Source: Streptomyces lonarensis (lineage in GTDB: Bacteria > Actinomycetota > Actinomycetes > Streptomycetales > Streptomycetaceae). From it: a stretch of 64,000 nucleotides of DNA. Positions 1-64,000 of the stretch are shown one piece after another. The first letter of the stretch is position 1; each line of letters opens with the position of its first letter. The translations under genes were made by a program, and so were the position numbers. Location of the stretch: positions 1 to 64,000 of the forward strand of contig NZ_JAAVJD010000005.1 in the NCBI RefSeq assembly GCF_012033735.1. Direction: 5' to 3'. A model generated the notes under the pieces. That model saw only the letters and a program-made list of their open reading frames with translations, ran no database searches and was not told where the DNA came from.

Positions 1-90
1 GTTACTTCACGCCGTCGTGTTGACGGAGGCCCCCGCCCGCACCGCACGCGGCGGGCGCATCACCTCGCCTCCCGGTGCGCGCCCGCGCTC

Positions 91-1989
91 GTGCGACACC
101 CCCGCGCGCCGTCCGCCCCGGACGACCCCGACGGCCGGGACTGCGCCGCGCTCGCCGAGGCCGACCCGGGGTACGGCTGCCTGCGCGAGCGCCTGGTGAC
201 CTCCGCCCTGGCGGTGGCGCGCCGGTCGGCGGGCGGCCGCCGGGGGCCGGCCGGGACGCTGCGCCGCCTCGGCCGCGGCCCACGGCTCCTCCCCCAGGTG
301 CTCGGCCTGCGGCTCTCGCCGCTGCCCGGGGGTGCCGAGGCCCTCGCGATGGAGCAGGCCCTGCTGGCGTCCACCCCCGCCGTCCGTGCCGCGTTCGCCC
401 TGACGCGGCTGGAGCACCTCGCGGCCGACGAGGCGGAGAGCCTGCTCACCGCCGCCCGGGTGCGTCCGCAGGAGGCCCGGGCCGCGGTGAGCGCCGCGGC
501 CGCGCTCCCCGGCGGCGACCGGCCGGCGTTGGAGGACCCCTGCGCGCTCCGTGCGCGCCCGGGGGACCTGCTGCGCCGCCGCCAGTACCGCCGGACGGGC
601 ACGGCCGCGGCTGCGGCGCTGCTGCTCGGGGCCGGCCTGGTGACCACCACCGGTGGCGGGGAGGCCCCCGAGGGGGCGGGCGCCGTTGACGACGCGCGGT
701 CCGGGGAGACGGCTCCCCTCAATCCCGCGCTGGTCGCCAGTGCCGACCCGGAGCAGCTGGAGCGGGTCCGCGAGGGCGCGTGGCGGGATGCGAGCCGGGT
801 GGACTTCTCCGCCTGGGAGCCGCGCGGGTCCGCCGTGGACGACGAGGAACTGCTCGGTCGGGCGCTCGCCGCGTGGTCCACCGCCGATCCGGCCGTCGCG
901 GTCACGGTCACGCCGGGCACGGCGACGGGCCCGCCGCCCGCCGCGCCGCGGCTGCTGTACGCGGGCCGGGTTGCGGAACGCTCGGTGGTGCTGCTGCACG
1001 ACGGCCTCCGGCTGGCGCGCTTCGCCGAGCCCGCGGCGGGCCCGGCAGGGGAGGCCGCCGGGGCGGACGGCGAGCGGGCCGGCCGCTCCGGCGGCGGGCG
1101 CGACGCCCCCGTCACCGGCTCGACGCTGGAACTGGCCCGGGTGGACGGTGCGAGCGGCGGGCATCCGGCGGTCGTTCTGCACCGGGGGACGGACGGCGTG
1201 CGCTACCTGACGGCGCCGTGGGTCGAGCGGGCCGACGTCCACGACCTGCTGGCGCCCGGGGCGGACCCCGCCCGGGTGGCCCTCGGGGAGGACGGCGTGA
1301 CCGGGCCGGTCCCGACGGGGGTCGGGTCCGCGGAGTGCGTCGACTCCCCGCTGCTGGAGCTGACGACGCCGCCGGGGCTGCCGACCGGTGTGCTGGTCGA
1401 CATGGGTGAGCTGGTCCCGGCGGCGGTGACCGACGCGGCCCCCGGCGTGGGCCACGGCCATCCGCTGCGCGGCGAGGCCGCCGACCGGCTGGCCCGCACC
1501 GCCTGCCACCTCCCCGACCTGGCGGGGAGCGGGGTCCGCCTGGTCAACAGCTGGGAGTTCGCCACCCAGGAGCTGCCCGACGGCGGTGGCCGGGCCAGCT
1601 GGGTCTGCACCCGGGCGGAGACCTGGCGCGGCGAGGGCGTTCGTACCGTCACCCAGCTGCAGTTGCCGCCCGACGGGGAGCCGGCGGCGGACGACGGCGG
1701 CGCCCGCGAGTTCGGTGAGGCCGGGGTGATCACCGCCCGCGCCGAGGGGGGCGCGGACTGCACGCTGCGGGAGCACCACTTCACCGCCTCGGCCCTCTGG
1801 GAGTCCCCCGACGACGGCTGGTACCTGATCGCCGCGGCCAGTCCCGGTGTCGGTGAGCTGACGGTCCGAGGGGACGTGGACGGCGCGGCGGACGGGCGCA
1901 CCCTGGCCGTCCCGGCGGCGCCGGATGCGGAGGCCGAGGTGGTCGGCGTGGTGACGCGGACCGGGGAGGCCGCCACCGAACTGCGGTGA
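91..1989 (+). CDS. Membrane-anchored protein with sigma-factor-like N-terminus
   Basis: Unrecognised 632-aa protein. Residues about 75-150 form an Ala/Leu-rich helical stretch with the flavour of sigma-70 region 4 (an ALAMEQALLAS helix, then AAFALTRLEHLAADEAESLL), but no clear helix-turn-helix signature. A hydrophobic segment near residues 170-185 (AAAAALLLGAGLVTT) follows an RRRQYRR stop-transfer-like cluster, so the remaining 440 residues are probably extracytoplasmic. That part has no recognisable domain. The GTG at 91 is the first start in this frame, but the frame is open back to base 1 and no ribosome site precedes it, so the true start may lie outside the window. It could be a degenerate sigma/anti-sigma type sensor; this is inference. 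Confidence 0.6.
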   Translation: MRHPRAPSAPDDPDGRDCAALAEADPGYGCLRERLVTSALAVARRSAGGRRGPAGTLRRLGRGPRLLPQVLGLRLSPLPGGAEALAMEQALLASTPAVRAAFALTRLEHLAADEAESLLTAARVRPQEARAAVSAAAALPGGDRPALEDPCALRARPGDLLRRRQYRRTGTAAAAALLLGAGLVTTTGGGEAPEGAGAVDDARSGETAPLNPALVASADPEQLERVREGAWRDASRVDFSAWEPRGSAVDDEELLGRALAAWSTADPAVAVTVTPGTATGPPPAAPRLLYAGRVAERSVVLLHDGLRLARFAEPAAGPAGEAAGADGERAGRSGGGRDAPVTGSTLELARVDGASGGHPAVVLHRGTDGVRYLTAPWVERADVHDLLAPGADPARVALGEDGVTGPVPTGVGSAECVDSPLLELTTPPGLPTGVLVDMGELVPAAVTDAAPGVGHGHPLRGEAADRLARTACHLPDLAGSGVRLVNSWEFATQELPDGGGRASWVCTRAETWRGEGVRTVTQLQLPPDGEPAADDGGAREFGEAGVITARAEGGADCTLREHHFTASALWESPDDGWYLIAAASPGVGELTVRGDVDGAADGRTLAVPAAPDAEAEVVGVVTRTGEAATELR

Positions 1990-1992
1990 GCG

Positions 1993-2023
1993 TGACGCTC
2001 CCCGCCCAGGGCGGGGAGCGTCA
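1993..2023. terminator. Bidirectional hairpin between convergent genes
   Basis: Two perfect 15-base arms (1993-2007 and 2009-2023) separated by one base, lying between the convergent ends of the first gene and the MFS transporter and overlapping the transporter's stop codon. GC-rich hairpins without a T-tract are the usual actinomycete terminator form. Confidence 0.8.
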
Positions 2024-3319
2024 GCCCGGCCGGGGCTCCGCCGGGAGGCCGCCGTCGGCGGCGGGCCCGCCCGGGGTGCCGAGACTCAGCGTGCGTTTGG
2101 GAAGACGTTCGATGAACGGTCCGAGCAGCATCGCGACGGCCACCACGGCGGCGAGCACCACGAAGAGGGTGCGCGGTGTGGTGTCCAGCAGGGTCGGGGT
2201 CCACAGCGCGGCGGCCGCGGCGGCGCCCCGGGCGACCGCCATGACGGCGCCCTGCGCGGTGGAGCGCAGCAGGGTCGGGAACGCCTCCTGCGACCACACC
2301 TTGAAGATCGCCTCGAAGGCGAGCGCCGTGCCGAAGGTCCCGATGACCTTGGCCAGCGCCAGGCTCCACACGTGGACGCCGAGGACGGCCGGCAAGGCGA
2401 AGTACAGCACGAACCCGACCGCGCCCAGGGTGTACCAGCGCATGCGGTGGCGGCCGTCGACCACCCGCATGAAGAGCGCCGCCATGGCGAGGCTGAAGAA
2501 CAGGATCGCCAGGTTGATGCCGGAGGCTACCTGCACGGTCGTCCCGGCGACCTCGACGTACAGGTAGGTGGTGAACTGGCCCATGGTGTTGGCCGCCACG
2601 AGGGTGAGCACGTAGAAGCAGGCCAGCGACGCCACGGCGCGGCGGTGCGGCGCCCGCAGCAGTTGCCGGCCCGCCGTCACCCGCGCGGCCGCGCCGGCGT
2701 CCAGCTCGCGGGCGAGCCGCCGTTGGGACGCCCACTGGCGGGACTCCGGCATCCGGAGCCGGAGGGCCAGTACCAGCAGGGCCACCAGCAGGACGTGAAG
2801 GTAGAGCAGTCGGGCGCCGGTGGCGCCGAGGCCGCCGACCAGCAGTCCGGTCAGCTGGGTGGCGCACATGCCGAGGTACCAGAGCAGCTGAGAGAGCGCG
2901 ATGAGCTTGCCCCGGGCCCCCGCCGGCGCCTCCTCGCCGATCAGCGAGATGGAGACGGGCAGGTCGGCCCCGGCCGCGAACCCCAGCAGCAGGACGCCGG
3001 GCAGCAGCCAGCCGCGGCTCGGTGCCGCGGCGAGCACCGCGGCACCGGTCGCGAGCATGCTGACCGTGGCGACGAACACCCGGCGGCGGCCGAAGCGGTC
3101 GCCGAGCCGCCCCCCGAGCAGTGACCCGACGGCGATGGCCAGGGTGAGGGCGGCGGAGAGGGCGCCGATGGCCGCGGCGGAGAGACCGAGCGGGTCCTTG
3201 TACAGCACGAGCGCGGCGCCGGTGGAGACGATCGCGGCGGCGTCGAGGTAGGAGGCCATGCCGGCGACCCCGGATCGGAGCCACATCCGGCCGGTCGGCT
3301 TCCCCTTTCCGGTGTCCAC
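2021..3319 (-). CDS. MFS transporter, sugar-porter-like
   Basis: 432-aa polytopic inner-membrane protein with about twelve hydrophobic segments. The MFS loop 2-3 signature is clear at residues 69-80 (GGRLGDRFGRRR), and a central cytoplasmic loop rich in Arg follows the sixth segment (RLRMPESRQWASQRRL). The pattern fits proton-linked major facilitator carriers of the sugar/organic-acid porter type; the substrate cannot be read from sequence. The start is GTG with a GAGG motif five bases upstream; an internal ATG at residue 12 behind a GGAAAGGGGAAG run is an alternative. It stands alone, convergent with the preceding gene. Confidence 0.85.
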   Translation of the reverse strand: MDTGKGKPTGRMWLRSGVAGMASYLDAAAIVSTGAALVLYKDPLGLSAAAIGALSAALTLAIAVGSLLGGRLGDRFGRRRVFVATVSMLATGAAVLAAAPSRGWLLPGVLLLGFAAGADLPVSISLIGEEAPAGARGKLIALSQLLWYLGMCATQLTGLLVGGLGATGARLLYLHVLLVALLVLALRLRMPESRQWASQRRLARELDAGAAARVTAGRQLLRAPHRRAVASLACFYVLTLVAANTMGQFTTYLYVEVAGTTVQVASGINLAILFFSLAMAALFMRVVDGRHRMRWYTLGAVGFVLYFALPAVLGVHVWSLALAKVIGTFGTALAFEAIFKVWSQEAFPTLLRSTAQGAVMAVARGAAAAAALWTPTLLDTTPRTLFVVLAAVVAVAMLLGPFIERLPKRTLSLGTPGGPAADGGLPAEPRPG

Positions 3320-3534
3320 GACGCCTCGTCCTCCCCGGGCGGGTCACGGAGCAGCGCCGAGCGGGAACGGCGGGGCGGCGCGGTGGGGTCGGCGCCCGCC
3401 GCGTCGTCGGCAGGGTGGCACGCCGTGGTCGGGGCGTACAGGGCGCGGGCGCGCGTTCCGGCCATGACACGGGGTCCCGCGGCGCCGCGCCGGACGCCCC
3501 TCCCGAGCACGCCCGCCGTCCGGCGGGGCGCGGT

Positions 3535-3705
3535 TCATCCCCGGCGGTCGCCTCCCGGGTCGCCGTCGGGGGTGTCCGGGCCGCGCCGCGCTCGGCGCCC
3601 GCGGCGGAGGAGCCCCCGCCGCTCGCCCCGCACCACCCCGTTGACGACGACGGCCAGCAGCGCGCCGCCGACAAGGACGACGACGAGTGTCCAGAGCACG
3701 TCCAT
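3535..3705 (-). CDS. Small single-span membrane protein (56 aa)
   Basis: An ATG at 3705 opens a 56-codon frame ending with TGA at 3535-3537. GAGGGGG lies about eight bases upstream of the ATG, a strong ribosome site. The product begins MDVLWTLVVVLVGGALLAVV, a textbook single transmembrane helix, followed by an Arg-rich cytoplasmic stretch and a Gly/Asp/Pro-rich tail. Small proteins of this shape are common in streptomycetes and mostly uncharacterised. It lies between the MFS gene and the decayed sensor kinase, on the opposite strand from the kinase. Confidence 0.6.
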   Translation of the reverse strand: MDVLWTLVVVLVGGALLAVVVNGVVRGERRGLLRRGRRARRGPDTPDGDPGGDRRG

Positions 3706-3979
3706 GGCCCAGCCCCCTCGACCTGCGGTCCGCCCCCGCCGCGCGGGGACGGCGACGGCCGTCCCCGCGGCCGTCCCCCGGGAGTCTGCCCCGTGGAGCG
3801 CCCCGCCAGTGGGCGATCGGCCCGAACCGGCCGGAACGGCCCCCCGCCGGCGGGGCAGGGCCTGTGCGGTGTGTGCCGGCCGCGCCGTACGGAGCGCGTC
3901 TCCATCGCTGGTTGCAGGCGACGGTCATCCGCGGGCGGGAGGCGGGCGGGCAGGGCCGGGCCATAGCCTCCCTTTCATC

Positions 3980-5612
3980 ATGACGCGAACGGACGACCGG
4001 TTGCTGCCGGTCCTGCTGACGGCCGCCCAGTTCCTGGTGTGGCCCCGGGTTCCGCTCCTGCGCGGCCAGGTGCCGGACACGGCCGGCCCATCTGCCGGCC
4101 GTGGCGCCGGCCGCGCTGGTGGTGGCGGGCGCACTGACGGTGCGGCGCGAGCGGCCCGTACCGGCACTGGTGGCGACCTGCGGGTCGCTCGCGCTGGTCT
4201 CCGGGGCACTCCCGGTGGGCGCCACCGCCGTGCTGGGGACGGCGGGCACGGCGCCGGCCCTCCACGCGGACGCGCTGTCGCGGGACAGCGGCACGGCGCT
4301 GCTCTGCACGCTCACCCTGGCGCTGTGGCAGCTGCTGCGGATGGTGCCGCTCCACGGCCTCGGCGAGCGGGACGGGCTGGACCTGGCGCTCACCGCGGTG
4401 CTGTACGCGGGGGCCTGCGGGTGGGGGGCCGCGCGGCGTGCGGCACAGGCGCCGGTCGCGGCGCTGGTCCTGCTCAACCCGCTCGTGCCGATGACGGTGC
4501 CGCGGGCGGAGGGCAGCGGTGGTGGCGAGGAGGTCTCGACGGGGCTGGTGTTCGCGCTGGTAGCGGCGGCCCGGTCCGTGGTCCTGCTGTGGTCGGCCCG
4601 GGCACCGCACGCCGGCAGGTGTGCCGGCGCTCGTGGCGCTGCGGCCGCCGGCGGCCTGGGCGGGCGGGTACGACGGGTCGCCGGTGGCGCCCGCGGTGGC
4701 GAGCGGTGTGGCGCCGGCGGTCGCCACCGCCGCGACCCGGCACCCTGCGTGGGCGGCCCCGGCGGGTGCGGTCGCCGTCCACGCGGCGGTCGGGTGGGCG
4801 GTCGCCGCACGGTCGGACCATGTGCCGGGGTGGGAGGCGGCGACCGCGGTCGTGGCGCCCGCGGTGCCGGCGGCGGTGGCTGCAGCCTGGTGGTCCGGCC
4901 GCCGGGACGGGGAGCGAGAACGGGTGGCACGACGGGAGCACGAAGAGCGGATCACCGGGTGGACGGGGGAGGCGGTGCGGGACGCGTGGGCCGAACGCAG
5001 CCGGGTCACGGCCGGGTTGGAGAAAACGGTGTCGGCGAGGACCACCGGCATGGTCCGCGAGGCGGAGGCCGGCCGGCTGGCCGAGACGGCCGAGCGGGCC
5101 CGGGAGGCGCTCGGCGCGATGCGGGTGCTGCTCGACCGGCAGGGCGGGACCACCGCGTACGCCGAGCGGCGGCCGCAACCGACCCCGCGTGCGCTGAACC
5201 TGCGGGTGCGGCAGAGCCGCGCCGCCGGCCGAAGCGCCTAGATCCGGGCGGAGGCCGCGGCGTTGCGGGGGCTGCCGGTGGCGGTGGACCTGGCCGGCTA
5301 CCGGGCGGCGGAGTCGCTGCTGGAGCGGCGGGCCGCAAGCCGGTGGCGCTGCGGCTGGAGCGCGGCCCCGACCGGTTGACGCTGCACGCGGACGGGCTGC
5401 CGGAGCTGCCGCCGGAGCGGTGTGCGGAGCCGGCCGCGGCCGCCGTGATGCTGCGGGGTACGTTCTCCACCGCGCCGCCGGGCGGCGCCCGGCTGGTGCT
5501 TCCGCTGGGAAGCGGGTGGATCGGGGAGGCGGCCGACGACGGACGCCCGGCGGGTTGTGACGGACACGGGGGCGGCGCCCCCGAGGAGAAGGGGGGTCCC
5601 CGATGTCGGTGA
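3980..5612 (+). pseudogene. Decayed two-component sensor histidine kinase
   Basis: Fragments of one kinase are spread over two or three frames. The ATG at 3980 gives about 33 residues of an N-terminal membrane segment (LLTAAQFLVWP). The reading then moves near 4070-4100 to a frame encoding more membrane helices, shifts again near 4610-4630 to a dimerisation-like helix (EHEERITGWTGEAV ... EALGAMRVLLDRQGG), hits an in-frame TAG at 5239-5241, and shifts a third time near 5330 before the final segment (GTFSTAPPGGARLVLPL). No canonical H-box (REMHD type) and no ATP-binding GxGxxG box is left. The helix resembles the atypical actinomycete kinase group that lacks the usual H-box. Four separate lesions make sequencing error an unlikely sole explanation. 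The intact response regulator follows and overlaps its end. Confidence 0.75.
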
Positions 5613-6277
5613 CCGTGATGGTCGTGGACGACCAGAGTGTGGTGCGGGCGGGTTTCGCGGCGGTCATCGACGCCGAGGAGGACCTGACGGTGGTGGGCGA
5701 GGCCGGCGACGGCGCAGCCGCGGTCAGGTTGGCGGAACAGCTGCGTCCGGACGTGGTGGTGATGGACGTGCGGATGCCTGAGCTCGACGGCATCACTGCC
5801 ACCCGCATCCTCACCTCCCGCCCGGAGCCGCCGCGGGTGCTGGTGCTGACCACCTTCGACCTGGACGCGTACGTCTTCGACGCGCTGCGCGCGGGTGCCT
5901 CCGGCTTCCTGCTGAAGGACGTGCGGGCCGCCGAACTGCTGGACGGCGTGCGGGTGGTGGCGGCGGGCGAAAGCGTCCTCTCCCCCGCCGCCACCCGCCG
6001 GCTGATCGCCCACTACGCGGCGGGGCCGGACCGCGGGCGGCCGACGGCCGGTGCGCTCACGCGGTTGACGGAGCGGGAGCGGTACGTGCTGACGCTCGTC
6101 TCCTGTGGTCTGAACAACGCGGAGATCGCCGATCAGCTGGGGATCACGGTGGGCACGGTGAAGTCGCACATCAACGCGCTGCTGCGGAAGTTGGGGCTGC
6201 GCGACCGCGTCCAGGCGACGATCCTCGCCTACGACCTCGGGCTGGCACATCCCCGGCCGCCCGGGGATGGGGACTGA
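5603..6277 (+). CDS. NarL/LuxR-family response regulator
   Basis: 224 aa with an N-terminal receiver domain (residues 2-120) and a C-terminal LuxR helix-turn-helix (about 155-213). Receiver residues are complete: acidic pair D9/D10, phospho-acceptor D55 in VVVMDVRMPE, T83/T84 and K105 in LLKDV. The HTH reads LTERERYVLTLVSCGLNNAEIADQLGIT then GTVKSHI, where LuxR proteins usually have EREVL and GLSNxEIA. The ATG is preceded by GAGGAGAAGGGGG. It lies directly behind a decayed sensor kinase, so it is probably an orphan regulator now, either silent or driven by another kinase or small phosphodonor. Confidence 0.92.
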   Translation: MSVTVMVVDDQSVVRAGFAAVIDAEEDLTVVGEAGDGAAAVRLAEQLRPDVVVMDVRMPELDGITATRILTSRPEPPRVLVLTTFDLDAYVFDALRAGASGFLLKDVRAAELLDGVRVVAAGESVLSPAATRRLIAHYAAGPDRGRPTAGALTRLTERERYVLTLVSCGLNNAEIADQLGITVGTVKSHINALLRKLGLRDRVQATILAYDLGLAHPRPPGDGD

Positions 6278-6308
6278 GGCGGTCCCGCCACCGAGCGGCT
6301 CGCGGGTC

Positions 6309-6370
<62 letters not shown>

Positions 6371-6427
6371 GAGAGTTGCCCCTCACCCATGCGCTCGGCC
6401 ACCCCCTTCCGAGAGGACTCCCACACC

Positions 6428-6781
6428 GTGGACACACCCGATCTGCCGGACCGACCACCGGCCGACGGCCCCGGGCGGCAGTCGATCACCGACACGCTCC
6501 GCTCGGCCCTGTCGTCGCCGTTCGCCCGCGCCTACCTCGGTCTGGTCCTCGTCCTGCTGGTGGGCGCGGCCTTGCTCGGGGCGGTCCACACCGAGGACGC
6601 CTCGCTGGCGGGGATCTGGCCGGTGCCGGCGACAGCGCCGCTCAGCGTTGCCGCCCTCCTGCTGCCGCTCCCGGACGGGCCGTTCTTCCTCGTCGCGCCG
6701 GTGAGGGCGTCCGGGCTGGTCAACGCGGTGGCCATCGGTTGGTGCCACCGCACGCTGGGCCGGCGGAACGGGGGCGGCTGA
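6428..6781 (+). CDS. Small membrane protein, SCO4225-like family
   Basis: 117 aa beginning at GTG 6428, chosen because GAGAGGA lies about ten bases upstream; an in-frame ATG at 6389 has no such site. After a Pro/Asp-rich start there are about three hydrophobic segments: AYLGLVLVLLVGAALLGAV, the loop TEDASLAGIWPVPATAPLSVAALLL, and a C-terminal helix. The loop phrase D-A-S-x-A-G-x-W followed by a TAP motif is what I associate with the SCO4225 family of streptomycete membrane proteins, of unknown function. It may be co-transcribed with the response regulator, across the tandem repeat. Confidence 0.7.
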   Translation: MDTPDLPDRPPADGPGRQSITDTLRSALSSPFARAYLGLVLVLLVGAALLGAVHTEDASLAGIWPVPATAPLSVAALLLPLPDGPFFLVAPVRASGLVNAVAIGWCHRTLGRRNGGG

Positions 6782-6790
6782 GACGCCGCC

Positions 6791-9253
6791 TCAGAGTGGA
6801 GCGCCCGGCGGGACGCGCGGCAGTGCGCCGAGCCCGGCGGCGGTGGGTACGGCGAGGAACGTCCGAATCCTGCGCCCGGTCGCCCGGTCGCCGGACCCGC
6901 CGTGAGAAGTGGCCGTCCCGGTGGGCCGGCCGAGCGCACCCGGCGGGGGGTCGAGACGGTCGGCCAGGTCGTGCAGCCGGTCCTCCAGCGGGGCGCGCAC
7001 CGCCGGAGCGAGCGCGTCGCCGCCGATCGCCGCGGCGAGGTGGCGTAGCACGACCCACTCGGCGGTCCGCCGGGCCAGCGCGGCCTGGCCGGCGGTGAGG
7101 CCGGCGGTGGCCGGGCGGCCGCCCGCCTCGGTCTCCGGCTCCGGCTCCGGCTCCGGCTCCGAGGGGCGGCAGGCGTCGAGCAGGACGTCGACGACCTCGC
7201 CGGGGCCGGGGCGGGCGGGGTCGGTGGCGTGCTGCCAGGCGGTGCGGGCCAGTCGCGCGGGTTCCAGCAGCGCCTCCGCCACCAGCGCGGCGGCCGCCTC
7301 GACCGCCGACAGCGGGTCGAAGACGCGCCCGGCCCGGGTGTCGAGGTACTCCCTACTGCGGGTGTGGCGGATCGCCGGCGGGGTGAGGAGTCGTTCGACG
7401 GCGTGGGGCAGCACCAGTTCGGGCGGGGCCAGCAGTTCGGCGCAGCGCCGCAGCGCCGCCCACTGGTCGGCGGCGGTGACGGTCTCGGCGCCCGCCTCCT
7501 CCGGGAGCGGCTCGCCGGCCGCCGCGTAGCGGTAGCGGACGCCGCCGACCTGCCGGGCGACCGCGGTCAGGGCGTGCCGGTGGAGCAGGTGGAGCGCCGC
7601 GGCGCGGGATTCCAGCTCGCCGGTCTGCCGGTGGGGTGGGAGCACGCCGCGGGTGAACCCGGCCAGTGCCGCGCGGCGCACCGCCAGCGTCCGGCGCAGC
7701 ACCGCGAACGGGTCCGGCTCGTGGGGCAGCCACACGGAACCGTCGGCGTGGGCGGCGCCGGGGCCCTGGGCGTCCTCGTCGGCGAGGTTCGCCAGGTGGG
7801 CGGTGTCGCGGCGCAGCGCGGCGAGCGAGCCGGCGGTGGTGGGGGTCTCCGCCGTGTCGGGACCGTAGGCGTGGGCGACCAGGAAGTGGTCCCAGGGACC
7901 GAGCCCCTGGTGGTAGGAGTCGGAGAGGTCGGGGACGCCGTCCTCGGTGAGGGAGATCTCGGGGTGCGGGTAGTCCATGACGGACGGCAGCGGGTGCGCG
8001 CGGTCGGCGAAGTTGTGCATGAAGCCGAGCGCGTGGCCGATCTCGTGCGCGGCGAGCCGCCGCATCCGCCGCAGGACGGCCTCGCGCACGGCGGCGAGCC
8101 GGGTCGCTTCGTCGGGGCGGCCGTAGGGGGCGAGCAGCGCCTCGGCCAGCGCGGTGACCTGCTCGGTGCGCTGCGACCCGAGCCTCACCCGGCCGGCGAG
8201 GATCTCGCCGGTGCGGGGGTCGGTGAGGGCCTGGCCGTGGGACCAGCCCCGGCCGTCCCGGTGCACCCAGAGCACGACGTTGTGGGCGAGGTCGTGCAGG
8301 TCGGTGCCGTCGGGGGCGACCTCGACCCGGAAGGCGCCGGGAAGCCCCGCCGATTCGAAGGCTTCGGACCACCAGCTGCCGCCGTCCACGACCGCCGTCC
8401 GCCAGGGTTCCGGGATCGCGGGGTCGACGAGGAAGACGATCGGTCGGTTCGGTTTCCCGTCGCTGCCGAGCGTGACCCGGAAGCGGGGCTGGAGGGTGAG
8501 GCGGGTGCCCTGGTCCGGTGGGGCGCCGTGGTCGTGGTGGCCGATCCCGTACCCGCCGGAGGCCGGGTGGTGCCGGCGGGCGGCCAGCGGGGGCTCGGGC
8601 AGCGGGACGAGGTGGAGGTGCTGGACAACGCTGAGGGTGCCGGGCAGGGGCGCCACCCGGCTCACGGCGTCACCGGGCCGGGCGGTGCGGAAGGTGAGGC
8701 GTGCGGCGAGGCGGGTGCCCCGGGGGCCGTCGGTCACCTGCTCCGGTATCAGGTGGGAGGCGTCACGTTCCAGGTCGTGGTCGCCCTGGCCGCGGGCGGC
8801 GAGCGTCACCGCCGTGCCGTGCAGGTCCAGCAGGGCCAGGCCGGTGGCGTCCACCACCGGGCCGTCGGGGCTCTGGTGGAGCACCGGCGCGCTCCACAGC
8901 GCGGAGTCGGCGAACGACTCCGCGCCCGCCGTGGCAGCCGCCACGGCGCCGGCGACCCGGTGGTGCTTGGGTGTCAGCACGAGAACGACGCGGTCGCCCG
9001 CGCGGCGGAACTCGGCCAGCCGTCCCTTGCCGAGCCGTCCCCGGTCCAGACCGAGTTCGCTGGAGCCGACTCCTTCGGCCAGCGCGGCGGTGAGGAGGAA
9101 GGGGACGTCGGTGCGGCGGATCTGCATCAGCAGGCGGCCCGGTCGGTGCGCGTCCGGGCGCAGCAGCCGGACCGGGGGTTCGGTGGTCTGCGGTGGGGGC
9201 GGCGCGGCGGCGGGTTCGCCGGGCCGGTCCCCGGACGTGTGGTTGTCGCTCAC
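6791..9253 (-). CDS. Zinc-dependent metalloprotease (DUF5117/DUF4953-like)
   Basis: 820 aa. The extended zinc-binding motif HExxHxxGxxH is intact at residues 403-413 (H403, E404, H407, H413), followed downstream by SVMDYPHPEISLTEDG, a Met-turn-like segment typical of metzincins. The N-terminal half (ALLDLHGTAVTL, IPEQVTDGPRGTRLAARLTFRT) and the C-terminal RYRYAAAGEPLP region match the layout of the large zinc-dependent metalloproteases carrying DUF5117 and DUF4953. No signal peptide is evident after the Pro-rich N-terminus. A run of alternating Glu/Pro codons near the C-terminus is a low-complexity linker. Start is GTG with GGGAGG upstream. The substrate is unknown. Confidence 0.85.
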   Translation of the reverse strand: MSDNHTSGDRPGEPAAAPPPPQTTEPPVRLLRPDAHRPGRLLMQIRRTDVPFLLTAALAEGVGSSELGLDRGRLGKGRLAEFRRAGDRVVLVLTPKHHRVAGAVAAATAGAESFADSALWSAPVLHQSPDGPVVDATGLALLDLHGTAVTLAARGQGDHDLERDASHLIPEQVTDGPRGTRLAARLTFRTARPGDAVSRVAPLPGTLSVVQHLHLVPLPEPPLAARRHHPASGGYGIGHHDHGAPPDQGTRLTLQPRFRVTLGSDGKPNRPIVFLVDPAIPEPWRTAVVDGGSWWSEAFESAGLPGAFRVEVAPDGTDLHDLAHNVVLWVHRDGRGWSHGQALTDPRTGEILAGRVRLGSQRTEQVTALAEALLAPYGRPDEATRLAAVREAVLRRMRRLAAHEIGHALGFMHNFADRAHPLPSVMDYPHPEISLTEDGVPDLSDSYHQGLGPWDHFLVAHAYGPDTAETPTTAGSLAALRRDTAHLANLADEDAQGPGAAHADGSVWLPHEPDPFAVLRRTLAVRRAALAGFTRGVLPPHRQTGELESRAAALHLLHRHALTAVARQVGGVRYRYAAAGEPLPEEAGAETVTAADQWAALRRCAELLAPPELVLPHAVERLLTPPAIRHTRSREYLDTRAGRVFDPLSAVEAAAALVAEALLEPARLARTAWQHATDPARPGPGEVVDVLLDACRPSEPEPEPEPETEAGGRPATAGLTAGQAALARRTAEWVVLRHLAAAIGGDALAPAVRAPLEDRLHDLADRLDPPPGALGRPTGTATSHGGSGDRATGRRIRTFLAVPTAAGLGALPRVPPGAPL

Positions 9254-9338
9254 CGCGTGCCTCCCTCAGTGCGCCGCCGTTCGGCGGATGGGCCGATCGT
9301 AGGACGAGTTTCGGCCGGGAGCCGGGAGCACCGCGCGG

Positions 9339-10217
9339 TCAGGGCGGGTCCGTGGCGGGCAGGTCCGTGGCGGGCGTGGCCGGGATCTCGTAGCCGAGCC
9401 GGAACCGTTCGCCGGGGACGACCAGGTCGGCCGTCTCCAGGGGGCGGTCCTCCGCGTAGTAGGTCCGCTCGATCGCGGCGACCACGGCGCCCTCGGCGAG
9501 GTCGAGTGCGGCGATCTCGGCGGGGGTGCCCGGCCGCGCGGTGACGGTCTCGGTGACGCGGGTGACGCGGATGCCGATGTAGGCCATCCGGGCGACGACG
9601 CTGCCGCCGGCGACGGGTCCGGCGCCCGGGAGGCTCACCGGGGTGCCGCCGGTGATGCCGAGCGGCTCCCAGCTGACGCAGAGCATCGCGGGGAGGTCGT
9701 CGCTGTGCAGCAGGTACGCGCTGCGGATGACGGGCTCACCGGCGGTCAGCGCCAGCCGGGCGGCGACCCTGCCGGTGGCGGCCTCGGTGGCGGAGTCCGG
9801 GGTGCCGCGCAGCGTCCGGGAGGACGCCTCGCCGCCGAGGGGCGCCGGGGCGGCGGTGAGCCCCGGGGCGCCCGCGAGGACGCGGGTGGCGGCGCAGCCG
9901 TCTGCGGGGGCGCGGTGGGGCGGGTCGCCGGGGGCGACGGCGAGGCGGCCGGCGACGCGTTCGGGGGACCAGCCTCGCGCCATGGTGGCGGTGGTCCGCG
10001 GCTCGCGCACGAACACCCCCCGGCCGGCCCGCCCCTGTGCCAGCCCTTCCGCCACGAGCAGCCGCACGGCGGCGGCAGCGACGTTGGAGCCCACGCCGTA
10101 GCCCGTGGCGAGCTCGGCGCGGGAGGGGAGAGGGCTGCCGGGCGGGAACTCCCCGGCGGCGATCCGGGAGCGCAGATCGTCGGCGAGGCGGCGGTACGCC
10201 GGGACGGAGCTCATCAT
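9339..10217 (-). CDS. GntR-family regulator, HutC-like (UTRA)
   Basis: 292 aa. Winged helix-turn-helix at about residues 5-75 (YRRLADDLRSRIAAGEFPPGSPLPSR ... RLLVAEGLAQGRAGRGVFV), followed by a C-terminal effector domain of the UTRA type (ending ERTYYAEDRPLETADLVVPGERF). I place the start at ATG 10217 next to a second ATG; the longer frame to 10283 has an implausible basic leader. It is transcribed away from the transport/catabolic run starting at 10715 and most likely controls it. An inverted repeat TCTCG-N5-CGAGA lies just upstream of its start and a near copy lies at the neighbouring promoter. Confidence 0.88.
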   Translation of the reverse strand: MMSSVPAYRRLADDLRSRIAAGEFPPGSPLPSRAELATGYGVGSNVAAAAVRLLVAEGLAQGRAGRGVFVREPRTTATMARGWSPERVAGRLAVAPGDPPHRAPADGCAATRVLAGAPGLTAAPAPLGGEASSRTLRGTPDSATEAATGRVAARLALTAGEPVIRSAYLLHSDDLPAMLCVSWEPLGITGGTPVSLPGAGPVAGGSVVARMAYIGIRVTRVTETVTARPGTPAEIAALDLAEGAVVAAIERTYYAEDRPLETADLVVPGERFRLGYEIPATPATDLPATDPP

Positions 10218-10239
10218 TCGTCTCACAATTCGGACCGCT

Positions 10240-10254
10240 TCTCGTATGTCGAGA
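10240..10254. promoter_or_regulatory. Candidate operator in the gntR leader
   Basis: Perfect 5-base inverted repeat TCTCG-TATGT-CGAGA, 23 bases upstream of the gntR start. A related repeat (TCTCG-AAAG-CGAGT) is at 10520-10533, beside the -10 of the divergent operon. Similar sites at both ends suggest one regulator, probably this GntR, acting on both transcripts. Confidence 0.45.
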
Positions 10255-10319
10255 CAGTTTCGGGCGTCTTTTCGAGCCGCCACGGCGTGACGAGCCCCGA
10301 CGACGGTACCCCCACATGC

Positions 10320-10339
10320 CTGCCTGATGCATCAGGCAG
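10320..10339. promoter_or_regulatory. 20-bp perfect palindrome with TGATGCATCA core
   Basis: CTGCCTGATGCATCAGGCAG is a perfect palindrome. The same TGATGCATCA core recurs at 10389-10398, 64 bases away centre to centre, about six helical turns. The geometry suits a dimeric regulator binding on one DNA face. Which protein binds is not known. Confidence 0.55.
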
Positions 10340-10388
10340 TACGGGCCAACCGCCGTCCAGGGCCGGGGGAAGCGGAGCCACTACTCCT

Positions 10389-10398
10389 TGATGCATCA
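10389..10398. promoter_or_regulatory. Second TGATGCATCA site
   Basis: A perfect 10-base copy of the palindrome core at 10320-10339, flanked by less symmetrical bases. It lies about 85 bases upstream of the proposed -35 of the divergent operon. Confidence 0.45.
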
Positions 10399-10473
10399 GG
10401 TCGCACCGCCCCGACCTGCATGGATGAGCGGCGTAACGGACACGAAGCGTCCCCGTCCGATGACGCCGGACCT

Positions 10474-10503
10474 TTGCGTGCGCTGCGGGACCCGGGCTAG
10501 ATT
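10474..10503 (+). promoter_or_regulatory. Probable promoter of the CMD/ABC operon
   Basis: TTGCGT and TAGATT are separated by 18 bases, close to the actinomycete housekeeping sigma consensus (TTGACN and TANNNT). The candidate GntR half-sites at 10520-10533 lie just downstream of the expected transcription start, where a bound repressor would block it. Confidence 0.5.
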
Positions 10504-10519
10504 CTCTCCCGGAATCGCG

Positions 10520-10533
10520 TCTCGAAAGCGAGT
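10520..10533. promoter_or_regulatory. Second TCTCG/CGAG inverted repeat
   Basis: TCTCG-AAAG-CGAGT, a near match to the repeat at 10240-10254 in the gntR leader, located just downstream of the operon's -10 element. Candidate repressor site. Confidence 0.4.
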
Positions 10534-10714
10534 CCGCATGGTGATCGGACCGCTCGGCGGCGCCGCATCCGCCCCGGTGGCAACAGGACGACGACGTCCC
10601 CGCCGCACCGCCCCGATCCGCTCCGCGGCGCTCCCCGGTCCGCTGCGAGCGTCACTTTCCTCCCGTGTCGGCCGCCGCGTCCGACCTTCCTCGTGCCGAG
10701 AGGAGCAGAGCCCG

Positions 10715-11812
10715 ATGGATGAACCCGCCCCGCTCCACCGAGCCGAAGTCCTCGGGCACGCCGAAGCGGCCCGCGACGCACTGCTGCGACCGCCCGGCCC
10801 CGGTCCGCTGGACCACGCGCTGCGGACGGAGGCAGCCGTCCACGCCGCTGAGTCGGCCGGCCGGCCCGATCTCGTCGCCCGCTACCGCGCGCTCGGCTCC
10901 GGCACAGCGGGCGGTCCCGCGCCCGCCGGCCGGTCCGCGCTGCGCGAGGCGGTGCGCGACTGGACCCGTTCGGCCACCCTCGCCCCCGCGACGGTGGGCC
11001 GCGACGGAGTCGACGCCCTGGCGGCCGCCGGGCTGGACACCGCCGGCGTCGTCTCCCTCGCGCAGCTGGTCGCGTTCGTCTCCTACGAGGTCCGCGTGGC
11101 CGCCGGCCGCGAACTCCTGGCCGGCTGGACCTCCGGCGGGCAGCGGGAGGCCGCGGCCCGGCCGATCCCGGCGCCGCCCGTCGCCTTCACCACCGCTCCC
11201 CTGGTGTGGCACCCCTGGGTGCAGGCGGTGGACGCCGACCGGCTCTCCGCCGCGCAGCGCGCGGTGCTCGACCGGCACGCCACGCTCTCCACCGACTCCC
11301 CGTACTACCGGACGCTGCTCCACGACCCCGTCGCCCTGGACCACCGCACACACCTCTACAACGCGCTGATGTACGGCCGGGGCGGCCTGGCCCGGGCCGA
11401 CCGCGAGCTGGTCACCCTCGTCGCCTCGCGGGTCAACGGCTGCGCCTACTGCGCCGGGGTCCACGCCCGCAAGTTCGCCCGGATGGTCCGCGACGAGCAG
11501 CTGACCGACCAGCTCCTCGCGCACGGGTCCGCCGCGCTGGACGCCGACCCGCGGCGGCAGGCGGTCGCGCGTTTCGCCGAGCGCCTGGCGGCCCCGGCCC
11601 CGACCGCCGACGGCGCGGACCTGGCGGCGGTGCGCGCAGCCGGACTCGACGGGGCGGAACTGCTCGACCTGGTGCACTGCGCCGCGCTCTTCGGCTGGGC
11701 CAACCGCCTGATGCAGACCCTCGGTGCCCCGGCGCCGCCCGGTGAGCCGTGCCCCGGGGGCTGCTGTACCGGGACGTCCGGCCCCGACGCGCCCCGCGAC
11801 GCCACCCGCTGA
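10715..11812 (+). CDS. Double-domain CMD/AhpD-like protein (peroxidase-related)
   Basis: 365 aa. The second half carries the AhpD-type redox motif RVNGCAYCAGVHARKF, with C243, C246 and H250 in CxxC-x3-H spacing and the usual RGGLARADREL segment before it. The first half (to about residue 150) ends with SLAQLVAFVSYEVRVAAG, which resembles the separate CMD-domain partner that in other bacteria sits next to such peroxidase-related proteins (Avi_7170 and Avi_7169 type families). It therefore looks like a fusion of the two. A Cys-rich tail (CPGGCCTG) is unusual. Start ATG with GAGAGGAG nine bases upstream. First gene of the run leading into the ABC transporter; likely a redox or peroxide-handling step for the imported compound. 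Confidence 0.82.
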   Translation: MDEPAPLHRAEVLGHAEAARDALLRPPGPGPLDHALRTEAAVHAAESAGRPDLVARYRALGSGTAGGPAPAGRSALREAVRDWTRSATLAPATVGRDGVDALAAAGLDTAGVVSLAQLVAFVSYEVRVAAGRELLAGWTSGGQREAAARPIPAPPVAFTTAPLVWHPWVQAVDADRLSAAQRAVLDRHATLSTDSPYYRTLLHDPVALDHRTHLYNALMYGRGGLARADRELVTLVASRVNGCAYCAGVHARKFARMVRDEQLTDQLLAHGSAALDADPRRQAVARFAERLAAPAPTADGADLAAVRAAGLDGAELLDLVHCAALFGWANRLMQTLGAPAPPGEPCPGGCCTGTSGPDAPRDATR

Positions 11813-11911
11813 CGCGGCGCCGACCGGGCCGCCGGCCGGACGTCCCCGCCCCGCACCGCGGCCACCGCGCCGACCGACCTCCTCCCCCTGCCTCGAACCG
11901 GAGCCCCCGCC

Positions 11912-13000
11912 ATGCCCCTGCGCCCCCGAGCCCTCGCCGTCTCCGCCGGCCTGTTGTCCGGCGCCCTCCTCCTCACCTCCTGCGCCGGGTCGGCCACCGC
12001 GCCCGGCGGCGGCGCCGCGGACGGCTCCGGCCGCCAGACGGTGACGTTCATGGGCTTCTTCGGCACTTTCCAGGACTCGTTCACCAAGACGGTCATCGAG
12101 CCCTTCGAGGATGCCAACCCGGACATCGAGATCGAGTACGTGCCGATCCAGAACTCCGCCGAGGTGCTGGCCAAGCTGCGCGCCAGCAAGGAGCGCCCCG
12201 TGGCGGACATCGCCCTGATGGACAGCTCGGTGGCGCCGACCGCCAACGAGGAGGGGCTGTTCGCGGAACTCGACCCCGCCCTGGTCCCGAACCTGGAGGA
12301 ACTGGTCGACGCCGCCCGCCTCCAGGACGGGTACGGGCCGGGCCTCACCCTGGACAGCCTGTCGATCCTCTACAACAGCGACCGGGTCGCGGAGGCGCCC
12401 ACCAGCTGGGACGACCTGTGGGACGAGCGCTTCGAGGGCCGGCTGGCGATGCCCATCGCCGACACCCGCGGGGTCGCCCTGCTCATCGCGCTCTCGGACA
12501 TCCTCGGCGTGGACCACCAGGAGGACATCGACCCGGCGATCGAACGGCTCAGGGAGCTGGCGCCCGGGGTGCAGACCTGGCAGCCCTCGCCGGACGTCTA
12601 CACCTCCGTGCAGTCCGGCGAGGTGGACGTGGCGGTGGGGTGGAACGCCCGCGGCCAGTTCTACCAGGACTCCTCCGACGGCACGGTGGTCCCGGTCCTG
12701 CCCGAGGAGGGGACCGTGCAGCAGATCAACTCGATCAACCTCGTCAACAACTCCCCCGCCGCGGACGCGGCGCAGAAGTTCATCGACTACGCCATCAGCG
12801 CCGAGGCGCAGAAGGCCTTCGGCGACGACGCCTACTACGCCCCGGTCAACGAGAACGCCGAACTCGACCCGGAGGTCGCCGAGCGCACCACCGCCTCCGA
12901 GGCCCAGCAGGACAAGCAGATCGCGGTCGACTGGAGCTGGCTCACCACGCGCTACACCGCGTGGGTCGACCGCATCAAGCGGGAGGTCATCGGTGACTGA
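11912..13000 (+). CDS. ABC transporter substrate-binding lipoprotein, PotD-like
   Basis: 362 aa with a lipoprotein signal: basic start, hydrophobic core, lipobox L-T-S-C with the lipidated cysteine at residue 24. The mature part has the fold markers of type-II periplasmic binding proteins of the spermidine/putrescine class (FEDANPDIEIEYVPIQNSAEVLAKL, SILYNSDRVAEAPTSWDDLWD, AQKFIDYAISAEAQKAF). It should capture a small solute outside the membrane and deliver it to the permeases encoded downstream. Polyamine is the family's usual ligand, but the neighbouring dipeptidase-like and flavoprotein genes argue for another substrate. Its last codons overlap the ATPase start by eight bases. Confidence 0.9.
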   Translation: MPLRPRALAVSAGLLSGALLLTSCAGSATAPGGGAADGSGRQTVTFMGFFGTFQDSFTKTVIEPFEDANPDIEIEYVPIQNSAEVLAKLRASKERPVADIALMDSSVAPTANEEGLFAELDPALVPNLEELVDAARLQDGYGPGLTLDSLSILYNSDRVAEAPTSWDDLWDERFEGRLAMPIADTRGVALLIALSDILGVDHQEDIDPAIERLRELAPGVQTWQPSPDVYTSVQSGEVDVAVGWNARGQFYQDSSDGTVVPVLPEEGTVQQINSINLVNNSPAADAAQKFIDYAISAEAQKAFGDDAYYAPVNENAELDPEVAERTTASEAQQDKQIAVDWSWLTTRYTAWVDRIKREVIGD

Positions 13001-14234
13001 CCCCACCACCGGCGTCCCGTCGCCCACGGCGGCGGGGGCGGGGGCCGCAGGGGCCCCCGCGGCGGACGAGGGCCACCTGGTCCTCCGCGACCTGGTCAAG
13101 ACCTACCCGGGCCGCCACGGCGCCGCCGTCCGCGGCGTCTCGCTCTCGGTGCCGCGCGGCGCCATGCTGGCGGTGCTCGGCCCCTCGGGCTGCGGCAAGT
13201 CCACCACGCTGCGGATGATCGCCGGGCTGGTGGCGCCCTCCGCGGGGAGCGTGCTCGTCGACGGGAAGGACGTCACCGGCACCCCGGCCCACCACCGGGA
13301 CATGGGTGTCGTCTTCCAGTCCTACGCCCTCTTCCCGCACATGGACGTCGCCGGCAACGTCGCCTTCGGGCTCGAGATGCGGAAGGTCCCGCGTCCCGAG
13401 CGGGAGCGGCGCGTCACCGAGGCGCTGGAACTGGTGCGGCTGGACCACCTGGCGCGCCGCCGCGTCTCCCAGCTGTCCGGGGGCCAGCAGCAGCGCGTGG
13501 CGCTCGCCCGCGCGCTGGTGGTGCGGCCCACCGTGCTGCTGCTCGACGAACCGCTGTCCAACCTGGACGCCCAGTTGCGGACCACGATGCGGGAGGAGAT
13601 CCGCCGCATCCAGCAGGAGACCGGTATCACCACGGTCTTCGTCACCCACGACCAGCACGAGGCCCTCTCCATGGCGGACCGGGTCGCCGTGCTCCACGAG
13701 GGTCGGCTGGAGCAGCTCGGCACGCCCCAGGAGATCTACGAGCGTCCCGCCTCCCGGTTCACCGCCGAGTTCGTCGGCCGGGCCAACCTGCTGCCCGCGA
13801 CGGTGGTCGCGGCCGCCTCCGCCGGCGAGGCCGCGGCGGCGGAGGTCGAGGTGCCCGGCATCGGCCGGATCACCGCGCAGGGCGCGTCCCCGGCCCCCGG
13901 GGAGCCGGTCACCGTGCTGCTCCGCCCGCACCGCGTCGTCCTCGACGCGCACGACCCCGACGGCGGCATCGCGCGGGGCACCGTGCTGACCGCGGGGTAC
14001 ACCGGGGAGACCGTCGCCTACCGCGTGCGGGTCGGCGGCTCCGGTCCGGAGCTGGACGTGGAGCTGCCGAGCGGCTCGCACCGGCCGTCGGCGCCCGGTG
14101 CCGAGGTCGGCGTCTCCTGGCAGCAGGGCGCCGCCCGCCTGGTGCCGGCCGCGCCCCGGTCGGGCGGCGACGCCGAGGCGGCCGACGGCGGCGGGCCCGC
14201 CGGGGACCGCGACCCCCGGGGCGGGGCCGCGTGA
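12993..14234 (+). CDS. ABC transporter ATP-binding protein, PotA-like
   Basis: 413 aa. Walker A GPSGCGKST at 63-71, Q-loop near 109, signature LSGGQQQR at 161-168, Walker B VLLLDEP at 181-187 and a switch histidine in FVTHDQHEA. The C-terminal third is a TOBE-type regulatory domain (VTVLLRPHRVVLDA ... GYTGETVAYRVRVG), as in PotA/MalK-class importers. It energises the transporter formed by the two permeases encoded downstream. The GTG start overlaps the end of the binding-protein gene, and its stop overlaps the next gene's start by four bases, so the genes are translationally coupled. Confidence 0.94.
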   Translation: MTDPTTGVPSPTAAGAGAAGAPAADEGHLVLRDLVKTYPGRHGAAVRGVSLSVPRGAMLAVLGPSGCGKSTTLRMIAGLVAPSAGSVLVDGKDVTGTPAHHRDMGVVFQSYALFPHMDVAGNVAFGLEMRKVPRPERERRVTEALELVRLDHLARRRVSQLSGGQQQRVALARALVVRPTVLLLDEPLSNLDAQLRTTMREEIRRIQQETGITTVFVTHDQHEALSMADRVAVLHEGRLEQLGTPQEIYERPASRFTAEFVGRANLLPATVVAAASAGEAAAAEVEVPGIGRITAQGASPAPGEPVTVLLRPHRVVLDAHDPDGGIARGTVLTAGYTGETVAYRVRVGGSGPELDVELPSGSHRPSAPGAEVGVSWQQGAARLVPAAPRSGGDAEAADGGGPAGDRDPRGGAA

Positions 14235-15190
14235 GCGCCGCTGCCCCGGGGACCGAAACGGGGTCCGACACGGGGAGCACGACGGCCCCCGGCGCCGAGC
14301 GCCCGGCGCCGGGCCGGTGGACGCCCGGGCGGACGGCGGCCGCGCTGCTGCTGCCGGGGCTGGTGGCGCTGCTGCTCACCTACGCCATGCCGCTGGTGTG
14401 GGTGGCGCGGATGGCGTTCAACGAACCGCTCCCCGGCGGCGCCATCCGGCAGACGCTCACCCTCGGCACCTTCGCCGACGTCCTGACCGACGGCCACTAC
14501 TGGCGGGTGATCTGGCAGACCGTCGAACTCGGTGCGCTGGTCACCGTCTTCACCCTGCTGCTGTCCTACCCGCTCGCGCTGTTCCTGGCCCGGACCACGA
14601 CCCGCTGGCGCGGGCTGCTGATCGCCCTGGCGGTCACGCCCCTGCTGATCTCCTCGGTGGCGCGCACCTTCGGCTGGATGGCGATCCTCGGCAACCAGGG
14701 AGTGGTCAACAAGACGCTCCAGTCGGTCGGGATCATCGACACCCCGCTCCAGCTGGCCAACAACCTCACCGGCGTCGTCATCGCCTCCACCGAGATCTAC
14801 ATGCCGTTCGCCATCCTGGTGATGATCAGCGGCTTCGGCCGCCTCGACCCGGAGCTGGAGCGGGCCGCGGCCTCGCTGGGCGCCGGGCGCCTCGCGGTGC
14901 TGCGCCGGGTGGTGCTCCCGCTGACGCTGCCGGGGGTGCTCACCGCCGGCCTCCTGGTCTTCGTCCTGAGCCTCAGCGGCTACGTCACGCCCCGGCTGAT
15001 CGGGGGCGGCCGCGTCTTCGTGCTGGCCACCGAGATCTACGACGAGGCGATCACGGCGCTGAACTGGCCCGTCGCCGCCGTGCTCTCGATGCTGCTGCTG
15101 GTGCTGTTCGGCCTCGTGATCGTGGTCTACACCCGGCTCCAGCGGTTCGTCGAGCGCCGGATCCTGGGAGAGAGGGGTGCCGCGTCATGA
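14231..15190 (+). CDS. ABC transporter permease, PotB-like
   Basis: 319 aa. About six transmembrane helices after a 35-residue Thr/Pro-rich start; the conserved cytoplasmic EAA loop is visible as ERAAASLGAGRLAVLRRVVLPLTLPGV, which docks to the ATPase. FGLVIVVYTRLQRFV closes the last helix. Family layout matches the first permease of spermidine/putrescine-type importers. GTG start within the ATPase stop codon region (GTGA overlap), and its own stop overlaps the next permease (ATGA). Confidence 0.92.
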   Translation: MSAAAPGTETGSDTGSTTAPGAERPAPGRWTPGRTAAALLLPGLVALLLTYAMPLVWVARMAFNEPLPGGAIRQTLTLGTFADVLTDGHYWRVIWQTVELGALVTVFTLLLSYPLALFLARTTTRWRGLLIALAVTPLLISSVARTFGWMAILGNQGVVNKTLQSVGIIDTPLQLANNLTGVVIASTEIYMPFAILVMISGFGRLDPELERAAASLGAGRLAVLRRVVLPLTLPGVLTAGLLVFVLSLSGYVTPRLIGGGRVFVLATEIYDEAITALNWPVAAVLSMLLLVLFGLVIVVYTRLQRFVERRILGERGAAS

Positions 15191-15987
15191 GGACCGGTCC
15201 CGCGGGGCGCGCGGCCTGGGTCGCGCTGCTCGTCGTCCTGTACCTGTTCCTGCTCGCGCCGATCATCGTCGTCCTGGTGGTCTCCTTCGACGACGCCACC
15301 TTCCTGCGGTTCCCGCCCGAGGGCTTCACCCTCGACGCCTACCGGCAGGTGTTCGCCAACGACGACTTCCGCTCCGCCATCCAGGTCAGCGCCGTCACCG
15401 CCTCGATCACCGCCCTGCTGGCGGTGGTGACGGGCGTCCCCGCGGCGCTCGCCCTCTCCCGGGTGCCGTTCCGCGGCCGCGAGGCGATGGAGTCGGCGTT
15501 CCTCTCGCCGCTGCTGGTGCCCAACATCGTGCTGGGCCTGGCGCTGCTGGTGCTCTTCGCGCCGATCCCGCTGACGGACACCTACACCGGACTGATCCTC
15601 GCCCACCTCGGCATCACCATCCCCTACGTCGTGCGGACGGTGTGCGCCTCACTGGCCGGCGCCGATCCACGCGCCGAGGAGGCCGCGCGCACGCTGGGCG
15701 CCGACACCTTCACGGTGGCGCGCCGCATCATCCTGCCGACGATCCTGCCGGGCGTCGTCTCCGGCGGGGTCATCGCCTTCCTGCTGTCCTTCGACGAGAC
15801 CGTCATCTCGCTCTTCGTCTCCGGGCAGAACGTGACGCCGCTCCCGGTGGCCGTCCTGCAGTACGTGGAGTACCGGAGCGACCCCGCGGTCGCCGCGCTC
15901 TCCGTCTGCCTGGTGGTGCTGTCCGTGGTCGCCGTCGTGTTCGTCGAGCGCAGCCTCGGCCTGCGACGAAGCCTGCGCTCCGGCTGA
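15187..15987 (+). CDS. ABC transporter permease, PotC-like
   Basis: 266 aa. Six predicted helices; EAA loop EEAARTLGADTFTVARRIILPTILPGV. The phrase GVIAFLLSFDETVISLFVSG is strongly reminiscent of PotC-type permeases. ATG overlaps the preceding stop (ATGA), giving tight coupling with the other permease. A 59-base gap separates it from the next gene, which has its own ribosome site. Confidence 0.93.
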   Translation: MRTGPAGRAAWVALLVVLYLFLLAPIIVVLVVSFDDATFLRFPPEGFTLDAYRQVFANDDFRSAIQVSAVTASITALLAVVTGVPAALALSRVPFRGREAMESAFLSPLLVPNIVLGLALLVLFAPIPLTDTYTGLILAHLGITIPYVVRTVCASLAGADPRAEEAARTLGADTFTVARRIILPTILPGVVSGGVIAFLLSFDETVISLFVSGQNVTPLPVAVLQYVEYRSDPAVAALSVCLVVLSVVAVVFVERSLGLRRSLRSG

Positions 15988-16046
15988 GCCCGCACCACAC
16001 CGCACTGCTGCACGCCCACCGCCCACCCGACCCGAAAGGCCGCACC

Positions 16047-17105
16047 GTGACCACCGCCTCCCCCTCACCCGTCACCGACCCGGCCGCGCTGCACCGCGAC
16101 AGCGTGGTCTTCAACGCACTGGACTGCACCCCGCTGTCCTGGGCCGACGAGACCTACCTGGCGAAGCTCGCCGCGTCGGGCGTCACCGCCTTCAACCACG
16201 CCACCGTCATCTCGGGGGACTACGACGCCGCGGTCGCCGCCATCGTGGGCTGGCAGCGGCGGGTGGCCGAGACCGGCGGACGGGTCTTCCAGGGGCGCGG
16301 CCTCGCCGACGTCCGCCGCGCCGACGCGGAGGGCTCCGTCGCCTGGTTCGTCGGGTTCGAGGACAGCAAGCCCGTCGGGGAGGAGCTGTGGCGCCTCGAT
16401 GCGCTCCACCAGCTGGGGCTGCGGTTCCTCGGCCTGACCTACCAGAACCGCAACTTCGCCGGCGACGGCTCGGGCGAGACCGCCAACGGCGGACTCAGCC
16501 GCTTCGGCCGCTCCCTGGTGCGCGAGTGCAACCGGCTCGGCGTCGCCCTGGACCTCTCCCACACCGGCGAGCGCTCCACGCTGGAGACCATCGAGCTGTC
16601 GGCGAAGCCGGTGCTCGTCACCCACGCCGGACTGACCCGGTTCGTGGACAGCCCGCGCAACAAGAGCGACGAGGTGGTCCGGGAACTCGCCGCGCGCGGC
16701 GGGGTCTTCGGTCTCGCGGCCAAGGCGGGCTTCCTCAGCCCCGACGGGCTGCGCGCCCCGGTCGGCCCGGAGGTCTTCGCCGACAACATCGACCACCTCG
16801 TCGAGGTCGCCGGCATCGACCACGTCGTCGTCGGGACCGACGTCGGCGACGAACGCAAGTACAGCAAGGAGGGGATGGCCCGGGTCCGGCGGCTGTACCC
16901 GGAGATCCCGATCATCGACGACGATCTCGACCTGGAGCGCATCCACCCCGTGGGCATGGGTACCCCCGCGGACCTCCCCCGCATCACCGAGGTGCTGGCG
17001 GCGCGCGGCTACACCGCCGACGACCTGCGCAAGATCCTCGGCGGCAACCTGATGCGGGTCCTCGCCGACATCTGGGACGAGCCCGAGCAGGACCCGGCGG
17101 CGTGA
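16047..17105 (+). CDS. M19 membrane-dipeptidase-like protein, divergent active site
   Basis: 352 aa, GTG start with GAAAGG seven bases upstream. The renal-dipeptidase fold is recognisable: DLSHTG with H172, THAG with H193, NKSDEVVRELAARGGVFG, and VGTDVGD with D265 match the later metal and substrate residues. The first metal motif, normally H-x-D near the N-terminus (DGHND), is absent: the equivalent segment reads VVFNALDCTPL. Such forms exist within the wider M19 group, so it may bind one metal or act on a different bond. It lacks a signal peptide, so it should work in the cytoplasm on the imported solute. Overlaps the next gene by four bases. Confidence 0.82.
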   Translation: MTTASPSPVTDPAALHRDSVVFNALDCTPLSWADETYLAKLAASGVTAFNHATVISGDYDAAVAAIVGWQRRVAETGGRVFQGRGLADVRRADAEGSVAWFVGFEDSKPVGEELWRLDALHQLGLRFLGLTYQNRNFAGDGSGETANGGLSRFGRSLVRECNRLGVALDLSHTGERSTLETIELSAKPVLVTHAGLTRFVDSPRNKSDEVVRELAARGGVFGLAAKAGFLSPDGLRAPVGPEVFADNIDHLVEVAGIDHVVVGTDVGDERKYSKEGMARVRRLYPEIPIIDDDLDLERIHPVGMGTPADLPRITEVLAARGYTADDLRKILGGNLMRVLADIWDEPEQDPAA

Positions 17106-19012
17106 CCACGCACCTCCCGCACGACGCCGAGCCGCCCGTCCTGGCGGTGATCGGGGCCGGGCCCCGCGGCTCGGCCGTCGTGGCGCGGCTGATCGCGCAC
17201 CTCGCCGCGGTGCCCGGGGCGCGCGCCGAGATCCACGTCGTCGATCCGCACCCGCCGGGCGCGGGCCGGGTGTGGGACCCGGACCAGTCGCCGCTGCTGC
17301 TGATGAACACCCTCGCCGGGCACGCGACGGCCTTCCCCGACGCGGACGCCCGGCTGACCGGGCCGGCCGCCCCGGGTCCCTCGCTGCGCGCGTGGGCGCA
17401 GCGGCGCGGGTCACCGCTCGACGCCCACGCCTACCCGGCGCGCGCGCTGATGGGGCGCTACCTCTCGTGGGCGTACCGCACGACGGTGGCGGGCGCTCCG
17501 CCGGAGGTGCGCGTCGTGCACCACCCCACCCGGGCGACCGGCCTGGCGCGAACCCCCGACGGCCGGCACCGGATCACCCTCGCCGACGCGCCGGGGCTGA
17601 CCGCGGACGCGGTGGTCCTCGCCACCGGCCACACCGACCGCGCGCCGACCTCCGCCGACGCGGCCCTCGATGCCCACGCGGCACGCCACGGCCTCGTCCG
17701 CCTGCCTTCGGGCCACGCGCAGGAGCGTGACACGACCTCGTTGGCCCCGGGGGGCACGGTCGTGGTTCGCGGTCTGGCCATGGGCTTCTTCGACCAGTTG
17801 GCGCTGCTCACCGAGGGGCGCGGCGGCCGCTTCACACCGCTGCCCGCCCGGAGCGGGGACGGCCCGGACGGCCGGCTCCGCTACCTGCCCTCGGGGCGGG
17901 AGCCGCGACTGCTCGTCACCTCCGGACGCGGCGTTCCGTACCTCGCACGCGCCCGGGTCGGCGCGGACACGCCGCCGTCCCACCGGCCGGCGGTGCTGGA
18001 CGCGGCGGCGGTGGCGCGGCTGACGGCAGCCGCTCCCGGCAGCGTCTCCTTCGGCGAGGACGTGCTGCCCCTGATCCTCAAGGAGGCCGGCTACGCCTGG
18101 TACCGGACGCTGGCGGCGCACTCCCCCGACGGACTCGACCAGTCCCCGGAGGAGTTCCTGGCCGCCTACGCGGCCGCCGAGGCCGGCTCCGCCGCGGAGC
18201 ACGCCGTGGTCGCCGCGGCGGTGCCCGCCGAGCGGAACCGGTTCGACGCCGCCCGGCTCGATCGGCCCCTGGGCGGGCTGACGTTCCCCGACGCGGAAGC
18301 TCTGAACGCCTGGGTGCGTCACTGGCTGGCGGAGGACCTCGCAGCGGCGCTCACGCCGCAGCGATCGCCCCGGAAGGCGGCCGCCGCCGCGATCGCCGCT
18401 GTCAAGGCCCCGGTGCGGCGCATCGCCGCCTCCGGCGTGCTGGACGCCGCGTCGGTCGCGGAGCTGGCGGAGTTCCGGTCGTTCGGGGCGCATGTGGCCA
18501 GCGGGCCGCCGGCCTCGCGGGCCGCGGAGCTGCTGGCGCTGGCGGAGGCCGGCGTGGTGGAGTTCCTCGGTGCGCGTCCGGCGGTGTCCACCGGCCCTGC
18601 GGAGGCGGGCACGGGCTGCTTCACCGTGCGGACGGCATCGCTGCCCGACCGGACGGTGAGCACCGGAGCGCTGCTGGACGCCTGGCTGCCGTCGGCCGAC
18701 CTCGCCCGCACCGCGGACCCGCTTCTGGCGGGGCTGGTGCGCTCCGGCGCCGCGCGGCCGCACCGGGCGGGCCCGGCGGGCGAGGGGCCGCCGACGGGGG
18801 CCCTCGACGTCGACCTCGCCGACTTCCGGGTGCGCGACCGTGCCGGGCGGCCGGCGGCCGACCTGTTCGCGTTCGGCATCCCGCTGGAGGGGCTGGAGTG
18901 GAACACGGCCATCGGGGCCCGGGCAGGGACCGATGCGGCGCTGTTCCGCCAGGCCGACCGGATCGCCCAGGCGATGCTGCGGCACTGCGCCGTGCCGCCG
19001 GCCGGGCCCTGA
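17102..19012 (+). CDS. FAD/NAD(P)-binding oxidoreductase-like protein
   Basis: 636 aa. An N-terminal dinucleotide-binding fold starts VLAVIGAGPRGSAVVARL (GxGPRG at 18-23), followed by HVVDPHPPGAGRVWDP and LLLMNTLAGHAT, and a second nucleotide-fold segment VVLATGHTD. This is the layout of the FAD-NAD(P)-binding proteins of the NAD_binding_9 type, often found with amino-acid or siderophore metabolism. The remaining 400 residues have no motif I recognise. GTGA overlap with the dipeptidase-like gene shows they are translated together; probably an oxidative step on the product. Last gene of the run. Confidence 0.8.
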   Translation: MTTHLPHDAEPPVLAVIGAGPRGSAVVARLIAHLAAVPGARAEIHVVDPHPPGAGRVWDPDQSPLLLMNTLAGHATAFPDADARLTGPAAPGPSLRAWAQRRGSPLDAHAYPARALMGRYLSWAYRTTVAGAPPEVRVVHHPTRATGLARTPDGRHRITLADAPGLTADAVVLATGHTDRAPTSADAALDAHAARHGLVRLPSGHAQERDTTSLAPGGTVVVRGLAMGFFDQLALLTEGRGGRFTPLPARSGDGPDGRLRYLPSGREPRLLVTSGRGVPYLARARVGADTPPSHRPAVLDAAAVARLTAAAPGSVSFGEDVLPLILKEAGYAWYRTLAAHSPDGLDQSPEEFLAAYAAAEAGSAAEHAVVAAAVPAERNRFDAARLDRPLGGLTFPDAEALNAWVRHWLAEDLAAALTPQRSPRKAAAAAIAAVKAPVRRIAASGVLDAASVAELAEFRSFGAHVASGPPASRAAELLALAEAGVVEFLGARPAVSTGPAEAGTGCFTVRTASLPDRTVSTGALLDAWLPSADLARTADPLLAGLVRSGAARPHRAGPAGEGPPTGALDVDLADFRVRDRAGRPAADLFAFGIPLEGLEWNTAIGARAGTDAALFRQADRIAQAMLRHCAVPPAGP

Positions 19013-19092
19013 CCGCGCCCCCGCCGGACCCGTCGCGCCGTGGGCCCGGCCGGGTGGCGGGACGGGTCCAGGCGCCGGCCGGGGCGGGCGCG

Positions 19093-20049
19093 TCAGCGCC
19101 GGGTGAGGGAGGTGCCGTAGGTCTCTGCCGCCCCGCAGTACGGCAGGGCGTCCAGGGAGGCGTCGGTGCAGAAGCGGACCAGCAGATCGGCGAAGTCGGC
19201 GATGCGCTCCATCGGCGCGAGGTGGTCGGTCTCCTCGATGGTCAGGAACCGCGCGAGCGGGAGCTGCCGGGCCACCTCACGTCCCATGGCCGGGGTGGTC
19301 AGCGTGTCGTACTCCCCCGTCACGACCAGGCTGGGGACGGCGGGCACCGGCTCAGGGCGGAACCACTCGTGACGCAGCATCCGGGTGTTGTGCTCGGTGG
19401 AGCGGCGGCGCTGCTCGGGGCTCTGACCGATGATCTGCTGGTGGACCAGGCGGGCCATCGCGGCGTGGCGGCGGACCCGCCCGGCGCCCAGCGGGGAGAC
19501 GAACCCGTCCGCCAGTTCCCGCGCCACCGCCGAGGTCTCCCCGCGCTCGATCATCTCGGCCCAGCGCTTCATCGAGGCCGTGTACTCGGCGGTGACATGG
19601 GTGGTCATGCCGACCAGCAGCAACCGGGCGATGAGGGAGGGGTGGTGCTGCGCCAGCCGCACGCCCACGGCCCCGCCGTAGCAGGCGCCGACCAGGTTGA
19701 CGCGCCGCACCCCGAGTTCGTCGAGCATGTGGCGCGCGGCGTCGGCGAGGAAGTCCACACCGTAGCGGCTGGGCAGGAAGTCGGCGGTGCCGTAGCCGGG
19801 GAGGTCGACGGTGATGACCTGGGCGACGGCGCCGAGCCACCGCTCGTGCCGCGTCCACGAGTTGCGGTCCTGGGCCGACCCGCCGAGGACCAGGACCGGT
19901 TCGGTGAGCGCGGCGACGGGGTGCACGACGCGGCAGGTGTAGGCGAACCCCTGGTAGGAGAGGTCGCGTTCCTCGACACGGACCGACCCCCGCCCCAGCC
20001 GCTCTGCGGCGTGCGCCGTGTCATGGGTGAGGAGGGCGTCGGTGGTCAT
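19093..20049 (-). CDS. Alpha/beta hydrolase with a cysteine at the nucleophile elbow
   Basis: 318 aa. Typical hydrolase-fold landmarks: LVLGGSAQDRNSW (oxyanion-hole region), ITVDLPGYGTADF, and a nucleophile elbow VNLVGACYGGAVG. The elbow carries Cys123 (G-x-C-x-G) where most family members carry Ser. D248 in GEYDTLT and H276 in ETDHLAPME complete a triad. Cys nucleophiles are known in dienelactone-hydrolase-type enzymes, but overall this looks like a lipase/haloperoxidase-type hydrolase. ATG start with AGGAGT upstream; a longer frame to 20079 is possible. Transcribed alone. Confidence 0.85.
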   Translation of the reverse strand: MTTDALLTHDTAHAAERLGRGSVRVEERDLSYQGFAYTCRVVHPVAALTEPVLVLGGSAQDRNSWTRHERWLGAVAQVITVDLPGYGTADFLPSRYGVDFLADAARHMLDELGVRRVNLVGACYGGAVGVRLAQHHPSLIARLLLVGMTTHVTAEYTASMKRWAEMIERGETSAVARELADGFVSPLGAGRVRRHAAMARLVHQQIIGQSPEQRRRSTEHNTRMLRHEWFRPEPVPAVPSLVVTGEYDTLTTPAMGREVARQLPLARFLTIEETDHLAPMERIADFADLLVRFCTDASLDALPYCGAAETYGTSLTRR

Positions 20050-20336
20050 GTGAGGACTCCTGGGCTCCGGAACGGGCAACGGTGTCGCTGTTCAGCGGCC
20101 GGTCGGCCGGCGGCCCGTCCGCTTCCCCGCGGGCCGGCCCGGGGTGGGACGGCAGCCGGGGGACGCCCGCACCCGTCCGGGTGTCGCGCGGGCCGCACGG
20201 GGAGGAACTTACCCGAAAACCCCTCGAAGCTCCCAAAAAGCGTGATCAGTCGGGTACTTGGCGTATCACACCGAAGCCCTCCGCGGCTGCCGCCGATCCG
20301 GTGGATCACCCGCCGACAGCCGGGCCCGACGGGCGC

Positions 20337-21227
20337 TCACCCCCGGGCGGCGGCAAGGGGAGGTTCCGCGGCGAGGACGGCGGCGAAGTCGCGAGGGGGA
20401 CGCCCGGTGACCCGCAGGACGGTGTCGGTGACCCCGGCCTCCTCGCCGCGGGCGACGGCTGCGTCGAGCCCGGCCAGCAGCTCGGCGAAGGGGCGCGGCA
20501 GCTCCCGCGCGAGGTGGTCGGTCATCGCCGGGAGGGACAGCCGCTCGTGGACGACGGGCCGGGAGCCGGCCCGGGTGAGCTCCTCGGCCACCTGGTCGTA
20601 GCTGAGCGCCCGCGGGCCGGTGATCACCAGCTCCGCATCGGGTGCCGTGGGTGCGGTGAGCGCGGCTGCGGCCACGGCGGCGATGTCGCCGGCGTCGACG
20701 AACGCGACCCGGCCGTCGCCGGTGGCGGTCCGCAGCACCCCTTCTCGGCGGGCGCTGCGTGCGTGGAGGTGGTCGCCGGTGAAGTTCTGCATGAACCACG
20801 ACGGCCGCAGGACGGCCCACTCCGGGACCAGACCCGGCAGTGCGGCATGCACCTCCCCCACCGCCGGGCCACCGGCGGGCACGGCGGAGGAGCTGAGCAG
20901 CACGACACGACGCACCCCGGCAGCGCGCGCCCGGCGCAGGAAGGGGAGGACCACGGCAGCGGGATCCGGGTCGCCGACCGGCGGTATCAGGTAGAGACGG
21001 TCCGCACCGGCGAGCGCCGCGTCGTGCGTGGCGGCGTCGTACCAGTCGAAGCGGACCGGGAGCGCGCCCGCACACCCCGTGCGGCCGGCGCGGGAGGCGG
21101 CGAGCACCGTCGCGCCGCCGGCCCGGAGGCGAGCGGTGAGGCGACGTCCGGTGGTGCCGGTGGCGCCGAGGACGAGGATGCGGCCGGCGGGGGCGGGCTC
21201 GGTGGGCACGGCGGGTTCGGTGGGCAC
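20337..21227 (-). CDS. NmrA-like NAD(P)-binding protein
   Basis: 296 aa. N-terminal Rossmann motif ILVLGATGTTGRRL at about 17-30, RVVLLSSSAVPAG, and the PSWFMQNF segment found in NmrA/isoflavone-reductase-like atypical short-chain dehydrogenases (also ergot-alkaloid reductase-like proteins). It may reduce a small quinone or act as a redox-sensing protein. GTG start with GGAGAA upstream. It is encoded divergently from a TetR regulator with two good operators in between, so it is very likely the regulator's target. Confidence 0.86.
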   Translation of the reverse strand: MPTEPAVPTEPAPAGRILVLGATGTTGRRLTARLRAGGATVLAASRAGRTGCAGALPVRFDWYDAATHDAALAGADRLYLIPPVGDPDPAAVVLPFLRRARAAGVRRVVLLSSSAVPAGGPAVGEVHAALPGLVPEWAVLRPSWFMQNFTGDHLHARSARREGVLRTATGDGRVAFVDAGDIAAVAAAALTAPTAPDAELVITGPRALSYDQVAEELTRAGSRPVVHERLSLPAMTDHLARELPRPFAELLAGLDAAVARGEEAGVTDTVLRVTGRPPRDFAAVLAAEPPLAAARG

Positions 21228-21313
21228 AGGAGGTTCTCCGATGTCGTGGGCGGGGGCGCTCCGCCGGGACGCGCCCGGCAGGGGCGGACGCCACCGGGCC
21301 CCACCGCGTACGA

Positions 21314-21332
21314 TGCGGACCAGCGGTCCGCA
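21314..21332. promoter_or_regulatory. TetR operator 1
   Basis: Perfect inverted repeat TGCGGACC-AGC-GGTCCGCA in the intergenic region between the NmrA-like gene and the divergent TetR gene. A second copy lies 27 bases further. This is the expected layout for an autoregulated divergent pair. Confidence 0.8.
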
Positions 21333-21341
21333 TCAAACTAT

Positions 21342-21358
21342 ACGGACCAGTGGTCCGC
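21342..21358. promoter_or_regulatory. TetR operator 2
   Basis: CGGACC-AGT-GGTCCG with flanking bases differing at one arm. It overlaps an AT-rich ACTATACGG stretch likely to be the -10 region of tetR, and ends 22 bases before the tetR ATG, so binding should repress tetR. Confidence 0.75.
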
Positions 21359-21380
21359 TTCAACACTCGGGGGAAACGCC

Positions 21381-22001
21381 ATGACAGAGCGCCGACCGCG
21401 CGTCGACGCGGCACGCAACCGCGAGGCGGTCCTGGCCGCGGCCGACCGGCTGTTCAGCCGGTGCGCCTCATCCGACGAGGTCACCATGGCCGCCGTCGCC
21501 ACCGAGGCCGGCGTCGGCAAGGCGACGCTGTTCCGCGGCTACGGCGACCGCACCGGACTGCTGCGGGCACTCTGGCAGGCACACCTGGGGCCGCTGTGGG
21601 CCGAGATCGACGACGGACCCCCGCCCCTGGGACCGGGCACACCTCCGCGCCGGCGGGTGGCTGCGCTGCTCGACGCGATGCTGTGCTTCAAGTTCGACCA
21701 CCGCCAGCTGGCGGCCGCGCTGGAGTCGGCCGGCTCGGGCAGCCCCTACGGCACCGAGCAGTACGCCCGGGCGCACCGGTTGGTGCGCGACGAGATCGCC
21801 CGGCTGGCCGTACCCGGCGCCGACTTCACCGCCCACGCGCTGCTGTCTGCCGTCCGCGCGGATCTGGTGGTCCACCTCGCCGCGCAGCCCGGCAACGACC
21901 GGGAGGCGCTGCGCGACGCACTCGCGCAGCTGGTGGCAACGACGCTGGGCGCCCCTCCGGGAGCGGACGGGGAGCGGCCGGCACCGTCGGGGGCCGAATG
22001 A
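21381..22001 (+). CDS. TetR-family transcriptional regulator
   Basis: 206 aa. N-terminal TetR helix-turn-helix at about 10-55 (NREAVLAAADRLFSR ... VTMAAVATEAGVGKATLFRGYGDRTGLLRAL), followed by an all-helical ligand domain. The ATG follows a GGGGGAAACGCC sequence. Divergent from the NmrA-like gene, with two inverted-repeat operators in the 153-base gap; it most likely represses both. The ligand is unknown. Confidence 0.93.
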   Translation: MTERRPRVDAARNREAVLAAADRLFSRCASSDEVTMAAVATEAGVGKATLFRGYGDRTGLLRALWQAHLGPLWAEIDDGPPPLGPGTPPRRRVAALLDAMLCFKFDHRQLAAALESAGSGSPYGTEQYARAHRLVRDEIARLAVPGADFTAHALLSAVRADLVVHLAAQPGNDREALRDALAQLVATTLGAPPGADGERPAPSGAE

Positions 22002-22178
22002 CGCGCACGGGTGCCACCCACCGGCAGTCCGCGGACCCGGTCGGCGGCAGCCACGTCGGCACCGGCCGGCGGCAGGCGGACCGTCGGCGGGCGCCCTGCC
22101 CGGAAGAGCGCGCGGGGACCCTCCGAGCCCGGCGGCACCGTTGTCCGGGACAGCCCCTCGCCGCTATGGTCGGGGACC

Positions 22179-22703
22179 GTGATCGTATGGCTGAACGGCA
22201 CCCACGGCGCGGGAAAGACGACCACCGCCGAGCTGGTGCAGCACCTCATCCCCGACTCGCGGGTGTTCGACGCCGAGAAGGTGGGCGAGGCACTCATGGA
22301 CATCCGACCGGGGTTGCCGGCGACCGACAACTTCCAGCACTGGCCGCCGTGGCGGCCCCTCGTCGTCGAAACCGCCCGCCGCGTGCTCGACTGGACGGGC
22401 GGCACCCTGGTGATGCCCATGACCGTCCTCGTCGAGGCGTACTGGCGCGAGATCGCCGCGGGGCTCGCCGCGCACGCGATCCCCGTCCGGCACTTCGTCA
22501 TCCACGCCGACCAGGCCACCCTCCGCGGCCGCATCGGCGGCGACACGGTGGTCGGCCGGGACTCGCCGTTCCGCTTGGACCACCTCGAACCGTACGCGGA
22601 GGCGGCCCGAACCTGGCTCCACGCCGAGGCCGAGGTCATCGACACCACGCACCTCTCCCCCGCCGAAGCCGCCCGGCGGATCGCGACGGCGGTCGGCCAC
22701 TGA
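22179..22703 (+). CDS. P-loop kinase-like ATPase, TmrB-like
   Basis: 174 aa from GTG 22179. Begins MIVWLNGTHGAGKTTTAEL, a Walker A at 7-14, followed by a DAEKVG segment, LVMPMTVLVEAYWREI, and an Arg-rich lid (LRGRIGGD). This is the arrangement of small AAA/TmrB-like nucleotide kinases; tunicamycin-resistance protein TmrB is the known relative. Many streptomycete members are unstudied and may phosphorylate antibiotics or nucleosides. An upstream TATGG-containing sequence (22166) suggests a nearby start of transcription, and no clear ribosome site is present. Confidence 0.78.
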   Translation: MIVWLNGTHGAGKTTTAELVQHLIPDSRVFDAEKVGEALMDIRPGLPATDNFQHWPPWRPLVVETARRVLDWTGGTLVMPMTVLVEAYWREIAAGLAAHAIPVRHFVIHADQATLRGRIGGDTVVGRDSPFRLDHLEPYAEAARTWLHAEAEVIDTTHLSPAEAARRIATAVGH

Positions 22704-23196
22704 GCCGGTTCCAACCCGCCTCGCGGGGCGCGCGGTAGGGTCGGCGGCGGGAACACGCCACCGGTGGACGACCCTACGAGCGGAATCCACCTTCACACGG
22801 CGCAGAAGGCCCGACAGGAACGACCTGAGGGGACTTCACGCGCGTGTTTCTGCACCCTCAACGAACCCATGCGGACCCACGGAAGAGTGTGAGGACCGAG
22901 CCCCCCGTCAGGCGCATCCGCAACCGTTTCCGGCCTTGCGAGGCGTTGCCTGGGTCAGGGCTCCCGACAAGATCGCTGGTGTCGCCCTCGGCGAGATTGT
23001 CGAAAACATCCTCGGGGTTCGCGGTCGAGCGCTTCCAGAAGCCGAAGTCGCTACTCACAGACCATCCCGGCGACGCCGTGTTCGCGAGCCGCGCGGAGGT
23101 CGTGGACAGCGCCGAGTAGAGCTGGTGGGGTCCACAGCGATGGCGCTGACTCCGCACCCGATCGCGGCTGGCTCCGCACGCCACCCGACGGCTGAT
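22704..23196. other. Lower-GC gap with a possible gene remnant
   Basis: 493 bases with visibly lower GC than the surroundings. The minus strand (22858-23184) can be read as a 108-residue frame containing SSDFGFWKRSTANPEDVFDNLAEGDTS, a protein-like stretch without a plausible start or ribosome site. It could be the tail of a gene lost together with the partner of the SUKH gene. Nothing else is recognisable. Confidence 0.4.
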
Positions 23197-23709
23197 TCAC
23201 CCATGGGAGTCAGCCCTCGGCCACGGATCGAGTCCCGGATCGGAGTGCAGACAGCGCAGCGGGCGATTCGCGCGGACCGCCATCTCCAGGGAGTCTTCGA
23301 AGGTGGGACCGAGCTCCCAGATCCAACCCATGCCGGCAGCAACCACTCTCCCCCCGGCTTCTACGAAGACACTTGAGAAACTGAGCCACTCACCGATGGG
23401 AAAACAGTACGCACCGAGAACATCCTCCACCTCTTTTGCCAGGCCACGCTGTCCTGATCCAGCGGCGATGGGATCGACATTGTAGGGCTCGTCATTACTG
23501 AAGTTCGGGCCGACTCGATTGAGGGGATCGATCGAGAGCCCTCCCACCGTCGCAAGGATCTCCACCGCCAACGGGTGGGACCGGTACCCTTCACGCTCCA
23601 TCTGCTCCACCCATTGTCCTGCGTCGACCCTCCTGTCTGCGCTCCACCCGGACGCGACAAGCGCGCCGATCAGCTCCTCGCTCAGCGAGTCGAAGCGAAT
23701 CGGGGACAT
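23197..23709 (-). CDS. SUKH-3 domain immunity-type protein
   Basis: 170 aa, ATG 23709 with an excellent GGAGGT site nine bases upstream. The sequence follows the SUKH-3 pattern: SEELIGALVASGWSADRRVDAGQWVEQMEREGY, HPLAVEILATVGGLSI, an EDVLGAYCFPIGEW segment and GGRVVAAGMGWIWELGPTFEDSLEMAVRANRP. SUKH proteins are typically immunity proteins against polymorphic toxins (nuclease or deaminase toxins). No toxin gene is adjacent. Codon use is less GC-biased than neighbouring genes, pointing to transfer. It may be an orphan that protects against toxins of kin. Confidence 0.85.
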   Translation of the reverse strand: MSPIRFDSLSEELIGALVASGWSADRRVDAGQWVEQMEREGYRSHPLAVEILATVGGLSIDPLNRVGPNFSNDEPYNVDPIAAGSGQRGLAKEVEDVLGAYCFPIGEWLSFSSVFVEAGGRVVAAGMGWIWELGPTFEDSLEMAVRANRPLRCLHSDPGLDPWPRADSHG

Positions 23710-23878
23710 CAGTTGACCTCCGGATTCTCCAGCAGTGCGTTGGGCCAAACCCATCGCGCAGGGTGTGCGCTTGAGGTGACAACGAGACCAAGCCCCCGAT
23801 CGGCGCCCCGAGGCGTGACGGCATGTGGCGTGCGAGCGAGCGTGCGGCGACGGTTTCGGCCCGGGCTCGGCCTCCGGC

Positions 23879-24439
23879 TCAGAACGAGGCGTCGAGGTAG
23901 TCGATCCCGGTGAACTCCACCTCCAGTCCGGCGGCCCGGCGGCCGTCGTCCTGGAAGTAGACCTCGCGCAACCCCTCGGCGACGATCTGCCGCATCCGTC
24001 CCTCGGGGGCCCCCGTGTCGCGGGCGTCGAACAGCCGCTGCGCGTAGGCCGGCGGGAGATGGACCGTCAGCCGGCGGAACCGCGGATCGTCGTCGGTGGT
24101 GCCCGGCGCCGCCGCGTAGCCGAACCTGGCCCGCGTCTCGATGGTGATGCCGGTCCGCGTCGCCGCCGCCTGCCGCCGACGCCGCCGCCGCACCCGGGGC
24201 TGCCACCGCTGCCGGACGGCAGCCTCCAGCCGACGCGCCACCTCCGGCGGCGGGTTGCGGCGTGCACCGCGCCGGTAGCGGTTGACGGAGTCGGCGGTCA
24301 CTCCCAGCTCGGCCGCCACCGCGCGGGCACTCCCCAACTGGCGCAGCAGGAAGTTGACCCTGCCCAACAGAGTGCTGGGCGGAGGCCGGGTGAACCCTTC
24401 CTCGTCCGCGCGGACCAGCGCCTCGTCGATCTCGCCCAC
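23879..24439 (-). CDS. tpg: Telomere terminal protein Tpg
   Basis: 186 aa, matching the usual 184-186 aa. Landmarks of Streptomyces Tpg are all present: an HTH-like region at 24-60 (LLGRVNFLLRQLGSARAVAAELGVTADSVNRYRRG), RWQPRVRRR at 78-86, ITIETRARFGYAAAPGTTDD (98-117), LTVHLPPAYAQRLFDA and a C-terminal FTGIDYLDASF. Tpg is covalently linked to telomere 5' ends and primes end patching. In the S. coelicolor protein the deoxynucleotidylated residue is reported as Thr114; with the GTG chosen here, Thr114 falls in the conserved APGTTDD. Start: GTG 24439 with AGGGAG five bases upstream; GTG 24445 is the alternative. It follows tap on the same strand after a 222-base gap. Confidence 0.92.
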   Translation of the reverse strand: MGEIDEALVRADEEGFTRPPPSTLLGRVNFLLRQLGSARAVAAELGVTADSVNRYRRGARRNPPPEVARRLEAAVRQRWQPRVRRRRRRQAAATRTGITIETRARFGYAAAPGTTDDDPRFRRLTVHLPPAYAQRLFDARDTGAPEGRMRQIVAEGLREVYFQDDGRRAAGLEVEFTGIDYLDASF

Positions 24440-24661
24440 TGCCACTCCCTCACACCGTGGCGCGCACGCCGTCGGTTCCCCCGGCCCCGGCCGGCGGGTG
24501 CCGGTGCGCGCCGTCCTGTCCGTGCCGCCGCACCCACGCGGCCGCGGACGGGGCGACCGACACGGTAGCGAACACGGCCGCCGGTACGGCCTGCACCCGC
24601 TCGTGTCGCGCCGGTCCTCCCGCCCGCCGGGCACGTCCGCGAGAACCGGTCCTTCGGCGGA

Positions 24662-26849
24662 CTACTCGTCGCCCGCCTTCAGGTGCCGGGCGGGGTTGAG
24701 GCCCTGCTCCAGCAGGTCCACCGCCCACGCGGTCTGCTGGACCCCCTCCACCTTGCACATCCCGGGCGAGGGGCCGAACCGGAACGCGCCGGGCACCGGC
24801 GCGCCGTCGGGGGTGTGCGGGACGAGCCCGCGCGGCGACAGGTCCGGGACGGAGTAGACGACGCAGTCGGAGAGCACGGCCAGGGGATAGCGTCCGGTGG
24901 CCGCGGCGGTCCGCGCCATCTTGCGGTGCATGTTCACCCGGGCCCGTGCGATGACCGCCGCGCGGATGTCCGGCCGCCAGGTGGGCCGCTCCAGCGCCGG
25001 CCACCGGTCCCCGGGCCGGTACCGGCGACCCTGCGGCCGCTCCCGCAGTTTGCCGATGCCGCCCTTGACGGTGGCTTTCACCGCAGTGAGGACCGCCGCG
25101 GCGGCCGGGTCGGACGCCTTCACGCGGTCCATGGCGGCCAGGTACTCCTCCTCGTCGAGGTCGGCGGTGACCCCGAGATCCGCCAGCGTCGCGAGGTAGG
25201 CCGCCCGCAACCGGTCGTGCCACGGGTCGAGGTACGGGCCGGCCTCGTGGCGGAGGTACGCCTCCGACGGCGCCACCTCGTGGCCGAGTTCCCGTGCGTA
25301 GGCCACGGTCTGCGTCTGGTACCACGCGGGCCCGTCCGGCGGGAGGCCGGAGGGGGTGAAAGGCGAGGGCAGCCGCGGGTCGAGCACGATGCCCGAGAGG
25401 TCGACCAGCCAACTACCGGGAATCCGCGGGTCGAAGTCGGGCGCCCGGACGTGGCGCGGGCCGCTCAACCCGACGGGCAGCCGCGAGGCCGCCGCGAGGA
25501 ACGCCGCGTTGATGTCCAGCCCGACGGCGTGGGGGCGCGCGCACTCCTCCCCGGTCAGGGTGTCCACGTCCGCGGCACCACTGGTAGGCCTCCTCGTCCA
25601 GGAAGCCGCCCGTCCACCCCTGTGCAACGGGGTGTTCGGCCGGGGCCTCGGGTGGTGCCGGGTCCACGGCCTCGGTTCCGAGCCCGCCGGGGTTGGGTGC
25701 CGAGGCCCAACCGCCGGAGCGGTCCCGCACCGGCCGGGTGGGCGGCCGCAGCGAGGTCATCAGCTCCAGTCCGGAGACGGCCGGCGAGCCGCGGGGCGTG
25801 AGGACCCGCCTGGCGTAATCGGTGAGCGCCCCGGCGATCACCGGAGGGGGCAGCTCCGCGAGGCCGGGCCAGGTCCGGGGGTCCAGCGCCTCCCAGGGCA
25901 GCACCGCCAGTTGGACGCACCGACGGAGTCCCTCGTGGACCGGCCGGTACAGCCGCGCCCAGGGGCCGAGGCCGCGGCGGGTCAACTGCCAGCCGGCGGT
26001 GAGCACCTCCCGCACGACCGGGTGGTCGTCCTCCAACCGCAGCTCGCGGCGCTGGTGCGGGGTGGACAGTTCGGCGGGCAGCCCGAGGCGGAGCGCCGCG
26101 GATTCCGTCAGCACGACCAGCGGATCGGCCTCCCGCCCGTGGCGGTGCAGCCGGCGCGCGCCCAGGCCCGCGGCCAGCGCCCACTCCGCGAGCTCGGGCA
26201 GCGTGGCCGCCGGGCAGGACAGCACGAGACCGTCTGCGGCGTGGGCGTCGCCCTCGCCGTCGAGCACCGCGAGAGGACCGTGCGGAGGGCCGCTGTCGGA
26301 GCCGTCCGGGACCGGGTCGGCGCGTGGCCCGGGCGCGGTGCCGCGACGCCCGGTGCGGCGGGCCCCCGCGCGAGCGGATCCCCGTTCCGGCCGGGGTGCG
26401 CCGTCCCGCGAGGGCTCCTCGGCGCCGGCGGGTCCGGCCTCCGACCGGACGGCGGCTGTGGCGTCGGCGGAGTCGGTGGAGTCGGTGGAGGCGGTGAAGG
26501 CGGCGGAGCGGTCGGACGCCGCGGGGGTGCCGGGCATCGGCGACGACGCCGGGGCCGGCGCCGTCGGGGCGGCGGGGGCCGGCTCGGTGTGCGTCCCCGG
26601 CGGCGGGTACTTGGCGGCCCAGCCCTCCAGCAGTCTCCGGTAGGCGGCGAGTCGCGGCGGTCTCGGCTCGGAGCGGCCGGACTCCCAGTTGGCGACCGTC
26701 TGCGCCGTGGAGCGCAGCACGGTGGCCAACCGCCCCTGGGTGACTCCCGCGGCCTCGCGAAGCCGAGCGCGCTCGGCCGGTGGCGGCAGCTGCGGTTCCT
26801 CCTCCAGCAGCGCGTCGACGGACGCGAAGAGCTCGTCCTCCGTGGTCAA
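24662..26849 (-). pseudogene. tap: Telomere-associated protein Tap, one-base frameshift
   Basis: The N-terminal part, from TTG 26849 (GGAGGAG six bases upstream), encodes an HTH (LREAAGVTQGRLATVLRSTAQTVANWESGRSEPRPP) then the Tap core (GPWARLYRPVHEGLRRCVQLAVLPWEALD, VLTPRGSPAVSGLELMTSLRPPTR). Just after FLDEEAYQW the frame is lost; the rest continues in another frame with DVDTLTGEECARPHAVGLDINAAF to HLKAGDE. One surplus G within 25570-25577 (TGC CGC GG AC) explains the shift: without it the gene is 729 codons, close to Tap's usual 740. Tap binds the telomere 3' overhang and recruits Tpg. The rest shows no decay, so it may be a recent mutation, a slippage site or an assembly error. Confidence 0.9.
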
Positions 26850-27475
26850 CCCGCTCCTCCTCCTGGCCAGGCGGTACGGGGACAGTAACAGCAGCACAAC
26901 CGGGCGGAGGGCGGACGGGCCAGTACCGACGGGCGGGGGCCGGCGGGACCCGCGGCGGTGGGTGGGCGGCGGCCCGGGGCACTTCCGCGGCTCCCTCGAT
27001 CGGCCGCCCCACCCCGACCGCCCGCGCCGGCGGCCGTCGCAGCGCGCAGCGTCCCGCCCGGTCGCCGATGCGGACGGCGGGGTCGGTGTCCGGCGGCTGC
27101 GGTCGGACGGACCCGTCTCTCCTGCGGCGGCCGCGCCGGTCGACCCGCGCGGCGGCGCGATGCGCCGTCCGGGGGAACCGTCGGTCGAACTCGCGCTCGA
27201 CCCGCACTTCACACACCCCCACCACGGCATGTTCGATCACCGGGTCGAACGAGCCGGGTGCCACCGGGGCCCCGCAGCGACCGGAACCGCCGGCGACCGG
27301 CCACGACACGGGTCGTCACCGGGGAGCGGGCGCCGACGGGAGACGCGGTGACGCTCCGCCCGTCCCACGAATTCGACACATGCCCGCCATGGCGCCCCCA
27401 CGAGGGCGGTCAACCTCTCACGCCCTGCCGTTCCCACTCCTTCTCCCCGGGCCACAGCCGTGCCAGACTGATCAT
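26850..27475. other. Gap upstream of tap
   Basis: 626 bases between the divergent tap and STAS genes. Frames that span it have no start signals and protein-unlike Arg/Pro composition. I see no telomere-like series of palindromes and no tRNA. It must hold the promoters of tap and of the STAS gene. Confidence 0.5.
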
Positions 27476-27859
27476 GTGGGCCTTTCAGCTGCCGTCGTCG
27501 TGACCGCTCCGGGCTCGCCGGACGAGATCGCCGGCGTAGCACCGCGCGGTGAGTTCGACATGGACGCGAGCGAGCCGCTCGCCGAGGCACTGACCGCGGC
27601 GCTGCGGTCGCCCTCTCGCGGCACCCTGCTGGACCTCTCCGGCCTCACCTTCGCCGACTCGACCCTGCTGGGGCTGCTGCTCTCGACCGTCGAGGACCAT
27701 CGGGAGGAGGGGCGAGCGCTGGTGATCGCCGGGCCGTTCGCCTCGTCCGTCTGGCGGGTCTTCACCGTGACCGGCGTCGTGTCGCACCTGCCGCTGGCGG
27801 CCGACCGGCGCGAGGCGCTCGGGCGGCTGCGTTCCGACGAGGCCTCCCCCCACGCCTGA
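27476..27859 (+). CDS. STAS-domain protein (anti-sigma factor antagonist-like)
   Basis: 127 aa. One STAS domain: GEFDMDASEPLAEALTAAL, LLDLSGLTFADSTLLGLLL, RALVIAGPFASSVWRVFTVTGVV. The serine in FADST is the site phosphorylated in SpoIIAA/RsbV-type antagonists. Such proteins release sigma factors by binding an anti-sigma kinase; no partner kinase or sigma gene lies nearby, so it acts in trans. The GTG at 27476 is the best-placed start; no strong ribosome site is visible, so the transcript may be leaderless. Confidence 0.85.
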   Translation: MGLSAAVVVTAPGSPDEIAGVAPRGEFDMDASEPLAEALTAALRSPSRGTLLDLSGLTFADSTLLGLLLSTVEDHREEGRALVIAGPFASSVWRVFTVTGVVSHLPLAADRREALGRLRSDEASPHA

Positions 27860-27962
27860 CCGCGGCGCCCCCGGGGCCCGCCCGCACCCGCAGGACCGGC
27901 CCCCTTGCCTTTCGGTCCGACCGCGTGGCCGGGCTCCTCCCACGGCCCCACCTGCGGCGCCG

Positions 27963-27968
27963 TAGAAT
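27963..27968 (+). promoter_or_regulatory. -10 element of purB
   Basis: TAGAAT lies eight bases before the purB GTG, placing the transcription start at or next to the start codon. The mRNA is therefore probably leaderless, in keeping with the absence of a ribosome site. Confidence 0.6.
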
Positions 27969-27976
27969 CCCCTGTC

Positions 27977-29407
27977 GTGACTGAGAAGCCCCGCATCCCG
28001 AACGTCCTGGCCGGCCGCTACGCCTCCGAGGAGCTGGCGCGACTGTGGTCGCCCGAGCACAAGGTGGTGTTGGAGCGCCGCCTGTGGCTCGCCGTGCTGC
28101 GGGCACAGCGCGACCTCGGCATCCCGGTGCCCGACGGCGCCCCCGGCGACTACGAGCGCGTGGTGGACCAGGTCGACCTGGCCTCCATCGCCGAGCGCGA
28201 GCGGGTCACCCGCCACGACGTGAAGGCCCGGATCGAGGAGTTCAACGCGCTCGCCGGTCACGAGCAGGTCCACAAGGGCATGACCTCCCGCGACCTCACC
28301 GAGAACGTCGAGCAGTTGCAGATCCGGCTCTCGCTGGAGCATGTGCGCGGCCGCACCGTCGCGCTGCTCGCGCGGCTGGCGCGGCTGGCCGCGGAGCACT
28401 CGGGGCTGGTGATGGCGGGCCGTTCGCACAATGTCCCCGCCCAGGCCACGACGCTCGGCAAGCGTTTCGCGACCGCCGCCGACGAACTGCTGGTGGGGCT
28501 GGGCCGCCTGGAGGAGCTGCTGGCGCGGTACCCGCTGCGCGGCGTGAAGGGTCCGGTCGGGACGTCGCAGGACATGCTCGACCTCCTCGGCGGGGACGCC
28601 GAGAAGCTGGAGCAGTTGGAGCAGCGCGTCGCGGGCCACCTCGGTTTCGCCCACGCGATGACCTCCGTCGGCCAGGTCTACCCGCGGTCGCTGGACTACG
28701 AGGTCGTCACGGCCCTGGTGCAGGTGGCCGCGGCCCCGTCCTCGCTGGCCCGGACGATCCGGCTGATGGCCGGCCAGGAGCTGGTGACGGAGGGGTTCCG
28801 TGCCGGGCAGGTCGGTTCGTCGGCCATGCCGCACAAGATGAACACCCGTTCCTGCGAGCGCGTCAACGGCTTCGCGGTGATCCTGCGCGGACACGCCTCG
28901 ATGGTCGGCGAGCTCGCGGGCGACCAGTGGAACGAGGGCGACGTCTCCTGCTCCGTGGTCCGGCGGGTCGCGCTGCCCGACGCGTTCTTCGCGCTGGACG
29001 GCCTGCTGGAGACCTTCCTCACCGTGCTGGACGAGTTCGGTGTCTTCCCCGCAGTGGTCGAGCGCGAGCTCGACCGCTACCTGCCCTTCCTGGCGACCAC
29101 CAAGGTGCTGATGGGCGCGGTGCGCGCCGGAGTGGGCCGCGAGGAGGCCCACGAGGTGATCAAGGAGCACGCGGTGGCTTCCGCCCTGGCCCTGCGGGAG
29201 GGCGCCGAGCGCAACGAGCTGGTCGACCGGCTCGCCGCCGACGAGCGGCTGCCGCTGGACCGCCCCGCGCTGGAGGCCCTGATGTCGGACCGGTTGGCGT
29301 TCACCGGTGCCGCGGAGGCGCAGGTGGCCGCGGTGGTCACCGCGGTCGAGAAGGTCGCGGAACGGTTCCCCGCGGAGGCCGCCTACTCCCCCGGCGCGAT
29401 TCTCTGA
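27977..29407 (+). CDS. purB: Adenylosuccinate lyase
   Basis: 476 aa. Fumarase/aspartase superfamily. The signature SSAMPHKMN is at 281-289, with the catalytic serine in its flexible loop; upstream KGMTSRDLTEN and downstream NGFAVILRGHASMVGELAGDQWNEGDVSCSVVRRVALPDAFFALDG complete the three active-site regions. It converts SAICAR to AICAR and adenylosuccinate to AMP, in both purine synthesis and AMP formation. GTG start behind a -10 element, probably leaderless. A core housekeeping gene directly beyond the tap/tpg pair. Confidence 0.97.
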   Translation: MTEKPRIPNVLAGRYASEELARLWSPEHKVVLERRLWLAVLRAQRDLGIPVPDGAPGDYERVVDQVDLASIAERERVTRHDVKARIEEFNALAGHEQVHKGMTSRDLTENVEQLQIRLSLEHVRGRTVALLARLARLAAEHSGLVMAGRSHNVPAQATTLGKRFATAADELLVGLGRLEELLARYPLRGVKGPVGTSQDMLDLLGGDAEKLEQLEQRVAGHLGFAHAMTSVGQVYPRSLDYEVVTALVQVAAAPSSLARTIRLMAGQELVTEGFRAGQVGSSAMPHKMNTRSCERVNGFAVILRGHASMVGELAGDQWNEGDVSCSVVRRVALPDAFFALDGLLETFLTVLDEFGVFPAVVERELDRYLPFLATTKVLMGAVRAGVGREEAHEVIKEHAVASALALREGAERNELVDRLAADERLPLDRPALEALMSDRLAFTGAAEAQVAAVVTAVEKVAERFPAEAAYSPGAIL

Positions 29408-29517
29408 CGGACCCGCCGGCCCGCCCCGGCGCCCGCGGGCAGCGGTGACGCACCTCGCGGCTGCCGGGACCAGCGGTTACCATCGCGCGATCGGTGGTCA
29501 CCCCAGGGAGGCGGACA

Positions 29518-30672
29518 GTGGGGAAGCTCACGGGCGGTGACCCGTCGCTCCTGCGCAAGATCAACTCGTCGGTGGTGCTGCGGGCGCTGCGCGACGCGGG
29601 GGACGCGGGGGACGCGCCGACCCTCAGTGACCTGGCCTCGGCGACGAGCCTCTCCCGCCCCACGGTCGAGGGGGTACTGGAGGGTCTTGCCGCCGCCGGG
29701 CTGGTGGTGGAGGCCTCGGGCGGGCCGGAGGCCCGGCGGGTGGGCCGCCCGGCCCGCCGCTTCCGGTTCCGGGCGGAGGCCGGCCACACCCTGGGGGTCG
29801 GCATCGGCGCGCACCGGGTCCAAGTGGTGCTGGCCGATCTCGCCGGGCGGCGGCTGGGATCGGCGGGGGCGCCGGTCGCGGAGCGCGCGTCGGCCGAGGC
29901 CCGGCTGGCGGTGGTGGACGCGGTGGTGGCGGAGGTGCTCGCGGCGGCGGCGGTGGAGCGGGGGTCCCTGCGGGCGGCCGGCGTCGGCACCCCGGGGGTG
30001 ATCGGGCCGGAGGGGACCGTCCGGTTGTGCTCGGCGCTGCCCGGGTGGACGGGGCTCGCGCTGGGGGAACGGCTGCGTGCGGCGCTCGGGTGCACGGTGC
30101 TGCTGGAGAACGATGCCAACGCGGCCGTCCTCGGTGAGCACTGGGCGGGCGCGGCCGCGGGGTGCGGCGATGTCGTGATGGTGCTGGCCGGGCTGAGCCC
30201 CGGGGCGGGTTCACTGATCGGGGGGCGACTGCACCGCGGCCACCGCGGTGCGGCCGGTGAAATCGGGGCGCTGCACCTGCTGGGTCGGGAGCTCACCCCG
30301 GAGCATCTGCTGTCGACCGACGGGGAGCCGCTGCACCCGCTGGACGAGGCGGCGGTGAGCCGGGTGTTCGCCCTGGCGCGCTCGGGGGACCGCCGGGCCG
30401 TGGGCGCGGTGGACCGCTTCTCGCGCCGGGTGCTCCACGACGTGACGGCGCTGGTGCTGGCGCTCGACCCGGAGCTGGTCGTCCTCGGCGGCTGGGCCGC
30501 CGGCCTGGAGGAGGTGCTCGGGACACTGCGCCGTGAACTGCCGGAGTACTGCCTGTGGGCCCCGCGGGTCGAACTGTCCGCGCTCGGGGAGGACGCGGTG
30601 GCGACCGGCGCGCTGCGGGTGGCGCTGGACCGGGTCGAGGAGGAGCTGTTCCGCGTGGAGGCGCCCGGCTGA
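29518..30672 (+). CDS. ROK-family transcriptional regulator
   Basis: 384 aa. N-terminal winged helix (residues 10-75: LLRKINSSVVLRALRDAG ... TLSDLASATSLSRPTVEGVLEGLAAAGLV) joined to a ROK sugar-kinase-like domain with VGIGAHRVQVVLADLAG, ENDANAAVLGEH and GRLHRGHRGAAGEIGALH. The ROK zinc motif (CxCGxxGC) is missing, as in some regulators of the family. It should sense a sugar or sugar phosphate and repress sugar genes. A direct Asp-Ala-Gly repeat interrupts the HTH. GTG start with AGGGAG. No sugar operon is adjacent. Confidence 0.88.
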   Translation: MGKLTGGDPSLLRKINSSVVLRALRDAGDAGDAPTLSDLASATSLSRPTVEGVLEGLAAAGLVVEASGGPEARRVGRPARRFRFRAEAGHTLGVGIGAHRVQVVLADLAGRRLGSAGAPVAERASAEARLAVVDAVVAEVLAAAAVERGSLRAAGVGTPGVIGPEGTVRLCSALPGWTGLALGERLRAALGCTVLLENDANAAVLGEHWAGAAAGCGDVVMVLAGLSPGAGSLIGGRLHRGHRGAAGEIGALHLLGRELTPEHLLSTDGEPLHPLDEAAVSRVFALARSGDRRAVGAVDRFSRRVLHDVTALVLALDPELVVLGGWAAGLEEVLGTLRRELPEYCLWAPRVELSALGEDAVATGALRVALDRVEEELFRVEAPG

Positions 30673-30689
30673 CGCGTCGGCCGGGCGCC
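30660..30689 (+). terminator. Hairpin after the ROK gene
   Basis: Ten-base arms GGCGCCCGGC and GCCGGGCGCC (30660-30669 and 30680-30689) with a ten-base loop, overlapping the ROK stop codon and lying between convergent ROK and GntR genes. Confidence 0.7.
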
Positions 30690-30726
30690 GTGCACGGGGA
30701 GCGCCCCCGCCGGCAGTGACGGGCGG

Positions 30727-31467
30727 TCAGCTGTGTCGGTCGCCGATGGTGAGCCGGCAGGTGTCCGCGCGGTAGGTGGCCACGCCCACCGCGGCGACCT
30801 TCCCGGCGACGACGTACTGGGAGGTGACGACGAGCACCGGCGCGCCCGGCAGGCGGCCGAGCCTGCCGGCGTCCACGTCCGTGGCCGACCCCAGCTCCAC
30901 CGAGCGGTCCAGGCCGTCCAGGGCGAACCGCTGGAGCCGGCGCAGGACGCGACGGCCTTCCTCGACATCCTCGGCCGCGGCGCCGCCGGCCGGTTCGGTC
31001 GAGACGGTCCCGCCGAGCCGCGACTGCGGAACGTGGAGCAGTTCGACGGCGACCGGCCTGCCGTCGCCGCCGCGGTAGCGGTGGACGGTCTCGACGAGTT
31101 CGCCGGGGGCGGTGCCGAGCAGGCGGGCGACGGTCAGCGGCGGCAGCGCCCGCATGCGTCCGGTGACCTCCCAGTCGTCGTCCGGGCCGCCGGGCCAGGC
31201 GTCGGGCGAGGCGCTCACGTCCACGACCGTGCGCGGCGGGGCGACGGTGGTGCCGACCCCGCGGCGCCGCTGCAGTCTGCCGTCGAGCTCGAGCTGTTCC
31301 AGGGCCTGCCGCAGAGTGGCGCGTGCGACGCCGAAGCGCGCGGCGAGTTCACGCTCGTTCGGCAGCACCTGCCCGACGGCGAACTCGGTCTCCAGCGCCT
31401 CGGAGAGGACCGTCTTGAGCTGACGGTGCTTGGGCTCGACGCCCTGCTCTACGTGTGTGGTCCCCAC
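30727..31467 (-). CDS. GntR-family regulator, HutC/DasR-like
   Basis: 246 aa. Winged helix at about 12-75 (KHRQLKTVLSEALETEFAVGQVLPNERELAARFGVARATLRQALEQLELDGRLQRRRGVGTTV), followed by a UTRA-like ligand domain (ELVETVHRYRGGDGRPVAVELLHVPQSRLGG). The GTG start follows GGAGGCAGCG. An AT-rich stretch with an inverted repeat sits 46-67 bases upstream, probably its own operator and promoter. It resembles regulators of amino-sugar uptake of the DasR class, but no transporter is adjacent. Confidence 0.88.
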   Translation of the reverse strand: MGTTHVEQGVEPKHRQLKTVLSEALETEFAVGQVLPNERELAARFGVARATLRQALEQLELDGRLQRRRGVGTTVAPPRTVVDVSASPDAWPGGPDDDWEVTGRMRALPPLTVARLLGTAPGELVETVHRYRGGDGRPVAVELLHVPQSRLGGTVSTEPAGGAAAEDVEEGRRVLRRLQRFALDGLDRSVELGSATDVDAGRLGRLPGAPVLVVTSQYVVAGKVAAVGVATYRADTCRLTIGDRHS

Positions 31468-31512
31468 CGCTGCCTCCGCCCCGCACCCGACCGGGTCCGC
31501 CCCCGCGCCGGA

Positions 31513-31534
31513 TTATGAAAGGTTCTTTCTTATA
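31513..31534. promoter_or_regulatory. AT-rich inverted repeat upstream of gntR
   Basis: TATGAAAG-N3-CTTTCTTATA, an unusually AT-rich island in this genome. On the minus strand it supplies CATAAT/TATAAG -10-like hexamers. It is a candidate operator of the adjacent GntR regulator. Confidence 0.5.
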
Positions 31535-31664
31535 TGACGGACGATAGAGGCGCCGCCGGGACTTGGTCAAGACCAATCCGCCCACCGGGACGGCGGTCCT
31601 CCCCCGGTACGATCCCGGGAGTTGTCGGCGTACCGGGGGCTCCCCGGGGACGGGGAGTGCGGGC

Positions 31665-32420
31665 ATGGCGGAGCAGGCGCGGGTCACCGTGGTCACCGGC
31701 GGCAGTCGGGGGATCGGGGCCGCCGTCTCGGCGCGGCTGGCGTCCGAGGGGCACCGGGTCGCCGTGGGGTGGACACGGGACGAGGCCGCCGCGGCGGAGA
31801 CCGTGCGGGGGATCACCGAGGCCGGGGGCACGGCCGTGGCGGTGCGCGCGGATGTCAGCGTGGAGGCGGAGGTCGAGGCACTGTTCGACGCGGCAGCCCG
31901 CGAACTGGGCCCGGTGACGGGGCTGGTGAACAACGCGGGAGTGACGGGCCGACTCGGCCGGCTGACCGACACCTCTCCCGAGACGATGCGCCGCGTGTGG
32001 GAGGTCAACGTGATGGGGACCCTGCTGTGCTGCCGCCGCGCCGTGCGGGAGATGTCGACCCGGCACGGCGGCGAGGGCGGCGCCGTCGTCAACATCTCCT
32101 CGTGCGCGGCGACGCTGGGCAGCCCCGGCGAGTACGTGCACTACGCGGGGTCCAAGGCGGCCGTGGACACCATCACCACGGGGCTCGCCAAGGAGCTGGC
32201 CCTGGAGGGGGTGCGGGTCAACTCCGTGCAGCCCGGGATGATCGTGACCGACATGCACGCCGCGATGGGCGACCCGGAGCGGCCGTGGCGCCGGGCGGAC
32301 CGGGTGCCGGTCGGCCGCCCCGGCCGACCGGAGGAGGTCGCGGGCGCGGTGGCCTGGCTGCTCTCCCCCGACGCCGGCTACACCACCGGGGCGGTGCTGC
32401 GGGTCTCCGGCGGACTGTGA
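31665..32420 (+). CDS. Short-chain dehydrogenase/reductase
   Basis: 251 aa, classical SDR. Cofactor motif TGGSRGIG at 11-18, NNAG in VTGLVNNAGVTG, catalytic serine in VVNISSCAATLG, and Y160xxxK164 in HYAGSKAAV; a C-terminal GYTTGAVLRVSGGL. Resembles glucose 1-dehydrogenase/FabG-like enzymes; the basic residue after TGG suggests NADPH. ATG start with GGGGAG upstream. The preceding gene is divergent, so the 197-base gap serves both. Confidence 0.92.
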   Translation: MAEQARVTVVTGGSRGIGAAVSARLASEGHRVAVGWTRDEAAAAETVRGITEAGGTAVAVRADVSVEAEVEALFDAAARELGPVTGLVNNAGVTGRLGRLTDTSPETMRRVWEVNVMGTLLCCRRAVREMSTRHGGEGGAVVNISSCAATLGSPGEYVHYAGSKAAVDTITTGLAKELALEGVRVNSVQPGMIVTDMHAAMGDPERPWRRADRVPVGRPGRPEEVAGAVAWLLSPDAGYTTGAVLRVSGGL

Positions 32421-32858
32421 CCCGGGATACACCGGCGCCGACGGATACCGTCCCCGCGGCGCGGGCACCCGAGCGGGCGGAGCGAGGAGCGCGCCGCGCG
32501 CGGGAGTCGCGCGCGGGCGGACCGAACGGGGCCGACCGGTAGCGCACCGGGGCCGCTCGGCCCGCTTCGACACCGGCGCGCATCCGTACGCCGGGGCCGG
32601 GCGGCGCTCCCGCCGTCCGGAGGCTGGAAACGTTCCCATCAGGGAGGCGCGCCGGTACTAGGATGGCGTCCCTGACGGCTCGTCAGCTCGTGGTGTCCGA
32701 GCCGTCACGCCGCGTGCCGCCGCGAGGACGGGGCGGCCTGGACGGTCCGCGCCCTGTCGGCGCGACGACCGCCTTGCGGCGATCTGCCGGAAAGATCCTT
32801 AACTTACCGGTCACAGAACGTTGGTGACCGCGCAATACCGGGGGGTGACAGTGGGGGC
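32421..32858. other. Gap with promoter and leader of the GNAT gene
   Basis: 438 bases without a convincing gene. A TAGGAT -10 (32659-32664) is followed by an inverted repeat at 32672-32686 and a leader of nearly 190 bases. A second small inverted repeat (GGTCAC and GTGACC, 32809-32829) lies just before the gene. Confidence 0.5.
32659..32686 (+). promoter_or_regulatory. TAGGAT -10 with overlapping inverted repeat
   Basis: TAGGAT at 32659-32664 and the repeat CTGACG-GCT-CGTCAG at 32672-32686, just past the expected transcription start. The placement suits a repressor site. Confidence 0.4.
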
Positions 32859-33491
32859 ATGAGTGAGACCTCCGCGTACCGAGGGCCGAGCCGACGCCCG
32901 TGGCGGGCGACCGACCGGTCGGGGTCCGGCGCCGGGCGGCTGTGCCGTCCGTCGACGGCCGCTGCCGCCGCGCCCCCGACGGCGGCGCCCGTCGCGGCCC
33001 CCGCGGGGATCGTGCTGCGCCCCGCGGGGCCGGCGGAGCTCGCGGCGGCCGGCGCCATGCACGACCGCTGCTCGGAGGAGTCCCTCGCACGGCGCTACCA
33101 CGGACCGCCCGGTGAGGCGAGCCGCTACCTGCCCCACCTCCTGGGCCCGCACCACGGCCGGTCGGTGGCCGCCTGGTCCGCGGACGGCCGACTCGTCGGG
33201 CTGGGCCATCTCCTGTGGGACGGGGACGAGGCCGAGGTCGCCCTCCTGGTGGAGGACGCCTGGCAGCGCCGGGGTGTCGGTACCGCTCTGCTCAGCGAAC
33301 TGCTGGCGCTCGCCGCGCTGTCCGGCCGTAGGACCGTCTACGCCGTCACCCGCCCTTCCGACACGGCGATGGTGCGGACCATGCGCGGCACCGGGCTGCC
33401 GCTGGAGTACGACCACAGCGACGGCGCGCTGGTGGTGAGCGCGCGGACCGCCCGGAACGCCGTCCCGGTCACCTCGCCGCCCCGGCGCTGA
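32859..33491 (+). CDS. GNAT-family N-acetyltransferase
   Basis: 210 aa. After an unstructured 50-residue Ala/Pro-rich start comes a GNAT domain: IVLRPAGPAELAAAGAMHDRCSEESLARRYHG, AEVALLVEDAWQRRGVGTALLSELL (acetyl-CoA-binding Q/R-x-x-G-x-G/A loop), then RTVYAVTRPSDTAMVRTMRGTG. The SLxxRYxG phrase is typical of the acetyltransferase domains related to the Pat-type lysine acetyltransferases, though no cyclic-nucleotide domain is fused. The ATG follows a GGGGGTGACAGTGGGGGC leader. Confidence 0.85.
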   Translation: MSETSAYRGPSRRPWRATDRSGSGAGRLCRPSTAAAAAPPTAAPVAAPAGIVLRPAGPAELAAAGAMHDRCSEESLARRYHGPPGEASRYLPHLLGPHHGRSVAAWSADGRLVGLGHLLWDGDEAEVALLVEDAWQRRGVGTALLSELLALAALSGRRTVYAVTRPSDTAMVRTMRGTGLPLEYDHSDGALVVSARTARNAVPVTSPPRR

Positions 33492-33501
33492 CCCCATGGC
33501 G

Positions 33502-33529
33502 CTCCCACCGCGGCCGCCCGCGGTGGGAG
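33502..33529. terminator. Hairpin between convergent genes
   Basis: Perfect 12-base arms (33502-33513, 33518-33529) around a four-base loop, between the GNAT gene and the convergent PLP lyase gene. Confidence 0.8.
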
Positions 33530-33554
33530 GGTGGCGTCACGGCACCGCGCGACC

Positions 33555-34775
33555 TCACGGCACCAGCGCACCGGCCGGCGGCGCGGACGCAGCCGCGGGT
33601 CCGCTGACGGCGGTGGCCGAGGCCGCCAGCGCCCCGTCCAGATCACGCCACAGGTCCTCGACGTCCTCCAGGCCGACCGACATCCGCAGCAGCCGGTCGC
33701 TGATGCCGCCGGCGCGGCGGTCCTCGGCGGCGACGATCCGGTGGCTGATCGACCCGGGGTGCTGAATGAGGGTGTCGACGCTGCCCAGGCTGACCGCAGG
33801 GGTGATCAGCCGCACCGCACCGATCACCGCGTGCGGGTCGCCCTCGACCTCGAAAGCCACCATCGCGCCGCCGAGGCGCGGGTAGTGCACGCGGGAGACC
33901 CGGGGGTCGGCGGCGAGCCGCCGGGCGATCTCGGCCGCGGTCGACGACTGCGCCCGCATCCGGACCGGGAGCGTGGCCAACCCCCGGAGCAGGAGGTAGC
34001 CGGCGAGCGGGTGCAGCACGCCGCCGGTCGCGAACCGGATCTGCCGCAGCGCCCGCGCCTGCTCCTCGCCGCAGGCCACCACGCCGCCGAGCACGTCGCC
34101 GTGGCCGCCGAGGTACTTGGTGGCGCTGTGCAGCACCATTGCCGCGCCGTGCTCGCGGGGGCGCTGCAGGACGGGAGTGGCGAAGGTGTTGTCCACCAGG
34201 AGCGGCACGTCGCCGCACCGCTCGGCCAGCGCGTCGAGGTCCGTCTCGGCCAGCGTCGGGTTGGCCGGCGTCTCCGCCAGCACCAGGCCGGTGTCGGGGC
34301 GCAGCGCGGCCGGTACCTCCTCGGGCGCGGCCCAGGTGACCTCCGTGCCGAGCAGCCCGCTCTCCAGCAGGTGGTCGCTGCAGCCGTAGAGGGGCCGCAC
34401 GGCGACGACGTGCCGCAGTCCGGCGGCGCCGCGCGCGAGCAGGACGGCGGTGAGCGCCGCCATGCCGCTGGCGAACGCCACGGCCGACTCGGTGCCCTCC
34501 AACCGCGCCAGGGCCCGCTCGAAGCGGGCGGTGGTGGGGTTGTCCAGCCGGGCGTACACCGGCGGCCCCGCCAACTGCTCACCGGTGGCGGCGAACGCGT
34601 CCAGCCGGGCCGCCTCGCCGCGGCTGTCCGGGCTGGGATAGGTGGTGGAGAGGTCCAGGGGCGGGGCGTGCAGGCCGAGGGCGGTGAGGTCCTCCCGCCC
34701 GGCGTGCACGGCCTCGGTGGTCAGCGAGCGGGCGGCGCCCGGAGGGCGTGGGGGTGCGGAGCTCGGGATGTCCAT
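33555..34775 (-). CDS. Cys/Met-metabolism PLP enzyme (cystathionine gamma-synthase/lyase-like)
   Basis: 406 aa. Fold-type I trans-sulfuration enzyme: YARLDNPTTARFERALARLEG, SGMAALTAVLL, YGCSDHLLES, LLVDNTFATPVLQRP and the PLP lysine K220 in HSATKYLGGHGDVLGG. The C-terminal LITPAVSLGSVDTLIQHPGSISH matches the family's last motif. It could be a methionine or cystathionine gamma-lyase or a synthase; the divergent Lrp-type regulator favours a catabolic or sulfur-balance role. ATG start. Confidence 0.9.
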   Translation of the reverse strand: MDIPSSAPPRPPGAARSLTTEAVHAGREDLTALGLHAPPLDLSTTYPSPDSRGEAARLDAFAATGEQLAGPPVYARLDNPTTARFERALARLEGTESAVAFASGMAALTAVLLARGAAGLRHVVAVRPLYGCSDHLLESGLLGTEVTWAAPEEVPAALRPDTGLVLAETPANPTLAETDLDALAERCGDVPLLVDNTFATPVLQRPREHGAAMVLHSATKYLGGHGDVLGGVVACGEEQARALRQIRFATGGVLHPLAGYLLLRGLATLPVRMRAQSSTAAEIARRLAADPRVSRVHYPRLGGAMVAFEVEGDPHAVIGAVRLITPAVSLGSVDTLIQHPGSISHRIVAAEDRRAGGISDRLLRMSVGLEDVEDLWRDLDGALAASATAVSGPAAASAPPAGALVP

Positions 34776-34836
34776 GGCGAGAGATTCTGAACATCGGCCG
34801 GGGTCGGCGGGGGCCGCACCGTGCTACGTTCGGCCG

Positions 34837-35340
34837 GTGTCCGATTCGGTGGTTCTCGATCCGGTGGATCTGGAGATCCTCCGCCTGCTGCAGAACGACG
34901 CCCGGATGACGTACCGGGAGCTGGCGGCCGCGGTGGGAGTGGCGGCGTCCACCTGCCTGGACCGGGTCGCCCGGCTGCGGCGCGGCGGGGTGATCCTCGG
35001 GCAGGTGCTGCGGGTCGATCCCGCGCGGCTGGGCCGCCCGCTGGAGGCGCTGCTCTCGGTACAGGTGCGCCCGCATCGGGCGGAGCTGATCGGGCCGTTC
35101 GTCGAGCGGGTCCGGGCGCTGCCGCAGGCGCGGGCGCTCTTCCACCTGACGGGGCCGGACGACTATCTCGTACATGTGGCGGTCGCCGGTCCGGCGGCGC
35201 TGCAGCGGTTGGTGCTGGAGGAGTTCACCGCTCGGCGGGAGGTGGCCCGGGTGGAGACGCGGCTGATCTTCGGCCGGTGGGAGTGCGGTCCGGTGCTGCC
35301 GCCCGCGCCGGCGGAGTCCGGCCCCGGTCCTGTCGGGTGA
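34837..35340 (+). CDS. Lrp/AsnC-family regulator
   Basis: 167 aa. N-terminal HTH at 9-55 (DLEILRLLQNDARMTYRELAAAVGVAASTCLDRVARLRRGGVI) and a C-terminal RAM/AsnC ligand domain (LEALLSVQVRPHRAELIGPFVERVRAL, LTGPDDYLVHVAVAG). GTG start only 61 bases from the divergent PLP lyase gene, with CTACGTT close upstream and no ribosome site, so probably leaderless. Classic arrangement of an amino-acid-responsive regulator with the catabolic gene it controls. Confidence 0.92.
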   Translation: MSDSVVLDPVDLEILRLLQNDARMTYRELAAAVGVAASTCLDRVARLRRGGVILGQVLRVDPARLGRPLEALLSVQVRPHRAELIGPFVERVRALPQARALFHLTGPDDYLVHVAVAGPAALQRLVLEEFTARREVARVETRLIFGRWECGPVLPPAPAESGPGPVG

Positions 35341-35376
35341 GCGGCGCGGGCGCAGCGGGACGCGCCGGGCAGGACG

Positions 35377-38300
35377 CTAGCGGTCGAGGGGGGCGGCGTG
35401 GTGCCGCAGCGTTGAGCCCTCGCTGCCCTTGCGGACCTCCAGCCGGGCCGGGACGCGGGCGCGCAGTTCCGGGACGTGGCTGACGATCCCGACGGTGCGG
35501 TCCTGTTCGCGGAGCGCGTCGAGGAGGTCCAGCACCTCGTCGAGGGTGTCCTCGTCGAGGGTTCCGAACCCCTCGTCGATGAAGAGGGTGTCGAGTCGGC
35601 GTCCGCCCGCCTCCTCGGCGACGGCGTCGGCGAGCCCGAGCGCCAGGGCGAGGGAGACCAGGAAGGACTCGCCGCCGGAGAGGGTCGCGGTGTCGCGGTC
35701 GCGTCCGGTCCAGGCGTCGGTGACGCGCAGTCCGAGACCGGAGCGGGCGCGTCCGGAGCGGGCGTCGGTGTGGGTGAGGGTGTAGCGGCCGGCGGACATC
35801 CGGTGCAGGCGGGAGCCCGCGGCGTGGGCGACCTGTTCGAGCCGGGCGGCGAGCACGTACGTCTCCAGCCGCATCCGGTGGCGGTTCTCCGCCGCCGTGC
35901 CGGCGGTGAGCTGGGCCAGCCGGGAGACCTGGCCCGCGTGGGTCCGCAGCGGCAGTTGCCGGCGCAGCGCGGCGGTCAACCGATCGGACAGCGTGTCGAG
36001 TTCACGGGACCGGCCGTCGGCGGCGGCCTCGGCCGCGCCGGCCGCGCGCAGCTCGCGCAACGCGACGTCCAGGGCTCGGGCGGTGGCGGCCGGGTCGGCG
36101 GGGGGCAGCTCCGCCGCGCGGGCCGTGGCGAGGTCGCCGAGGATCGCGGCCACCACGCTCTCCTCGGCGGTGTGGGCGTCGATCTCCTCGGCGAGGGACC
36201 GCAGCTCGCCGTCGGGGAGCAGGGCGTCGGCCGCGGCGTCCGGCCCGGTGAAGCCGGCGCGGAACGCCGCGTCGGCGGCGCGGGCGTCCGCGTCCTTGTG
36301 GCGGGAGGCGGCGTCGGCGGCCGCCGTCACCGCCGCGGCGGCGGTGTCGAGGAGGTCGGCGGTCTCCTCCAGCGCGCGTGCGTGCTCGGCGACCCCTGCG
36401 GCGTCGCCGCGGGCCCGCCGGATCTCGTCGAGGGCCTCGGCGAGGTCGGCGGTGAGCGCGGTCCGGCGGTCGGCGCGGGCGCGTTCGCGTTCGCGCAGTT
36501 CGGTGATCCGCCGGCCCAGCCCGCCGTGGTGGTCGGCGATCCGCTCCAGCCGCGCCGCGGTCCGGTCGGCCGCGGGGCCGGCGCTCCGGGCGGCGTCGGT
36601 CTCGGCAGCCAGGTGGGACTCGGCCTCGGTGAGGGCGGCCGCGGTGTCGCCCGCGGTGTCGCGGAGCTGGTCGTGGCGTGCCTCGGCGGCGGCCAGGTCG
36701 TGCTCGGCGGCGCGCCGGTGGTCGGTGGCGGCCTCGTGGCGGGCGAGCGCCGCCTCCTCCTCGGCGAGGTCCGGCGCGGTCGCCCGGGGTGCCGCCGGCG
36801 CCGGGTGCTCGGTGCCGCCGCACACGGCACAGGGCTCCCCCGGGGCCAGCCCGGCGGCGAGTTCGGCGGCGAGGGAGTCGAGCCGGCGTTCGCGGACCGT
36901 CAGCCACCGCTCGTGGGCGGCGCGCGACGCCTCGCGGGCCTCGTCCACGGCGGTGCGCAGCGCGGGGAGCGAGGCGGCGGTCCGCTCCGCCTCACGGGCC
37001 GCCGCCAACCGGTCCCGCAGCGGCCGGAGTCGTTCGGCCAGCCCGTCGGCCTCGGCCGCGTGGCGGCGCTCGGCGGCGAGCCGGTCGCGGAGCTCCCGCA
37101 GGGAGCCGGCGGCGTCCTCGTGCTCCCGGAGCGCGGTGTCGAGCTCGGTGGACTCGGTGGCGGCGGCCGTGTCGAGTGCGTCCGCCTCCCCGCGCAGTCT
37201 GCGGGCGCGCTCCTCGGCGCGCCGGGCCGCATCGAGCGCGCCGGACTCCCGCCGGGCCGTGTGGGCGCGGTCGGTCAGCGTCTCGGCGCCGGCGCCGCGC
37301 AGCTCCGCGGGGAGCCGTTCCCGGGCCGCCTGCTCCGCGGCGCGGGTGCGGGCGACCTCCGCGGCGGCGTCCTCCCTGAGGTCGAGGGCGGACGCGACGG
37401 TGGCGGCGGCACGGCCGGTCGCGAGCCGGTGGCGCAGGTCGGCGACGTGGCCGGCCGCGGCGGCGAGGCGGTCGGCCCGCTGCCGGGCCTCGGCGTGGCG
37501 CTGCTGGAGCCGGGCGGTCTCGGCGCTCGCCTCGTGGGCGGCGCGTGCGGTGGTGTGGCGTGACTCGGCGGCGGCGGTGGCCAGGGCGGTGCGCTCGCGG
37601 TCCTCGCGTGCCGCGCAGCGTGCGACCGCGGCCCAGCCGATCACGGCGTCGGTGCGGTCCCCGCCGTGGGCGGGGGTGTCCGGCGCGGCCGGGGGCGGCT
37701 CCCCGCCACCGGTGGCCTGGTGCACCCGGTGCAGCAGCTGGTCGACCGTGCGGTCGGCGTCGCGCAGCGCCTCCAGCGCCTCGCCGCGCGCGGCGGAGAG
37801 GTACTGCTCGGCGGCGGCGAACCGGCGGGTGTCGAAGAGCCGGCCGAGCAGCTTGGCGCGCTCCTCCGCGTCGGCGCGCAGGAACCGGGCGAAGTCGCCC
37901 TGGGGCAGCAGCACCACCTGGCAGAACTGGTCGCGGTTCATGCCGAGGAGGGTGCCGATCTCCTCGGCGATCTCCTGATGGGACCGGCTCAGCGGGCGCA
38001 GCCGGCCGTCGGCGCCGCGTTCGGCGAGCAGGCTGACGGCCTTGTCGCGGGTGTGCCCGGTGCCGCGCTTCTTCGGGCGGAGCTGCTCGGGGCGTCGCGT
38101 GACCTGCAGACGGCGACCCTCGACGGTGACGTCGAGGACCACCTCCGTGGCGGTGTCGGCGGGGGCGTGGTGGCTGCGGAGTGCTCCGAGATCGGCGCGG
38201 CGGGTGCCGGGGACGGAGCCGTAGAGCGCGTAGCAGACGGCGTCGAGGACGGCGGTCTTGCCGGCGCCGGTCGGGCCGTGGAGCAGGAACAGTCCGGCGG

Positions 38301-38379
38301 CGCCGAGCCGGTCGAAGTCGACGTGCTCGGTACCGGCGTAGGGCCCGAAGGCGGTGACCGTCAGGTGGTGGAGCCTCAT
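35377..38379 (-). CDS. sbcC: Exonuclease subunit SbcC
   Basis: 1000 aa SMC-like ATPase. N-terminal Walker A GPTGAGKT at 35-42; Q-loop region NRDQFCQVVLLPQGDFARFL; long coiled-coil arms rich in Ala/Arg/Glu heptads; central zinc-hook CAVC at 517-520; C-terminal signature LSGGESFLVSLALALGLAD and Walker B LFIDEGFGTLD. With SbcD it forms the nuclease that cuts hairpins and palindromes at stalled forks and DNA ends. ATG overlaps the sbcD stop (ATGA), so the two are translated together. Such activity matters in a GC-rich genome full of palindromes and, in Streptomyces, at telomeric palindromes. Confidence 0.96.
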   Translation of the reverse strand: MRLHHLTVTAFGPYAGTEHVDFDRLGAAGLFLLHGPTGAGKTAVLDAVCYALYGSVPGTRRADLGALRSHHAPADTATEVVLDVTVEGRRLQVTRRPEQLRPKKRGTGHTRDKAVSLLAERGADGRLRPLSRSHQEIAEEIGTLLGMNRDQFCQVVLLPQGDFARFLRADAEERAKLLGRLFDTRRFAAAEQYLSAARGEALEALRDADRTVDQLLHRVHQATGGGEPPPAAPDTPAHGGDRTDAVIGWAAVARCAAREDRERTALATAAAESRHTTARAAHEASAETARLQQRHAEARQRADRLAAAAGHVADLRHRLATGRAAATVASALDLREDAAAEVARTRAAEQAARERLPAELRGAGAETLTDRAHTARRESGALDAARRAEERARRLRGEADALDTAAATESTELDTALREHEDAAGSLRELRDRLAAERRHAAEADGLAERLRPLRDRLAAAREAERTAASLPALRTAVDEAREASRAAHERWLTVRERRLDSLAAELAAGLAPGEPCAVCGGTEHPAPAAPRATAPDLAEEEAALARHEAATDHRRAAEHDLAAAEARHDQLRDTAGDTAAALTEAESHLAAETDAARSAGPAADRTAARLERIADHHGGLGRRITELRERERARADRRTALTADLAEALDEIRRARGDAAGVAEHARALEETADLLDTAAAAVTAAADAASRHKDADARAADAAFRAGFTGPDAAADALLPDGELRSLAEEIDAHTAEESVVAAILGDLATARAAELPPADPAATARALDVALRELRAAGAAEAAADGRSRELDTLSDRLTAALRRQLPLRTHAGQVSRLAQLTAGTAAENRHRMRLETYVLAARLEQVAHAAGSRLHRMSAGRYTLTHTDARSGRARSGLGLRVTDAWTGRDRDTATLSGGESFLVSLALALGLADAVAEEAGGRRLDTLFIDEGFGTLDEDTLDEVLDLLDALREQDRTVGIVSHVPELRARVPARLEVRKGSEGSTLRHHAAPLDR

Positions 38380-39551
38380 GCGGTGTGCTCCTCCGGCCCG
38401 CCGCGCGGGGTGTCGACGCGGGCCGCCTCCAGGGCGCGGTCCAGCAGCGCGGCCTCGGCGGGACTCGGTCCCGAGCCGGGACGCACGTGGCGGACGAAGT
38501 CGGCGGCGATCTCGCGGTCGGTGCGGCCGCGCAGCCGCTGGGCGTAGGTGGTGGCGCCGTCCCCGGGCACCGGGTCCGGGTCGAGGACCAGGCTGATGAG
38601 GTGGGGGAAGCGGGCGCGCAGCCGGGGCATGGGCTCCTCGGGCCGTGCCGGGTCGGTCAGGGTCGCCTCCAGCCAGTGCTGTTCCAGGCCCTCGTGCGCG
38701 GGATCGGCGAGGAGGTCGTCGATGCGGCCGCGGATGCGTCCGAGGGGGCGCGGCACCGGGTGGGGCACGGTCTGCGCGGCGAGTTCGCCGTCCGGGCCCA
38801 GCTCGATCAGCCACATGCTCTTGCGGTGGGCGGCCTCGGAGAAGGAGTAGGCGAGCGGCGAACCCGAGTAGCGGACGCGGTCGCTGATGGTCTGTGCGCC
38901 GTGGAGGTGGCCGAGCGCGGTGTAGTCGAAGCCGTCGAACAGCGAGGCCGGAACGGCCGCCGCTCCCCCGGCGGTGATGTCGCGTTCGCTGTCGGACCCG
39001 ACGCCGCCGGTGACGAAGGCGTGGGAGAGCACGACCGAGCGGACGCCGGGGCCGCGGGTCGCGAGGTCCGCGCGGATGCGGTCGGCCGCGGCGCCCAGCA
39101 CCTCACGGTGACCCGCGCGCTCGACGCCGAACTCGGCCCGCGCCAGCGCGGGTTCGAGGTAGGGGATGCCGTAGACGGCCACCGTCCCGTGGGCGTCCTC
39201 CAACAGGACCGGCCGGTCGCAGTCGGCGGGATCGGTCCGCAGGTGGACCCCGGCGCGCCCGATGAGGCCGGCGGCGACCCCGAGCCGGTGCGGGGAGTCG
39301 TGGTTGCCGGAGATGATGACGGCGGCGACACCGTGGTCGGCGAGGCGGTGCAGGAGCTCGTCGTAGAGGCGCACGGCGGAGAGCGGCGGAACGGCCCGGT
39401 CGTAGACGTCGCCCGCGACCAGCACCGCGTCGACCTGGTGTTCGACGGCGACGGCGACCAGGTGCTCCAGCGCGTCGCGCTGCGCGTCCAGCAGCGGCAC
39501 ACGGTGCAGGCCCCGCCCCAGATGCCAGTCGGAGGTGTGCAGCAGTCGCAC
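38376..39551 (-). CDS. sbcD: Exonuclease subunit SbcD
   Basis: 391 aa. Mre11-like phosphoesterase. Metal motifs in order: DWHLGRG (I), GDVYDR (II), GNHDSPHR (III), VLSHAFVTGG (IV) and GHLHGAQ (V). C-terminal capping region with the SGSPLAYSFSE phrase. Nuclease partner of SbcC. GTG start. Lies between yigZ-like and sbcC genes. Confidence 0.96.
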   Translation of the reverse strand: MRLLHTSDWHLGRGLHRVPLLDAQRDALEHLVAVAVEHQVDAVLVAGDVYDRAVPPLSAVRLYDELLHRLADHGVAAVIISGNHDSPHRLGVAAGLIGRAGVHLRTDPADCDRPVLLEDAHGTVAVYGIPYLEPALARAEFGVERAGHREVLGAAADRIRADLATRGPGVRSVVLSHAFVTGGVGSDSERDITAGGAAAVPASLFDGFDYTALGHLHGAQTISDRVRYSGSPLAYSFSEAAHRKSMWLIELGPDGELAAQTVPHPVPRPLGRIRGRIDDLLADPAHEGLEQHWLEATLTDPARPEEPMPRLRARFPHLISLVLDPDPVPGDGATTYAQRLRGRTDREIAADFVRHVRPGSGPSPAEAALLDRALEAARVDTPRGGPEEHTA

Positions 39552-39632
39552 GTGCGGCGTCCCCTTCGTCCCCTGTCGTCGTCCCCTGTCACCCCGCCCC
39601 CGGGGCCCGGAGGGCCCGGCGGCACCGGAACG

Positions 39633-40283
39633 CTACCAGCCGCCGCCGGGTCGGCCCTCGCCGTACCAGTCACCGCCGGGCTCCAGGGCGGCGGTGCCCG
39701 CGGTGGCGTCGGCGAGCCAGGCGGTGAAGGCGTCGAGTTCGGTTCCCGGCAGCGCCGTGGTGATGGTGACCGCGCTGCCGTAGGCGACGTCGCGCACCAC
39801 GTGGCCCCGGGCGCGCAGTTCGTTCTCCAGTTTCCCCGCGCGCTGGTGGTCCACGGTCACGGTGGCGAGCCGGTACCGGGTGCGGGTGACGGTGCCGAGG
39901 CTGTCGAGGGCGGTGCCGACGGCGGCGCCGTAGGCCCGGATGAGGCCGCCGGCGCCGAGCTTGGTACCGCCGAAGTAGCGGCTGACGACGGCGACGACGC
40001 AGCGCACCTCGCGGCGGGTCAGCATCTGCAGCATGGGCAGCCCTGCGGTGCCGCCGGGCTCGCCGTCGTCGGAGCACTTGCGGTCCGCGCCGTCGGCGCC
40101 GAGGACGTACGCCCAGCAGTGGTGCGAGGCGGCGGGGTGGCGCTGCCGCTCCCGGGCGACGACGGCCGCCGCCTCCGCCTCGGTGGCGACGGGGTCCAGG
40201 GTGCAGACGAACCGCGAGCGGTTCACCTCGGTCTCGTGGACCCCGGGGCCCGGCACGGTCAGGTAGCGGTCGGGTGCGGACAT
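39633..40283 (-). CDS. YigZ/IMPACT-family protein
   Basis: 216 aa. UPF0029 N-terminal domain with the characteristic segments SRFVCTLDPV, SHHCWAYVLG, CSDDGEPGGTAGLPML and RYFGGTKLGAGGLIRAYG, plus the smaller C-terminal DUF1949-like domain. The family relates to the eukaryotic translation regulator IMPACT; the bacterial role is unsettled, with suggested nucleic-acid binding. Adjacent to sbcD on the same strand, 81 bases away. Confidence 0.93.
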   Translation of the reverse strand: MSAPDRYLTVPGPGVHETEVNRSRFVCTLDPVATEAEAAAVVARERQRHPAASHHCWAYVLGADGADRKCSDDGEPGGTAGLPMLQMLTRREVRCVVAVVSRYFGGTKLGAGGLIRAYGAAVGTALDSLGTVTRTRYRLATVTVDHQRAGKLENELRARGHVVRDVAYGSAVTITTALPGTELDAFTAWLADATAGTAALEPGGDWYGEGRPGGGW

Positions 40284-40408
40284 GGGGCCACCCTAGGCGC
40301 GGGGCGCGCCCCGCCCGGGAGCGGGCCCGGCCCCGGCCGGGGCACCGGCACCGCGCGGGTCTCCCGCCACCGGGGAATGGCGCGACGCGCACGGCTGTTG
40401 GCGCGGGT

Positions 40409-40843
40409 ATGTACGGAGACGACGGGACGGTGCGCTCGATACTCGCACCGGCGGGAGAGACCTGGGCCGTGGTCGGCCTGTCCACCAACCGGGCGCGGGC
40501 CGCCCACGGCGTGGCCGAGCTGCTGCAGCGGTTCGGGAAGCGGATCGTGCCGGTCCACCCGAAGGCGGAGACCGTACTGGGCGAGCCGGGGTACGCCTCG
40601 CTGTCCGAGATCCCGTTCCCGGTGGACGTGGTGGACGTGTTCGTCAACAGCGCGCAGGCCGGCGCCGTCGCGGACGAGGCGGTGGCCGTGGGGGCACGCG
40701 CGGTCTGGTTCCAGCTCGGCGTCGTGGACGAGGCGGCGTTCGACCGGGTCCGGGACGCCGGCGTGGCCATGGTGATGGACCGCTGCCCGGCGATCGAGCT
40801 GGGGCGGCCGGACTTCGCCGACCTGCGGACGGCGGGCGGCTGA
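40409..40843 (+). CDS. CoA-binding (succinyl-CoA synthetase-like) domain protein
   Basis: 144 aa. Single Rossmann-like CoA-binding domain: TWAVVGLSTNRARAAHGVAELLQRFGKRIVPVHPKAETVLGEPGYASLSEIP, VDVFVNSAQAGAVADEAVAVGARAVWFQLGV and the end VMDRCPAIE. YccU-like family of unknown function, conserved in most bacteria. ATG start. Confidence 0.93.
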   Translation: MYGDDGTVRSILAPAGETWAVVGLSTNRARAAHGVAELLQRFGKRIVPVHPKAETVLGEPGYASLSEIPFPVDVVDVFVNSAQAGAVADEAVAVGARAVWFQLGVVDEAAFDRVRDAGVAMVMDRCPAIELGRPDFADLRTAGG

Positions 40844-40877
40844 CGGCGCCACCGGCACGGCCGGCCCGATAACGGCA

Positions 40878-40902
40878 GCGCCCCGCTCCCGGCGCGGGGC
40901 GC
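40878..40902. terminator. Hairpin between convergent genes
   Basis: Nine-base arms GCGCCCCGC (40878-40886) and GCGGGGCGC (40894-40902) with a seven-base loop, between the CoA-binding gene and the convergent acyltransferase gene. Confidence 0.7.
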
Positions 40903-40937
40903 GGACGGCCGCGGCGCGCCGTGTCCGCGACGGCGGG

Positions 40938-41627
40938 TCACTCCCCGGGTGGCGGCCCCGTCCACGGCACCGGGGCGGGGGTGCGCAGCGGCGGCTGCCA
41001 GCCCTCCTCGGCGCTCCAGCGGCGCACCACGCGCGCCGGGACCCCCGCGACGACGGTGTGGTCCGGTATCTCGCCGCGGACCACCGCGCCCGCCGCCACC
41101 ACGACGTTGCGCCCGAGGCGGGCGCCGGGGAGGACGACGGCGCCCGCGCCGAGCCAGCTGCCGGCTCCTATGGCGACCGGCGCCGCGCGGGGCCACTGGA
41201 GTCCGACGGGCCGCGCCGGGTCGTCGTAGGAGTGGTTGGTGGAGGTGACGTAGCAGTACGGCCCGAGGAAGACGTCGTCCGCCACGTCGACGGGCGCGTC
41301 GGCGACGATGTGACTGCCCCTGCCGAGGACCACGCCGTCGCCGAGGGTGATGCGCAGCCCGGGTCCGAGGTCCAGGCCGGGCGCCATGCCGACGGTGAGG
41401 GTGACGTCCTGCCCGACGACGCACCGTGCGCCGAGCGAGATGTACCGCTCGCCGAAGACGGTGCCCTGCGGGAACGCCAGGCGGGTTCGCTCCCCCAGGT
41501 GGTGGAAGGCGTAGGGGCCGGGGCGGTCGGCGGTGACGGCCGCCGCCGCCCGCAGGCGGCGCCACAGCGCGTGCGCCGTGCCCGAGGCGGCGCGGCCGGC
41601 GAGGCGCCGCAGTGCCGTCAGCATCAT
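40938..41627 (-). CDS. Left-handed beta-helix (hexapeptide) acyltransferase
   Basis: 229 aa. Repeating hexapeptide pattern from about residue 60 (ISLGARCVVGQDVTL, ITLGDGVVLGRGSHIVAD, IGAGSWLGAGAVVLPGARLGRNVVVAAGAVVRGEIPDHTVVAGVPARVVRR), the hallmark of trimeric acyltransferases; the active-site histidine is in TSTNHSYDDP. Likely an O-acetyl- or similar transferase on a sugar or cell-envelope substrate. Two adjacent ATGs at the start. Confidence 0.9.
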   Translation of the reverse strand: MMLTALRRLAGRAASGTAHALWRRLRAAAAVTADRPGPYAFHHLGERTRLAFPQGTVFGERYISLGARCVVGQDVTLTVGMAPGLDLGPGLRITLGDGVVLGRGSHIVADAPVDVADDVFLGPYCYVTSTNHSYDDPARPVGLQWPRAAPVAIGAGSWLGAGAVVLPGARLGRNVVVAAGAVVRGEIPDHTVVAGVPARVVRRWSAEEGWQPPLRTPAPVPWTGPPPGE

Positions 41628-41665
41628 CGCCCCCGCCCGCCCGTCCCGCCGTCCCCTCCTGCGCG

Positions 41666-42130
41666 TCAGTTGCTGGGGCGCAGCGTCCAGACCACCGTCA
41701 TCTCACCGGTGACGTCGCCGTTCTCCCGGCGGAGGGTGACGTGGACCTCGAACTCCGGACGGGTGCCGGCGTCGAGGTCGGCGACGACGTCGACGATGGG
41801 GCGGCGCATCACGGCGGTGGCGGTGATGGGGCCCATCGCGAGCTTGCGGTAGCCGATCTCGGCGCGCACGGCGAGCGGCACGGCGCGACCGAGCTGGTCG
41901 GCGAAGGCGGCGAGCACGATGGCGCCGGAGGCGGACTCCGCGAGGGTGAACATCGCCCCGGCGTGCGGGCCGCCGACGTGGTTGCGGTACTCGGGCCGGT
42001 CCGGGAGCCGGACGACGGCCCGCTCGGCGGTGGTCTCGGTGAACTCGAGCCCCAGGGTGCGGGCCATCGGCACCGAGGCGGCGAGCTGGTCCCCGACAGT
42101 GGGCGTACGCGCGGGCGTGGTCTCCGTCAT
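41666..42130 (-). CDS. Hotdog-fold thioesterase (DUF4442/PaaI-like)
   Basis: 154 aa. Hotdog fold: RNHVGGPHAGAMFTLAESASGAIVLAAF (active-site loop and long helix), then RAEIGYRKLAMGPITATAVM and VHVTLRRENGDVTGEMTVVWTLR. DUF4442-type streptomycete protein, presumably an acyl-CoA thioesterase. ATG chosen at 42130 in preference to GTG-like starts further upstream. Follows the spermidine-synthase-like gene by 111 bases. Confidence 0.87.
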   Translation of the reverse strand: MTETTPARTPTVGDQLAASVPMARTLGLEFTETTAERAVVRLPDRPEYRNHVGGPHAGAMFTLAESASGAIVLAAFADQLGRAVPLAVRAEIGYRKLAMGPITATAVMRRPIVDVVADLDAGTRPEFEVHVTLRRENGDVTGEMTVVWTLRPSN

Positions 42131-42241
42131 GAGCGGCACGTTACCAGTCGGTAGGGCCGGCGGGGAGGGCGTGTTCCCGCCGTGCGGAAGCCGCCCGCCC
42201 GGGACACCGGACGGCGGCGGGCCGGGGCGTGGCGTCCCGGC

Positions 42242-43087
42242 TCACCCGACGGTGAAGGCGCCCTCCGGCGGCCGGGGCGAGGGGATGCCCGCGTCGCCGG
42301 GCGGCCGGGCATCGCCGAGGAACCGCAGCAGCGCCGGACCGTGGACCACGCGGGCGGGGAAGGCGTCGGCGGCGCAGCCGCGGGTGAGCTCCGCCACCGG
42401 CAGCGACCGGTCGGAGGCGGCGAGCACCACGTTCCCGAAGCGGCGGCCGCGCAGCACCGACGGCTCGGCGACCAGGCAGACCTCCGCGAAGACCTCCGCA
42501 GCGGCGGCCAGTTGGGGTCGGAGGAAGGCGAAGGGGGCGGAGTCCGCGAGGTTGGCGAGGTGGACGCCGCCGGGCCGCAGCGCCGCGGCCGACCGCCGCA
42601 GGAAGGCCGGGGTCGTGAGGTGGGCGGGCGTCCGGTCGCCGCTGAAGACGTCCGCGACCACCGCGTCCACGGAGTGCGGCGGCAGTTCGGAGAGGACCGC
42701 GGCCGCGTCGCCGTGGCAGAGCTCCACCCCGGCCGGCGGCTCACCGAGGGTCGCGGTCACCAGCTCGATGAGAGCGCCGTCGTCCTCGACCACCAGGTGC
42801 CGCGAGCCGGGCCGGCGGTGCGCCAGGTGGCGGGGCAGGCTCAGCGCCCCGCCGCCGAGGTGGACGACGCGCGGCGGCTGCTCGTCGGGGACGGTCGTCG
42901 TCAGCAGCTGCGCGAGGCGCCGGACGTACTCGAACTCCAGGTGCCCCGGGTCCGCGAGGTCGACGTAGGACTGCGGCACGTCGTCGACCGTCAGCAGCCA
43001 GGCGTGCGGCCGGTCGAGGTCCGGGAGGAGGCGGGCGGTGCCATGGGCGACGGGGCCGCTGACGGGCCGGGCGGGGGCGCTGGTCAC
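42242..43087 (-). CDS. Spermidine-synthase-like methyltransferase-fold protein
   Basis: 281 aa. Rossmann-type fold of the spermidine synthase group: VHLGGGALSLPRHLAHRRPGSRHLVVEDDGALIELV, HGDAAAVLSELPPHSVDAVVADVFSGDRTPAHLTT, and a long C-terminal half of two conserved helices. The PQSYVDLADPGHLEFEYVRRL segment is characteristic of the actinobacterial branch. True aminopropyltransferase activity is doubtful because the usual Asp-rich polyamine loop is not clear. GTG start with a GGGGGA run directly upstream; the longer frame to 43153 is unlikely. The gene is divergent from the VTT membrane protein. Confidence 0.82.
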   Translation of the reverse strand: MTSAPARPVSGPVAHGTARLLPDLDRPHAWLLTVDDVPQSYVDLADPGHLEFEYVRRLAQLLTTTVPDEQPPRVVHLGGGALSLPRHLAHRRPGSRHLVVEDDGALIELVTATLGEPPAGVELCHGDAAAVLSELPPHSVDAVVADVFSGDRTPAHLTTPAFLRRSAAALRPGGVHLANLADSAPFAFLRPQLAAAAEVFAEVCLVAEPSVLRGRRFGNVVLAASDRSLPVAELTRGCAADAFPARVVHGPALLRFLGDARPPGDAGIPSPRPPEGAFTVG

Positions 43088-43192
43088 TCCCCCAGTATCC
43101 CCGCCGGTCACAGCGGCCGGGCGCGACACCCGTTCGCGGGTACGCCACACCACGGCCGCCTCGGGGCTCTCGGTTGTTCACACCCCGTGGGC

Positions 43193-43198
43193 TAGGCT
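43193..43198 (+). promoter_or_regulatory. -10 element of the VTT-domain gene
   Basis: TAGGCT ends six bases before the GTG at 43205. The expected transcription start is at or beside the start codon, so the message is probably leaderless; no -35 at good spacing is visible. Confidence 0.45.
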
Positions 43199-43204
43199 CG
43201 CCGC

Positions 43205-44089
43205 GTGTCCACCGCCGTTGACGAAGCCGCCGCTGTCCTGCCCGAACCGCCGCTCTCGCGGACGGCCGTGGCACTCCGGCTGCTGGTGCTGGGGGCACTG
43301 CTCGGCGGCGGACTCCTGGCGGTCGCCGCGCTGGAACCGCAGCGCCTGCTGACGGAGGAGACCCTTGGTTCGGCCGGGCTCGGCACCTGGATCGTCTTCA
43401 CCCTCGGTTTCGCCGTCCTCAGCGCGCTCATGGTGCCGCGGCCGGTCATGGCGTTGGCGGCCGGCGCGCTCTTCGGAGTGGCGGCCGGCGCCGCACTCGC
43501 CGTGGTCGGCACGATGCTGGGCGCGGCGGCGGGGTTCGCCGCCGGACGGCTTCTGGGCCAGCGGGCGCTGCGCCCGCTGGTGCGCGGCAGGCTACTGACG
43601 GCCGCGGACCGGCAGCTGAGCGGCCACGGCTTCCGGTCGCTGCTGGTGCTGCGGCTGGTGCCGATCCTGCCGTTCGCCGTGGTCAACACCGTCGCCGCCG
43701 TCTCGCGGGTGCCGTGGCTGCCGTTCCTCGCGGCGACGGCCCTGGGCGGCCTCCCCCAGAACACGGCGTTCGCGGTGGCCGGGGCGCGGGCCACCGACCC
43801 CGTCTCCCCCGCTTTCCTGTCGGCGGTCGCCTTCCTCGTGCTCTCCGGGCCGGTCTCCGCCTCGGTGTGGCGGCGCCGGCGCGCCCGTCGCGAGCGGGCC
43901 GCCGCGGCGGCGGCCGAGCACGGCGCCGCCGTGGAAGCCGCCGACCCTACCGCGCTCGCCGGTCCCGACCGCCGTGCCGGCGGCGGGACCGGTGACGGTT
44001 CGCATCCCGGCTCGACCGGGTGCTCCACCCCCGCCGGCGCCGCCGGTACCGCCACCCTCGACCACAGGGACGAGCACAGCACGCCATGA
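43205..44089 (+). CDS. TVP38/TMEM64-type (VTT domain) membrane protein
   Basis: 294 aa. Six hydrophobic segments; VTT signature around MVPRPVMALAAGALFGVAAGAALAVVGTMLGAAAGFAAGRLLGQRALRPL and LVLRLVPILPFAVVNTVAAVSRVPWLPFLAATALGGLPQNTAF. The family (DedA relatives) is linked to undecaprenyl- and phospholipid transport across the membrane. The C-terminal 70 residues are a hydrophilic Gly/Ala/Arg tail. Its stop overlaps the uppP start (ATGA), so both are co-translated; a joint role in undecaprenyl phosphate recycling is plausible. Confidence 0.9.
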   Translation: MSTAVDEAAAVLPEPPLSRTAVALRLLVLGALLGGGLLAVAALEPQRLLTEETLGSAGLGTWIVFTLGFAVLSALMVPRPVMALAAGALFGVAAGAALAVVGTMLGAAAGFAAGRLLGQRALRPLVRGRLLTAADRQLSGHGFRSLLVLRLVPILPFAVVNTVAAVSRVPWLPFLAATALGGLPQNTAFAVAGARATDPVSPAFLSAVAFLVLSGPVSASVWRRRRARRERAAAAAAEHGAAVEAADPTALAGPDRRAGGGTGDGSHPGSTGCSTPAGAAGTATLDHRDEHSTP

Positions 44090-44967
44090 CCTGGTTCGAA
44101 GCACTGGTCCTCGGAATCGTCCAGGGGCTCACGGAGTTCCTGCCCATCTCCTCCAGCGCGCACATCCGGCTGACCGCGGTCGTCGCCGGCTGGGAGGACC
44201 CCGGCGCGGCGTTCACGGCGGTGACCCAGATCGGCACCGAGGTGGCGATCCTGATCTACTTCCGCAAGGACATCTGGGCCATCGTCACCACTTGGACGCG
44301 GTCGCTGTTCGACCGGTCGCTACGCAGCGACCCCAACGCCCGCATGGGCTGGCTGGTGATCGTCGGCTCGGTGCCCATCGCCGTCCTCGGCATCCTGCTC
44401 AAGGACACCGTGGAGGGGCCCTTCCGCGACCTCCGGCTCATCGCGCTCGGCTTCATCGTCCTCGGTATCGCGCTGGGCGTCGCCGACCGCATGGCCACGC
44501 AGGCGGAGCGCGGTGGCCGCCACCGGGCGCGCAAGCCGCTGAAGGAGCTGAACCAGCTGTCCGTCCGCGACGGCGTCTTCTTCGGCCTCTGGCAGGCGCT
44601 GGCCCTGATCCCCGGGGCCTCGCGGTCCGGCGCCACCATCACCGGCGGCCTGTTCCTCGGGTACACCCGCGAGGCGGCGGCGCGCTACGCGTTCCTGCTG
44701 GCGATCCCGGCGGTCATGGGCTCCGGTTTCTACGAGCTGCGCGAGATCGGGGGCGACACCGGGCACGCGGGGTGGGGGGCGACGCTCTTCGCGACGCTCG
44801 TCTCGTTCGCCATCGGGTGGGCGGTGATCGCGTGGTTCATGCGCTGGGTCTCGACCCGCAGCTTCATGCCGTTCGTCTGGTACCGGATCGTCGTGGGTGT
44901 CGCGATCCTGGTGCTGGTGTGGGCCGGTGTCCTGGAGCCGCTGGCCGGCGCCGAGTTCGGCGGCTGA
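44086..44967 (+). CDS. uppP: Undecaprenyl-diphosphatase
   Basis: 293 aa, eight predicted helices. Both diagnostic motifs are intact: EALVLGIVQGLTEFLPISSSAH near the N-terminus (catalytic Glu) and the P-G-A-S-R-S-G loop in ALIPGASRSGATITGG. Dephosphorylates C55-PP at the outer membrane face to regenerate the lipid carrier for peptidoglycan; confers bacitracin tolerance. ATGA overlap with the VTT gene. Confidence 0.96.
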   Translation: MTWFEALVLGIVQGLTEFLPISSSAHIRLTAVVAGWEDPGAAFTAVTQIGTEVAILIYFRKDIWAIVTTWTRSLFDRSLRSDPNARMGWLVIVGSVPIAVLGILLKDTVEGPFRDLRLIALGFIVLGIALGVADRMATQAERGGRHRARKPLKELNQLSVRDGVFFGLWQALALIPGASRSGATITGGLFLGYTREAAARYAFLLAIPAVMGSGFYELREIGGDTGHAGWGATLFATLVSFAIGWAVIAWFMRWVSTRSFMPFVWYRIVVGVAILVLVWAGVLEPLAGAEFGG

Positions 44968-44969
44968 CA

Positions 44970-44998
44970 CCTCGGGCGGCGGACGGGGCCGCCCGAGG
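44970..44998. terminator. Hairpin after uppP
   Basis: Eleven-base perfect arms (44970-44980, 44988-44998) with a seven-base loop, three bases after the uppP stop and upstream of the convergent oxidoreductase gene. Confidence 0.8.
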
Positions 44999-45050
44999 CC
45001 CCGCCCGCCGCTGCGGGACGGAACCCAACCGGCCGTCACGTGGCCACGCG

Positions 45051-45106
45051 GTCACGCGGTCACGCGGTCACGCAGTCACGCAGTCACGCAGTCACGCAGT
45101 CACGCG
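45051..45106. repeat. 8-bp tandem repeat, unit GTCACGCR, seven copies
   Basis: Seven consecutive 8-base units (GTCACGCG or GTCACGCA) spanning the 3' end of the oxidoreductase gene, including its stop codon at 45092-45094. Copy-number change would move the end of the protein. Confidence 0.95.
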
Positions 45107-45997
45107 GCGGACGATCTCTTCGCACAGCTCGTGGGTGCGGAGCGCGTCCTCCGCGTCGGCGACGGCCTCGACGCGACCGGTGCGCACGGTGTCCAGGAAG
45201 GCGTGCACCGCCTGCTCGATGCCGCGCTGCCGGGCGACCGGCACCCAGTCACCGCGGCGGCGCACGGTCGGCTGGCCCTTGTGGTCGATGACCTCCGCCA
45301 GGTTGCGGACCTCGCGCTTGGTGTCCGCGCCGGAGACCTCCAGCACCTCCTCGGCCGAGCCGGACATCCGGTTCATCACCCCCAGCGCGGTGAAGCCGTC
45401 GCCCGACAGGCGCAGCACCACGTGGTGGAGCTGCCCGTCGCGGACCCGGGCGCTGACGTCGGTCGCGGTCACCTCGCCCGGCGCCAGGAACCGGAGGGTG
45501 TCCGCGACGTGGATGAAGTCGTCGAAGACGACGCGCCGCGGCTGGTCCGGGAGCCCCACGCGGTGCTTCTGCAGGACGACCAGGTCGCGCGGGTGGTCCC
45601 GGCACTGCGCGTAGCCGGGGGCGAAGCGGCGGTTGAAGCCCACCGCCAGCGGGAGTCCGCGGGACGCCGCCAGCTCCGTGAGTCGGCGGGCGTCGTCCAG
45701 GTGGTAGGCGAGCGGCTTGTCGACGTAGGTGGGGACGCCCGCGCCCAGCAGCCGGGTCACCAGGGAGGGGTGCGCCTCGGTCGGCGCGTGGACCAGCGCC
45801 GCGTCGGGTGCCGTGGCGAGCAGGGCGTCGAGCTCCCCGTGGCGGCGGTCGGGCGGGATGTGGAAGGCGTCGCCGACCTCGGCGAGGGTGGCCGGGGAGC
45901 GGGTGTGGAGGTGAAGCCGCACGCCGGGGAGCGCGGTGAGCACCGGCAGGTAGGCCTTGCGGGCGATGTCGCCCAGTCCGATCACCGCGATCCTCAC
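45092..45997 (-). CDS. Gfo/Idh/MocA-family oxidoreductase
   Basis: 301 aa. N-terminal Rossmann motif IAVIGLGDIARKAYLPVL; the family's EKP motif appears as YVDKPLAYHLDDARRL, with Asp in place of Glu (DKP is a known variant); second-domain segments VGFNRRFAPGY and DDFIHVADTLRFL follow. Probably acts on a sugar or inositol derivative with NAD(P). GTG start, AGGAGA upstream. The extreme C-terminus (VRRVTA) is encoded by an 8-bp repeat. Confidence 0.9.
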   Translation of the reverse strand: MRIAVIGLGDIARKAYLPVLTALPGVRLHLHTRSPATLAEVGDAFHIPPDRRHGELDALLATAPDAALVHAPTEAHPSLVTRLLGAGVPTYVDKPLAYHLDDARRLTELAASRGLPLAVGFNRRFAPGYAQCRDHPRDLVVLQKHRVGLPDQPRRVVFDDFIHVADTLRFLAPGEVTATDVSARVRDGQLHHVVLRLSGDGFTALGVMNRMSGSAEEVLEVSGADTKREVRNLAEVIDHKGQPTVRRRGDWVPVARQRGIEQAVHAFLDTVRTGRVEAVADAEDALRTHELCEEIVRRVTA

Positions 45998-46081
45998 CGG
46001 TGTCTCCTCTCGCTCGCCGGCGCCCGACCGCCGGCCCGCCGCTGTGCGCCGAGGCGGACCGTCGCCCCGGTGCCGCGCAGC

Positions 46082-46696
46082 CTAGGCCAGATCCGGGCCG
46101 TCCGCCGTACGGTGCGGCGGCGGGTCGCCGCCGCCACCGCGCCGACCGGAGCCGGCGGCGAGCCGGGCGGCCAGGGACTCGACGGCGGCCCTGGTCCGCC
46201 GCCCGTGGTCGTCGTCCCGGAGCCGGGCCGCCGCACGCCGGGCACGACCGAGTTCGTGGCGGGCGGCGGTGACGCAGTCCAGCGCGACGTGGTCGCCGGC
46301 CAGCCTCAGGTACAGCAGGGGGTAGAGGCCGCGGGCGTCCGCGGTGGCCGACCGCGGTGCGGGGCCGGCCGGTTCGGCGTCCTCGGCCGTGCCGCGTGCC
46401 TCTGGTGCGCCGGCTGCGCGGGTGGCGCCGGGCGGCGCCTCGTCCCCGCCCGCGGCTGCGTCGGCCTCCGCCAGGGCGACCAGGTCCCAGTGCAGAGCGG
46501 TGCGCGGGTCGTCCTGCGCGGCGGCCAGGTAGTGGGCGATGGTGCAGCGCTGCAGGGGCCCGGCCCCCGGTCCGGGGTCGGCCCAGAGCGCGGCGAGGCG
46601 GTTGCGCGCCTCCTCGCGGTCGCCGGCGCGGTGGAGCATGACGGCCTGGCCGACGCGCTGCATCACCGGGTGCTGGCTCGGGGTGTGCTGGGGCAC
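46082..46696 (-). CDS. Small tetratricopeptide-like protein
   Basis: 204 aa. Unrecognised function. The N-terminal MQRVGQAVMLHRAGDREEARNRLAALWAD and the segment GLYPLLYLRLAGDHVALDCVTAARHELGRARRAAARLRDDDHGRRTRAAVESLAARL look like helical repeat (TPR-like) pairs; a similar small protein recurs next to ung in streptomycetes, from memory. An Ala/Gly/Glu/Pro insertion (residues 85-115) is low-complexity. GTG start with AGGAGGG. Confidence 0.65.
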   Translation of the reverse strand: MPQHTPSQHPVMQRVGQAVMLHRAGDREEARNRLAALWADPGPGAGPLQRCTIAHYLAAAQDDPRTALHWDLVALAEADAAAGGDEAPPGATRAAGAPEARGTAEDAEPAGPAPRSATADARGLYPLLYLRLAGDHVALDCVTAARHELGRARRAAARLRDDDHGRRTRAAVESLAARLAAGSGRRGGGGDPPPHRTADGPDLA

Positions 46697-46838
46697 CTGC
46701 CCTCCTGGGCGGCTGGACGGCGGCGGACCCCGAGGCTAGACCGGACGGCGGCCGGGAGGCGGGCGCGGCGCGGCCCCCGCCGCGCCATCCCGACCCGGGT
46801 GGCGCAACGCGGGGCCGCTGCGCGGCGCGTCCGGCGGC

Positions 46839-47519
46839 TCAGCCCGCGAGGTCGGGCACCCGCCAGTCGACGGGCGGGTGGCCCTGGGCGGCGAGGGCCG
46901 CGTCGATGCGCGAGAACGGCTGGGAGCCCAGGAACTTGCGCGCGGAGAGCGGTGAGGGGTGGGCGCCGTCGACGATCGCGTGCCGGTCGGTGTCGATCAG
47001 CGCCGCCTTCTTCTTGGCGTGGTTGCCCCACAGCACGAACACCGCCGGCTCGTCGCGCGCGGAGACGGCGGAGATCACGGCGTCGGTGAACTTCTCCCAG
47101 CCGCGGCCCTTGTGGGAGTTGGCCTCGCCCGAGCGGACCGTGAGCACGGTGTTGAGGAGCAGCACGCCCTGGTGCGCCCAGGGCATGAGGTACCCGTTGT
47201 CGGGCACGGGGTGGCCGAGGTCGCTGAGCATCTCCTTGTAGATGTTGCGCAGCGACGGCGGGACCTTCACCCCGGGCCGGACGGAGAAGCACAGGCCGTG
47301 GCCCTGGCCCTCCCCGTGGTACGGGTCCTGCCCGAGCACCACGACGCGGACGTCGTGGTACGGCGTGGCCTCCAGCGCGGCGAAGACCTCGTCCTGCGGC
47401 GGGAACACCGGGCCGGCGGCCCGCTCCGCGGTGAGGAACGCGGCCAGCTCCTCGTAGCGGGGGTGGGCGAGCTCCTCGCCCAGGGCGTCCCGCCAGGACT
47501 CGGGCAGCTTCTCGAACAC
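46839..47519 (-). CDS. ung: Uracil-DNA glycosylase (family 1)
   Basis: 226 aa. Water-activating motif GQDPYHGEGQG at 63-73 (D65), GVLLLNTVLTVRSGEANSHKGRGWE, FVLWGNHAKKK and the DNA-intercalation loop HPSPLSARKF. Removes uracil from DNA to start base-excision repair. GTG start (47519) with GGAGGT six bases upstream. Confidence 0.97.
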   Translation of the reverse strand: MFEKLPESWRDALGEELAHPRYEELAAFLTAERAAGPVFPPQDEVFAALEATPYHDVRVVVLGQDPYHGEGQGHGLCFSVRPGVKVPPSLRNIYKEMLSDLGHPVPDNGYLMPWAHQGVLLLNTVLTVRSGEANSHKGRGWEKFTDAVISAVSARDEPAVFVLWGNHAKKKAALIDTDRHAIVDGAHPSPLSARKFLGSQPFSRIDAALAAQGHPPVDWRVPDLAG

Positions 47520-47639
47520 GTGCGGACCTCCGGTCGCCGTCGCCAGTGATACGCCCGAACGTACCCCGGGGGTCGGACACTCCCCGGGGCCGCCCGCCTC
47601 CCGGTACCGCGCACCGCGGCCGGCGGGGGCGCCCCGGCC

Positions 47640-48443
47640 TCAGGTGACGGTGGCGCCCAGCAGCAGCCCGCCGTCGACGAGCAGCGTCTGACCGGTGATC
47701 CAGCCGGACTCGCGGGAGCTGAGGAAGGCGACCGCCCCCGCCACGTCCTGCGGCGCGCCGAGCCGGCCCAGCGGGTAGGCCGCGGCCGCCTCGGCCTCCC
47801 GACCCTCGTACAGCGCGGCGGCGAACCGGGTCCGGACCACGGCAGGCGCGACGGCGTTGACGCGGACGCCGGGGGCGAGTTCGTGGGCGAGCTGCTGGGT
47901 CAGGCTGATCAGGGCCGCCTTGCTGATGCCGTAGGCGCCGAGCATCGGGAAGGCCGACACCCCGGCGACGGAGGCCATGTTGACCACGGTTCCCCCGTGG
48001 TCGCGCTGCCAGGCGGCCCAGGTCAGCTGGGCGAGGGCCAGCGCGGAGAGGACGTTGACCTCCAGGACCTTCGCGACGGTGCCGAGGTCCGCGTCGGCCA
48101 GCGTGCCCACCGCGGGGTTGATCCCGGCGTTGTTGACGAGGTGGTCCAGGCGCCCCCAGCGGGCCATCACCCGGTCGACGACCTCCCGCCGGTGGTCGGG
48201 GTCGTGCACCCTGCCGACCACGCCCATCGCACGGTCCGGCCCGAGGTGCGCCACCGCCTGTTCCAACGTCTCCGGGTCGCGGCCGGTCAGGCAGACGCGG
48301 TCGCCGCGCGCCACGAGCGCCTCGGCGACCGCCAGGCCGATGCCACGGCTGGAACCGGTCACGAGGGCCACCTCGCTCCCGGGCGGAGGTGCGGCGTCGC
48401 GGCGCTCGTGGGCGGGGCCGGGCGGGGACTGCGCTGCGCTCAT
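47640..48443 (-). CDS. Short-chain dehydrogenase/reductase
   Basis: 267 aa. Motifs TGSSRGIG, NNAGINPAVG, VVNMASVAGVSA and the active-site YGISK (Y-x-x-x-K), with GWITGQTLLVDGG at the end. The pro-rich first 20 residues are dispensable-looking. Second SDR in this strand run; the two are separated by a 13-bp direct-repeat region. Confidence 0.9.
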   Translation of the reverse strand: MSAAQSPPGPAHERRDAAPPPGSEVALVTGSSRGIGLAVAEALVARGDRVCLTGRDPETLEQAVAHLGPDRAMGVVGRVHDPDHRREVVDRVMARWGRLDHLVNNAGINPAVGTLADADLGTVAKVLEVNVLSALALAQLTWAAWQRDHGGTVVNMASVAGVSAFPMLGAYGISKAALISLTQQLAHELAPGVRVNAVAPAVVRTRFAAALYEGREAEAAAAYPLGRLGAPQDVAGAVAFLSSRESGWITGQTLLVDGGLLLGATVT

Positions 48444-48477
48444 GGTGGCGGCCTCTCGGTCGGTCGTCGGGTCCTGT

Positions 48478-48516
48478 CGTCGTGGCCGGGCGTCGTGGCC
48501 GGGCGTCGTGGCCGGG
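48478..48516. repeat. 13-bp direct repeat, three copies
   Basis: Three perfect copies of CGTCGTGGCCGGG in the 99-base gap between the two SDR genes. Confidence 0.9.
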
Positions 48517-48542
48517 CGTACTCGGGGCGGGGCGCCCCCTGC

Positions 48543-49301
48543 TCAGCCGGCGGGGCCGCCGGCGACGTACAGCGTCTGGCCGGAGACATAGCCGGCGCCG
48601 TCCCCGGCCAGGTAGGCGACCGCGCCGGCCACGTCCTCCGGGCGCCCGATCCGCCGGACTGCGGTGCGCGCGGCGACCTCCGCCTCGAACTCCTCGACCG
48701 TCAGGCCGGCGCGTTCCGCCGCGGCAGCGGTCATCGCGGTCGCGACGAAACCGGGGGCGACGGCGTTGGCGGTGATACCGAACCGCCCGAGTTCGAGGGC
48801 GACCGTCCTGGTGAAGCCCTGGATGCCGGCCTTCGCCGCCGCGTAGTTGGCCTGCCCGCGGTTGCCGAGGGCCGAGGTGGAGGAGATGTTGACGATCCGT
48901 CCGAAGCCCGCGTCCACCATGGCGGACTGGCAGGCCCGGGTCATCAGGAAGGCGCCGCGCAGATGCACCGCGAGAACGGTGTCCCAGTCGTCCTCGGTCA
49001 TCCGGAACAGCGCGTTGTCGCGGATGACACCCGCGTTGTTGACCAGCACAGCGGGCGGGCCGAGTTCGGCGGTCACCCGCTCCACGGCCGCCGTCACCGC
49101 CGCGGCGTCGGTCACGTCACAGCCGACTGCCCGCGCGGTACCGCCGTCCTCGCTGACGGCGGCGACGGTGGCGGCGCACTCCGCCTCGTCGAGGTCAAGG
49201 ACGGCGACGCACCGGCCGTCCCGGGCGAGGCGGAGCGCGGTGGCGGCCCCGATACCGCGGGCGGCTCCGGTGACGACGGCGACGCGGCGGTCGGTGGACA
49301 G
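48543..49301 (-). CDS. FabG-like SDR with apparent CTG start
   Basis: 252 aa if started at CTG 49301. The SDR cofactor motif TGAARGIG begins at residue 11, so a start there is needed for a complete domain; catalytic NNAG, VNISSTSALG and Y-x-x-x-K (YAAAK) follow, ending GAGYVSGQTLYVAGG. Between the CTG and an in-frame stop at 49374-49376 there is no ATG, GTG or TTG, while GGGAGG lies six bases upstream of the CTG. The first conventional start in frame, at 49115, would remove the nucleotide-binding site. Confidence 0.75.
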   Translation of the reverse strand: MSTDRRVAVVTGAARGIGAATALRLARDGRCVAVLDLDEAECAATVAAVSEDGGTARAVGCDVTDAAAVTAAVERVTAELGPPAVLVNNAGVIRDNALFRMTEDDWDTVLAVHLRGAFLMTRACQSAMVDAGFGRIVNISSTSALGNRGQANYAAAKAGIQGFTRTVALELGRFGITANAVAPGFVATAMTAAAAERAGLTVEEFEAEVAARTAVRRIGRPEDVAGAVAYLAGDGAGYVSGQTLYVAGGPAG

Positions 49302-49472
49302 CGGGTGCCTCCCGGGGCTGTGGGGCCGCCCGGGGCCGACGGGGCCGGGCGGACGCGTGGTCCGGACCGGACGCTAGAAGGCGCGGACCGAGGTGTCAAC
49401 GGTGCCCCCGGCCCGCCAGCAGGTCGGGCAACCGGCAGGCGGGCGCCGTCCGAACGCGCCGTCTCCCCGGAC

Positions 49473-49871
49473 TCAGCGGACCAGGAGCTCCAGCAGCCGC
49501 TCCGCCTCGGCGGCGGGGTCGGCGGTGAGGCCGGTGTGCACCGGACCGGGCTGGACCACGGTGCTGCGGGGGGCCGTCAGCCAGCGGAACCGCCGCCCGG
49601 CGTCGTCCGCCGCCGCCTGACCGGCGCCCGGCCCGCCGCTGCACAGCGCCTGCGCCGCGCCGAGGGCGGCCCGCACGCCGGCCACGTCGGCCGTCGGGTC
49701 GAGCGCCCGCAGCCGCGCGGGGTCGAGGTGGACATGGGCGGCGAGAAAACCCCGGGGGCGGCAGTACACGAGGACCCCGGCGTTGATGTGCTCGCCCCGT
49801 TCGATCCGGGGGACCACACGGAGCAGGGCGTACTCGAAAACGGCACGGGGCGTGGGCGCGGCGGCGGTCAT
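49473..49871 (-). CDS. DUF3037-domain protein
   Basis: 132 aa. Matches the DUF3037 pattern: FEYALLRVVPRIERGEHINAGVLVYCRPRGFLAAHVHLDPARLRALDP and a C-terminal FRWLTAPRSTVVQPGPVHTGLT. Function unknown, but DUF3037 genes are commonly coupled to HipA-like genes. Its ATG overlaps the stop of the HipA-like gene by four bases. Confidence 0.88.
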   Translation of the reverse strand: MTAAAPTPRAVFEYALLRVVPRIERGEHINAGVLVYCRPRGFLAAHVHLDPARLRALDPTADVAGVRAALGAAQALCSGGPGAGQAAADDAGRRFRWLTAPRSTVVQPGPVHTGLTADPAAEAERLLELLVR

Positions 49872-50698
49872 CGGCCCTCCCCCGCCCGGCGGGGCGCGGG
49901 GGCCAGCAGCCAGCCGGGTGGGGCGGGCGGACGCGCGGGCGTGGGGTCGCCGACGGTGATGGCCTCGGAGACCACGGCGGCCCGTGCGAGCAGCAGCTCG
50001 GCGTGGCGGGCCCGCAGCGCGGCCGGGTCGGCGGTCTCGTCGTCGCCGACGAGCCAGGCGTCGGGGACGAGGGCGGTGACCTCCGCGAGCAGCTCGGCGG
50101 TCACCAGCGGCGCGAGGTCGTCGGCGGCCGCACCCAGGTCCGGCCGGCAGGGCGCCAGCGCGTGGTCGGAGGCGTCGTAGGGCCGGGCGGCGGCCGCCTC
50201 GACGGCCGGCCAGTTGTGCTGCCAGGTGAGGGTGGCCCCGTGGTCGATGAGCCAGAGGTCGCCGTGCCAGACCAGCATGTTCGGGTTGCGCCAGGAGCGG
50301 TCGACGTTGTTGACCAGCGCGTCGAACCACACGACGCGGCCCGCCTCCCGCGGGCTCACCGCGTAGGCGAGCGGGTCGAAGCCGAGGGAGCCGGGCAGGT
50401 AGTCCATCCCGAGGTTGGGGCCGGGACTGGCGTGCAGCAGCGCCTGCACCTCCTCGTCGGGCTCGGCCCGCCCGACCGCCGGGTCCAGGTCGAGCACGGC
50501 CAGCCGGGGGACGCGCAGCCCGAGCCGGCGGGCCAGCTCCCCGCTGATCACCTCGGCGACCAGGGTGCGGCGCCCCTGGCCGGCGCCGGTGAACTTCATG
50601 ACGTATGTCCCGAGGTCGTCGGCCTCGACCAGTCCGGGGAGCGAGCCGCCCTCCCGCAGGGGGGTGATGTAGCGGGTCGCGGTGACCTCTGTCAGCAC
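49868..50698 (-). CDS. HipA-like kinase domain protein
   Basis: 276 aa from GTG 50698 (N-terminus LTEVTATRYITPLREGGSLPGLVEADDLGTYVMKFTGAGQG). The phosphate-binding loop and lysine are in YVMKFTGAGQG; the catalytic-loop region is VVWFDALVNNVDRSWRNPNMLVWHGDLWLIDHGATL, with N, D and a DHG-like metal motif. Resembles the HipA kinase family, with no HipB antitoxin gene next to it. The longer frame to 50767 is less likely. The following DUF3037 gene overlaps it (ATGA). Confidence 0.85.
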   Translation of the reverse strand: MLTEVTATRYITPLREGGSLPGLVEADDLGTYVMKFTGAGQGRRTLVAEVISGELARRLGLRVPRLAVLDLDPAVGRAEPDEEVQALLHASPGPNLGMDYLPGSLGFDPLAYAVSPREAGRVVWFDALVNNVDRSWRNPNMLVWHGDLWLIDHGATLTWQHNWPAVEAAAARPYDASDHALAPCRPDLGAAADDLAPLVTAELLAEVTALVPDAWLVGDDETADPAALRARHAELLLARAAVVSEAITVGDPTPARPPAPPGWLLAPAPRRAGEGR

Positions 50699-50900
50699 GT
50701 TCTCGGGCACCCGTCTCGTCGGCGCGGTTCGGTCGCCCCGGCGCGGTGGCGCCACGGCGGGAGGCAACGAGCCGTCGGCGGCGCTGCCCTCCGGCCCGTC
50801 CGCACCATGCTAACCGCGGGCGCCCCGGAGCCGGCCGGGCGCCGCAACCACGGCTCGACCGACCGCGCGCAGCGGCCCGCCAGCGGTGCCGGGGCTCCGG

Positions 50901-52856
50901 TCACCCGTCGCCACGTTGGCGGGCGGCCCAGGTGTGAAGGGCCTCGCCCTGCTCCGCGCCGTCGAGGTTCATCGCCGCCTCGATCAACGCCAGGTGGGTG
51001 AAAGCCTGCGGATAGTTGCCGAGGAAGGTGCCCGCGCGGTCCATCTGCTCGGGCAGGAGGCCCAGCGGGCCCACGTGGGAGCACAGCGCTGCGAACCGCT
51101 CCTCCGCCTCCTCCCGGCGGCCGGCCAGGACCAGGGCCGAGACCATGTCGAAGGAGCTCATCAGGAACGCCCCCTCCGGGTCGTCCAGCCCGTCGTCCGT
51201 CGCCTCGGGGTCGTAGCGGCGCAGCAGGGCGCCGCCGATGCCCAGTTCCGCCTCGACGCGGTCGAGGGTGGACAGCACCCGGGGGTCGTCACCGGCCAGG
51301 AACCCGAAGAGCGGCACGTGCAGCAGGGACGCATCGGTGTGCGTCGCCCCGTAGGACTGGACGAACGAGCCGACGCCCTCGTCGTAGCCCTCCCGCAGCA
51401 GTTCGGCCGCGACCTCGTCGCGCTCCCGCCGCCAGCGCGCGACCGCCGGCTCCCGGCCGGCCCCGGCGCGTTCGGCGAGCAGGACGCCGCGGTCCAGTGC
51501 CACCCAGGAGCACAGCTTGGAGTGCGTCCAGTGGCGGGGCGAGTCCCGGGCCTCCCAGAGTCCGTGGTCCTTCTCCCGCCACCGCTTTGCGACCACGTCG
51601 ACCAGCCGCCCGACCTCCTCCACCTCCGTGTCACTCAAGCTGCCCGTGGCCTGGTGGAACGCGTGGGCGGCGTCGACGATGTGGCCGTAGGCGTCGATCT
51701 GGTGCTGCTGGTGCGCCTCGTTCCCGACCCGGACGGGGCGTGAGGCGGCGTACCCCTCGAGGTGGTCCAGCTCCGCCTCGGCGATCTCCGTCGTCCCGTC
51801 GACGGTGAGCATGGGGTCCAGCCGGTCGTGGTGGACGAGGCACCGGCCGAGGAGGAAGCGGAGGTAGCGTCCCGCCTCCTCGGAGTGGCCCAGGCGCAGC
51901 AGTACCAGGACGCCCAGCGAGGCGTCCCGGTGCCACACGTAGCGGTAGTCCCAGTTGCGTGCCCCGCCGATCCATTCCGGCAGCGAGGTGGTGGGGGCCG
52001 CCAGCAGCACGCCGGTCTCGTCCGCAAGAAGGCCGCGGAGCACCAGGGCACTGCGGCGCACCTGAGCGGCCCCCACCCCGTCGTAGGTGGATCGGTCCGA
52101 CCAGCTCTGCCAGGCGCTGACCGTGGCGTCGCGCAGCTGTTCCGCCGTCGCGACGTCGAGCGGGCGGGCCGGGCCGCCCCGGTAGCCGAGCGCCTGCACT
52201 GCCGCGGCGCCCGCCGTGAGCTCGACGCGGGTGACGGCCTCCTGCTGCTCGTCACCGGTCGCCGCGGGGCGTGGTGCGCCCGTCAGCCACACAGAGCCGT
52301 CGTCGGTGCCGTGGCCGGTGGCGAGCCCGTGGTCGGTCTCCCGCCAGCGGACGGTGGCGCGGGCGTAGTCGGGCCGGGCCTCGACCCGCAGGGTGATGGA
52401 GGCGGTGCCCTCCACACAACGGACGAGCCGGACGAGCACGTGCTCCGGGGTGATGTCCGCCTCGTCGTCGCCGTGCCCGGCGGGTCGCAGCGCGAGGAAG
52501 TCGTGGGCGACGACCGTGGCGTGCGGAGCCTCCCAGCGGGTCTCCAGAACGAGGCTGTCGTCCACGTAGCGCCGCTCCGGCGGACCCGCCCCGGCCACGG
52601 TCAGTTCCCAGCCTCCCGCGGCCCGGTCGAGCATCCGCCCGAAGGTGCTCGGGCTGTCGAACCGCGGCGCGCACATCCATTCCACGGTGCCGTCGGGGCC
52701 GAGCAGGGCGCTGGTGTGGCAGTCGGACAGGAAGGCGTAGTCGCCGATGGGCGGGTAGTCGTCGGCCGGACGCCGCGGCGGTCGGGGCTCACCGGGCCGG
52801 TGGCCGCCGGACGCGGGGCTGTCGCTGTCGCTCGTCGGGGGCGGTGCGGGCGTCAT
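50901..52856 (-). CDS. Glycoside hydrolase family 15 protein
   Basis: 651 aa. N-terminal beta domain (IGDYAFLSDCHTSALLGPDGTVEWMCAPRFDSPSTF) and an (alpha/alpha)6 barrel with GGARNWDYRYVWHRDASLGV, CSWVALDRGVLLAE and GLLPEQMD. The form fits the bacterial GH15 group of trehalase or glucoamylase-like enzymes; it lacks a secretion signal, so it probably acts in the cytoplasm on trehalose or oligoglucan. ATG with AGGAGGAG upstream. Follows the LLM oxidoreductase gene by 47 bases, a neighbour pair seen in actinobacteria. Confidence 0.9.
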   Translation of the reverse strand: MTPAPPPTSDSDSPASGGHRPGEPRPPRRPADDYPPIGDYAFLSDCHTSALLGPDGTVEWMCAPRFDSPSTFGRMLDRAAGGWELTVAGAGPPERRYVDDSLVLETRWEAPHATVVAHDFLALRPAGHGDDEADITPEHVLVRLVRCVEGTASITLRVEARPDYARATVRWRETDHGLATGHGTDDGSVWLTGAPRPAATGDEQQEAVTRVELTAGAAAVQALGYRGGPARPLDVATAEQLRDATVSAWQSWSDRSTYDGVGAAQVRRSALVLRGLLADETGVLLAAPTTSLPEWIGGARNWDYRYVWHRDASLGVLVLLRLGHSEEAGRYLRFLLGRCLVHHDRLDPMLTVDGTTEIAEAELDHLEGYAASRPVRVGNEAHQQHQIDAYGHIVDAAHAFHQATGSLSDTEVEEVGRLVDVVAKRWREKDHGLWEARDSPRHWTHSKLCSWVALDRGVLLAERAGAGREPAVARWRRERDEVAAELLREGYDEGVGSFVQSYGATHTDASLLHVPLFGFLAGDDPRVLSTLDRVEAELGIGGALLRRYDPEATDDGLDDPEGAFLMSSFDMVSALVLAGRREEAEERFAALCSHVGPLGLLPEQMDRAGTFLGNYPQAFTHLALIEAAMNLDGAEQGEALHTWAARQRGDG

Positions 52857-52903
52857 CGGTGGCTCCTCCTTCGTCGGGTCGGTCTGCCGCGGGCCGGACG
52901 CTG

Positions 52904-53896
52904 TCAGCGCCCGGGTGCCAGCTGCGGGAGAACGTGGGCTCCGAACTCCTCGACGAACCGCAACTGGTCCGGGCCGACCTGATGCAGCATGATCCGGTCG
53001 AACCCGGCGGCGGCCTGGCGGGCGAGCCAGTCGGCGTGTTCGGCCAGGTCCGCCGAGACGTGCACGTACGGTTCGACGTCGGCGGGGGTGACGAACCGCC
53101 CCACCTCCTCGAAGTGCCGGGGCCGGGCGATCTCCCAGCCGACCTCGCTGCCGAGCACCGGCTCCCGCCACTGGTCGTGCGCTGCGGCGAGGGCGGCTTC
53201 ACGGCTGCGGTCCCAGGAGAGGTGCGCCTGGAGCACCGCCGGCCCGGCCCCGCCCGCCTCGCGGTAGGCGGTGAGGGTGTCGATGTGGCCGTCCTCGGGC
53301 TGGTTGACGGTGATGAGGCCGTCCGGTGCCCAGTCGGCGACCGCCTGCCGGGCGGTCGCGGGTGTCACGGCCGCGATCAGCAGGCCCGGTGGGCGGGCGG
53401 GCCGCGTCCACAGCTGGGCGCCTTCGACGCGCACCAGTCCGTCGTGGTCGACCACCTCGCCGTCGAAGAGGGCGCGGATCACTTCCACGCACTCGCGCAG
53501 CCGCCGCGCGCGGACATCCTTCGGTGGCCATCGTCCTCCGGTGATCCGCTCGTTCAGTGCCTGGCCGGTGCCGAGCGCCGCCCAGAACCGGCCGGGGAAC
53601 ATCTCGGCAAGGGTCGCCATCGTCTGGGCGTGCACCGCCGGGTGGTAACGCTGCCCGGGGCTGGTGACAACGCCCAGCGGGAGGGTGGTGGCCTGCAGGC
53701 CGGCGCCCAGCCATGTCCAGGCGTGGCCGGAGTGCCCCTGCCGGCTGCTCCACGGCGCGAAGTGGTCGGAGCACATTCCCGACGAGAACCCGGCCTCCTG
53801 TGCCGCGCGCAGCGCCGTCAGGAGGGCGGAGGGCGGGAACTGTTCGTGCGAGGCGTGGAAGCCGAGGTCGGTGGCGGGGGACGGTCGGGGTGTCAT
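52904..53896 (-). CDS. LLM-class flavin oxidoreductase (TIGR03885-like)
   Basis: 330 aa. Luciferase-like TIM barrel: SHEQFPPSALLTALRAAQEAGFSSGMCSDHFAPWSSRQGHSGHAWTWLGAGLQATTLPLGVVTSPGQRYHPAVHAQTMATLAEMFPGRFWAALGTGQALNERITGGRWP. The SDHFAPW and TSPGQRYHP phrases mark the probable non-F420 branch (TIGR03885-like). Its usual association with a GH15 gene holds here. The flavin substrate and physiological reaction are unknown. Confidence 0.88.
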   Translation of the reverse strand: MTPRPSPATDLGFHASHEQFPPSALLTALRAAQEAGFSSGMCSDHFAPWSSRQGHSGHAWTWLGAGLQATTLPLGVVTSPGQRYHPAVHAQTMATLAEMFPGRFWAALGTGQALNERITGGRWPPKDVRARRLRECVEVIRALFDGEVVDHDGLVRVEGAQLWTRPARPPGLLIAAVTPATARQAVADWAPDGLITVNQPEDGHIDTLTAYREAGGAGPAVLQAHLSWDRSREAALAAAHDQWREPVLGSEVGWEIARPRHFEEVGRFVTPADVEPYVHVSADLAEHADWLARQAAAGFDRIMLHQVGPDQLRFVEEFGAHVLPQLAPGR

Positions 53897-54115
53897 GCGG
53901 GGTCCCTCCGGTGGGCGTGGGACAGTCAGCAGGTCGTGGCGTCGTGATCCTCTCGCGACTGCCCTGCGCCACTGCGCCGAAACACCCATATGTCCCCCTG
54001 CCGGTCGCCGTCCGCGGGCGGCGACCGGGGCGCGGGCCGGGTCTGTCAGTGGGCGGCGGCAGACTGACGGTCCGACAGCTCGACGGACCTCCGTCGACGA
54101 AGGACGGAGCGAACG

Positions 54116-54676
54116 ATGGACGACAACGGCGGACGGCTCGGGCGGCTGCGGCGCATCCTCGAACGGCGGGAGGAGCGCGAGGCGGCCGGCCCCTCGGAGC
54201 CCTGGCGGATACGCGCGGGCGGTGGGACGCCGACCCTGCCGGTGACGGAGGAGGTGCCGTTGATCCGCACCGACTTCAGCGACGACGCGGTCTGGACGGC
54301 GGTCCGCGACGCCGTGCTGGCCCCGCACCCCCAGGGCCGCGGCGAGGTCTTCCGGGCGGAGGTCGAGCCGGTCGAGGACCGCAGGTTCGCCGGACTGGCC
54401 GCCGCGGAGCTGGTGGAGCGGGTTCCGGCGGACCCGGAGTGCCCCGAGGAACCGGCGGCGACACTGCTGCTGGTGGCGGATGCCACCACCGTGACCTCGG
54501 CCGAACACCACCTGCTGCTGGTGGAGATCGACATCGACGAGAACGATCTCGTGCGCCGGCTGCGCGTCGTCCCCCGGGCGGTGCAGATGGTGGAGAACAA
54601 CCTGACGACGGCCAACATGGGCTGGGAGGAGTTCGCGGAGGCCGCCGACGACGACGGGGTGCTGCGCGAGCTCTGA
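54116..54676 (+). CDS. DUF6924-domain protein
   Basis: 186 aa. After a charged start comes VPLIRTDFSDDAVWTAVRDAVLAPH, ATLLLVADATTVTSAEHHLLLVEIDIDENDLVRRLRVVPRAVQMVENNLTTANMGWEEFAEAADDDGVLREL, the pattern of DUF6924 proteins. Function unknown; no membrane segment or signal. It has its own upstream sequence (219 bases) and stands apart from the GH15 and GH3 genes. Confidence 0.8.
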   Translation: MDDNGGRLGRLRRILERREEREAAGPSEPWRIRAGGGTPTLPVTEEVPLIRTDFSDDAVWTAVRDAVLAPHPQGRGEVFRAEVEPVEDRRFAGLAAAELVERVPADPECPEEPAATLLLVADATTVTSAEHHLLLVEIDIDENDLVRRLRVVPRAVQMVENNLTTANMGWEEFAEAADDDGVLREL

Positions 54677-54886
54677 GCCGTGCCGCGGCGGTGGGGCCGG
54701 GGGACGGCGCGGACGGGGCGGGCGTTCCGGGACGCCCGCGCCCACCTGCCGTGCGGGGGCGGCGAATGTACGATCGTGCACACCCGGGGTGGCCGTCCCG
54801 GGGGAGCCGTAACCGGCCCGTGCCACCGGGAGTTCGGGCCGGCGGATGCCCGTGGCGCGTGCCCCGACCCACGGAGAGACCCCATC

Positions 54887-57184
54887 ATGACCGACCAGCT
54901 CCCCCACCTCGACACCTCCCGGTCGGTGGACGACCGGGTCGCCCACCTGCTGGCGTTGATGACCCCGCAGGAGAAGGCGGGTCAGATGCTGCAACTCGAC
55001 GCGCGCGGCGACCTCACGGACGTGGTCCTCGACCACCACGCCGGATCGGTGCTGCACGCCTCGCCGGAGCGGCTCGCGGCCGCGCACGCGCTGACGGCGC
55101 GCACCCGGCTGCGCATCCCGCTGCTGGTGGGCGAGGACTGCATCCACGGCCACTCGTTCTTCGAGGGCGCGACGATCTTCCCCACGCAGCTGGGCATGGC
55201 GGCCTCCTGGGACGCCGACCTGCTGGCGCGGGTGGCGCGCGCGACGGCGGTGGAGGCGTCGGCCACCGGCATCCACTGGACCTTCTCCCCCGTCCTCTGC
55301 ATCGCGCGCGACCTGCGCTGGGGCCGGGTCAACGAGACGTTCGGCGAGGACCCCTTCCTCATCGGCGAACTGGCCTCGGCGATGGTGCGCGGGTACCAGG
55401 GCGAGGGGTTGGCCGACGCGACCGCCGTGCTGGCCTGCGCCAAGCACTTCGCGGGCTACTCCGAGACGCAGGGCGGGCGGGACGCCAGCGAGGCGGACAT
55501 CTCGCGGCGCAAGCTCCGCTCGTGGTTCCTCCCGCCCTTCGAGCGGGTCGCCCGGGAGGGGTGCCGCACCTTCATGCTGGGCTACCAGACCACCGACGGC
55601 GTCCCGATCACCGTCAACAGCTGGCTGCTGGACGAGGTGCTCCGCGGCGAGTGGGGGTACACCGGTGTGCTGGTGACCGACTGGGACAACGTGGGTCGCA
55701 TGGTGTGGGAGCAGCGGGTGCAGCCCGACCACGCCCACGCCGCCGCGGCGGCGGTGCGCGCCGGCAACGACCTGGTCATGACGACGCCGGGCTTCTTCGC
55801 CGGCGCGCTGGAGGCCATCGACCGGGGCATGCTGGCCGAGAAGGACCTGGACCGGGCGGTCGCACGCATCCTCGCCCTCAAGTTCGAACTCGGGCTGTTC
55901 GAGGACCCGCGGCTGCCGGAGCCGGGGCGGCAGCGGGCGGTGGTCGGGTCGCCCGAGCACGCCCGGCTCAACCTGGAGGCCGCGCGGCGCTCGCTGGTGC
56001 TGCTGGCCAACGACGGCGTGCTGCCGCTGGCCGGCGGCCTGACCGAGGGCACCGGCGCGAGCGCGGTCGGCCCGGCCGCCGCGGGCCCCCGCACGGTGGC
56101 GGTGGTCGGCCCGCTGGCCGACGACGCCCAGACCCAGTTGGGCGACTGGGCCGGCTCGTCCGGCCAGGCCGACTGGCTGCCCGACGGGCAGCCGCGCTCG
56201 ATGATCACCACCGTTCTCGACGGAATCCGCGCCGCCGTGCCGGACACCTGGCGGGTGACGGAGGCGAGGGGCGCGGACATCCTGACCCTGGCGCCGGACC
56301 CGGAGGGCGCGCTCTTCCCCGACGGCCAGCCCCGGCCGCCCGTGGTGGCGCCCGCGGAGCCCGACGACGCCCTGATCGCGGAGGCGGTGGCGGCCGCCCG
56401 CGGGGCCGACCACGTGGTCGCGGTCGTGGGCGACCGGATCGAGCTGGTCGGCGAGGGCCGCTCGACGGCGACCCTGGAGCTGCTCGGCGGCCAGGCCGCA
56501 CTGCTGGAGGCGCTGGCGGCGACCGGCACGCCGCTGGTGGTGGTGCTGCTGGCCTCGAAGCCGCTGGTGCTGCCGCCGGCGGCGTACGGCGCGGCGGCAC
56601 TGCTGTGGGTGGCGAACCCGGGCATGGAGGGCGGGCGGGCCGTCGCGGAGCTGTTGCTGGGGCTCTCGGAGCCGTCCGGCAGGCTGCCGGTCTCGTTCCC
56701 GCGCCACGTGGGCCAGCAGCCGACCTACTACAACCAGGTCCGGGGCCAGCACGGCACCCGGTACGCCGACCTCACCCAGACGCCGGCGTTCGCCTTCGGC
56801 CAGGGGCTCTCCTACTCCACCGTCTCCTACGCGGACCCGGCGGTGGCGGACGACCGGCTGACCGCCGCGGGGACGCTGCGGGTCGAGGTCACCGTCGCCA
56901 ACACCGGCGGGCGCCCGGTGCGGGAGACGGTCCAGCTGTACATCCGGGACGAGGTGACCTCCGCCAGCTGGACGGACCGGGAGCTGAAGGCCTTCCGCCA
57001 GATCGACCTCGCCCCCGGGGAGCAGCGCCGGGTGGTGCTGGAACTGCCGGTCGCGGAGTGCTCGATCGTGGACGCCGCCGGAATCCGGCGGGTCGAGCCG
57101 GGGGGCTTCGAGGCCCTGGTGGGCCCGTCCTCGCGCCCGGAGGACCTGCTGGCGGTACCGTTCGCCGTGCTCGCGTCCGACTGA
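54887..57184 (+). CDS. GH3 beta-glucosidase-like glycosidase
   Basis: 765 aa. GH3 N-terminal barrel with KHFAGYSETQGGRDASEADISRRKLRSWFLPPFE and the nucleophile aspartate at about D265 in VTDWDNVGRM; GH3 C-terminal domain (RRSLVLLANDGVLPL, GDRIELVGEG); C-terminal fibronectin-type-III-like domain ending EPGGFEALVGPSSRPEDLL. No signal peptide, so intracellular hydrolysis of beta-glucosides is likely. ATG with GGAGAG upstream. A strong hairpin closes the unit. Confidence 0.92.
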   Translation: MTDQLPHLDTSRSVDDRVAHLLALMTPQEKAGQMLQLDARGDLTDVVLDHHAGSVLHASPERLAAAHALTARTRLRIPLLVGEDCIHGHSFFEGATIFPTQLGMAASWDADLLARVARATAVEASATGIHWTFSPVLCIARDLRWGRVNETFGEDPFLIGELASAMVRGYQGEGLADATAVLACAKHFAGYSETQGGRDASEADISRRKLRSWFLPPFERVAREGCRTFMLGYQTTDGVPITVNSWLLDEVLRGEWGYTGVLVTDWDNVGRMVWEQRVQPDHAHAAAAAVRAGNDLVMTTPGFFAGALEAIDRGMLAEKDLDRAVARILALKFELGLFEDPRLPEPGRQRAVVGSPEHARLNLEAARRSLVLLANDGVLPLAGGLTEGTGASAVGPAAAGPRTVAVVGPLADDAQTQLGDWAGSSGQADWLPDGQPRSMITTVLDGIRAAVPDTWRVTEARGADILTLAPDPEGALFPDGQPRPPVVAPAEPDDALIAEAVAAARGADHVVAVVGDRIELVGEGRSTATLELLGGQAALLEALAATGTPLVVVLLASKPLVLPPAAYGAAALLWVANPGMEGGRAVAELLLGLSEPSGRLPVSFPRHVGQQPTYYNQVRGQHGTRYADLTQTPAFAFGQGLSYSTVSYADPAVADDRLTAAGTLRVEVTVANTGGRPVRETVQLYIRDEVTSASWTDRELKAFRQIDLAPGEQRRVVLELPVAECSIVDAAGIRRVEPGGFEALVGPSSRPEDLLAVPFAVLASD

Positions 57185-57188
57185 ACCC

Positions 57189-57232
57189 CGGGCCGACCCG
57201 TGCCACCGCACGCGGTGGCACGGGTCGGCCCG
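57189..57232 (+). terminator. Long hairpin after the GH3 gene
   Basis: Perfect 21-base arms (57189-57209 and 57212-57232) around a two-base loop, starting five bases after the GH3 stop. No T-tract. It ends 51 bases before the next gene, so that gene probably has its own promoter or partial read-through. Confidence 0.85.
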
Positions 57233-57283
57233 CAGGCCGGCGGCAGCGGCCGCCGGACCGCCACCGGAAGACCGAGGAGAGCC

Positions 57284-58264
57284 ATGACCCTTGCCCACCA
57301 GGACGTTCCCGACCGGCGGGGTCGGCGGCCGCGGGTCGGGCTGCTGCTGCCGCGCGACCTGCCCGCCGGGCAGGTGCTGGACTACGCGCGCCAGGCGCAG
57401 GACGCCGGCTTCACCGCCCTGTGGGTGGTGGAGGACATGAGCTGGCGCGGCGGCATCGCGCAGGCCGGGGCGATCCTGGCGGCCACGCGGCTGGAGGTGG
57501 GCATCGGCATCCTGCCGGCGGGCGCGCGGAACGCCGTGTACGCGGCGATGGAGGTGGCGACCCTCGCCCAGCTGTTCCCCGGGCGGCTGACGGTGGGGGT
57601 GGGGCACGGGATGCCGGAGTGGATGCGGGCCGCGGGGGCCTGGAGCACGCGACCGCTGGGTGTGCTCTCCGACCACGCGACCGTGCTGCGCTCGCTGCTG
57701 CGCGGCCGGAGCGCCGCCCCGGTGGCGGGCGGGCCGGAGGTCGCCCTCGATCCGTCCGCGGTGCCCGATCAGGTGCCGGACGTGCTGCTGGGCGTCCGCG
57801 GGCCGCGCTCGCTCGCCCTCTCCGGGCGGGTGGCCGACGGCACGGTGCTGGCGGAGCCGACCTCGCCGGAGTACGTCCGCGCCGCGCTGGCCGCGGTCGC
57901 GCCGCGCGGGCCGCACCGGCTGGTCGCGTTCAACGTGGCGTCGGTGGACGAGGACCGGGGCCGGGCGCTGGCCCGTGCCCGGCCCGCGCTCGCGTGGATC
58001 GGCGAGCCGGACTGGGCGCCGCACCTGGCGCCGATGGACATCGGGGCGGAGGTCCGGGCGCTGCGGGAGCGGTGCGCCGATCGGGAGGAGTTCGCCCGGC
58101 GGCTGCCCGACGCCTGGGTGGCGCGGCTCGCGCTCGCCGGGACGCCGGCCGAGGTGGGGGCCGGGCTCTCCACGCTGGCGGAGGCCGGGGTCACCGACGC
58201 GGTCCTGCTGCCGACCGGCCCGGACCCGATGGCGGAGGTGGCGTCGCTGGCGACCGTGGTGTGA
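57284..58264 (+). CDS. LLM-class flavin-dependent oxidoreductase
   Basis: 326 aa. Luciferase-like fold: LDYARQAQDAGFTALWVVEDMSWRGGIAQAGAILAATRLEVGIGILPAGARNAVYAAMEVATLAQLFPGRLTVGVGHGMPEWMR. F420- or FMN-dependent; substrate unknown. ATG with GAGGAGAG. Separated from GH3 by the hairpin; shares its strand. Confidence 0.88.
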   Translation: MTLAHQDVPDRRGRRPRVGLLLPRDLPAGQVLDYARQAQDAGFTALWVVEDMSWRGGIAQAGAILAATRLEVGIGILPAGARNAVYAAMEVATLAQLFPGRLTVGVGHGMPEWMRAAGAWSTRPLGVLSDHATVLRSLLRGRSAAPVAGGPEVALDPSAVPDQVPDVLLGVRGPRSLALSGRVADGTVLAEPTSPEYVRAALAAVAPRGPHRLVAFNVASVDEDRGRALARARPALAWIGEPDWAPHLAPMDIGAEVRALRERCADREEFARRLPDAWVARLALAGTPAEVGAGLSTLAEAGVTDAVLLPTGPDPMAEVASLATVV

Positions 58265-58309
58265 GCCGCGCTCCGGACGGCGGGCAGCGCGCGGCGGGCG
58301 GTGCCGCGC

Positions 58310-59620
58310 TCACCCCTGCCGCCGCGCGGGCGGGAGCCGGCAGGCGCGGGTGACCGCCTCCGCCACCTCGGGCATCTCGGACTCGGCGAGCGCGGAGACG
58401 GTGATCCGGACGGCCGGCGCGGAGTCGATGCGGAAGCGTGCCCCCGGGGCGACGGCGTAGCCGTCGCGCAGCAGCCGGGAGACGGTGCCGGTCTCGTCGC
58501 CGACCGGCACCCAGACGTTCAGGCCGCTGCGGCCGTGCGCCCGGACGCCGCGGGCGGCGAGTTCACCGATCAGCGCCTCGCGCCGGGCCCGGTAGGAGGC
58601 GGCGGCGCCGGTCTCCGCGGTGCTGAGCCCGGCGACGGCCCGCTGCAGCAGATGGCTGACCCACCCCGGGCCGAGCCGCTGGCGCCCCGCGACGCGGTCC
58701 ACCGTGGTGGGGTCACCGGTCAGGTGCGCCACCCGGAGGTCGGGGCCGAGGGCCTTCGCGCCGGAGCGGACGAACGCCCAGGCCGTGGTGGCGCCGGCGA
58801 GGGGGTGCAGTGGCTGGTCGACGATGCCGTGGCCGTGGTCGTCCTCGACGAGCAGCACCTCGGGGCGGTCGGCGAGCAGGGCTCGCAGGGCGCGGGCGCG
58901 CTCCGCGTCGACGGCGGCGCCGGTGGGGTTCTGGGCCCGGGCGGTCACCACGAGGGCGCGCGCCCCCGCGCGCAGCGCCGCGGCGGCGGCGTCGGGCAGC
59001 GGCCCTCGGTCGTCGACCGCCACGGGCAGCGTCCGCAGGCCCAGCGCGGAGAGCAGGTCGAGCAGGCTTCCCCACCCGGGGTCCTCGACCGCGACGGCGT
59101 CGCCGGGGCGCAGTCGCGCGGCGAGGACCCGCTCCACCGCGTCGAGGGCGCCGCTGGTGACGGCGAGCGGGCCGTCCGGGACCCCGTCCGCGGCCAAGGA
59201 GGCCGTGACGGCGGTCCGCAGCGTCTCCTCCACCCCGGCCGCGCCGTACATCACCGGTGTGCTTCGCGCACCGACCGCGGCGAGCACCGGTTCAAGGGGC
59301 GGGAGGAGCCGCGGGTCCGGGTTGCCGCCGGCGAGGTCGCGGACGTCGGGGGTGATCTCGACGCCGATGCTCTCGCGGGGAGTCGTCACGGGACGCGGCC
59401 GGACGCGGCTGCCGCGCCGCCCGTCGGTGGTGATCACCCCGCGTTCGCGGAGCGTGCGGTAGGCGGCGGCCACGGTGTTGGGGTTGACACCGAGCTCCGC
59501 TGCGAGGGCGCGCATGGCGGGCAGCGGGTCGCCCGGGGCGAGCCTCCCCCGGGCGACGGCGTCCTCCACGTCGGTGGCGATCTCGCTGGCACCGCGGCCG
59601 GTGATGCGGTACGTTCCCAT
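58310..59620 (-). CDS. MocR-family PLP-dependent GntR regulator
   Basis: 436 aa. GntR winged helix at 10-75 (IATDVEDAVARGRLAPGDPLPAMRALAAELGVNPNTVAAAYRTLRERGVI) fused to a fold-type I aminotransferase domain: DLAGGNPDPRLLPPL, SGALDAVERVLAARLRPGDAVAVEDPGW, RAQNPTGAAVD and the PLP lysine K289 in RSGAKALGPDLRV. MocR proteins sense PLP or amino compounds. Divergent from a PNPOx-like flavoprotein gene; the 71-base gap and its own leader hold TGCACT/AGTGCA repeats, the likely operators. AGGAGA precedes the ATG. Confidence 0.93.
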   Translation of the reverse strand: MGTYRITGRGASEIATDVEDAVARGRLAPGDPLPAMRALAAELGVNPNTVAAAYRTLRERGVITTDGRRGSRVRPRPVTTPRESIGVEITPDVRDLAGGNPDPRLLPPLEPVLAAVGARSTPVMYGAAGVEETLRTAVTASLAADGVPDGPLAVTSGALDAVERVLAARLRPGDAVAVEDPGWGSLLDLLSALGLRTLPVAVDDRGPLPDAAAAALRAGARALVVTARAQNPTGAAVDAERARALRALLADRPEVLLVEDDHGHGIVDQPLHPLAGATTAWAFVRSGAKALGPDLRVAHLTGDPTTVDRVAGRQRLGPGWVSHLLQRAVAGLSTAETGAAASYRARREALIGELAARGVRAHGRSGLNVWVPVGDETGTVSRLLRDGYAVAPGARFRIDSAPAVRITVSALAESEMPEVAEAVTRACRLPPARRQG

Positions 59621-59660
59621 GCACTTCTCCTAGTGCAGATGACGGCTTGCACTAGTGCAA
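59620..59660. promoter_or_regulatory. MocR operator cluster
   Basis: TGCACT-N6-AGTGCA (59620-59637) overlaps the mocR ribosome site; TTGCACTAGTGCAA (59647-59660) is a perfect 14-base palindrome, followed by TATACG, a probable -10 for the divergent PNPOx-like gene. Shared half-sites suggest one regulator binding both. Confidence 0.7.
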
Positions 59661-59691
59661 TATACGGCACCAGCGACGGGACGGACCCGAC

Positions 59692-60405
59692 ATGGAACCC
59701 ACGACCACGGCGGCCGCTCCCGGGCCCCGCGGCCCGAAGAGCACCGGCGACGCGCCGACCGGCGCCTACGCGACGACCGCGCGTACGGTGCCCACCCGGG
59801 GCCGGGACCGCGCCCGCTACGACCGGGACCTGGTCCACGCGGTCCTGGACGCGGAGTTCGTCTGCCACCTCGGCTTCGTTCGCGACGGCGCGCCGGTGGT
59901 GCTGCCGACCCTCTACGCGCGCGACGGGGAACGCCTCTACCTGCACGGCTCGACCGGTTCCCGCCCGCTCCACGCGGCACAGTCCGAGCCGTTGCCGGTG
60001 TGCGTCACGGTCACCCTCGTGGACGGCCTGGTCCTGGCCCGCTCGGCGTTCCACCACTCCGTCAACTACCGCTCGGTCGTGGTGCACGGCGCGGCCCGCC
60101 GCGTCACCGATCCCGCAGAGCTCGACCGCGCGTTCGCCGTCCTGGTGGACCACGCCGTCCCGGGCCGGTCGTCGGACTGCCGCCCCGCCGACCGGCGCGA
60201 GGCCGCCGCGACGGCGGTGCTCGCCCTGGACCTGGCGGAGGTCTCGGCCAAGGTGCGCTCCGGGGGGCCCAACGACGACGAGGCCGACCTCACGCTGCCG
60301 CACTGGAGCGGCGTGGTGCCACTGCGCAGGACCGCCGGCACGCCCGAGCCGGCTGCCGACTGCACCACCCCGCTCCCCGGTTACCTGGCCGGCGCGGGCC
60401 GCTGA
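59692..60405 (+). CDS. Pyridoxamine-phosphate-oxidase-like flavoprotein
   Basis: 237 aa. Split-barrel FMN fold: AEFVCHLGFVRDGAPVVLPTLYARDGERLYLHGSTGSRPLHAAQSEPLPVCVTVTLVDGLVLARSAFHHSVNYRSVVVHGAARRVTD. The family includes PNPOx-related proteins found next to MocR regulators. Actual activity (PNPOx, heme or F420 binding) is uncertain. ATG start; promoter likely at TATACG near 59661. Confidence 0.88.
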   Translation: MEPTTTAAAPGPRGPKSTGDAPTGAYATTARTVPTRGRDRARYDRDLVHAVLDAEFVCHLGFVRDGAPVVLPTLYARDGERLYLHGSTGSRPLHAAQSEPLPVCVTVTLVDGLVLARSAFHHSVNYRSVVVHGAARRVTDPAELDRAFAVLVDHAVPGRSSDCRPADRREAAATAVLALDLAEVSAKVRSGGPNDDEADLTLPHWSGVVPLRRTAGTPEPAADCTTPLPGYLAGAGR

Positions 60406-60587
60406 CACCGCCGGGCCCGACCCGCCGCCCCGGGCCGACCGCTCGGGGCACAGGGCCCGGGAGCGCGGCATCTCGCGTGTTCCCACCGCACGCGGGCCCC
60501 CCGGCTGCCACCATGGTGCCGCCCGGGTGGGGACGGGCGCTCCCGGTCCGCGCTGCGCTCGGGAGGGGCGACCGTTGAGGAGGGGCG

Positions 60588-60830
60588 GTGCAGGCGGGCG
60601 GAACGGACCCGGCGGGCCCGGGTGTCTGGATGGTGGCGCTGGCCGCCGAGGACGGCAACAGCTACGTCTACCGGGTCTACGCGCCCCGCGACGCGCTCCG
60701 CGGCGACCTCTTCTGGGCGGCGTTCCACTGCCACGACGAGGCACGGCGCCCCCGCGCCTCGGACGCCTTCGACTCCGCCGGCATCTGGTGGCTGGTCACC
60801 GGGCCCGACCCGGCACGCCAGGGGGTGTGA
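60588..60830 (+). CDS. Small hypothetical protein (80 aa)
   Basis: GTG start with GAGGAGGGG upstream. The product has a protein-like composition (VWMVALAAEDGNSYVYRVYAPRDALRGDLFWAAFHCHDEARRPRASDAFDSAGIWWLVTG): several aromatics, no obvious bias from the GC-rich frame. No motif I recognise. It ends 37 bases before the phzF-like gene. Confidence 0.5.
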   Translation: MQAGGTDPAGPGVWMVALAAEDGNSYVYRVYAPRDALRGDLFWAAFHCHDEARRPRASDAFDSAGIWWLVTGPDPARQGV

Positions 60831-60854
60831 CACCGCAGCGCGGACGCGCGTCCC

Positions 60855-60860
60855 TAGACT
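60855..60860 (+). promoter_or_regulatory. -10 element of the phzF-like gene
   Basis: TAGACT ends seven bases before the ATG at 60868, so the transcript is probably leaderless. Confidence 0.5.
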
Positions 60861-60867
60861 CCCGCAC

Positions 60868-61692
60868 ATGCGCATCCGCTACGTAGACGCCTTCACCGAC
60901 CGCCCGTTCGCCGGCAACCCGGCCGGCGTGGTGGTCCTCTCCGCCGACGGGTTCCCCGGCGACGCGGCCATGGCCGGCATCGCGGCGGAGGTCAACCTCT
61001 CCGAGACGGCGTTCGTGCATCCGCTGCCGCCCGGCGGGCCGGCCGACTGGGCGCTGCGGTGGTTCACCCCGACCACCGAGGTGCGGATGTGCGGTCACGC
61101 CACGCTCGCCACCGCGCACGTGCTGGCGACGGCGGAGGGCGTGGTGGGGCCGCAGCGGTTCGCGACCCTCAGCGGCGTGCTCACCGCCGCGCCCGCCGGT
61201 GAGGGCGGCGCGCTGACGCTCGACTTCCCCACCGCGCCGCTGCGGGAGGTCGAGGTGCCCCCGGCCGTGGCGGCGGCGCTGGGCGCCCCGGTGGTCGCCT
61301 GCCACGAGACCGGCCCGGACGTGGGCGACCTGCTGGTCGACCTTCCGGACGAGGCGACCGTCCGCGCGCTGCGGCCCGACCTCGGGGCGCTCGCGGAGCT
61401 GCCCGGGCGCGGCGTCATCGTCACCGCCGCCGCGGACGGCTCCCGCCCCGGGTACGACTTTGTCTCCCGGTTCTTCGGCCCCGCCGTCGGCGTCCCGGAG
61501 GACCCCGTGACCGGCAGCGCCCACACCGCCCTGGCGCCGCTGTGGGCGGCCAGGTCCGGCCGGAACGACCTGGTCGGCCGTCAGGTGTCGGCGCGGGGCG
61601 GCACCGTCCGGGTCACGGTGCGCGGTGATCGGACACTGCTGACGGGGGAGGCGGTCACCGTCATGGAGGGCACGTTCCTGCGCACCCCCTGA
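60868..61692 (+). CDS. PhzF-family isomerase
   Basis: 274 aa. Starts MRIRYVDAFTDRPFAGNPAGV, the typical PhzF opening; the catalytic glutamate E46 in NLSETAF; RMCGHATLATAHVL and VSRFFGPAVGVPEDPVTGSAHTALAPLW complete the pattern. PhzF-like enzymes isomerise diene or epimerise small cyclic substrates; the role outside phenazine synthesis is unclear. ATG start behind a -10, probably leaderless. Confidence 0.93.
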   Translation: MRIRYVDAFTDRPFAGNPAGVVVLSADGFPGDAAMAGIAAEVNLSETAFVHPLPPGGPADWALRWFTPTTEVRMCGHATLATAHVLATAEGVVGPQRFATLSGVLTAAPAGEGGALTLDFPTAPLREVEVPPAVAAALGAPVVACHETGPDVGDLLVDLPDEATVRALRPDLGALAELPGRGVIVTAAADGSRPGYDFVSRFFGPAVGVPEDPVTGSAHTALAPLWAARSGRNDLVGRQVSARGGTVRVTVRGDRTLLTGEAVTVMEGTFLRTP

Positions 61693-61750
61693 GCTCGGCG
61701 CCCGCCGGTCCGGGGCCGCACCGACGGCCGGGACGGTGCCCGCCGCCGCG

Positions 61751-62653
61751 TCAGGGGGTCGGCAGCCAGTCCACCCGACCCGCGAGGACGGCGTAGCCGA
61801 TGAACGCCACGATGTCGATGATCGCGTGCGCCACGACGAGCGGCATGACCCGCCCCCACCGGCGGTAGAGCAGCACGAAGATGACGCCCATCACGAAGTT
61901 GCCGATGAAGCCGCCGATGCCCTGGTAGAGGTGGTAGGTGGCGCGCAGCAGCGAGCTGAACAGCAGCGCGGCGATCGGGGCCCATCCCAGTTGGGAGAGT
62001 CGCCGCAGCAGGTAGCCGACGACGATGACCTCCTCGACCACCGAGTTCTGGATCGCCGAGGCGATGAGGACGGGGAACTTCCACCACTCGCCGGGAAGTG
62101 ACTCCGGCACCACCGTGAGGTTGAACCCCGCGGCCTGGGCGCCCAGGTACAGCAGCAGCCCGCTGCCGCCGATGCCGGCGGCGACCAGCGCGCCCCACCC
62201 GAGGTCGAATCCGGGGCGCCGGAGGTCGAAGCCGATGGCGCGCATGCCGGGCCCGCGGCCGGCGGGCAGCTCCCGCAGCAGCAGGTAGCCGACCAGCAGG
62301 ACGGGCACCAGGGGGACCGAGATGCTGACCAGCTGCCAGGCCAGGTCGAACCAGGGGCGGTCGGCCCGGGAGGAGTTGAGGTTGGCGGCGTAGTCGTTGA
62401 GGCCGCCGGGGCGGGTGACGACATCGGTGAAGTTGATGACGGCCCGGACGGCGGCGGCGCCGAGCGACAGCGCCAGGACGATGATCAGTTCGAAGCGCAG
62501 CAGCCGGGGGTCGGGCAGGCCGTCGTCGAGCCAGCGACCGCCGTCGGGCCTGCCCGCGCCCCCGCCGCTCCCCGGTTCACCCTTGCCGCGCCCCGGCGTG
62601 CCGTGTCGCCCGGGTGTGCCCCCCTCGGGCGTGCCGCTCTCCGCTGTCTGCAC
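61751..62653 (-). CDS. CPBP intramembrane protease
   Basis: 300 aa from GTG 62653 (GGAGGG six bases upstream). After a hydrophilic Gly/Pro-rich N-terminal region there are about eight helices. CPBP/Abi motifs: NSVVEEVIVVGYLLRRL (EExxxxxxR-like), YHLYQG and AHAIID near the end. Family members act as prenyl-protease-like membrane proteases, often in bacteriocin immunity or protein processing. Transcribed after the glutamate-cysteine ligase-like gene, with a 30-base palindrome in between. Confidence 0.9.
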   Translation of the reverse strand: MQTAESGTPEGGTPGRHGTPGRGKGEPGSGGGAGRPDGGRWLDDGLPDPRLLRFELIIVLALSLGAAAVRAVINFTDVVTRPGGLNDYAANLNSSRADRPWFDLAWQLVSISVPLVPVLLVGYLLLRELPAGRGPGMRAIGFDLRRPGFDLGWGALVAAGIGGSGLLLYLGAQAAGFNLTVVPESLPGEWWKFPVLIASAIQNSVVEEVIVVGYLLRRLSQLGWAPIAALLFSSLLRATYHLYQGIGGFIGNFVMGVIFVLLYRRWGRVMPLVVAHAIIDIVAFIGYAVLAGRVDWLPTP

Positions 62654-62676
62654 CGCTGTCCCTCCGCCGCCGTCTC

Positions 62677-62706
62677 CGTGGGTGCCGCCGCGCGGCGGCA
62701 CCCACG
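62677..62706 (-). terminator. 30-base perfect palindrome
   Basis: Zero-loop palindrome with 15-base arms (62677-62691 and 62692-62706), just after the stop of the ligase-like gene (62720-62722) and before the CPBP start. Terminator-like. Confidence 0.75.
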
Positions 62707-62719
62707 CGAACGGGCGCGG

Positions 62720-64000
62720 TCACAGCGGCCAGCGGTGCACCGGTTCGTCGGACCGGGCCAGTTCGCAGTAGCGCCGCACGAGGTGCCCCAGGGCGTCCTC
62801 GCGGCTCGCCCCGGCCTCCAGCGCGCGGTGGTAGAAGCGAGTCTGCCAGCCCGACCCCGTGATCCTGCGGCGGCACCTCCCCTCGATCACCGCGAGGTAG
62901 TGGTCGCGGTCGACGGCGGAGACGCCCCACGAGTCGAGGCCGGAGGCGGCGAGGGGAAGCAGTTCCCGCAGCACGAGTTCGGCGGCGCCGACCTCCTCGC
63001 TGCCGGAGCCCCGCCCGCGCCGCGGCCAGCGGAAGGTGGAGTCGACGCCGTGCCGGCACGCCGCCTCGAAGTTGTGGGCGGCGTCCTCGAACGCGAGCCG
63101 GGTCCAGACGGGTTCCGGTTGCTCGGCGAGGCCCCTGACGAGGCCGTAGTAGAACGCGGCGTTGGCGACCATGTCCGTCACCGTCGGGCCCGTGGGCAGG
63201 ACCCGGTTCTCGACGCGCAGGTGGGGCACGCCGTCGGTGACGTCGTAGACGGGCCGGTTCCAGCGGTAGACGGTGCCGTTGTGCAGCACCATCTCCTTCA
63301 ACCGCGGCACGCCGCCCGCGGCGAGGACGGCGAGCGGGTCCTCCTCCTCGCAGACGGGCAGCAGTGCGGGGAACCAGCGCAGGTTCTCGTCGAACAGCTC
63401 CTCGACCGAGTCGATCCACCGCTCCCCGAACCAGGAGCGCGGCCGGACGCCCTGGGCGGCGAGTTCGGGCGGCCTGCTGTCGGTCGCCTGGAGGAACAGC
63501 GGGGCGCGCGACTCGTGCCACAGCTCGCGGCCGAAGGCGAACGGCGAGTTCGCCCCCACCGCGATCTGGGCGGCCGAGGCCACCTGCGCCGCGTTCCACA
63601 CCTCGGCGAAGCGCTCCGGGGTGACCTGCAGATGGAACTGGACCGCGGTGCAGGCCGACTCGGGGGCGATCGAGTCGAAGGTTCGGCGCAGCGTCTCCGC
63701 CCCGGTGATGTCCACCTGGAGGAGTTCACCGCGCGCGGCCATGATCTGGTCGTTCAGATGCGTGTAGCGGTCCCCGGCCGAGAGGTTGCCGCGGCCGAGT
63801 TCGTCACCGGTGATCGTCGGCAGTATCCCGACCAGGACCGGCCGGGCTCCGAATTCGGCCCCCACGCGGTCCGCGTAGCCGAAGGCGATACGCATCTCCT
63901 CGGCCAGATCGTCGAAGACCCTGCCGGCGAGGACGCGGGGTGCCATATTGAGTTCCAGAGTGAACTTGCCCAGCTCGCTCTGGAAATCGGAGGTCGCCAT
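62720..64000 (-). CDS. Glutamate-cysteine ligase-like protein (5' partial)
   Basis: 426 aa to the window edge. GCS2/carboxylate-amine ligase-like core: SDFQSELGKFTLELNMAPRVLAGRVFDDL, ILPTITGDELGRGNLSAGDRYTHLNDQI, ACTAVQFHLQVTPERFAEVWNAAQVASAAQIAVGANSPFAFGRELWHESRAPLF, LHNGTVYRWNRPVYDVTDGVPHLRVENRVLPTGPT. Full-length relatives are around 500 aa, and an N-terminal portion of about 75 residues seems missing, so the visible ATG at 64000 is not the start. It would join glutamate to cysteine or another amine. Confidence 0.85.
   Translation of the reverse strand: MATSDFQSELGKFTLELNMAPRVLAGRVFDDLAEEMRIAFGYADRVGAEFGARPVLVGILPTITGDELGRGNLSAGDRYTHLNDQIMAARGELLQVDITGAETLRRTFDSIAPESACTAVQFHLQVTPERFAEVWNAAQVASAAQIAVGANSPFAFGRELWHESRAPLFLQATDSRPPELAAQGVRPRSWFGERWIDSVEELFDENLRWFPALLPVCEEEDPLAVLAAGGVPRLKEMVLHNGTVYRWNRPVYDVTDGVPHLRVENRVLPTGPTVTDMVANAAFYYGLVRGLAEQPEPVWTRLAFEDAAHNFEAACRHGVDSTFRWPRRGRGSGSEEVGAAELVLRELLPLAASGLDSWGVSAVDRDHYLAVIEGRCRRRITGSGWQTRFYHRALEAGASREDALGHLVRRYCELARSDEPVHRWPL

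Follow-up and report, generated by a model that had tools for sequence, protein, structure and literature searches.

The window, a 64,000-nucleotide stretch of Streptomyces DNA, forms the start of one contig (C438:1-64000) in a 482-contig, 5.95 Mb draft assembly. It carries the gene pair tap and tpg of the archetypal telomere system, and its features are collected in Table 1. Streptomyces chromosomes are linear and protein-capped. The archetypal tap lies on the minus strand between 26849 and 24662 and is read in two frames, the first matching positions 1-400 and the second positions 397-694 of the 695-position NCBIfam profile NF047542 in the genome-wide search; when the window alone was searched, the second match started at position 400. 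The first frame (478 aa) starts at 26849 and closes with a stop at 25413, its last 51 residues being out of frame with Tap; the second is open over 25627-24662 (321 aa). Both halves align with Tap gap-free, and neither reaches the 600-bit cut-off for a whole Tap. The terminal protein gene tpg follows intact, and purB is found on the far side of tap from tpg. The first-pass annotation had described a tap broken beside an intact tpg and continuing in another frame with Tap similarity, and the matches to NF047542 and NF047541 bear this out for the assembly.

Compared with an archetypal Tap/Tpg locus (NF047542, NF047541), every stretch of Tap is present, including the N-terminal helix-turn-helix (HTH) head, and an intact tpg stands next to it. 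The locus differs in that no single open frame exceeds 600 bits, as the two pieces each fall below the cut-off, and in that Tpg has two extra residues.

Table 1. Coordinates of the telomere-type genes and associated features. Positions refer to the window unless contig C59 of the same assembly is named.
Feature	Position	Strand	Basis or remark
SUKH-3 immunity-type protein	23197-23754	-	directly downstream of tpg
tpg, terminal protein gene, intact, 186 aa	23879..24439	-	NF047541, 264 bits (cut-off 90); alignment with 11 relatives
tap, 3′ part	24662..25569	-	NF047542 positions 397-694, 521.5 bits; predicted phi29-like polymerase core (fold)
Motif C-like LSDCVVYS, predicted beta hairpin	24851..24874	-	named by eye and fold
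Motif B-like KATVKGGIGK	25049..25078	-	named by eye
Motif A-like GLDINAAF	25499..25522	-	G, D, A and F invariant in alignment A1; named by eye and fold
Net one-base insertion zone	25568..25580	-	both pieces aligned with 70 distinct Taps; periodicity model, 25580
tap, 5′ part	25570..26849	-	TTG start at 26849; NF047542 positions 1-400, 466 bits
HTH_3 of Tap, residues 29-73	26631..26765	-	Pfam PF01381, E 5e-7
P0003, intact Tap-like HTH protein, 455 aa	C59 7674-9041		matches the Tap model in the HTH region only
P0004, small TP-like protein, 192 aa	C59 9041-9619		one-base overlap with P0003
Helicase with HA domains	C59 10038-12677	opposite to P0003/P0004	
Array of six perfect palindromes	C59 13034-13165		stems of 6-10 pairs

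A codon-periodicity model places the frame change of tap at 25580 with a gain of 42.7. In the alignment of relatives several placements are equally good, all between a conserved W codon and the D/V codons that come after it, so we give the insertion as a zone and leave the base unnamed. The surplus G that had been proposed near 25570-25577 thus stands as a net gain of one base somewhere within 25568-25580. Removing one base from 26849-24662 gives the predicted 729 codons, with the stop counted. The longest homopolymer within 25560-25590 is 2, and codon use is gene-like on either side of the break (GC3 0.91 and 0.95). The break falls at a domain border, about 18 residues ahead of the motif A aspartate and before the polymerase core; upstream of it the 3′ frame remains open and has start codons nearby.

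The neighbouring Tpg scores above the NF047541 cut-off and has the sequence TTDDD at residues 114-118, including T114 and T115, so that Thr 114 is followed by Asp residues as in archetypal Tpg (the role of T114 is treated in PMC3572947). Its two extra residues are absent from 11 of 11 relatives, with the TTDD core kept. tpg starts about 220 nt after tap; this spacer is 2-6 nt in 13 of 20 named relatives and up to 233 nt in the others.

We compared the site with 77 related loci (L012-L088), comprising the 30 best whole-profile matches and 47 fetched through the C-terminal piece of Tap alone. The first set favours intact genes and therefore weighs less. Both Tap pieces were found in 75 of the 77 loci (70 distinct), in one frame every time. 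Within the second set, in which the named relatives belong to Streptomyces and near genera, the two pieces shared a frame at 45 of 47 loci, and at the remaining two, L058 and L074, the C-terminal part alone was found. None of the 75 two-piece loci had a shift at the tap site of the kind that a programmed frameshift would lead one to expect in relatives.

These counts bear on whether the locus could still yield a working Tap, either through a +1 shift or through a separately started 3′ part. An open 3′ frame with start codons close by, a break at a domain border just ahead of the polymerase core and gene-like codon use on both sides would all suit such recoding or a split gene. However, the 45 C-terminal-fetched loci with both pieces are in one frame, none is shifted at this place, and the site has no homopolymer longer than 2. 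Since related Taps are read in one frame, we consider recoding or a split gene very improbable, and the earlier suggestion that the cell might recode the shift is not borne out.

The two loci with the C-terminal part only suggest that decayed Taps occur elsewhere. L058 retains approximately the last 230 Tap residues, in a genome (G012) that consists of one contig of about 9 Mb and has two family matches, one of which was examined. L074, from Streptomyces sp. D2-8, is possibly a decayed tap. In-frame stops occur in three listed Tap matches, two in G148 and one in G160, both genomes with several Taps.

A draft assembly may itself introduce single-base errors, and the broken tap would then be an artefact of assembly or base calling in a cell whose gene is intact. 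The assembly was scanned with the codon-periodicity model, which includes frameshift states and was trained on the genes of this genome. The scan covered 40 stretches (648 kb of 5.95 Mb, 526 kb of it called coding), with events whose 5′ frame ended within 30 nt left out as gene overlaps. As a control, one-base indels were simulated in genes of this genome; 283 of 300 were detected within 60 nt, 120 of the 300 with a gain above 20. In the 526 kb of coding DNA, only two frame changes combined a gain above 20 with at least 200 nt of coding sequence on either side, namely tap (42.7) and an IS110 transposase (23.3). The events L134:1136 (gain 60.9) and L130:3416 (30.5) have only 5 and 6 nt of coding sequence on one side and were set aside as boundary effects. 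About seven weaker candidate frame changes, with gains of 2.6-12.5, have coding sequence on both sides. The small number of strong mid-gene changes indicates that the assembly is not rich in frameshifts, and the idea of an indel-ridden assembly found no support in either the scan or the simulated-indel control.

An artefact nevertheless deserves serious weight. The draft is in 482 contigs and has an apparent chimeric join at the end of contig C59, there are about seven weaker candidate frame changes, and both halves of Tap are well conserved, which is what one would expect after an assembly error. Against this, the 526 kb of coding DNA held just one more strong frame change within a gene, that of a transposase, the method recovered 283 of 300 simulated indels, and the site lacks a homopolymer (longest run, 2). 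On this evidence we regard an error in the draft as quite possible, although not probable. The frameshift in tap is in itself unremarkable as an event, and it may be an error.

Some sequence features of the locus give mild signs of relaxed constraint, which do not amount to proof. Conserved columns are altered at 3 of 101 positions in the 5′ piece and 4 of 119 in the 3′ piece, and 8 and 6 of 70 relatives, respectively, deviate equally or more, which places both halves within the range of relatives. The conserved V of QWVR is substituted next to the break, and the protein has GDE at its end, a position at which 67 of 70 relatives have GE. The long spacer and the extra Tpg residues belong with these signs; long tap-tpg spacers and odd tails also occur in strains with intact genes.

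Two further observations from the scan concern other genes. The frame change in the IS110-family transposase lies near position 862 of contig C59, and a weaker possible pair of frame changes (gain 12.5) lies in one gene region of the window, at 4618 and 5336 on the plus strand.

The end fill-in enzyme of these telomeres has been a puzzle. Tap is reported to perform the reaction (PMC4513846), and yet that 2015 paper describes Tap and Tac as lacking homology to each other or to other proteins, as lacking a polymerase motif and as forming a new class. The same source reports that nucleotides are added to the terminal protein in vitro, with Tap priming on Tpg and Tac on Tpc, and that the products of Tap are short, up to 13 nt.

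Structure prediction points to a polymerase. The C-terminal piece of Tap from the window was modelled from 24 sequences (301 aa; mean pLDDT 80.8, with a range of 80.8-55.9 over five models). Its nine best matches in the PDB by Foldseek were all phi29 DNA polymerase, with a probability of 0.99 and a best E of 3.9e-3, none being below 0.001. A VIA-align superposition on phi29 polymerase gave a Z of 11.2 over 234 residues (rmsd 5.0). Among the named matches in a viral library, the first were DNA polymerases from a tectivirus, a podovirus and Harvfovirus; the best E in that library was 4.1e-4. The same picture came from the model of L065, a relative with a complete Tap of 699 aa (mean pLDDT 74.6). 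Its nine best Foldseek rows were phi29 polymerase (best E 2.5e-5), and residue 147 to the end aligned with phi29 residues 5-537 at a Z of 15.8 over 399 residues (rmsd 6.1, 9% identity). Structural matches ranking below phi29 had a Z under 10 and were nearly all recognisable family B polymerases. The predicted structures thus give Tap the fold of a family B protein-primed DNA polymerase.

Three stretches of the predicted core (Table 1) are presumably motifs A, B and C, labels that follow common usage for family B polymerases. Tap shares with the phi29 type the predicted fold from residue 147 on, the order of the A-, B- and C-like stretches and, from the known biochemistry of Tap, the use of a protein primer. 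It differs in its N-terminal HTH, in a structural identity of about 9%, in its short in vitro products and in that archetypal Tap gave no match by HMMER or by profile. Sequence-only searches with archetypal Tap found no polymerase match among Pfam, PHROGs or PDB profiles, and its profile did not align with phi29-like polymerases. The family of the Tap-like protein on contig C59, described below, aligned with eight phage polymerases over 181 columns running through motifs A, B and C, at a moderate probability of 56 and a pairwise E of 1.1e-4. The paired stretches, C59-type first, are VLDVNAAYLSA and VFDVNSLYPAQ for motif A, MYAKFVST and LYGKFASN for B, and GTDELHVAG and DTDSIHLTG for C.

Our reading of Tap as a polymerase, which builds on predicted structures and this one moderate profile alignment, departs from PMC4513846. 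The statement in the first-pass annotation that Tap brings Tpg to the chromosome ends appears understated, as Tap also adds nucleotides in vitro (PMC4513846) and has a predicted phi29-type fold. The predicted fold points to residues for mutation. Among titles and abstract openings, we found no published account of a polymerase fold in Tap or of proteins for telomeres of the Sg2247 type, to which we return below.

A search of the 5.95-Mb draft for the Tap family revealed no second full Tap. It gave one match of 84 bits, in the HTH region, on contig C59 (13,277 bases); beyond C59, further matches were short HTH stretches. The C59 match is to P0003, which is followed by P0004 and, on the opposite strand, by a helicase. 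P0004 matched nothing in Pfam or NCBIfam, and its profile comparison with Tpg gave a probability of 13. We call it TP-like from its place, size and neighbours, and regard it as a putative terminal protein. Tap and the C59-type family align over the HTH at a probability of 99, and the C-terminal part of Tap alone aligns with that family over 107 columns from motif A onward, at a probability of 47. By domain type the helicase resembles TtrA (named in PMC8743542). P0003 is matched in 407 plasmid records, and 14 of the 30 listed place the match less than 10 kb from the record end.

The C59 pair may also be of a kind already described. Like Tac/Tpc (SCP1) and GtpB/GtpA (S. griseus), to which we liken it by description, it consists of an HTH protein beside a smaller protein. 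Strains with only GtpB-GtpA are reported to have GGA-loop telomeres (PMC7205883), a loop type also seen on C59, so the pair there may belong with GtpB/GtpA. The telomere-type genes have arsenic resistance genes next to them (ArsC-like, ACR3, ArsR and ArsI-like; C59 3971-6414).

The six palindromes of C59 lie 3.4 kb from the Tap-like and TP-like gene pair and have the loop GGA in five cases and GTA in one. In a control without matching of stem length, 200-base stretches were drawn at random from this genome, and 11 of 2000 held at least six stem-loops with 5 pairs or more. The array aligns with bases 3-46 of pSGZL (90.9%) and with bases 29-70 of pPZG101, a plasmid of S. rimosus (93%). Its packed hairpins and similarity to known ends are those of an Sg2247-type telomere, a class represented by pSGZL, S. 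rimosus ATCC 10970 and S. albidoflavus J1074 (pSGZL is listed among this type in PMC8743542). It departs from that type in being followed by about 105 bases common to contig C58, and it occurs on one contig only. Positions 13171-13277 of C59 are identical to approximately 8797-8902 of C58 (L119), in the interior of that contig, and the junction falls at a short common GCGCAGG. The end of C59 beyond the array therefore looks like a chimeric join with C58 made by the assembler.

Among plasmid records the array was matched in 35, in 33 of which it lay within 300 bases of the record end. At least 16 of these 33 also carry a match to P0004, counted among the 60 matches listed of 150 P0004 records. 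An array at the end accompanied 15 of the first 29 listed P0004 rows (50.5-56.8% identity) and 1 of the next 31. The 33 included no record from the 30 Tap matches listed (of 402) and no record from the 15 archetypal-telomere matches listed (of 58). Many of the plasmids are related and come from one strain collection, so the P0004 and array counts are not independent. A search of this genome with a real archetypal plasmid end found no archetypal telomere (best E 0.06), an absence that weighs little because drafts often miss telomere ends.

A 2021 paper reported no relatives of Tap, Tpg, Tac or Tpc for the Sg2247-type class, and for these telomeres the pair on C59 and its kind offer a concrete candidate. 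A second tap elsewhere in the genome, considered in the first-pass annotation, was thus found in part: the draft yielded no second full Tap, but the Tap-like P0003 with its TP-like neighbour lies near a telomere-like array. Similarly, of the proposal that the cell must use another Tap or telomere system or else recode the shift, the first part accords with a second telomere-type system in the genome and the second is not supported.

We infer that the lesion is present in the cell and is null, and the C59 pair presumably serves either the adjoining telomere or the chromosome. The explanation towards which we lean, as somewhat probable, is a recent one-base frameshift that made tap null in a Streptomyces with a second, different telomere-type gene pair. 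An intact Tap would join an HTH head to a phi29-like protein-primed DNA polymerase, bind the folded 3′ overhang and add the first nucleotides to Tpg (compare PMC4513846). At archetypal telomeres Tap would thereby begin to fill in this overhang, with Tpg as primer. The 5′ product of the broken gene would consist of the DNA-binding head and 51 out-of-frame residues, its active site gone since the break precedes the motif A aspartate. With the head on this product and the A-B-C core in the other frame, DNA binding is possible and polymerisation would not be expected. tpg would be left without a working partner, and on at least one replicon ends would be patched by the C59 pair beside its Sg2247-type telomere. 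A real lesion would abolish archetypal end patching, and then either the C59-type system would keep the ends or the chromosome would be circular. Plasmid-borne pairs are reported to keep chromosomes linear in other species (PMC8743545).

The second of these outcomes is part of a further alternative, in which the lesion is real, the C59 pair serves its own plasmid only, and the chromosome is circular or is kept linear by a Tap that was lost or left unassembled. Circularisation is reported to follow deletion of tap and tpg (PMC8743542), curing of a tap-tpg plasmid from S. clavuligerus gave circular chromosomes (PMC8743545), and both circular and linear topologies occur among sequenced Streptomyces (PMC11260486). 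The S. clavuligerus cases, however, had lost terminal segments, whereas tap-tpg is still present here, and we consider this alternative unlikely.

Returning to a null tap beside a second gene pair, a broader reading can be put forward tentatively, as one that falls a little short of probable. Tap and the C59-type proteins would be HTH-fused phi29-like polymerases, so that end patching would share descent with viral protein-primed replication and would not merely be convergent with it; the C59 pair would be the end-patching pair of Sg2247-type telomeres, here replacing the tap killed by the frameshift. If real, the broken tap would offer a natural example of the decay of one telomere system in the presence of a second. 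It is the second system and the predicted phi29-like fold of Tap, more than the lesion itself, that merit follow-up.

Life without an archetypal Tap appears to be common in Streptomyces, allowing for draft assemblies. Among 199 genomes of the genus, counting this one, a Tap-family match at E 1e-20 was found in 158; in 138 a match exceeds the cut-off, and 61 lack an above-cut-off match. The C-terminal piece of Tap also matches 26 Rhodococcus plasmid records, which indicates that Tap-like proteins extend past the Streptomyces group.
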